Virus record (IMG/VR): IMGVR_UViG_3300030116_000046
Location: 1 to 23,309 of that record
Strand: one strand, 5' to 3'
Source of the DNA: a virus
DNA length: 23,309 nt
Positions 1-23,309 of this stretch are shown here, one piece after another. The notes beneath the pieces were generated by a model, which was not told the origin of the DNA, ran no database searches, and saw nothing but the letters and a program-made list of their open reading frames with translations. The first letter of the stretch is position 1. The number at the start of each line of letters is the position of its first letter. Both the position numbers and the translations under genes were made by a program.

Positions 1-973
1 CTTTAGCCTCTTCTGTCCAGTTCCAAGTGTACAACTTAATGCCATTATTAAGTTTACCAACTTGTTTAATGTTGGTTTTAAGTCGGATATCTGAACTACC
101 GTAGCCCGGAAGAAACGGAGCTATTGCGCCAACTGCGCCTATTGTTTGCTGGAACGGACTTGCGCCACCTGAGAACGCTTGTGAGGTAAAGCCAGAGCTT
201 TGGTTCTGGAAGGTTGTAGAAGTACCAAGGCCAGCCAAGCCACCTAAAAGGTTGGACAAGTTAATCAACTGTTCTCTCTGTGCCTCTTGAGGCTGTTGTG
301 TCAACCGTGCTTGGTCAGCTAATCTTGCAGCTTGTCTGCTTTCAATATCCCTGCCCACTGCTTCCTGCAACGATGGCTGTGCCAACTGTGCCTGTAGCTG
401 CTGTTGAGCAAATTCGGGCGCTCTGTCAGCAGCACCTATGCGCCTCTGCTCTGCTCGACCAAGTGACTCTGCCAACTGCCTCTGTACAGTTTCCTCTCTC
501 AGTCTCTGTTGGTTTTGTTGTAATTCTGCAAGGGCTGTACTACCTAGGCCAAACTGTCCTGCCTGTATGGCTTGCTCTTGGGCAAGGAGCTTATCACGTT
601 CTGTAAGCCTACGGGCTTGGTCTGCAATAGCACCTGTTTCAGCCAAAAACAATGGGTCTTGACTAGGGTCTGCCATACCTCTGGCTAAATCAGCTTGGTA
701 CAACTGTTGAAAATCCGGAGCAAAACCTGCTGCCGTTTGTCCAAGATTGGCAAAACCCTGTCTAGCTGCTAAAGTTTCAGCAGTGTCCTGTGGTACTAAA
801 GATTGTTGAAACAATACAGGATCAGCTGAAAACTCTTCCTCAATTCTTGGAAGCAATTCTTCAATAAAAGGCTCTACAGGAGCATATGGTTTAACTTCTC
901 CGCTACCGCTTGCTGCAACCTGTTGCGGCTGTTGTATAACTACCGGAGGAGGACTACTAAAAAAACTGGTCAT
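1..973 (-). CDS. Gln-rich virion protein entering a peptidase S74 (intramolecular chaperone) domain; partial, 3' end outside window
   Basis: Starting from the ATG at 971-973 the minus frame stays open to the window edge, giving 324 residues. It begins MTSFFSSPPPVVIQQPQQ. Residues of about 60-250 are rich in Gln, Ala, Glu and Arg and probably helical. A Gly/Ala-rich hydrophobic stretch follows at about 247-290. At residues 294-302 it reads SDIRLKTNI, then a strand ending LYTWNW. SD-x-RLK-x-NI is the start of the peptidase S74 domain, a C-terminal chaperone that trimerises phage fibres and spikes and cuts itself off at the Ser-Asp bond. That family knowledge implies a trimeric, self-processed virion part. 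The helical Gln-rich body is not a beta-helical fibre, so the protein might be a tail needle, plug or ejection protein. It is the last late gene visible and starts one base after the GNAT gene ends. The rest of S74, with its catalytic residues, lies outside the window. Confidence 0.8.
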   Translation of the reverse strand, partial: MTSFFSSPPPVVIQQPQQVAASGSGEVKPYAPVEPFIEELLPRIEEEFSADPVLFQQSLVPQDTAETLAARQGFANLGQTAAGFAPDFQQLYQADLARGMADPSQDPLFLAETGAIADQARRLTERDKLLAQEQAIQAGQFGLGSTALAELQQNQQRLREETVQRQLAESLGRAEQRRIGAADRAPEFAQQQLQAQLAQPSLQEAVGRDIESRQAARLADQARLTQQPQEAQREQLINLSNLLGGLAGLGTSTTFQNQSSGFTSQAFSGGASPFQQTIGAVGAIAPFLPGYGSSDIRLKTNIKQVGKLNNGIKLYTWNWTEEAK

Positions 974-974
974 C

Positions 975-1511
975 TTACAGTATCTTTCTCAAGGTTATAC
1001 TTTTAAATTCATATCCTAAAGGTGCCATTACCTTTTCCCAACCTTTTCGACCTGTCATTTCCCAAAACTCGTATCCTAAATCTTTGTAATATTCTTCAAT
1101 TTTAGGAACAATATTTTTAAAATCAAAATCAGGACTATCTGTACTCATAGCTTCTGCAAGTATTCCTGTTTTTTGAGGATAGTAGGCAAACCCTATTACA
1201 AAGCATCCTTTAATGTTATCTTCCTTGTCGTAGGCAATCCACAAGTCGCTTTCTCCTTTAGAGACTCGTTTAACCAAATCATTAGCATTATAAATATCAG
1301 AGCATAGGCCCCGTTGTATTGTTTTTTCAAAGTAGTCATAACATTTAGACAACTTTAACCACAAAGAACTGTGTTTGTAATTTGCAAATTTATAGTTTAA
1401 CCCATGCTCCAGCGGAATTTCTAAAATAAATTCCCTCTCCTGATCCGGGGTTCCAGGTACTGCCATCAGCATATCTAATATCGCCTTGTTGTGGTTTGTC
1501 GGGTTCTTCAT
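975..1511 (-). CDS. GNAT-fold N-acetyltransferase-like phage protein
   Basis: The protein is 178 residues from the first ATG. The C-terminal part has the pattern of phage GNAT-like proteins: a strand (DLWIAYDKEDNIKGCFVIGF), then a helix (IEEYYKDLGYEFWEM), then GRKGWEKVMAPLGY and a last strand. The classical acetyl-CoA loop is weak, so activity and substrate are unknown. Such genes often sit beside phage tail genes. The start is uncertain: the ATG at 1511 overlaps the upstream gene by 122 bases, and residues 1-28 look like an out-of-frame reading of that gene. Family-like sequence begins at about ILEIPLEHG. An AGGAG at 1437-1441 lies nine bases before an in-frame ATT codon at 1425-1427, which would be a rare start. 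The gene ends one base before the next gene starts. Confidence 0.75.
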   Translation of the reverse strand: MKNPTNHNKAILDMLMAVPGTPDQEREFILEIPLEHGLNYKFANYKHSSLWLKLSKCYDYFEKTIQRGLCSDIYNANDLVKRVSKGESDLWIAYDKEDNIKGCFVIGFAYYPQKTGILAEAMSTDSPDFDFKNIVPKIEEYYKDLGYEFWEMTGRKGWEKVMAPLGYEFKSITLRKIL

Positions 1512-1647
1512 AAACTACGTCTAGGTGGCCGTCTCTTAACAAATCTGTTACAATTTTAACCTGCAAAAGCATTTCGTCTACAAATTTAGGAATGCTTTCT
1601 AAATCTTGGGGACAAGTCGAAGGGTCAAATCTTAAAAACTCCGTCAT
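1390..1647 (-). CDS. Small hypothetical phage protein, 85 residues
   Basis: I recognise no named family. The N-terminal half (MTEFLRFDPSTCPQDLES... to about residue 40) looks helical. The C-terminal half has the pattern GDIRYADGSTWNPGSGEGIY ... GAWVKL, a Gly/Trp-rich beta motif common in short phage proteins near tail genes. The ATG overlaps the stop of the 522-residue upstream gene by four bases (ATGA type), which supports translational coupling and fixes the start. Its position between a probable tail nozzle gene and a GNAT-like gene suggests a minor virion or tail-related role, but that is inference. Confidence 0.7.
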   Translation of the reverse strand: MTEFLRFDPSTCPQDLESIPKFVDEMLLQVKIVTDLLRDGHLDVVYEEPDKPQQGDIRYADGSTWNPGSGEGIYFRNSAGAWVKL

Positions 1648-3212
1648 CTCTCCGACACCATTTCTGCCTCTATAGCCATTCCCGATAGGTCAAATTGTGT
1701 ATCAGCACTGCTTTCTATTTTGATAGCAATGTACCTACCCTTAACCCTACAGTCTACTTTAAAGTCTGTACCTATCTCAAAAGCTACTGGATCACTATAG
1801 GACACACCTTGAAACGGCTGTAACTCAGCGCCGACACTTATATTAACACTACCCGTTCCTTCTATTCTAGGAAACACCCTAGTAACAGATTTAACAGCAT
1901 CTGTGCGACCAGAGTGCAAGCCAATGCGTTCTAATTTTGTTAGAAAACTAGTCCCGTCAAACGTAGTTGAGGAATCGGCTAGGTAAAATTTAGTGTCATT
2001 TGTGCCGCACATTAGTAGCGAGTTGATAACGGGGTTGTACGGCGCTTGCGCCCAATTAAGAGTAGACTTTTCCCAAGTTGCTGTAGATGCTGTCCAAGTA
2101 TTAGCTAAGTCAGGGTTTACAATGCCTTTGGCAATGTAGTTGACGTTTGGTAAATCTCTAGTAGACCATGTGTTATCTTGATAGTTCCATATGACAGCAG
2201 AATCAGGAAAATTATTTGTAGCATTAGTTGCGGGGTAACAAATCCAAACTTCTGATTTGTGTTTGTTGTGTACTAAAAATGTTTTATCAGCGGCACCAGA
2301 ATCAATCTCGCCAAACAAGAAATCCTTAACTCTGTCCTCAATCACGCTTTTGATGCTGTTACCATTATGTAAAACAACATCGTCAGTGGTCATTAAAACA
2401 TGACTGCCGTTACCAAGATCGACTACAGCCTCTTTTGCAAACAATCCTGTATCTTTAAACTTTTGTCTAATTTGAAAGGTAAACGCACCGCCTACAAAAT
2501 TGAGAGCGTATATGCTGTCCTCTAGGTAAATTATTAACTCGTTGCCCAGTTGTAAGGCGTTTAGGATATGACCTTCTGCTGACGATATAGAAGTTTCAGC
2601 AGATTGCGAAGCTGCACTTCCAGTGTTCCAAGTGTTTGTCCCGTTAGTTGCTGCACCTGCTGGTATAGCATCACTCCACCTAATTGTAAAAGGTTTTGCC
2701 GTACCAGAGTCAGTAAGATTGAGAGCAATTAGATGATTCTTAAACGGAACAATAGCTTTGCACTTTAGAGTAGCTGGCCAATCTGGCAAATCTGTAAACA
2801 AACTACCAGTTTGGGTTAAGCTTTGGGGTACGTCTAAACCATTGGTCAAAACCAATACGCCGCCCAAAACACCACCGCACCAATTGTTTGAAGTACCTGT
2901 CAAAGTGGTGTACGCTCCACTACTGCGCGTTACAGCTGCGTGTGTAGTGCCTGTAATTTTGTGTAGGGAGGTAGCACCACCATATATCCAGAGGCTATTA
3001 CTACCTTGTAAGAAGTCAATAGCCCACAGCGGAGCTACTGTTGGGGTTCCTAACACCTGAGAATGACCTAAAATTTTACCAGCTTTGCCGTCTACAAATC
3101 TAGCGTTTTGAGCATCGCTAAAAAACGATGGTGGCATGTCATACGGAGACAAGTCCTTGTTTAAGGAAAAAGCCCCCTGCTTGGATGATATGTCAAATAT
3201 TTGTTTAGCCAT
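1644..3212 (-). CDS. Probable tail nozzle / phage stabilisation-type structural protein
   Basis: The protein has 522 residues and begins MAKQIFDISSKQGAFSLNKD. It is rich in short beta strands, with Gly, Thr, Trp and Asn turns such as LWIYGGATSLHKI and VWICYPATN, and ends in a jelly-roll-like stretch (SVTRVFPRIEGTGSVNISVG, then GRYIAIKIESSA). The layout resembles the beta-propeller hub or nozzle proteins of short-tailed phages (P22 gp10, SU10 nozzle), which lie directly after the head-tail adaptor, as here. Assignment rests on fold impression and gene order, not on a diagnostic motif. It would form the distal ring of the tail below the adaptor. Its start overlaps the upstream small gene by eight bases, and its stop overlaps the downstream ATG by four. 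Confidence 0.65.
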   Translation of the reverse strand: MAKQIFDISSKQGAFSLNKDLSPYDMPPSFFSDAQNARFVDGKAGKILGHSQVLGTPTVAPLWAIDFLQGSNSLWIYGGATSLHKITGTTHAAVTRSSGAYTTLTGTSNNWCGGVLGGVLVLTNGLDVPQSLTQTGSLFTDLPDWPATLKCKAIVPFKNHLIALNLTDSGTAKPFTIRWSDAIPAGAATNGTNTWNTGSAASQSAETSISSAEGHILNALQLGNELIIYLEDSIYALNFVGGAFTFQIRQKFKDTGLFAKEAVVDLGNGSHVLMTTDDVVLHNGNSIKSVIEDRVKDFLFGEIDSGAADKTFLVHNKHKSEVWICYPATNATNNFPDSAVIWNYQDNTWSTRDLPNVNYIAKGIVNPDLANTWTASTATWEKSTLNWAQAPYNPVINSLLMCGTNDTKFYLADSSTTFDGTSFLTKLERIGLHSGRTDAVKSVTRVFPRIEGTGSVNISVGAELQPFQGVSYSDPVAFEIGTDFKVDCRVKGRYIAIKIESSADTQFDLSGMAIEAEMVSER

Positions 3213-3432
3213 CGCCAGTAGTTTCGTCAGTTGTCCACACTACATTTTTAAATTCTGCTCTAGCAATAAATTTGTTATTTTCAGTTAGCAAGTTCCCACC
3301 TTCTTCTTGTATAATATTAAAATTATCAAGAACCCAGTTAGTTCCTCCGGTTTTACTAACCTTACGTCCCACACCGCCGTCGATTTCAATTTCGGGAAAT
3401 CTATTATTAAATACAGAAGACACCGCACCCAT
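3205..3432 (-). CDS. Small hypothetical protein between adaptor and nozzle genes, 75 residues
   Basis: The sequence begins MGAVSSVFNNRFPEIEIDGG and continues with alternating polar and hydrophobic residues (FNIIQEEGGNLLTENNKFIA) that suggest beta strands. There is no signal peptide or membrane segment. Its frame is tightly fitted: the ATG lies two bases after the stop of the adaptor gene and its own stop overlaps the nozzle start by eight bases. That packing supports a real gene in the tail module. Function is unknown; a small connector or tail accessory protein is possible. A plus-strand ORF over the same bases has no ribosome-binding context and opposes the operon. Confidence 0.7.
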   Translation of the reverse strand: MGAVSSVFNNRFPEIEIDGGVGRKVSKTGGTNWVLDNFNIIQEEGGNLLTENNKFIARAEFKNVVWTTDETTGDG

Positions 3433-3434
3433 TT

Positions 3435-4085
3435 TTACGCACCTCTACGGACTAAAGAACCAGGATCGCCTTGGACTGTCATGGTCATAACATTACCACC
3501 GTACCTAGCTTTTTCTTCTGACTGCTTAATGTCTTCCAGGGTTCTGTTAAAGATAGCGTCAAATCTGGTAATTTCGTCAGAGTCGTTTAAAAATATAGCA
3601 CCTTCTAAACACGCGCCGTAAAGATACAACGCTGGAAACTCTGTTAAAATATTGTTGGTAGTAACACTGTCTGACAAACTGGACAATGTGTTATAGTAAA
3701 TTAGCTCTACAGTGTACGCTGCATCAGGTGTAGGAATAATTTTTATTGTTTTGCCTAAACTAGAGTAAGATCGTGGCGCACCGTTTGCGGTAGTGCCGTA
3801 TTCCCTAGTTCCAGATTCTGGAGTCATGTAGGATAGAGCAGTTTTATTATTTCCAGAAACATAGCTAACACTTCTAAGCTCAATAAGGTCAGCTGGAAAA
3901 TCATAGATGTCTGTTCCAGAAGTAGTGGTAGTGGTCACCCTACTTACATTAGCCCTTGCTCTCAGTTCTCTATTGATACGGTTTTCTGTAAGCGTTATAA
4001 AATCAGGGATGACGCTTGTAAGATCGTCCCTGTTAAGGTAGTTTGCTACAGATGTTTTGAGTTCTGAAAACGTAGAAAGAGCCAT
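3435..4085 (-). CDS. Head-to-tail adaptor protein, SU10/T7 gp11-like
   Basis: The 216-residue protein opens MALSTFSELKTSVANYLNRD, then a helix with VIPDFITLTENRINRELRAR. This opening is typical of adaptor proteins that dock under the portal of short-tailed phages (SU10 adaptor, related in role to T7 gp11 and P22 gp4). A beta-rich middle follows, with IYDFPADLIELRSVSY, then APRSYSSLGKTIKIIPTP and VELIYYNTL. Next comes FPALYLYGACLEGAIFLNDS and a final helix (FNRTLEDIKQSEEKARYGG). In the family these proteins form a dodecameric ring joining portal to nozzle. The start abuts the upstream gene stop by one base (TAATG). Order capsid, small protein, adaptor, nozzle agrees with the call. Confidence 0.8.
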   Translation of the reverse strand: MALSTFSELKTSVANYLNRDDLTSVIPDFITLTENRINRELRARANVSRVTTTTTSGTDIYDFPADLIELRSVSYVSGNNKTALSYMTPESGTREYGTTANGAPRSYSSLGKTIKIIPTPDAAYTVELIYYNTLSSLSDSVTTNNILTEFPALYLYGACLEGAIFLNDSDEITRFDAIFNRTLEDIKQSEEKARYGGNVMTMTVQGDPGSLVRRGA

Positions 4086-4393
4086 TATAGTCTGCCTTCT
4101 CTAGTCCTAAAAAATCTATTTTCTGGATCGTTCAGAAGCTGTTTAATTTTAGGCCAGTCGTTTTTGTTCATAATATCGACACCTAGTTCTCGCTTCCACT
4201 TTTCAATTACAACAAGCGGAATGCTGGCTACTTTACGCATACCAACTGCGTTGTCACCAGTGCCGTACATCGAGTCTCCCGTTAGTTCTTTTTTGTTAAG
4301 TTCTAAAAGAGGCTCAACGTCTTGCACATTTTGCAATACGACTTTATCTTCGCCGTGATCGTATTTAAATTTTGTTTTAACAGGATCAGTCAT
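4085..4393 (-). CDS. Small hypothetical protein downstream of capsid gene, 102 residues
   Basis: The ATG at 4391-4393 lies six bases after an AGAGAG purine run. A GTG six bases further upstream has no spacing for a ribosome-binding site, so the ATG is preferred. The N-terminus (MTDPVKTKFKYDHGEDKVVL) looks like beta strands. The middle has Leu/Glu-rich QDVEPLLELNKKELTGDSMY, and the C-terminal half contains helices with EKWKRELGVDIM and WPKIKQLLNDPENRFFRTRE. Small proteins of this shape commonly follow the major capsid gene in related phages. I know no proven role. Candidates are a head completion or assembly protein. It follows the hairpin after the capsid gene, so its expression may be lower than that of the capsid. 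Confidence 0.7.
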   Translation of the reverse strand: MTDPVKTKFKYDHGEDKVVLQNVQDVEPLLELNKKELTGDSMYGTGDNAVGMRKVASIPLVVIEKWKRELGVDIMNKNDWPKIKQLLNDPENRFFRTREGRL

Positions 4394-4409
4394 GTTCACT
4401 CTCTAAGGT

Positions 4410-4434
4410 GGGGGAGAGCAATTAGCCCTCCCCC
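4410..4434 (-). terminator. GC-rich hairpin after the major capsid gene; possible attenuator/terminator
   Basis: GGGGGAG (4410-4416) pairs with CTCCCCC (4428-4434). Inside the loop GC/GC can add two more pairs around AATTA. The hairpin starts nine bases after the capsid stop codon on the transcribed strand and ends 16 bases before the next ATG. There is no U-tract on the minus strand, so it is not a classical intrinsic terminator. It may attenuate read-through or protect the 3' end of capsid mRNA. The structure is plain; the role is inferred. Confidence 0.6.
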
Positions 4435-4442
4435 TGTTTAGA

Positions 4443-5399
4443 CTAGCCGATGTCGTACACAGCGCCGAGAGCCTTCTCGTTTTTAACTACGAGAGTGTAC
4501 TCAGCAATAATTGCACGCTGTTCGCCATCAGACGTACTGGCAACTTCACGCTGGAAGAACGGACGCAGATAAGCTACTCCGTAATACTCAGGGTCAAGCA
4601 ACCAGACATCACGGGCGCGCTGGAAGCGGTTAGGAACAACGGCCATTTCGCCAAAGTCACTAACATAAACATCCATGCCACCGATGATGCGCTGATCAGC
4701 TGTATCGGTAAAGTTGGAAACGCCACTAGCACCACCTACGCCAACAAAGCTAGAGAACGTCTGCTTTGCCGAGGGAGCCATCATCAGGTATTTGATGTCA
4801 GCGCCTTCATCATAGGCCGAAACAATTGCCGCCTTCAGCAATGTTTCCGTAAACGCACGGGCAGAACCGTCCGAACGAGTTGCGGCACCTGCGCCTGACC
4901 CGTTAGAACCGTTCGATGCTTTGGAGATGTTCGTATTGACCCAAGTGGTCAACGAGCCAAGCTTACGAACTGTGCCGTCAGCTGCCATCGCAGCTTTAGC
5001 TTGGTTGACACCAACCATTGCACGTTCCATGTCGCGCTTGAGTTCTTTGGAACGCTTGGACATTTGGTAGGCAAGCTCTTCCTTACGGCCTGCTTTCGAG
5101 ACCGCATCAAGCGTACCGGATACCAAAGTCGTTTTCAGACTGATCTGACAAATGTTACCGACACGGGTGGTAGCCGCTGGCTCTGCTGCCGTAAGCGTAG
5201 CACCTTCTTCGTTAAAGTTGTCAGCAGCTGCCGCTAGAGAGTCAGTCTGCCATTCGTGATTGACTGCAATCGCGTCTGAGCGACCGCCCATCGACATGAA
5301 AGGCGTATCAGTCGGGGAAATGTCGTAAATTACATTCTCCAGGTCTTCCCGAAGACCGGCTGAGGAGAACGTAACGTATACACCAGTTGGCTGTGCCAT
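4443..5399 (-). CDS. Major capsid protein, SU10-type (HK97 fold)
   Basis: The 318-residue protein starts MAQPTGVYVTFSSAGLREDL. It continues with ENVIYDISPTDTPFMSMGG, the N-terminal signature of the SU10-like major capsid family: a degenerate thread, an ENVIY/DxxPxDTPF motif, then a strand with HEWQTDSL. An E-loop-like stretch (NFNEEGATLTAAEPAATTRV) precedes the spine helix (ELAYQMSKRSKELKRDMERA). Later the protein has YLMMAPSAKQTFSSF, a GGMDVYVSDFG strand and an end rich in beta structure (EYTLVVKNEKALG). It forms the icosahedral shell. The start has AGGAG nine bases upstream. It follows the scaffold gene by 19 bases and is followed by a hairpin, as expected for the most highly expressed late gene. 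The stop is TAG at 4443-4445. Confidence 0.93.
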   Translation of the reverse strand: MAQPTGVYVTFSSAGLREDLENVIYDISPTDTPFMSMGGRSDAIAVNHEWQTDSLAAAADNFNEEGATLTAAEPAATTRVGNICQISLKTTLVSGTLDAVSKAGRKEELAYQMSKRSKELKRDMERAMVGVNQAKAAMAADGTVRKLGSLTTWVNTNISKASNGSNGSGAGAATRSDGSARAFTETLLKAAIVSAYDEGADIKYLMMAPSAKQTFSSFVGVGGASGVSNFTDTADQRIIGGMDVYVSDFGEMAVVPNRFQRARDVWLLDPEYYGVAYLRPFFQREVASTSDGEQRAIIAEYTLVVKNEKALGAVYDIG

Positions 5400-5418
5400 G
5401 TGTACTTACTCCTAAAGG

Positions 5419-6402
5419 TTATGAGATTAAATCCAGAAAAACATCTGCGGCATCTCTAGCATGACCTGTTTTCGACAATCTCTCTCGTTTAACTTGGGCA
5501 ACCTTTTTGACTCTTTGTGATTTAGTCTGAGGCGTTCCTGATTTAACGACTTTGGGAGCAACTTTAACTTTTTTGACACCTTTAGCTGCATTGTCCTGCA
5601 ACATAGCTTTGTGCAATACCAATACAACTCTGTGGTCAGTGATGCTATCTATTTCATTGGCTGGAAAACCAAGACTAAGCGCATAGTTCCTAAGATCAGT
5701 TTTTAAAGTCGATCCCGGCTCAGAATATTCTGGTAAAGCTTTAGCTAGAAGTTCTGCCTCTTGCTGTACCTTCTGAGTTACTATTTCATTAAACTCTTGC
5801 TGAGACTTCTGCTGCACTCTGGCGCGTTCGTTATTCAGCTGAGTTACTCTGTCCTTAGCTTCTTGATACTCAAGACGCTTCTCCATGTATTCCATTGGGT
5901 CTTCGTCTTTTAGTTCCTTCCAGTCAATATTCTCAAACCGTTGTAACTCATAATTTTGGTTTTGAGCCATCTGCTCCAAAACTTGAGAATACTGTTGACG
6001 CTCGTTTTGGACTGCTTGTAGATTAGCCTCGTAAGCTTTTCGCTGCTCTGCTAAAGATTGCGATTTACGGGTATAATCCGCTTGCCGCTGGTAACCATCT
6101 CGTAGCTCGTCCAGTGTAACCTCAAACTCTTCACCGTCTACTTTAACAGTGTAAGCTTGTGCGGTCTCTGTAGGAGTTTCCTCGTCAGCTACCTCGTACT
6201 CGTCTACCTCTTCAAACTCTTCGGAAACTTCTTCTTCGGCCTCGTCAAAGGCTTCAGCTTCATACTCTTCTGAGTTATCAATGGCAGGTTCTTCGATTGT
6301 TTGTTCCGGATTAGTGTTTTCCTCACTTCCAAACATGACATCGAACATTGTAAGCTGTGGCTGTTCGACTTCCCCTTTGGGATTGGTCTGTGCCTCACTC
6401 AT
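5419..6402 (-). CDS. Capsid assembly scaffolding protein
   Basis: The 327-residue protein has an acidic, disordered N-terminal third (for example YEAEAFDEAEEEVSEEFEEV), then YTVKVDGEEFEVTLDELRDG, a motif often seen in phage scaffolds. A long coiled coil follows at about residues 110-230 (RKAYEANLQAVQNERQQYSQ). The C-terminal tail is basic (KGVKKVKVAPKVV, then KKVAQVKRERLSK), as in scaffolds whose C-terminus binds the capsid protein. It would guide assembly of the procapsid and leave before or during DNA packaging. The gene lies directly upstream of the major capsid gene, and its ATG overlaps the stop of the small upstream gene by one base (TAATG). Two shorter minus-strand frames inside it are shadows. 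Confidence 0.88.
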   Translation of the reverse strand: MSEAQTNPKGEVEQPQLTMFDVMFGSEENTNPEQTIEEPAIDNSEEYEAEAFDEAEEEVSEEFEEVDEYEVADEETPTETAQAYTVKVDGEEFEVTLDELRDGYQRQADYTRKSQSLAEQRKAYEANLQAVQNERQQYSQVLEQMAQNQNYELQRFENIDWKELKDEDPMEYMEKRLEYQEAKDRVTQLNNERARVQQKSQQEFNEIVTQKVQQEAELLAKALPEYSEPGSTLKTDLRNYALSLGFPANEIDSITDHRVVLVLHKAMLQDNAAKGVKKVKVAPKVVKSGTPQTKSQRVKKVAQVKRERLSKTGHARDAADVFLDLIS

Positions 6403-6641
6403 TAGTTTTCTCCGTTTTCTATTTTATCATTATGGATAAGAGCTTGCAGGTCTTCCTTAACGGAACTCAAAGCGTTTAGCTTCATCCAACAAAGTTCTCT
6501 TTCTTCTACAGTATCAGCTATTGTCCATTCAGATATTAGCCTGTTACTTATATTTTGCAGTGTCTCTTTAAACACTGGGTTTTCAAGAATCATACTAGCT
6601 TGACTAGCTTGTTCTCTTGATAAAGTTGATGGGTTAGGCAT
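6402..6641 (-). CDS. Small helical hypothetical protein upstream of scaffold, 79 residues
   Basis: The sequence (MPNPSTLSREQASQASMILE, then NPVFKETLQNISNRLISEWT) is almost entirely predicted helix, with a second helix around EERELCWMKLNALSSVKEDL. The pattern FKETLQNI ... EWTIADTVEERE is one I associate with short proteins beside scaffold or portal genes in tailed phages. A function has not been assigned that I know of. It is one base overlapped with the scaffold gene and follows the 28-residue Lys-rich gene by four bases. It may be a minor procapsid or ejected protein; that is inference. Confidence 0.75.
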   Translation of the reverse strand: MPNPSTLSREQASQASMILENPVFKETLQNISNRLISEWTIADTVEERELCWMKLNALSSVKEDLQALIHNDKIENGEN

Positions 6642-6645
6642 TAAT

Positions 6646-6732
6646 TTATTTTTTCTTCATCTTCTTTTTCATCATTTTTTTCTTAGGCTTCATCATGCCG
6701 TTTCCGTTTTTCTTTCCGTAATGTCCAGGCAT
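6646..6732 (-). CDS. 28-residue Lys/Met-rich mini-protein
   Basis: The short frame reads MPGHYGKKNGNGMMKPKKKM and ends in further Met and Lys residues (MKKKMKKK) before TAA at 6646-6648. AGGAG lies six bases upstream of the ATG, a strong ribosome-binding site, and the frame fills the gap between two accepted genes. MPGHYG-type Lys-rich peptides are familiar from many phage genomes, usually unannotated because of size. The high positive charge suggests nucleic-acid or capsid-interior binding. There is no membrane segment. I regard it as real because of the start signal and packing, but the role is unknown. Confidence 0.65.
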   Translation of the reverse strand: MPGHYGKKNGNGMMKPKKKMMKKKMKKK

Positions 6733-6741
6733 AGCATTCTC

Positions 6742-6993
6742 CTACCATTTTTTACATGACCAGTATCTGGCCGTTAGTTTACTAGGGGGGCTAGAGTCGC
6801 AACGGTGCCTAGCCCGAAAACTTTTGCGTCGTTTTGGTTGGTCCTTCTTAATAGACATATTAGGATCACCGTAACGTATTAGGCGAACCTTATTGCCTTG
6901 CTTTGCCAGTACAGCAAATTTTTTATTTTTACCCGGCGTCCGCTTTGGTTTGTTATACCCGGAAAACTTCTCGCCTCTGTAATTTATTGCCAT
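6742..6993 (-). CDS. Small basic protein with RARH-C ... YWSC-W C-terminus, 83 residues
   Basis: The protein starts MAINYRGEKFSGYNKPKRTP, has a basic beta-rich middle (KFAVLAKQGNKVRLIRYGDP), then MSIKKDQPKRRKSFRARHRC and the end LTARYWSCKKW. This arrangement (GDPNM.IK.D.P.RRKSFRARH.C, then A.YWSC) is a family I remember from marine phages, including cyanophages near head genes. No function is established to my knowledge. Two Cys residues near the end could bind metal with the His or form a disulfide. Net charge is strongly positive. The gene ends nine bases before the 28-residue gene and starts two bases after the tail collar gene ends. Confidence 0.8.
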   Translation of the reverse strand: MAINYRGEKFSGYNKPKRTPGKNKKFAVLAKQGNKVRLIRYGDPNMSIKKDQPKRRKSFRARHRCDSSPPSKLTARYWSCKKW

Positions 6994-6994
6994 G

Positions 6995-7483
6995 TCAGGT
7001 CTTTATAATAAAGTTAATAGGTTGTACTTTGAGAACAGCCGTTCCAGAGGATGCGGTAGCTGTTTGAGATGTACCTAGAACAAATCCACTTCCTACACCT
7101 GCGGGAAAAAATGTTCTAAAATCTGGAACATTAAAGTTACTTCCCGAACCGCCAAAGGTGGTTCCTATCACGCCAAACAAAACAGAATAGGTAGAAGTAG
7201 AATAAGATGAACCATCGCACAGTAAGAAATCGTTTATGCCACTAATTGTTTGAGTGGTAGGTATTGAGTTAGATGCGAACATCATAACCGTACCCGTTTC
7301 AAACCCTAATTTATTTAACTGCGCTGCTGTTGGATTAACAGCGGTGGTTCCTAAATTTGGAAACTGCGTCTGAAGGACAGTCTTTACAAGGCGAATATGA
7401 TCGTCACCTTCGGATATGTTATCACCAGCAGCAGGATTGGATGCACTTAGCTGGCTAATATAGCTGGCAGATTCTACTGTCAT
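6995..7483 (-). CDS. Phage tail collar domain protein
   Basis: The 162-residue protein has an N-terminal part found before collar domains (AAGDNISEGDDHIRLVKTVL). The tail collar domain starts near residue 63 with GTVMMFASNSIPTT and continues with LLCDGSSYSTSTYSVLFGVI, then GTTFGGSGSNFNVPDFRTFF. LLCDG(S)xYxxxxYxxLFxxIGxxFG and FxxPDxRxxF are the hallmarks of this family. These domains are found at fibre or baseplate ends and help receptor contact. The protein is short, so it is probably a small tip or accessory fibre. It closes the fibre cassette, separated from the secreted-protein gene by 48 bases. Confidence 0.88.
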   Translation of the reverse strand: MTVESASYISQLSASNPAAGDNISEGDDHIRLVKTVLQTQFPNLGTTAVNPTAAQLNKLGFETGTVMMFASNSIPTTQTISGINDFLLCDGSSYSTSTYSVLFGVIGTTFGGSGSNFNVPDFRTFFPAGVGSGFVLGTSQTATASSGTAVLKVQPINFIIKT

Positions 7484-7531
7484 TTGCCTAGTCCTTAGTT
7501 TATTTTACCATTATTTTTAACAATTGTCAAG

Positions 7532-7912
7532 TTAATGTGATGCCTCACGATCACTGAGCGGTACGCCCGCTGCTATTATGTAACCAGCTTTTAAGTTTGT
7601 AACAGGGTCGTACAATTTTAAAATAGTTGTATTTTTTTCCTTGTGGTCTCGGTACTGAGATACTACAGACTTAACACGTAAAACAACAGGTGGAAAAATT
7701 CGACTGCACGCACCATCAAGGTGTTTAGTATTAAGGACAGTAATGTATTTTGATACGTTTTTAGAATCTGCGAGAGCCACATCCAGTATGTCTTTTTCTT
7801 CACGGCACATATAAAATACACTGACTTTATCGTCTTTGCCCCAAGTATCCTCTGCAATAGCTGGGTGCAAAATTGCAACAAGAAATATTAGAGTTGTAAT
7901 GAGTATACGCAT
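7532..7912 (-). CDS. Small secreted/periplasmic protein with signal peptide, 126 residues
   Basis: The N-terminus MRILITTLIFLVAILHPAIA followed by EDTWG is a standard Sec signal peptide: a basic start, a hydrophobic core and an AIA cleavage site near residue 20. The mature part of about 106 residues has two Cys (in FYMCREEKDILDV and LDGACSRIF), fitting one disulfide in the periplasm, and beta-like stretches (FPPVVLRVKSVVSQYRD). I do not recognise a family. It lies among fibre genes, one base after the DUF4376 gene stop, but a signal peptide is unusual for a virion part. A host-modifying or superinfection-exclusion role is possible. A lysis accessory role is also possible, though no lysis partner is seen nearby. 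Confidence 0.75.
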   Translation of the reverse strand: MRILITTLIFLVAILHPAIAEDTWGKDDKVSVFYMCREEKDILDVALADSKNVSKYITVLNTKHLDGACSRIFPPVVLRVKSVVSQYRDHKEKNTTILKLYDPVTNLKAGYIIAAGVPLSDREASH

Positions 7913-7913
7913 T

Positions 7914-8558
7914 TTAATCTTTCAAAGGTATATCGGCCCATCCAGATGTTAAATTAACCTGGCGCAGGGCGGCAATGTCATTAGCAGCATTGATTGCTGT
8001 TAAAAGTTCTTTTTCTTTGGCGTAGGCATTTGCAACGTGGGTAGCAACAGCAGACTTTAAAGCATCCATGTCTGTGTCAACAAACTCAGGATCAGAAATA
8101 AAAGTTGTTTCTACTGTTGACTCGTCTTCCTGCACAACGTCTTTTACAACTGTAGCAGCTGCTTTCCAACTAACTGTGCCTGTCATGCGACTGATGGCAG
8201 ACTGCGAGTCCCTGTCCGTTGCATAAAACTTATTGTTTAAAAATATGCCACCTGTTTCTACCTCAAACCGTTTTTGAGATATTTCAGATTTTGCTTGTTC
8301 CTTAGCAACTTCTATAGAAATGTCTTTTGCCGAAACGCTAATAACCCATGCGTCTCCCGATACCTGACCAGTTTCGGAACCGTCTGTTTGATATTTTTCT
8401 AAAGTTGGTTTATTGTATTCTATGTTTCTTAAAGTACCAACGGACGTTTCAAACGGTAGCCTTGGTTGTTTGTTGCCAACAAGTCCTAGCATTTCTTGTA
8501 ACCTGTTATTCCAAAACCCTTGGTAAACAAGTTGTCCATTGAGTTCTAGTGCGATCAT
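7914..8558 (-). CDS. DUF4376-domain protein of the fibre cassette
   Basis: Within the 214 residues, a DUF4376-like segment runs from about 85 to 205: AKEQAKSEISQKRFEVETGG, IFLNNKFYATDRDSQSAISR, a Trp strand (VSWKAAA), then helices with VATHVANAYAKEKELLTAIN and the end LRQVNLTSGW. In phages this domain occurs in fibre-tip or fibre-assembly-like proteins next to tail fibres. The N-terminal 80 residues (LVYQGFWNNRLQEMLGLVGN) are not recognised. The gene follows the large fibre gene by five bases. I infer a fibre chaperone, attachment or tip protein. DUF4376 itself has no proven activity that I know of. Confidence 0.8.
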   Translation of the reverse strand: MIALELNGQLVYQGFWNNRLQEMLGLVGNKQPRLPFETSVGTLRNIEYNKPTLEKYQTDGSETGQVSGDAWVISVSAKDISIEVAKEQAKSEISQKRFEVETGGIFLNNKFYATDRDSQSAISRMTGTVSWKAAATVVKDVVQEDESTVETTFISDPEFVDTDMDALKSAVATHVANAYAKEKELLTAINAANDIAALRQVNLTSGWADIPLKD

Positions 8559-8563
8559 TTTGT

Positions 8564-11500
8564 TTACCTTCCGTAAATTGGTGGCAGCGTACCATTACCG
8601 CCTATATCTGCCATAGCCAAGTAAATATATGTTTCACCGCTTGCATTTGAATTTGCAGCAGTGTCTCTAGGCTTAAAGCCATCAGCTAAAATATCAAATG
8701 CTCCTATTTGTCCAGGCGTATCAACAGCAGTTGAATTTGGCAAGAGTATAGAAGGGCTGGCAATATTAGTTGGATTTCTTGTTGTGTCTAAGGTGTTCCA
8801 ATTTCGATTTGCCGCTAGACTTCTAACCATAACCCATCTTGGTTTGAATCCTAAATTTATATACGGACCATCATTAACGCCATTTCCAGTATATTTGCCC
8901 ACTTTACAAACACCGGGAACACTTCTAAAACAATATGCAATCATACCATTTGTGCTGTTACTTTGAGGCGCTGCGCCAAGTCCAATTAAGGTAGAAGACA
9001 TTGCAGACTCATCCCATATTGTTGTGCCAGCAGTTCCTTGAACCTCATTATCGTTAATTTTTAAATGGTCATTGTCACTTGTCATAAACTTGTGATAAAC
9101 AGGTTTATTTTCTCCACTTTCTGCTCTGGCAATCGCTATGATAAATTCTGGTGTTCCTCCCATTCCATGCCCGATAGTATCACCATGACTCGCACTTCCT
9201 GTCCAAGATACTACAGAAAAGTGTCCAGCATCTGCTGTTAGTGCAGTGCTGGCTATACTTGGAACACCTGTTGATATTGAACCTGCTCCAATAGAAGAAC
9301 CTGTCGTAGCACTGTCTCCAACAAGCCACTGCCAAAGCACATAGCTTTCATTAGCAGTATTTACCTGTACATCACTGCCAACCTGTACACCTCTTTGAAG
9401 AAAGCGTTGCACAGTGTTGATATTCGTAGTTTCTGGTGTGGTAGTTGTTCCATCTGTATGAACTTCAACACCAACTCCTCTGACTCTGTCTACTAACACA
9501 TGAGAGTCAGTAGAATCTCTATTCTTAATCCATGCCCAAGCTGTAAGTTTAGATGCAGTATCATCTAAATTATCTTGGTTGACTGCTTTGTATCCAGTTG
9601 GTGGTGTATAAACAAAGTGACCATTTGCGTCAGCATTAAATGTTGTAGAACTACCAGAGAATGTATTAGGGTGTTGTCCAAAGTTAATGGCATACGTTTC
9701 AGCACTACTGCCACCTCTGCCAAGCAAAAATCTGCGCTTTACACCAGTCTTAAAAATTGCTTGACCGACTGTAGTTGCATTTGCAAATGAGTCTCTTGCA
9801 CCACCTGCTCTAAACCAAGTATTATTATTACCTATAAAGAGTGTTCCTGCATCTTGATCTAAAGCAAATTGTAATATATCTCCGTCAGCATTAAAGTTGT
9901 TACTACCCGGTGTATTACACCATGCTGTTCCTAAGCCAGCACTCGATGAGTTTGAATAAACATAAGCATTTCCAGCAAAATTATCAAATATCACTTGCTT
10001 TGTAAGACCACTGATTGGGTTATTTGATGTTACTAACTCGTCAAATTCTACTACTCCTAAATAAACTGAACCACCGGTATTATAATTTACTACATCAAGT
10101 TCCCAATACCACTTGCCAGTAGCAGGAATGTCCATAGTCGTATAGGTTGTTCTCTGGTCAGTTGCAGTAACAATCTGTGTGTTACCTTCACTCAATGTTC
10201 CAGCACCGTTTAAACCACCATCGAACACATTAAAGTTTTTAGTAGGTGTATCTGCACTTTGATCAGTTGAGTTAAAGTTATTTTCTGCCCAGTGGTGGTT
10301 TTCACCAGATGTGTCAGTTCCAGCACCGTTACTTGTCCCCGGTGCAGTGCCAAAAGCTAGTTTCCATCCGTTGTCGTTAAAGTTTCCAGAATACGCTTTA
10401 GGAACCCAGCGATTAGTGCTTGTATCTAACTGACCAAAATCTGATGCTTGTTTCTTTTCGCCATCTATAAAATAATAGTTTGCAAGGTAGCCATCTAAGG
10501 GACCACCAGATGTTAGAGTCCGTCTGCCAATATTATAAACAGCACTGTCTTTATTTAAATTCATATCTTGATTAGGTGATGGTTCTGTTGGTAAGGCAGA
10601 ACCACCTTGATTGTTCTGAAGTAAAGAACCTGCCGTTGCAGAAGGTTGTCCTTGATCTACACCATCTATTTCTACTTTTAAACGAGAGCCAGAACTTGCT
10701 GTAGTATCTATCCCCATACAAAAGTGTACCCAACTACTTGAATCTGTAAATTTTCTTTGAGTTCTAAAGCCAAAACCAGAACCATCATTAGGATCAGCAT
10801 ACCAAAGTTCACCGCCACCCGTACTATGATCCAGGTAAATATTTCCGTCTGGAGCGCCTCCACCCGGTCCTGTTGACAAAAGATATTGGTCGCCTGTGCC
10901 TGCACCCGCTTTAAACCAAAATGATACTGTAAATTTTTTAGCATTTGTTGGAGTGCCGTAAGTGCGGCTAAGATAAGCACTGTCGTCATCGTTAAAGATA
11001 ACTGAATTTGCCACAGTTTCTGAATCAGTGAACGGAACAAAGTCACCTACTCGCTGAACTCTGCCATTACCTTCGTAGGTAGTAGCATCAAAATAATCTA
11101 TTCCTTGATAGTCTGGTGCTGTTAAAGTGGTACTGTTCAAAGATTCAAAACCTGACGGTATTGTGCCATCAAAATCGTTTTGGCCAAAATCACAAGTTAA
11201 ATTTCCGCCGCCCCCGGCAAAATAAAGTGTTTCGGTACTGCTAATTGTATAGGTAGGCGTAGCCCCAGTAGCGGGATTGCCCCCGCCCAAATAAGTATAT
11301 CCACTTCCTGTATCAGAACCTAACCACAATTTTCCTGTATCAGCGTCAAAAGCAGCAATAACTTTGTTACCTGCACTTAAAGCACTTGTTGAATTGGTAT
11401 CTGAGTTGTTTGTACGAGATAAAAGATTTACTCCCGTGTCAACAAGAGCAAAACCTTTTGCATCACTTCCTAACTTTGAATTTCCTACAGATTCTGTCGC

Positions 11501-12523
11501 AACTCCTAAAGTAAAGTCACCAGCACCAACCTCACCTGTTACTACCCATTTTCCTGTGCTAGGTATGGCTTTTGTAGAAAGAACTGGACCATCACCGCCA
11601 CCAAACTTTAGATTACCTTCAGATAACGTAACTGTACTACTAGCAAAGTTTCTAAGTGCATTCCAAGTTGTATAGACTTTACTTGGGGTATGCGTTGACT
11701 GATTAGCCGCTGCACTCATATTAGTAGCGGTGAAGTCTTTATTATTGTCACTTATATCATTACCAAGATCAGAAGCAGCAAAATCTAAACAAGCACTGTT
11801 TCCACCAGCAGACGTAGCTAGTGCAGCAATTTCACTGTCTTTCTTTGGAATAAACTGAGAACCGTTGGTTCCCATTGTAAACGTATCTAGGAAATCACTG
11901 ACTGCAAAATCACCAGCTTGAATAGATTTGCCTTCTAAATAGCAAACCTGTGCATAGTACCCCTTGTAAAAATAACCTAAAGATGGATGTGTATTTCTGC
12001 CAAACCTTAAATCAACATTTCCAGTTAAAGACCCTCTTACATCTTGGTTATCTGGAACTGCTGTGAGAGAACCTGTTTGTAATTCACCATTAACATACAA
12101 TTGTATACGAGATGTAGTAGGAAAAACTGAGGTATTTGAATTAAATGTAAACAGTAGGTGATACCAACCTATGTCTCTAAATAATCTAGCTGTTGTAATT
12201 CCTCCACCACTGCTGCCACCAGAGCCTACAGAAAACCCAATTGTGTTGTCAGCATTAAGAGTGCATTGCGTATCGTCGTTAAAAGATGCAATACCCGCTG
12301 AAGTGCCAAGAATAAATAATTGTTGCGCTCTTCCTAACTCACAAAGGTTTACCCACATTGAGATGATAAATTCTTTTTGACCGTCTGATGATAAAGTAAA
12401 TCCTGTACGGTTAATGTCTTCATCAGATCCGTTTAAGAAAACTGAATTACCAATCAGAGTTGAGTCAAATGCTCCCGCACCTGTTACAAGGTTGCTTCCT
12501 AAAAGTGGATTGATTAGCGCCAT
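8564..12523 (-). CDS. Large tail fibre with duplicated LamG-like lectin and SPRY-like modules
   Basis: The 1319-residue protein begins MALINPLLGSNLVTGAGAFD. A LamG/concanavalin-like domain spans about 27-215 (EFIISMWVNL, then YHLLFTFNSN and IQLYVNGEL). A SPRY-like domain follows at about 296-450 (GKWVVTGEVGAGDFTLGVAT). The same pair recurs: LamG at about 505-690 (FTVSFWFKAG, WVHFCMGID, LDGYLANYYFIDGEKKQASD) and SPRY-like at about 776-950 (GKWYWELDVVNYNTGGSVYL). Residues 990-1070 form a linker with AWAWIKNRDSTD and YVLWQWLVGD. The C-terminus, about 1103-1316, has WTGSASHGDTIGHGMGGTPE and YTGNGVNDGPYINLGFKPRW and resembles DUF7483 of marine phage fibres. The protein probably binds surface glycans or proteins during adsorption. 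No hydrolase active site is evident. Its ATG overlaps the upstream fibre stop by one base (TAATG). Confidence 0.85.
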   Translation of the reverse strand: MALINPLLGSNLVTGAGAFDSTLIGNSVFLNGSDEDINRTGFTLSSDGQKEFIISMWVNLCELGRAQQLFILGTSAGIASFNDDTQCTLNADNTIGFSVGSGGSSGGGITTARLFRDIGWYHLLFTFNSNTSVFPTTSRIQLYVNGELQTGSLTAVPDNQDVRGSLTGNVDLRFGRNTHPSLGYFYKGYYAQVCYLEGKSIQAGDFAVSDFLDTFTMGTNGSQFIPKKDSEIAALATSAGGNSACLDFAASDLGNDISDNNKDFTATNMSAAANQSTHTPSKVYTTWNALRNFASSTVTLSEGNLKFGGGDGPVLSTKAIPSTGKWVVTGEVGAGDFTLGVATESVGNSKLGSDAKGFALVDTGVNLLSRTNNSDTNSTSALSAGNKVIAAFDADTGKLWLGSDTGSGYTYLGGGNPATGATPTYTISSTETLYFAGGGGNLTCDFGQNDFDGTIPSGFESLNSTTLTAPDYQGIDYFDATTYEGNGRVQRVGDFVPFTDSETVANSVIFNDDDSAYLSRTYGTPTNAKKFTVSFWFKAGAGTGDQYLLSTGPGGGAPDGNIYLDHSTGGGELWYADPNDGSGFGFRTQRKFTDSSSWVHFCMGIDTTASSGSRLKVEIDGVDQGQPSATAGSLLQNNQGGSALPTEPSPNQDMNLNKDSAVYNIGRRTLTSGGPLDGYLANYYFIDGEKKQASDFGQLDTSTNRWVPKAYSGNFNDNGWKLAFGTAPGTSNGAGTDTSGENHHWAENNFNSTDQSADTPTKNFNVFDGGLNGAGTLSEGNTQIVTATDQRTTYTTMDIPATGKWYWELDVVNYNTGGSVYLGVVEFDELVTSNNPISGLTKQVIFDNFAGNAYVYSNSSSAGLGTAWCNTPGSNNFNADGDILQFALDQDAGTLFIGNNNTWFRAGGARDSFANATTVGQAIFKTGVKRRFLLGRGGSSAETYAINFGQHPNTFSGSSTTFNADANGHFVYTPPTGYKAVNQDNLDDTASKLTAWAWIKNRDSTDSHVLVDRVRGVGVEVHTDGTTTTPETTNINTVQRFLQRGVQVGSDVQVNTANESYVLWQWLVGDSATTGSSIGAGSISTGVPSIASTALTADAGHFSVVSWTGSASHGDTIGHGMGGTPEFIIAIARAESGENKPVYHKFMTSDNDHLKINDNEVQGTAGTTIWDESAMSSTLIGLGAAPQSNSTNGMIAYCFRSVPGVCKVGKYTGNGVNDGPYINLGFKPRWVMVRSLAANRNWNTLDTTRNPTNIASPSILLPNSTAVDTPGQIGAFDILADGFKPRDTAANSNASGETYIYLAMADIGGNGTLPPIYGR

Positions 12524-13527
12524 TAGGCGATCTCCAGAATCTCTAAAACTTGTGTGCCGTCAATGACAGTTGAACGCATTAGGTGTTTAGCACTTGCAGC
12601 GTTGTTGTAGGTTCCAGATACTTTGTCATACCCGCTTGTTGTAATTGTGTATCCACCTGTCCCGTCATTGGTCGTTATCATTGCAATGACCGAGTTTGCA
12701 GTTTGAGGAGCAAGGGTAAAACTTCCGTTTATGGTAAGCGTTTTGAGATTTTCTTTAGCAGTGGCAATTTCAAGTGTTTGCGTGCCTGTCCCACTGTTTC
12801 CAATTGCTTCAATGTCACTGCTAAATCCAGCGGTAAGGTTGTCGGTTACGTCTGCAAAAAGCGTATCTGCATTGAAAGCAGCTACGTCTGACCCAATTGC
12901 AACTCCTAGATTAGTCCTGGCTGTTGACGCATCACTAGCGCCTGTGCCACCATGCGTAAGAGCAAGATCAGTTGTTAATCCTGTCAGGGATGTAATGTCG
13001 GAATTTGCTCCTGATGCAGCAGCGCCTAGACTGGTCCTGGCATCTCCAGCTGATGTAGCATTAGTGCCGCCATTGGCTACAGGAAGAGTTCCACTAACTG
13101 CACTTGCCAAAGGAACCTGTCCATATGATGGATCAGTTCCATCAGAAATAAGAACCCGATTAGCTGAACCAATTGCAAGTCTTTGAGTTGCAGAAGCTCC
13201 TCGAATTATAATATCTCCCCTAGTGGTTAAGGGGTCTTCAAAACCTCCCAATGCTGCCAAAGCTGCCGAAGCACTTGTAGCACCCGTTCCTCCAGATGTA
13301 ATCGGAACCGTGTTCAAACTTACTGTTACAGACCCTGTAGACTGGTTAACAGCCACTGGGGTAGTTGCCGCAAGAGTAGCCACACCTGCCAAAGCTGATG
13401 CCAAAGTTGACTTTCTAACTTTAAACGTCTCTCCAGCACTGACATCTACAATTGCTAGAACATCATCATCTGCCAAATCAGCTTCAACTAGCTCCGTAAG
13501 CTCTGAGATTTTTTTGTTCGTAGCCAT
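12523..13527 (-). CDS. Tail fibre with GGTGA-type repeats
   Basis: The 334-residue protein starts MATNKKISELTELVEADLAD, a common fibre head that probably attaches to the virion, then FKVRKSTLASALAGV. Three short repeats follow: SGGTGATSASAALAALGGF, NGGTNATSAGDARTSLGAAA and HGGTGASDASTARTNLGVAI. These GGTGA...ARxNLG units are typical of phage fibre shafts. The C-terminal 100 residues are beta-rich (TLTINGSFTLAPQTANSVIA, then GYTITTSGYDKVSG). It may form the proximal part onto which the larger downstream fibre docks; that is inference. AGGAG lies six bases before the ATG. Confidence 0.85.
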   Translation of the reverse strand: MATNKKISELTELVEADLADDDVLAIVDVSAGETFKVRKSTLASALAGVATLAATTPVAVNQSTGSVTVSLNTVPITSGGTGATSASAALAALGGFEDPLTTRGDIIIRGASATQRLAIGSANRVLISDGTDPSYGQVPLASAVSGTLPVANGGTNATSAGDARTSLGAAASGANSDITSLTGLTTDLALTHGGTGASDASTARTNLGVAIGSDVAAFNADTLFADVTDNLTAGFSSDIEAIGNSGTGTQTLEIATAKENLKTLTINGSFTLAPQTANSVIAMITTNDGTGGYTITTSGYDKVSGTYNNAASAKHLMRSTVIDGTQVLEILEIA

Positions 13528-13539
13528 TGTAAACTCCTA

Positions 13540-13839
13540 TTAGCCTTCAAGCCAAGTAATATTAACCGTGGCAGTTCCGCTGGCAGTAATGGCAGCTATT
13601 TCGTCATTTTCAACAACGGTAAAAATGCTGGAGTCGCCTGAGTTAAGTAACACACCACCTGCAACCGTAGCCGTGGGGTCCGCACCGGGACCAATTTTGA
13701 CGAATACATCTGCCGTTGTAGCAAGCCTTACCTTGGTAACCTGGGCAGGGCATCCTCCAGAGCGCGTTGCTCCAGATGTAGTTGTAGCAGACAAGTTTTC
13801 ACTTGAATTTACTCTGTAAAAGTTATTCTGTCGAGCCAT
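13540..13839 (-). CDS. Small beta-rich virion protein, decoration or neck type, 99 residues
   Basis: The sequence (MARQNNFYRVNSSENLSATT) runs into a beta sandwich-like pattern: QVTKVRLATTADVFVKIGPG, then GGVLLNSGDSSIFTVVENDE, IAAI and TVNITWLEG. Small proteins with a strand pattern like this (a V(R)LxxTxDxxVKxGxxP turn, then a GD/E...F.V strand) occur in many phages beside portal or capsid genes. They are taken to be virion decoration proteins. No signal peptide or catalytic motif is seen. It lies 10 bases after the portal stop and 12 bases before the fibre gene, and has GGGAAAG upstream of its ATG. The structural role is inferred from size and context. Confidence 0.75.
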   Translation of the reverse strand: MARQNNFYRVNSSENLSATTTSGATRSGGCPAQVTKVRLATTADVFVKIGPGADPTATVAGGVLLNSGDSSIFTVVENDEIAAITASGTATVNITWLEG

Positions 13840-13849
13840 TTGACTTTCC

Positions 13850-15868
13850 CTAAGCTTTAATGTTTTTATCCGAGTTCATTTCAAAACCTAGCTCTATACC
13901 TTTGAGCTTTAGTTCTTCTCTTTTCAACGCCATGTCGTGTTCTAGTTCAATTCTTTCGAGTTCCATCTTAGCAGATTTTAATTCTAATTCTTTAGCCTTT
14001 ACTTGAGCTTCCAATTGAGATGCTTGAGCTTCTGTAATCATAGACTGTGCTTGAGCCTGCGCTAATTGTTCTTGTGGATTGAGCGGCATAGGCTCTGTAG
14101 AAGGCTGGCTAACAAACTTGTCTACATTTTTAATGCCCATCTCGCCTGCTATTTCCACAACGAGATTGTATATATTCTGGGGTCCAACAATACCTTTTGT
14201 TTGAGTAGCTACCTTTTCAACAAGACCAGCAAAATTGCTCATATTCTGCAACCTTACATCTTGGTCTCCGTAGCCAATACCAACCTCAATGTCTACGTCT
14301 AGGTCTTCTCTCCAACTTCCAGGATCAATTTCAAAATATTGATTGTTCAAGCGTACAATTTTTTTACGGTTTTCGTAGCGTTGAATAAGGTTATAAATTT
14401 GTTTAAATAGGTTTCTAACACCAGTATCAGCAAATATTCTAGCAACTAATTCCAAACGCCCTTGTGCATTGGTCAAAGCAGCTGTGACTGCCCCCGTTGT
14501 AACATGCGTTTTTAAAACGTCAGCTGATAATCCCTGTGTCTTAGGGTTGACACCTGTGCGTCCACTTTTAATGTCTTCCCAGTATTGCAACATCTTAAAA
14601 CTGTAGTCTTGCAACGCTGGAGTTTGTATTGGCGTTAAAGCATTAGGACTGCGAGTACGAACAATGCCGCCCGGACGGTTTGTTAAAAGATCGTCAATGT
14701 TTACCTGACCCTCAACAACTTGGAATCTACCGTTGTTGGCAAGGTACATATTATCTAGCAAATTACGAGTTAGGGTAGAGCGAATAAGCTGAATGTCTTG
14801 TACTGTTTCTGCAACGCTTAGACCAAAAAACTTGTGCGGGATTGGAATTGGGCAAATTGTAGAAAACGGGATGTAGTCAATTGGCTCAACGTCTAGCAAT
14901 TCGTTTCCAGCGTGACAAATTTTATGCAAGACGCTAATACCAGAGCCGTCCATGTCTATCTTCATGTACGACTCGTATATTTGCACAATCATTTCCGAGT
15001 CGGCAGCTGCCTGATTAGGATAAACATCCGTTGCATCGTAGGCATGACGCGCCATGTACTCCTGAGACGTTGTAATGTCATCTGCGCCACCGACGTAACC
15101 CGGCAGGGAATCTACAATTTCTTGGTCGTACCCCATTTTTAACAAGTCGCTTTTAGATTTGTGCGAGCGATGGCAGATAAACCTAGCATCCTCCAACGTC
15201 TTAGCGCCTCTGTTTATCAAAAACTCTTCTGGTGGTACGTTCTCAACGGTAACTTTGCCAGTCATTACCGACCTTGCAAAGGTAACATCGTGCGAAATTT
15301 CTTCAACCTCTACAGGCTCACCCGTCATGGGGTCAATAGCTTGTTTTATAACAACCGTCTCAGTATGCTCCAGTTCTTCCAGTTTTTCGTCTTGTATGAG
15401 AAGATTATACTCGTTTTGAGTTAAATTTTCGTATGTTTCAGTTGTTGTTTTTTCAATATCTTCCCAGTAATGCTTTACCACGCCTACTTTTTGCATTAAA
15501 GCGTCTAGGAACATATTGTACAAAACCATAAAACCATCGTTTTGCTTATAGAAAACGTGATTTACATACTTGGTCGCTTGATCTGCAATGTCTTCGTCTT
15601 CTGGACCCTCTGGAACAAACTTAACAACCTTATCACCAGCTGTGAAAATACGCATCAGTGACGGCATCATCCACATTAGGGTATCTTGAACGTCTGTTAC
15701 AACAACCTGAGAGCGACCATCTTCTTCATTTCCGAAAGGCTCCCCGTAAAAGTACTCCATTGCCTTTTCACGTTGGGAACTAATTTCAGAATCCATATAG
15801 TCAGAGGAGCCGTTAATCTCCCCTTCGACCATTGCTAGAATTTCATCATCGTCTAGGTTATAAGCCAT
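13850..15868 (-). CDS. Portal protein, P22-like
   Basis: The 672-residue protein begins MAYNLDDDEILAMVEGEING. It has the usual portal opening (REKAMEYFYGEPFG, then GRSQVVVTDVQDTLMWMMPS and LMRIFTAGDKVVKFVPEG). The central body includes CPIPIPHKFFGLSVAETVQD and LLDNMYLANNGRFQ. The stem/crown part has GVNPKTQGLSADVLKTHVTT. From about residue 590 there is a long Gln/Glu/Lys coiled coil (AKELELKSAKMELERIELEH), comparable with the C-terminal barrel of the P22 portal. It forms the dodecameric ring at one capsid vertex, through which the terminase packs DNA. It follows the terminase and three mini-genes, as expected in a packaging module. Length is within the usual range. Confidence 0.92.
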   Translation of the reverse strand: MAYNLDDDEILAMVEGEINGSSDYMDSEISSQREKAMEYFYGEPFGNEEDGRSQVVVTDVQDTLMWMMPSLMRIFTAGDKVVKFVPEGPEDEDIADQATKYVNHVFYKQNDGFMVLYNMFLDALMQKVGVVKHYWEDIEKTTTETYENLTQNEYNLLIQDEKLEELEHTETVVIKQAIDPMTGEPVEVEEISHDVTFARSVMTGKVTVENVPPEEFLINRGAKTLEDARFICHRSHKSKSDLLKMGYDQEIVDSLPGYVGGADDITTSQEYMARHAYDATDVYPNQAAADSEMIVQIYESYMKIDMDGSGISVLHKICHAGNELLDVEPIDYIPFSTICPIPIPHKFFGLSVAETVQDIQLIRSTLTRNLLDNMYLANNGRFQVVEGQVNIDDLLTNRPGGIVRTRSPNALTPIQTPALQDYSFKMLQYWEDIKSGRTGVNPKTQGLSADVLKTHVTTGAVTAALTNAQGRLELVARIFADTGVRNLFKQIYNLIQRYENRKKIVRLNNQYFEIDPGSWREDLDVDIEVGIGYGDQDVRLQNMSNFAGLVEKVATQTKGIVGPQNIYNLVVEIAGEMGIKNVDKFVSQPSTEPMPLNPQEQLAQAQAQSMITEAQASQLEAQVKAKELELKSAKMELERIELEHDMALKREELKLKGIELGFEMNSDKNIKA

Positions 15869-15869
15869 A

Positions 15870-16085
15870 CTATGTTCTCTTTCTACCAGAGGCTGTGACA
15901 GACCACTTGACGCGCCCCGGTCCAGTTTTTTTACGGGCTTCTGCCTTAGAAATCCTAGAGGCTACTCGTTTGGGTCTACAGGCTGGGTAGGGGCGATTTC
16001 CATTTTTGGAACGCCCGCACTTTTTGCCAGTTTTGACATCTCGCCAATCCTCAGCAAACCACTTGCCCAGACCACCCTTAGCCAC
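15870..16085 (-). CDS. Small basic protein KGGLGKWF...YPACRPK type, 71 residues
   Basis: Translation starts at GTG (16083-16085), giving MAKGGLGKWFAEDWRDVKTG, then KKCGRSKNGNRPYPACRPKR, ISKAEARKKTGPGR and a basic end. The arrangement (KGGLxxWF.E.W.D, CGR, YPxCxPK) is a family I recall from phages and some giant viruses, with no known activity. Two Cys lie in CGR and ACRPK. The protein has a strong positive charge and no hydrophobic segment. The start overlaps the stop of the upstream 59-residue gene by eight bases, and the stop is one base from the portal start. The packing supports a real gene. The role may be binding DNA or an assembly partner. Confidence 0.75.
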   Translation of the reverse strand: MAKGGLGKWFAEDWRDVKTGKKCGRSKNGNRPYPACRPKRVASRISKAEARKKTGPGRVKWSVTASGRKRT

Positions 16086-16257
16086 GTTTTTTTACCCTAT
16101 TATCTTTACCCGACCAAGTACCGCCCATACGTTTGTATTCTTTTGAGGCCCAAGCGTTGGCATAAGCACTGGGATATACCTTAAACTTAGCCTTAGCTTT
16201 TGCCTTTGCCCGTGACCACTTGGCTGGATCGTTAGGTTTTGGTTTTCCTCTTGCCAT
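16078..16257 (-). CDS. 59-residue basic protein with VYPSAYANAWA motif
   Basis: The short frame reads MARGKPKPNDPAKWSRAKAK, then a Lys/Ala run, VYPSAYANAWASKEYKRMGG, and a basic end before TAA at 16078-16080. The motif KF(K/D)VYPSAYANxxAxxxYKxxGG is one I remember from many short phage and bacterial proteins. No biochemical role is known to me. The upstream sequence AGGAAG seven bases before the ATG acts as a ribosome-binding site. It overlaps the preceding 42-residue gene by 26 bases and the following gene by eight. Very basic; possibly virion-packaged. Confidence 0.75.
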   Translation of the reverse strand: MARGKPKPNDPAKWSRAKAKAKAKFKVYPSAYANAWASKEYKRMGGTWSGKDNRVKKRG

Positions 16258-16360
16258 TTTTACTTCCTAATTTTTTTAAGTCAGCGGCGGTAATTTTATT
16301 TCTTGGTGGGGCTACCCGTGCTAGTTTCTTTTGCTTTGCACTATACTTACTAAAAGGCAT
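16232..16360 (-). CDS. 42-residue basic mini-protein next to the terminase
   Basis: The short frame reads MPFSKYSAKQKKLARVAPPR, then NKITAADLKKLGSKNGKRKT, and stops at TAA 16232-16234. MPFSKYS.KQKKLA..APP..KIT.ADL is a pattern I recall in small phage genes next to terminases. The ATG overlaps the terminase stop by one base (TAATG), so translation is probably coupled. It overlaps the next gene by 26 bases. Basic and helical in its second half; it could bind DNA or the packaging motor, but this is inference. Confidence 0.7.
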   Translation of the reverse strand: MPFSKYSAKQKKLARVAPPRNKITAADLKKLGSKNGKRKTKT

Positions 16361-17796
16361 TATACAATTCCTGCACTAGAGTATCTAATTTCTTGCTCAA
16401 ATCCGTATTTTCTGTAATGCGTTTTGTTCTTCATTCGTTCGCCAAATCGCTCTATGGAAAGAGAAGCATACCTCATAGCACTTATAAGATCGTCTTTGAT
16501 CGGCACCACTCGTCCATTTTTTCGATGGTAGAGACGCATTTCTTCAAGGGTTTCAACACAAGACATAAAAATTTGCAAGCGACCAGTTTCAAAGCGTTGC
16601 AGCATGATGCTAAGGCCCGCTTCAATAGAGTTATTACCATTTAGTTTACCCTCCGTAGGTGGATTGCTGAAATGGTCAGGCAGCATATACACACCCAAGT
16701 CCCTGTACTGTTGTGCTAACTGTATGCCTGACCCTTTATCATGCTGTAACCCATCGTGGGGAAACGCTACTGGTATTCCCGGTGTTCTTGAGTTTAATAC
16801 AGCTGCGTGAGTCAGTGGTGTTTCTTTGCTTCTCCGGTGTTCGTCATAGATGTAAATGATATCATCATCTGGATCATACGCTGCCCAAGAAATTGCAGTG
16901 GGGTGGTCAAAGCCAAAATCAATAGCGGCCAATCTTGGATAATGATCCGGTATCTCGAAATCTTCACATACAACGTCATCCTCAGACACTGGAAATACCA
17001 ATCCTGAGCCAAATACTGGTATTCCCTTGGAACGCATATCCCTCTCAGCAGGACTATAGACCGCTAAAAGTTGTTCCTTTGTTTTTTCGTCCAGATGTTC
17101 TACGTCGTCCCAAGTTGCCGTTATTAAGCTCTGCCCAGGTTTTAGATCGTTCATAAAACTGCTTACTACTGATGTCATCCCACGTTCTGGGGTAAAGGTC
17201 ATGTAAACTATACCATCTGTATCGGCAGTCCGGGTTATGCACTGGGAAAATATCTCCTGTTTAGGCTCTTCGTCAAGCCAGACAACATCTATTGCCTCGC
17301 CCATAAATTTTTCAAAACCTTGTTCGTATGCTTTAAAACTGATCTGAGAGTTTCCTCCGCTACGGTGTTTGACCAGTACGCTAGAAAAAGCATTTGGCAC
17401 TCCTGGTTTACGAATTGTTTCTACAATGTTGTCCAGTGGTATCGCGCCTGTGCCCTTTTTTGAAGGGTCTTGTGGATTGCCAAATAGCTCTTTTTGGATA
17501 ATGTCCCGTGTAGTGTCATTCGACTCACCAGCTGCCCACGCCTTGATGGGCTTGTTAAACTTATAACCCTTCCACCATTTAGGATAGTTACCTGTTAGGT
17601 GGTAGGCTGTTTCAGCTGCTCCGCAATAGGTTTTCCCCACTCTGTTTGCGGCCATTAAAATTCTTTGAGCGCAACTGTTGCCTTCAGAATGAAACCTAGT
17701 CTGGTAGTCGTAGGGACTATACTGCTCAATACGTCTGGTTTCCACCCGACGTTGTTTTTCTTGCAGTAGCTTTAAAATTTCTTCTTTAGTTGCCAC
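16360..17796 (-). CDS. terL: Terminase large subunit (packaging ATPase and nuclease)
   Basis: The 478-residue protein has the Walker A motif AANRVGKT at residues 49-56 and Walker B VVWLDEEP at 171-178, with catalytic Glu following the Asp. TFTPERGMTS (200-209) is in the position of the coupling motif. The RNase H-like nuclease domain shows its first Asp in AAIDFGFDHPTAISW (293-299 DFGFDHP) and a late acidic pair in DDLISAMRYA (435-444). It pumps DNA into the procapsid through the portal and cuts the concatemer. An 11-base overlap links it to the small subunit upstream, and its stop overlaps a mini-gene start downstream. Length and motif order are normal for the family. Confidence 0.95.
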   Translation of the reverse strand: MATKEEILKLLQEKQRRVETRRIEQYSPYDYQTRFHSEGNSCAQRILMAANRVGKTYCGAAETAYHLTGNYPKWWKGYKFNKPIKAWAAGESNDTTRDIIQKELFGNPQDPSKKGTGAIPLDNIVETIRKPGVPNAFSSVLVKHRSGGNSQISFKAYEQGFEKFMGEAIDVVWLDEEPKQEIFSQCITRTADTDGIVYMTFTPERGMTSVVSSFMNDLKPGQSLITATWDDVEHLDEKTKEQLLAVYSPAERDMRSKGIPVFGSGLVFPVSEDDVVCEDFEIPDHYPRLAAIDFGFDHPTAISWAAYDPDDDIIYIYDEHRRSKETPLTHAAVLNSRTPGIPVAFPHDGLQHDKGSGIQLAQQYRDLGVYMLPDHFSNPPTEGKLNGNNSIEAGLSIMLQRFETGRLQIFMSCVETLEEMRLYHRKNGRVVPIKDDLISAMRYASLSIERFGERMKNKTHYRKYGFEQEIRYSSAGIV

Positions 17797-18244
17797 GCAA
17801 AGGCACCACGTTTTCTGAAAGACGCTGAATCTGCTCGTCTAGCTCCTCGTCTGTAAGCTCAGAAATCTCCCTAACAACCGTCTCCTGTTTATGCACAGCA
17901 TCGTACCCAGCCCGTGACAGGATGTCTCTGGCGGCATTCAACTTAACATTTTCAGAATCAGCTTCTCGCATTAGGCTTTCCAAGACAGACAAAGCAAGTG
18001 TCGCTGTCTCTCCAACTTTTTCCTTAATGCGTTTTTCAATATGGAGCCAAAGGTGCCGCTGTAGCCGCTTTGCCCTGTGTCCCGCATGGGAGCCTTCAGC
18101 CTTGTACCCAGCTGCGTGAAACGCTTGCTCAGGTTCTAGGTGGTTGTCTACCAGTTGTACAATAAACTCGTACTCTTTAGAGGTCATTTCCCTGTCTAAG
18201 GGTTTTGGCTCTTCGTAGCTGGCAAACTTTCTTGTTTTCGGCAT
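17786..18244 (-). CDS. terS: Terminase small subunit
   Basis: The 152-residue protein contains MTSKEYEFIVQLVDNHLEPE, then QAFHAAGYKAE, a helix-turn-helix-like DNA-recognition region. A long helix follows (LQRHLWLHIEKRIKEKVGET), then LESLMREADSENVKLNAARD and LSRAGY, typical of small terminases that oligomerise through the central helices. The acidic C-terminus (REISELTDEELDEQIQRLSE) would contact the large subunit. It recognises the packaging site and loads the motor. Position directly before the large terminase and 11-base overlap confirm it. The ATG at 18244 lies within the end of a possible 45-residue upstream ORF. Confidence 0.85.
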   Translation of the reverse strand: MPKTRKFASYEEPKPLDREMTSKEYEFIVQLVDNHLEPEQAFHAAGYKAEGSHAGHRAKRLQRHLWLHIEKRIKEKVGETATLALSVLESLMREADSENVKLNAARDILSRAGYDAVHKQETVVREISELTDEELDEQIQRLSENVVPLRGN

Positions 18245-18333
18245 ATAATTTTTCTCAGTTTGTTTACGATTTGTTCTCGTAATGTAGGCACTAACACTGG
18301 TGTGCCACCAAGATAACCGGGAATGTATTTCAT
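18196..18333 (-). CDS. Possible 45-residue leader ORF at the late promoter
   Basis: A minus-strand ATG at 18331-18333 opens a 45-codon frame (MKYIPGYLGGTPVLVPTLRE, then QIVNKLRKIICRKQ) that ends at TAG 18196-18198 and overlaps the small terminase start by 49 bases. The late promoter -10 box ends seven bases before this ATG, so the transcript would begin at or next to it and the message would be leaderless. The N-terminal 30 residues look protein-like, the rest less so. It may be a real small gene, a leader peptide coupling terminase translation, or chance. No family is recognised. Confidence 0.4.
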   Translation of the reverse strand: MKYIPGYLGGTPVLVPTLREQIVNKLRKIICRKQESLPATKSQNP

Positions 18334-18339
18334 AGTGTT

Positions 18340-18368
18340 ATTATACTATATATTTACAATAGTGTCAA
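18340..18368 (-). promoter_or_regulatory. Consensus sigma70 promoter of the late operon
   Basis: On the minus strand TTGACA (18363-18368) and TATAAT (18340-18345) are separated by exactly 17 bases. Both hexamers match the consensus perfectly. The first transcribed base would fall near 18333. It points into the terminase genes and the whole 18 kb virion operon, with no other equally good promoter seen there. A perfect host promoter implies either early expression or tight repression; the repeats just upstream could hold the repressor sites. Confidence 0.8.
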
Positions 18369-18447
18369 TAGGTTTTCAAAATACCCCCCGGAATGAACGC
18401 ACTGGACTATAAAACAACTGACCACCACTGGGGGGGTCGCGGTCTCG

Positions 18448-18517
18448 TTTTGTTCCTGCTTTGTTCAAGGTTGAGAACAAAAGTGGAACAAAAGCAGATC
18501 GGACAAAAGAACAAAAG
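18448..18517. repeat. GAACAAAAG repeat cluster, three direct and two inverted copies
   Basis: Direct copies of GAACAAAAG lie at 18475-18483, 18486-18494 and 18509-18517, with a near copy GGACAAAAG at 18502-18509 (one base shorter). Inverted copies TTTTGTTC (18448-18455) and CTTTGTTC (18459-18466) lie to the left. The centre of symmetry is near 18470. Spacings of 11 and 23 bases between direct copies are about one and two helical turns, fitting protein binding on one DNA face. Confidence 0.6.
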
Positions 18518-18543
18518 GTGAACATCCAATGGTGTGGCAATTT

Positions 18544-18632
18544 TGCAACAATGTTGCATAAACATCACTGTTGCAATTGTGCGACAGTGTTGCGCCTGGG
18601 CAACAGTGTGACAATTGTGCAACAGTGTTGCA
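18544..18632. repeat. TGCAACA-N-TGTTGCA palindrome array; operator- or iteron-like
   Basis: Perfect 15-base palindromes occur at 18544-18558 (TGCAACAATGTTGCA) and 18618-18632 (TGCAACAGTGTTGCA). Imperfect ones lie at 18580-18594 (TGCGACAGTGTTGCG) and 18599-18613, plus a half site at 18569-18575. The last two units also belong to a 20-base direct repeat with one mismatch: 18574-18593 and 18612-18631, 38 bases apart. The arrangement resembles binding sites for a dimeric repressor or origin iterons. Confidence 0.75.
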
Positions 18633-18898
18633 GGATTGTCACAAATATTTTAAAAGTGTGCGTGTGTGTGCCAATAGAACATACTTTGGCATTGTTTTTG
18701 CTTGCAATGTGTTTTGCGACAAAATGTGCATTATAGTGCATATGGCCCTAGAACGTCCTAAGAAGCTCGCTGGTGCGTCTTGGCAAAACGCTACCCATGA
18801 CCCATAAAAATAATTTGCGCGAATCGGGCATAGTTGGCATGGTGTTTGAATAAGCAATTTACAGGCCACCAATGCAAAGGGCGACGAAAATAAAAGTG

Positions 18899-18926
18899 TT
18901 GACCAGATATTGGCATATACTATAAT
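18899..18926 (+). promoter_or_regulatory. Early promoter, sigma70-like
   Basis: TTGACC (18899-18904) and a perfect TATAAT (18921-18926) are 16 bases apart. Transcription would start near 18933, leaving a short leader with AAGGAG before the ATG at 18954. It is the only good rightward promoter ahead of the early genes and is divergent to the late promoter about 540 bases away. Confidence 0.75.
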
Positions 18927-18953
18927 GGAAAACGCAACAAAGGAGCAGAACCA

Positions 18954-19145
18954 ATGGGCGAATATGAAAGAGAAATTACCCGGAATGCATGGTGTTGTAT
19001 CGAAGCAAGTCGAGACATTTTTGAAGACGACAAAGTGTCAGCCGAATATATAGAAGATGCGGCGAGGGAAATCGCTGCTTACTTCGATTTACCATACTTA
19101 TCAGTTAAGGAAGACCTACAGAAGGAAATTAAAGATTGGAAGTGA
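18954..19145 (+). CDS. Small acidic hypothetical early protein, 63 residues
   Basis: The sequence MGEYEREITRNAWCCIEASR leads into FEDDKVSAEYIEDAAREIAA and YLSVKEDLQKEIKDWK. It looks fully helical and acidic, with two adjacent Cys near the start. No family is recognised. AAAGGAG seven to eight bases before the ATG is a good ribosome-binding site, and the gene is the first behind the early promoter. First genes of phage early operons often target host functions. That is context only. The repeated hairpin element begins one base after its stop codon. Confidence 0.75.
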   Translation: MGEYEREITRNAWCCIEASRDIFEDDKVSAEYIEDAAREIAAYFDLPYLSVKEDLQKEIKDWK

Positions 19146-19146
19146 T

Positions 19147-19194
19147 GTTGACACAACGGAGCGCATCGATTAAGGTGCGCTCTATTGTGTCAAC
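19147..19194 (+). repeat. Gene-junction hairpin element, copy 1
   Basis: The 19-base arm GTTGACACAACGGAGCGCA (19147-19165) pairs with TGCGCTCTATTGTGTCAAC (19176-19194) around a 10-base loop. Only one C.A mismatch and one G.U pair interrupt it. It starts one base after the stop of the upstream gene and ends 22 bases before the next ATG. The same element recurs at two more junctions. There is no T-tract, so it is not an ordinary intrinsic terminator. Confidence 0.85.
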
Positions 19195-19216
19195 GCCATT
19201 AGGAAAGGAAAACGAA

Positions 19217-19423
19217 ATGGCTAGATTAGTAGGCAAGACAGCGGCCCTCAATGACGGAACCAATGGCAAGCGTTTCGCCTGGGGATTGTATCGGAAACGT
19301 GTGGCCAAATCCCGTTGGGGAGTATCGACAGGCCCGACCATGACAGGTTTTCACATGGGACGCCGCTCGCTATACGTCGAGCATAAAGCAGCCGTTAAGC
19401 GGCTACATCACTTCGCCGGTTGA
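19217..19423 (+). CDS. Small basic hypothetical early protein, 68 residues
   Basis: The start is set at the ATG at 19217, behind AGGAAAGGA. A longer frame from 19136 would read through the hairpin element and is rejected. The protein (MARLVGKTAALNDGTNGKRF, then AWGLYRKRVAKSRWGVSTGP and GRRSLYVEHKAAVKRLHHF) is basic and rich in Gly, Arg and aromatic residues, with no known motif. It might bind nucleic acid, but nothing specific supports that. Its TGA stop lies inside the left arm of hairpin copy 2. Confidence 0.7.
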   Translation: MARLVGKTAALNDGTNGKRFAWGLYRKRVAKSRWGVSTGPTMTGFHMGRRSLYVEHKAAVKRLHHFAG

Positions 19424-19467
19424 TAGAACGGAGCGCCAGGAAAATCCTGGCGTTCTATTGTATCAAT
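19419..19467 (+). repeat. Gene-junction hairpin element, copy 2
   Basis: GTTGATAGAACGGAGCGCC plus AGGA (19419-19441) pairs with TCCTGGCG followed by TTCTATTGTATCAAT (19445-19467) around AAA. The core AACGGAGCGC/GCG(T)TCTATTGT is shared with the other copies. TTGATA/TATCAA replaces TTGACA/TGTCAA, a compensatory change. The upper stem sequence differs but still pairs. The stop codon of the upstream gene is inside the left arm, and the next ATG follows 13 bases after the right arm. Confidence 0.85.
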
Positions 19468-19480
19468 TTGGGAGAATGTT

Positions 19481-19612
19481 ATGGAGAGCGAATGTGAATT
19501 GAACGGCCACAAAGACGACGGGCAAGGCGTGTGCGTCGTATGTGGCGAGGTTATCGAACGTCTGATGACGCATGAAGAATTTTCGATACTGGCTGACATG
19601 GAGATGATCTAA
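19481..19612 (+). CDS. 43-residue protein with possible zinc site
   Basis: The frame MESECELNGHKDDGQGVCVV, then CGEVIERLMTHEEFSILADM, contains C-x4-H and C-x2-C, which together could bind one zinc ion (Cys5, His10, Cys18, Cys21). The rest is an acidic helix. GGGAG lies six bases before the ATG. Its TAA overlaps the ATG of the next gene by one base (TAATG). Small zinc-knuckle proteins are common in phage early regions, with roles that vary widely. No specific function can be given. Confidence 0.65.
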   Translation: MESECELNGHKDDGQGVCVVCGEVIERLMTHEEFSILADMEMI

Positions 19613-19791
19613 TGACCTTAGAACTAGATTGTGAAAAGTACGTCGAAGCCGTGACTGGACCGGCGAATGCATGGGGTGCTTGTTTGGTAGACGGTATCCC
19701 TTCCCATACGTTCCTGGCCATCATGTTTGACAAGTATGGTCAAGACATGGTAGACGCCTATTTGAAAGATAACTATTGGAGCAAGTCATGA
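19612..19791 (+). CDS. Small hypothetical early protein, 59 residues
   Basis: The frame reads MTLELDCEKYVEAVTGPANA, WGACLVDGIPSHTFLAIMFD, then KYGQDMVDAYLKDNYWSKS. It is acidic and probably mixed helix and strand. There is no signal peptide, membrane segment or known motif. Coupling is strong on both sides: the ATG overlaps the upstream stop (TAATG) and the stop overlaps the GP88-like gene start (ATGA). It may work with that downstream protein, but only the arrangement supports this. Confidence 0.65.
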   Translation: MTLELDCEKYVEAVTGPANAWGACLVDGIPSHTFLAIMFDKYGQDMVDAYLKDNYWSKS

Positions 19792-20465
19792 CGACCTTAA
19801 AAAGCGACCATGCGGCCATTGTGGAAGGTCGCACCATGTACAGCAAGAACGTCCACACGCTTGACCAGTACAAGCACAAGGTCTTGAAACCGTCGACTAA
19901 TAAAAAGCTTGGCCGCAAGGTTACCAAGGGCAAGCTTGCTGGTATGCCAATCTATACCTTGACCCTTGAAGAACGCGCAACGTGCGATAGGGCCTGTGAG
20001 CATTGGCAAGATTGTTACGGAAACAACATGCCATTCGCCCATCGCATCGACACAGTAGGTCTGCGAGCGCGTTTAGAGAAAGAGTTGGACGAACTCGATC
20101 GGAAACACAAGCGAGGCTATTTGGTTCGCTTGCATGTGCTGGGTGACTTCTACTCTACCGAGTATGTGGCATTCTGGCATGTACAGGTTGCCACACGTGA
20201 CAAGTTGCATGTCTACGGTTATTCCCGACACCACCCCGGCAAGCCAATCGGGAACGCCTTAAAATGCACACGCGACGTTCTAGGTTTCGACAAGTTCGCA
20301 ATCCGGTTTTCAACATTGCCAAGCGACAATCTTTCGGCCAATACTGTCCACAATACGGCCAAGGATGCCATAACCTGTCCGGTCCAATTGGACAAGACAG
20401 ACAGTTGCGGCACATGCACGCTATGTTGGACCGCTAGGAAACCTATTACATTCCTAGATCACTAG
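19788..20465 (+). CDS. GP88-like Cys-rich phage protein
   Basis: With the start at the ATGA overlap (19788) it has 225 residues; a longer start at 19776 lacks support. Features: AGMPIYTLTLEERATC (51-66), a Cys cluster TCDRACEHWQDCYGNNMPFA (Cys66, 70, 76), then RLHVLGDFYSTEYVAFW (114-130), VYGYSRHHPG and a second cluster ITCPVQL ... SCGTCTLCW (Cys197, 207, 210, 213). This layout matches a phage family related to mycobacteriophage gene product 88, found in alphaproteobacterial phages as I remember. The Cys spacing suggests zinc or an iron-sulfur cluster, and the conserved LHVLGDFYS strand suggests an active site. The reaction is unknown. Hairpin copy 3 starts on the last base of its stop. Confidence 0.75.
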   Translation: MTTLKSDHAAIVEGRTMYSKNVHTLDQYKHKVLKPSTNKKLGRKVTKGKLAGMPIYTLTLEERATCDRACEHWQDCYGNNMPFAHRIDTVGLRARLEKELDELDRKHKRGYLVRLHVLGDFYSTEYVAFWHVQVATRDKLHVYGYSRHHPGKPIGNALKCTRDVLGFDKFAIRFSTLPSDNLSANTVHNTAKDAITCPVQLDKTDSCGTCTLCWTARKPITFLDH

Positions 20466-20512
20466 TTGACAGAACGGAGCGCATGGTCTAACATGCGCTC
20501 TATTGTGTCAAC
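20465..20512 (+). repeat. Gene-junction hairpin element, copy 3
   Basis: GTTGACAGAACGGAGCGCAT plus G (20465-20485) pairs with CATGCGCTCTATTGTGTCAA plus C (20492-20512) around GTCTAA. The three non-Watson-Crick positions are the G.G opposite base 8 and the C.A/G.U pair also present in the other copies. It begins on the last base of the upstream stop codon, and the next ATG lies 13 bases after the right arm. Confidence 0.85.
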
Positions 20513-20525
20513 ATTGGAGACCATC

Positions 20526-20759
20526 ATGGACTATTCAAAAGCCTTGGGCTATTCAGACAAAGAACTACAGGTGTTTGCACACTTGCAAAGCAAGCTAGTG
20601 AAAATTATCGAGGATATGTATCCTTTGAAGAACTCCCGTGTGGCCAAGATATATGCCGAGGAAATCCTAGACTACGCACACACGCCAATTTGCGAGCTTG
20701 CAATGGATATCCAATTGGAGGAAGACAATAATCCAGAATTATCTTACTATGATACTTGA
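20526..20759 (+). CDS. Small helical hypothetical early protein, 77 residues
   Basis: The start is the ATG at 20526 behind TTGGAGA. A longer frame from 20466 would translate the hairpin and is rejected. The protein (MDYSKALGYSDKELQVFAHL, then QSKLVKIIEDMYPLKNSRVA and AEEILDYAHTPICELAMDIQ) is helical with an acidic tail. No family is recognised. Its TGA stop is part of TTGACA, which may be the -35 box of the next promoter, so this gene closes the first early group. Confidence 0.7.
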   Translation: MDYSKALGYSDKELQVFAHLQSKLVKIIEDMYPLKNSRVAKIYAEEILDYAHTPICELAMDIQLEEDNNPELSYYDT

Positions 20760-20783
20760 CAACCAGGGTTGTCGTCCTATATT
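20756..20783 (+). promoter_or_regulatory. Second early promoter, with small hairpin
   Basis: TTGACA (20756-20761) and TATATT (20778-20783) are 16 bases apart. The spacer holds an inverted repeat GACAAC-CAGG-GTTGTC (20758-20773). Transcription would start near 20790, inside the first CTCTATAGAG palindrome. The site precedes the gene group that leads to the primase-helicase. Confidence 0.5.
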
Positions 20784-20785
20784 AT

Positions 20786-20853
20786 ACTCTATAGAGTACA
20801 CAGTAGAGATATTAAAAAAGTTACACTGTAGCTCTATAGAGTACTCTATAGAG
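20786..20853. repeat. Three CTCTATAGAG palindromes; operator-like
   Basis: Perfect 10-base palindromes CTCTATAGAG lie at 20787-20796, 20832-20841 and 20844-20853. The first extends to 12 bases (ACTCTATAGAGT). Distances are 45 and 12 bases. Between them is an AT-rich stretch with TTAAAAAAG. They overlap and follow a putative transcription start and end 20 bases before the next ATG, so they could be operators or, less likely, RNA elements. Confidence 0.6.
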
Positions 20854-20873
20854 ACCCACCGTAGGAGGATAAG

Positions 20874-21032
20874 ATGAGATGCGCCATTTGTGACGCTAAA
20901 CTACCAGACAACCAGCCATTGCATAACGACATCTGTTCGGATTGTCGCCATGCCATACGCCAGACATTCACCTATGAACTAGACTATGAGGAGCCTATTG
21001 AATGCTTGCATCCTTCATTGGATCACTATTGA
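20874..21032 (+). CDS. 52-residue protein with two CxxC pairs, probable zinc ribbon
   Basis: The frame begins MRCAICDAKLPDNQPLHNDI and continues CSDCRHAIRQTFTYEL. Cys3, Cys6, Cys21 and Cys24 form two C-x2-C pairs 15 residues apart, a compact zinc-ribbon arrangement. The remainder is acidic. The ribosome-binding site AGGAGG seven bases before the ATG is the strongest in the early region. It is the first gene behind the palindromic operators. Such proteins often bind DNA, RNA or RNA polymerase. Specific function unknown. Confidence 0.7.
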   Translation: MRCAICDAKLPDNQPLHNDICSDCRHAIRQTFTYELDYEEPIECLHPSLDHY

Positions 21033-21058
21033 TACAAGCTTACAATGTGGAAAACAGC

Positions 21059-21232
21059 ATGAAAAACCGAAACAAGCAAGCGAAGGCGTTGCAATCCCCA
21101 TTGTACCGCCAACGTGTCAAACCTAAAAAGCGTCCGTACTATGACGCCAAGGAAGTCATAGACAATGACTTCTCCCATGAAGGACTGACCCCTGTCGGGT
21201 ACTACATTGAGGAGGTTGTCGAAGATGAATAG
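21059..21232 (+). CDS. Small basic hypothetical protein, 57 residues
   Basis: I prefer the ATG at 21059, giving MKNRNKQAKALQSPLYRQRV, then KPKKRPYYDAKEVIDNDFSH and an acidic end (YIEEVVEDE). A frame from 21002 would add 19 residues and overlap the upstream gene by 31 bases. The N-terminus is strongly basic and the C-terminus acidic. There is no known domain; the first half could bind nucleic acid. A GGAAAA upstream is a weak ribosome-binding site, so the start is not certain. It overlaps the next gene start by eight bases. Confidence 0.6.
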   Translation: MKNRNKQAKALQSPLYRQRVKPKKRPYYDAKEVIDNDFSHEGLTPVGYYIEEVVEDE

Positions 21233-21500
21233 AGACGAAATTCTACAAACCGCCTGCGACCTGATCAATGGCGACCGTGCCAAGGAATACGGAGACGCTT
21301 ACCTGAACCACGCTAGGATTGCGGCATTGTGGACAACCTATGTCCGGTCCAAACCTGATGACTTGACGCCTATCGATGTCGCCATGATGCTTGTCCTGAT
21401 GAAAGTTGCCAGATCAATCGAGACACCCAAGGATGACAGTTTTATTGACATAGCAGGATATGCGGCACTCGCCGGGGAAATGGCCAATGTTGGCAGATGA
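21225..21500 (+). CDS. DUF6378-like phage protein, 91 residues
   Basis: The start is set at the ATG at 21225, behind GAGGAGG; a longer frame from 21207 adds six unlikely residues. The protein shows DLINGDRAKEYGDAYLNHAR, IAALWTTYV, then DVAMMLVLMKVARSIETPKD and DIAGYAALAGEMA. This set (INGDRAxxYGD, N-x-RIA-x-LW, DVAMMxxLxKxAR, DxxxDxAGYAAL) is the signature I know as DUF6378, common in phages of many hosts. The all-helical pattern with acidic and Arg residues resembles MazG-like nucleotide pyrophosphohydrolases, but activity is unproven. Confidence 0.85.
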   Translation: MNRDEILQTACDLINGDRAKEYGDAYLNHARIAALWTTYVRSKPDDLTPIDVAMMLVLMKVARSIETPKDDSFIDIAGYAALAGEMANVGR

Positions 21501-21603
21501 AATCTTTCCCCTCGATACCCTGTATTTCTCCGAGGCAATACAGGTCGCCGTTTATATGTCTGTCCTGACACTACTTTATGTTTTATACAAGAGGTTCAAA
21601 TGA
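21487..21603 (+). CDS. 38-residue single-pass membrane protein
   Basis: The frame MLADEIFPLDTLYFSEAIQV, then AVYMSVLTLLYVLYKRFK, has an acidic N-terminus, one hydrophobic helix at about residues 18-34 and a basic C-terminus. By the positive-inside rule the C-terminus would be cytoplasmic. The start overlaps the DUF6378-like gene by 14 bases behind GGGGA, and the stop overlaps the next ATG by four bases (ATGA). No family is recognised. It could be a membrane anchor, an exclusion protein or a small holin-like protein, but its early location argues against lysis. Confidence 0.55.
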   Translation: MLADEIFPLDTLYFSEAIQVAVYMSVLTLLYVLYKRFK

Positions 21604-21866
21604 TAGAGGGTTCCACACCATCACTGCCATTCCAGGTTTTTATGCAAGGCTTGGAGGACGTATTCGGCCTAGACAAATCGGTAAAGCCATTCCTACAGCA
21701 AATGGCTGAACTCAATAACAAGCCAGCGGAGTACTTTATCTGCATGGCCCTTGAAGAGTTCAAGATGTACCTTGACCAAGAGCCACATTTTGATGTAGAA
21801 TTAGAAGAGGAAGACGATGACGACGATGGTCTTAATCGTATGCTTGGAAAAAAGGCGAACCATTGA
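21600..21866 (+). CDS. Acidic hypothetical early protein, 88 residues
   Basis: The sequence begins MIEGSTPSLPFQVFMQGLED and continues VFGLDKSVKPFLQQMAELNN, a helical region, then YFICMALEEFKMYLDQEPHF and an acidic run with five consecutive Asp (EEEDDDDDGLNRM). Nothing catalytic is recognised. The acidic tail could mimic DNA or bind a basic partner. The start is coupled to the membrane-protein gene by ATGA and the stop is directly followed by the next ATG with no spacing. Confidence 0.7.
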   Translation: MIEGSTPSLPFQVFMQGLEDVFGLDKSVKPFLQQMAELNNKPAEYFICMALEEFKMYLDQEPHFDVELEEEDDDDDGLNRMLGKKANH

Positions 21867-22037
21867 ATGAAGCTGTACACCGACGACGAGCAGTTTGATA
21901 CTTTACACGCAGCTGTGGACAAGGCTAGGAAAAACGCCAAGGAGGTCAAAGTGCCAAGACAGGCCTTGTTGAACTTGCTGATGGACCATGCAAATATGTA
22001 TGGCAGATTGAAGCAGATGGGAGAGATGGATGAGTGA
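21867..22037 (+). CDS. Small hypothetical early protein, 56 residues
   Basis: The frame MKLYTDDEQFDTLHAAVDKA, RKNAKEVKVPRQALLNLLMD, then HANMYGRLKQMGEMDE is helical with a basic middle. VKVPRQALLNLLMDH resembles the second half of small ribbon-helix-helix or helix-turn-helix proteins, but the match is too short to call. It begins directly after the previous TGA and overlaps the primase start by eight bases, so translation is probably coupled. It could serve as a replication accessory or regulator; no direct evidence. Confidence 0.65.
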   Translation: MKLYTDDEQFDTLHAAVDKARKNAKEVKVPRQALLNLLMDHANMYGRLKQMGEMDE

Positions 22038-23309
22038 TGTCGTAGCAGTCAAAACACACCAACCCTGTGACCAATGCGGGTCATCAGATGCCCTAGCAAT
22101 CTACGACGATGGTCACACCTATTGCTTCAGCTGTAACAGCTACGGCAGTGACAAAGAGGATTATATGGAACCTTTGAGGAAAAAATCCAAACCAGACACA
22201 CCTTGGTCCGCTAGGAATATATCCACGGCAGTCCAAGACTTGTACGGAGTGACCGCATCTGATCTAAGAGTTGTTTTCCCATACTACGACGGTGATGGTA
22301 TGCGGACTGCATCAAAGGTAAGATTGCAGGGAAAGGAGTTCAAGACAGAGGGAGACTTTAAGAATACAGTTCTATTCGGAGCGCACACCTTGGGCAAGGA
22401 TGTCGGGGTAAGCTCCAATACCCTGATCGTCACCGAGGGCGAGGCAGATGCACTGGCGGCGTTTCAAATGGCTAACAGCGTCTCTCCAGATGCTAAGACC
22501 TACAGTAAGGGCAACTATTCGTCCAAGATTGTCCACGCCATGTCCATACGATCAGGACAGGCAAGCGCAGAGCGTGACTTCAAAAACAATCTTGAACTCC
22601 TGGAGAGGTTCAAGCGGGTGTTCATATGCTTCGATGCAGAGCCAGAAGCTCGACAGAACGCTGAACGCTGCGCCAGATTGCTCCGACCCGGCAAGGCATA
22701 CATCGTAGAGCTAGAACACAAGGACGCTTGTGAGTACACCTCCAAGGGCCTACACAATGAGTTCATAGCACGGTTGAAGAATACCCAATGCTACACCCCA
22801 GCTGGTATACGCAATGCTGCCACAGACTTCAACGGGCTGTGGTCAGAGCAGAACTTACGCAGTATCCCCTTTCCCTTTCCACAGCTGCAAAGCAAGACGC
22901 TTGGCACTAGGGCTAGGGAGATCGTCACGTGGGCAGCTGGCACTGGCGTTGGCAAGAGTTCCTTGCTAAGGGAGCTACAGCACTACTACCTCAAAAACAC
23001 TGATCAAAATATTGGCATCATTGCCCTTGAAGAATCAGTGGATCGCACTAGGCGTGGCATCCTGTCCGTTGAGGCCAATGATCGTCTGCATCTTAATGAA
23101 GTATTCGAGAAGTATTCGAGAGAACAGATCAGGGAGTACTTCGACAATACTTTAGGAACCGGACGAGTATTTATCTACGACCACTTCGGGTCACTGGAGA
23201 TGGACGACCTTCTGGATCGTGTACGGTACATGGTACAGGGTTTAGATTGTCAAGTGATATTTATCGATCACCTGAGCATCCTAGTGTCTGGATTGGAGAT
23301 CACTGACGA
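22030..23309 (+). CDS. Primase-helicase, T7 gp4-like; partial, 3' end outside window
   Basis: The visible 426 residues start at ATG 22030 behind GGGAGAG. The zinc-binding domain has Cys13, 16, 32 and 35 (CDQCGSSDALAIYDDG, then YCFSCN), close to T7 gp4. The TOPRIM primase domain shows VTEGEADALAA (134-144) with Glu136, Glu138 and Asp140 in the expected places. FICFDAEPEARQNAE (198-212) has D-A-E where relatives have D-x-D. The helicase domain begins with KTLGTRAREIVTWAAGTGVG; Walker A is GTGVGKSS (304-311), followed by IGIIALEESVDRTRRGI and Walker B QVIFIDHLS (408-416). It would unwind DNA and make primers at the fork. The C-terminal part, including the T7 polymerase-binding tail if present, is beyond the edge. 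Confidence 0.92.
   Translation, partial: MSDVVAVKTHQPCDQCGSSDALAIYDDGHTYCFSCNSYGSDKEDYMEPLRKKSKPDTPWSARNISTAVQDLYGVTASDLRVVFPYYDGDGMRTASKVRLQGKEFKTEGDFKNTVLFGAHTLGKDVGVSSNTLIVTEGEADALAAFQMANSVSPDAKTYSKGNYSSKIVHAMSIRSGQASAERDFKNNLELLERFKRVFICFDAEPEARQNAERCARLLRPGKAYIVELEHKDACEYTSKGLHNEFIARLKNTQCYTPAGIRNAATDFNGLWSEQNLRSIPFPFPQLQSKTLGTRAREIVTWAAGTGVGKSSLLRELQHYYLKNTDQNIGIIALEESVDRTRRGILSVEANDRLHLNEVFEKYSREQIREYFDNTLGTGRVFIYDHFGSLEMDDLLDRVRYMVQGLDCQVIFIDHLSILVSGLEITD

Follow-up and report, generated by a model that had tools for sequence, protein, structure and literature searches.

The array of short palindromes and half-sites described here is probably the recognition part of a phage DNA-packaging (genome-end) region, and its reader, judging from sequence and from analogy with cultured phages, is likely the small terminase, TerS, encoded beside it. 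Its basis is sequence conservation, the spacing and location of the sites, the homology of TerS, and a gene order shared with the genome ends of cultured relatives. The window, meaning the whole stretch of DNA analyzed, is a 23,309-base viral contig and a piece of a marine podovirus-like phage. Its late genes occupy the minus strand and include those for TerL and for a portal and a major capsid protein, both of SU10 type; its early genes run along the plus strand toward a T7-like primase-helicase, and a gap at 18245–18953 divides the two sets. At the edge of the late genes lie terS (17786–18244, minus strand, 152 aa), which encodes the putative array binder, and terL (16360–17796, minus strand, Terminase_6), which encodes the proposed nuclease. 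The late promoter of the terS operon (18340–18368, minus strand) is a 12/12 consensus match, TTGACA-17-TATAAT (11/12 or better in 42 of 45 relatives), while the early promoter (18899–18926, plus strand) matches at 11/12, TTGACC-16-TATAAT. Rfam and tRNA scans returned no match. A 27-kb contig (G011; L176–L177) whose TerL, portal, and capsid proteins are 100% identical to those of the window extends further at the other end and probably derives from the same virus. A GP88-like early protein (19776–20465 of the window) had no counterpart in the ten relatives examined.

The gap contains two perfect 7-1-7 palindromes, TGCAACAATGTTGCA (18544–18558) and TGCAACAGTGTTGCA (18618–18632), the only two in the whole window; 2000 dinucleotide shuffles gave a mean of 0.07 in the gap, with a maximum that was also 2. 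Imperfect palindromes occur at 18580–18594 (5/7 pairs) and, more weakly, at 18599–18613 (4/7 pairs), a single half-site lies at 18569, and a direct repeat at an offset of 38 bases relates 18574–18593 to 18612–18631 with 19/20 bases identical. A preliminary description of this DNA had reported each of these elements, and each was borne out. It had also placed the array within 90 bases; the sites are there, but the real array spans 18451–18643. This ladder comprises approximately 18 half-sites (TGNNACA or NNGAACA and their reverse complements) in steps of mostly 11 or 8 bp, and the gap holds six half-site pairs at these two spacings, compared with a shuffle mean of 0.02 and maximum of 1. Sub-array A (18451–18524) is an 11-bp ladder of TGTTC/GAACA half-sites with AAAA tracts between the rungs, which fall at 18451, 18462, 18473, 18484, and 18518; those at ~18495 and ~18507 are degenerate or displaced by one base. 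Sub-array B (18533–18643) consists of TGYRACA/TGTYRCA half-sites, includes the palindromes, and mostly alternates between 8- and 11-bp spacing (18533, 18544, 18552, 18569, 18580, 18588, 18599, 18607, 18618, 18626, and 18637).

Just upstream of terS, a conserved core, CCCCCC-GGAATG...GGGGGGG (18384–18436), is a candidate site of terminase cleavage or docking, and the half-site ladder lies past it, on the side away from terS. The core comprises CCCCCC (18384–18389), AATG (18392–18395), and GGGGGGG (18430–18436), followed by TCGCG. The distance from AATG to the G-run is 37 or 38 bases in all 45 non-redundant relatives, which were themselves chosen by a loose core pattern; core variants are present in L064, L068, L077, and L080–L082, and relatives differ in how the ladder is phased with the G-run. 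On the early side, the module is closed by a GT-rich element, GTGTGCGTGTGTGTGC (18656–18671, plus strand), which has similar sequence at the same position in many relatives and may mark the right-hand end of a terminal repeat.

Searches with TerL and TerS yielded about 150 related contigs, a set later enlarged using a divergent TerS. The core recurs in them on the side of terS that faces the early genes, and in most a half-site array adjoins it. Spacing statistics were computed on the 45 non-redundant relatives. These contain 137 half-site pairs at 8 or 11 bp, against 0.86 expected from shuffles, and 33 of the 45 loci exceed every one of 100 shuffles; the 8/11 spacing was picked from the same relatives used for this counting, and the later-fetched loci L292–L298, in which the core and some 8/11 pairs are present, alone provide a partial out-of-sample check. 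Pairs at 11 bp comprise 51 of GAACA and 28 of TGTTC. When repeated 5-mers were counted without reference to any motif, 11 bp again led, at 28.8 per kb versus 1.5 per kb elsewhere in the same genomes. The half-site motif varies among relatives and the 11-bp spacing is mostly kept; the signal at 11 bp is weak in G006, G008, and G009, and in the L072/L074/L290 clade the core is kept and the motif altered. Both are missing from TerS relatives at about 30% identity. A search for further copies of the palindrome, as had been proposed, found no other site in the window; among near-complete relatives, copies are confined to the region between terS and the early genes. These comparisons of sequence support the earlier view that the region resembles a multi-site protein-binding array. 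In clade G008, TerS and the array have both diverged; this covariation is not decisive, because the G008 polymerase has diverged as well and shared ancestry is inseparable from it.

The ends of the relatives' contigs form a loose cluster 0–400 bases from the core, several at the GT-rich element, with no nucleotide in common. A 91-base end repeat in G003, considered as a terminal repeat, proved to be a 12-base tandem repeat: at L162:1–91, CATTGCACACAC recurs soon after the G-run, and the assembly breaks inside it. Pelagibacter phage HTVC106P (L197:5250–5570) carries 11-base-spaced TGTTC half-sites and TGTTGCA-like sites slightly upstream of terL; these may be a remote counterpart of the array.

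The preliminary description saw no repressor or initiator gene in the window and hence no known binding protein. This last point is probably wrong, because TerS is encoded next to the array and the layout matches the genome ends of cultured relatives. The window TerS matches PHROG 2538 (terminase small subunit; E 2.7e-9) and the small terminases of PDB 7joq and 6w7t (E 6e-10 and 1.4e-9); by sequence it is a homologue of PaP3/NV1-type TerS, a relationship that is weaker by fold, where the best match is 6w7t (PaP3 TerS), with a probability of 1.00 but an E of 0.11. PaP3 TerS is a nonameric helix-turn-helix (HTH) ring that binds its own packaging DNA specifically (PMC7672466), and the separation between neighboring HTHs on TerS rings is close to one turn of B-DNA (PMC4737164); a ring of this kind would be expected to read sites 11 bp apart, as in the array. 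It is debated whether DNA is wrapped around the small-terminase ring or threaded through its channel, and how sequence is recognized (PMC11331095, PMC4737164).

The window shares with Pseudomonas phages tf and LUZ24 the order terS (minus strand), late promoter, gap or terminal repeat, early promoters, and early genes (plus strand), and in these two phages the genome ends, as terminal repeats of 186 and 184 bases, respectively, fall in that gap, past the terS promoter and before the early ones. Their repeats start at or within a C-run (GATATCC/CCCCGGG and GGGGAATATC/CCCCCAGG, with the slash at the start), and a GGGG(G)TGGCC run begins 25–28 bases after the start of the C-run. The window counterpart is AAAATACCCCCC...GGGGGGGTCGCG, with 46 bases from C-run to G-run, and because these distances differ, the likeness of the cores is one of architecture rather than alignment. 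The tf ends were determined experimentally, and GATATCcc has been proposed as a terminase core (PMC3517423). More broadly, LUZ24-like phages (LUZ24, tf, UFV-P2, NV1, and PaP3) have homologous TerS and TerL, a terminal C-run, and a G-run 25–33 bases on; they differ from the window in their shorter core spacing, in lacking a dense TGNAACA palindrome array, and in their half-sites, among them CTTAAG-type ladders that flank the repeat toward terS. A motif-free count of repeats in the equivalent gap also ranks 11 bp first in tf, UFV-P2, LUZ24, NV1, PaP3, and Phriendly, phages with other motifs, several of them close kin; the equivalent gap of KIT05 shows no 11-bp excess. The closest cultured TerL proteins (55%) are those of the Vibrio phages Phriendly and KIT05. 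In Phriendly, PhageTerm predicts a 105-base direct terminal repeat within this gap, and in KIT05, a 130-base end repeat starts at the homologous place; both repeats have G-runs near the left end and GT-rich sequence near the right (early-side) end, and neither phage has a dense array.

Like the pac sites of SPP1 and SF6 and cosB of lambda, the window has repeated sites beside a candidate cleavage site next to terS. The R sites of lambda cosB are few and far apart and lie between cosN and terS, whereas in the window the core separates the array from terS; recognition in SPP1 and SF6 has been described as largely sequence independent. The ends of PaP3 were published as 20-base cohesive ends, and this cos 20-mer has no obvious similarity to the window core; for phage Delta, of the same species, 182-base terminal repeats have been reported (PMC8540360).

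Other proteins could in principle bind such an array. The preliminary description favored a repressor switch or an iteron origin. In the latter, an initiator would bind the repeats as iterons and open nearby AT-rich DNA, and the repeated sites, the phasing of the A-tracts, and an AT-rich stretch at 18644–18654 accord with this. The cumulative GC skew, recommended as a check, does reach its minimum at about 18,500, but the gene strand switches at the same place, so the turn is uninformative about an origin. Since the primase-helicase, family A polymerase, and gp2.5-like SSB make up a T7-type set of replication genes, with no iteron initiator recognized among the early genes of the window and G004 (which include several small proteins without assigned function), this reading is unsupported, and we consider it unlikely; the change of half-site motif between relatives, at a mostly constant 11-bp spacing, also counts against it. 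An operator array, through which a phage-coded repressor or activator would switch between early and late transcription, fits the location of the palindromes between two divergent sigma70-like promoters. The array does lie, as first described, between divergent consensus promoters in a gene-free gap, but the promoters are well away from it rather than adjacent: some 80 bases separate its start from the late −35, and some 255 bases its end from the early −35. With the sites overlapping neither promoter and no repressor family recognized among the early genes tested (again including several small proteins without assigned function), the repressor switch is unsupported; about 18 half-sites are too many for a simple operator, no strong promoter lies inside the array (best 8–10/12 in the 45 relatives), and the operator reading is thus distinctly improbable.

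A third family of candidates comprises host regulators, with sub-array A as LexA boxes and the 7-1-7 palindromes as Fur-like boxes that sense the host state or titrate a regulator. Alphaproteobacterial LexA boxes have the form GTTC-N7-GTTC. GTTCCTGCTTTGTTC and GAACAAAAGTGGAAC match it exactly, sub-array A holds several exact GTTC-N7-GTTC/GAAC-N7-GAAC repeats in the direct-repeat arrangement of a LexA box, and one relative, L041, carries TGAGAATGATTCTCA-type sites. Yet these sites, too, overlap neither promoter, the 11-bp rule also holds for half-sites that are not LexA-like, and the best cellular TerL match in a search of genome contigs for a host reached only 47%, leaving host regulation highly improbable. 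About 829–907 bases upstream of terL, L041 has three TGAGAAT/TGCGAAT Fur-like palindromes at an exact 39-base spacing beside the core. A Fur/Zur-like 7-1-7 box, prompted by TGAGAATNATTCTCA and TGTTATANTATAACA in relatives, was rejected: the palindromes and the other half-sites make up one ladder, and no link to a host emerged. We also set aside ParB/parS. A perfect 16-base chromosomal-type parS, TGTTTCACGTGAAACA, is present in the packaging gap of one clade (L072:1261, L073:57, L282:57, L287:1261, and L290:1249); it is limited to that clade and degenerate in its sister L074.

Under the packaging reading, each 11-bp helical turn of the half-site ladder would be contacted by one HTH domain of a TerS ring, and the array DNA would be bent or wrapped. 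Bound TerS would then position the large terminase on the adjoining C-run/G-run core (18384–18436), where the concatemer would be cut to produce a chromosome end, and by analogy with tf, LUZ24, and Phriendly, the sequence from ~18384 to ~18675 may occur twice, as a terminal repeat. For this phage, binding and wrapping by TerS, the places of cutting, and a terminal repeat are all inferred. Several observations count against the packaging reading: the relatives' contig ends share no exact terminus, the 11-bp excess is missing in KIT05 and weak in G006, G008, and G009, the C-run and G-run are further apart than in LUZ24 and tf, the PaP3 cos sequence is unlike the core, the array motif fails to discriminate TerS from another conserved DNA-binding protein, and a simple cyclic ring leaves the mixed orientation of the half-sites unexplained. 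It is conceivable, if somewhat doubtful, that the array is a sequence-specific footprint of such wrapping, that the HTH domains of the TerS ring each read one half-site per turn in either orientation, and that the 11-bp rule spans phage groups with diverged motifs. A natural array of approximately 18 half-sites, most of them one helical turn apart, together with a TerS homologous to one whose ring structure is solved, offers a defined substrate for a direct test of the wrapping model, and it could yield a sequence rule for locating packaging sites in uncultured phages.
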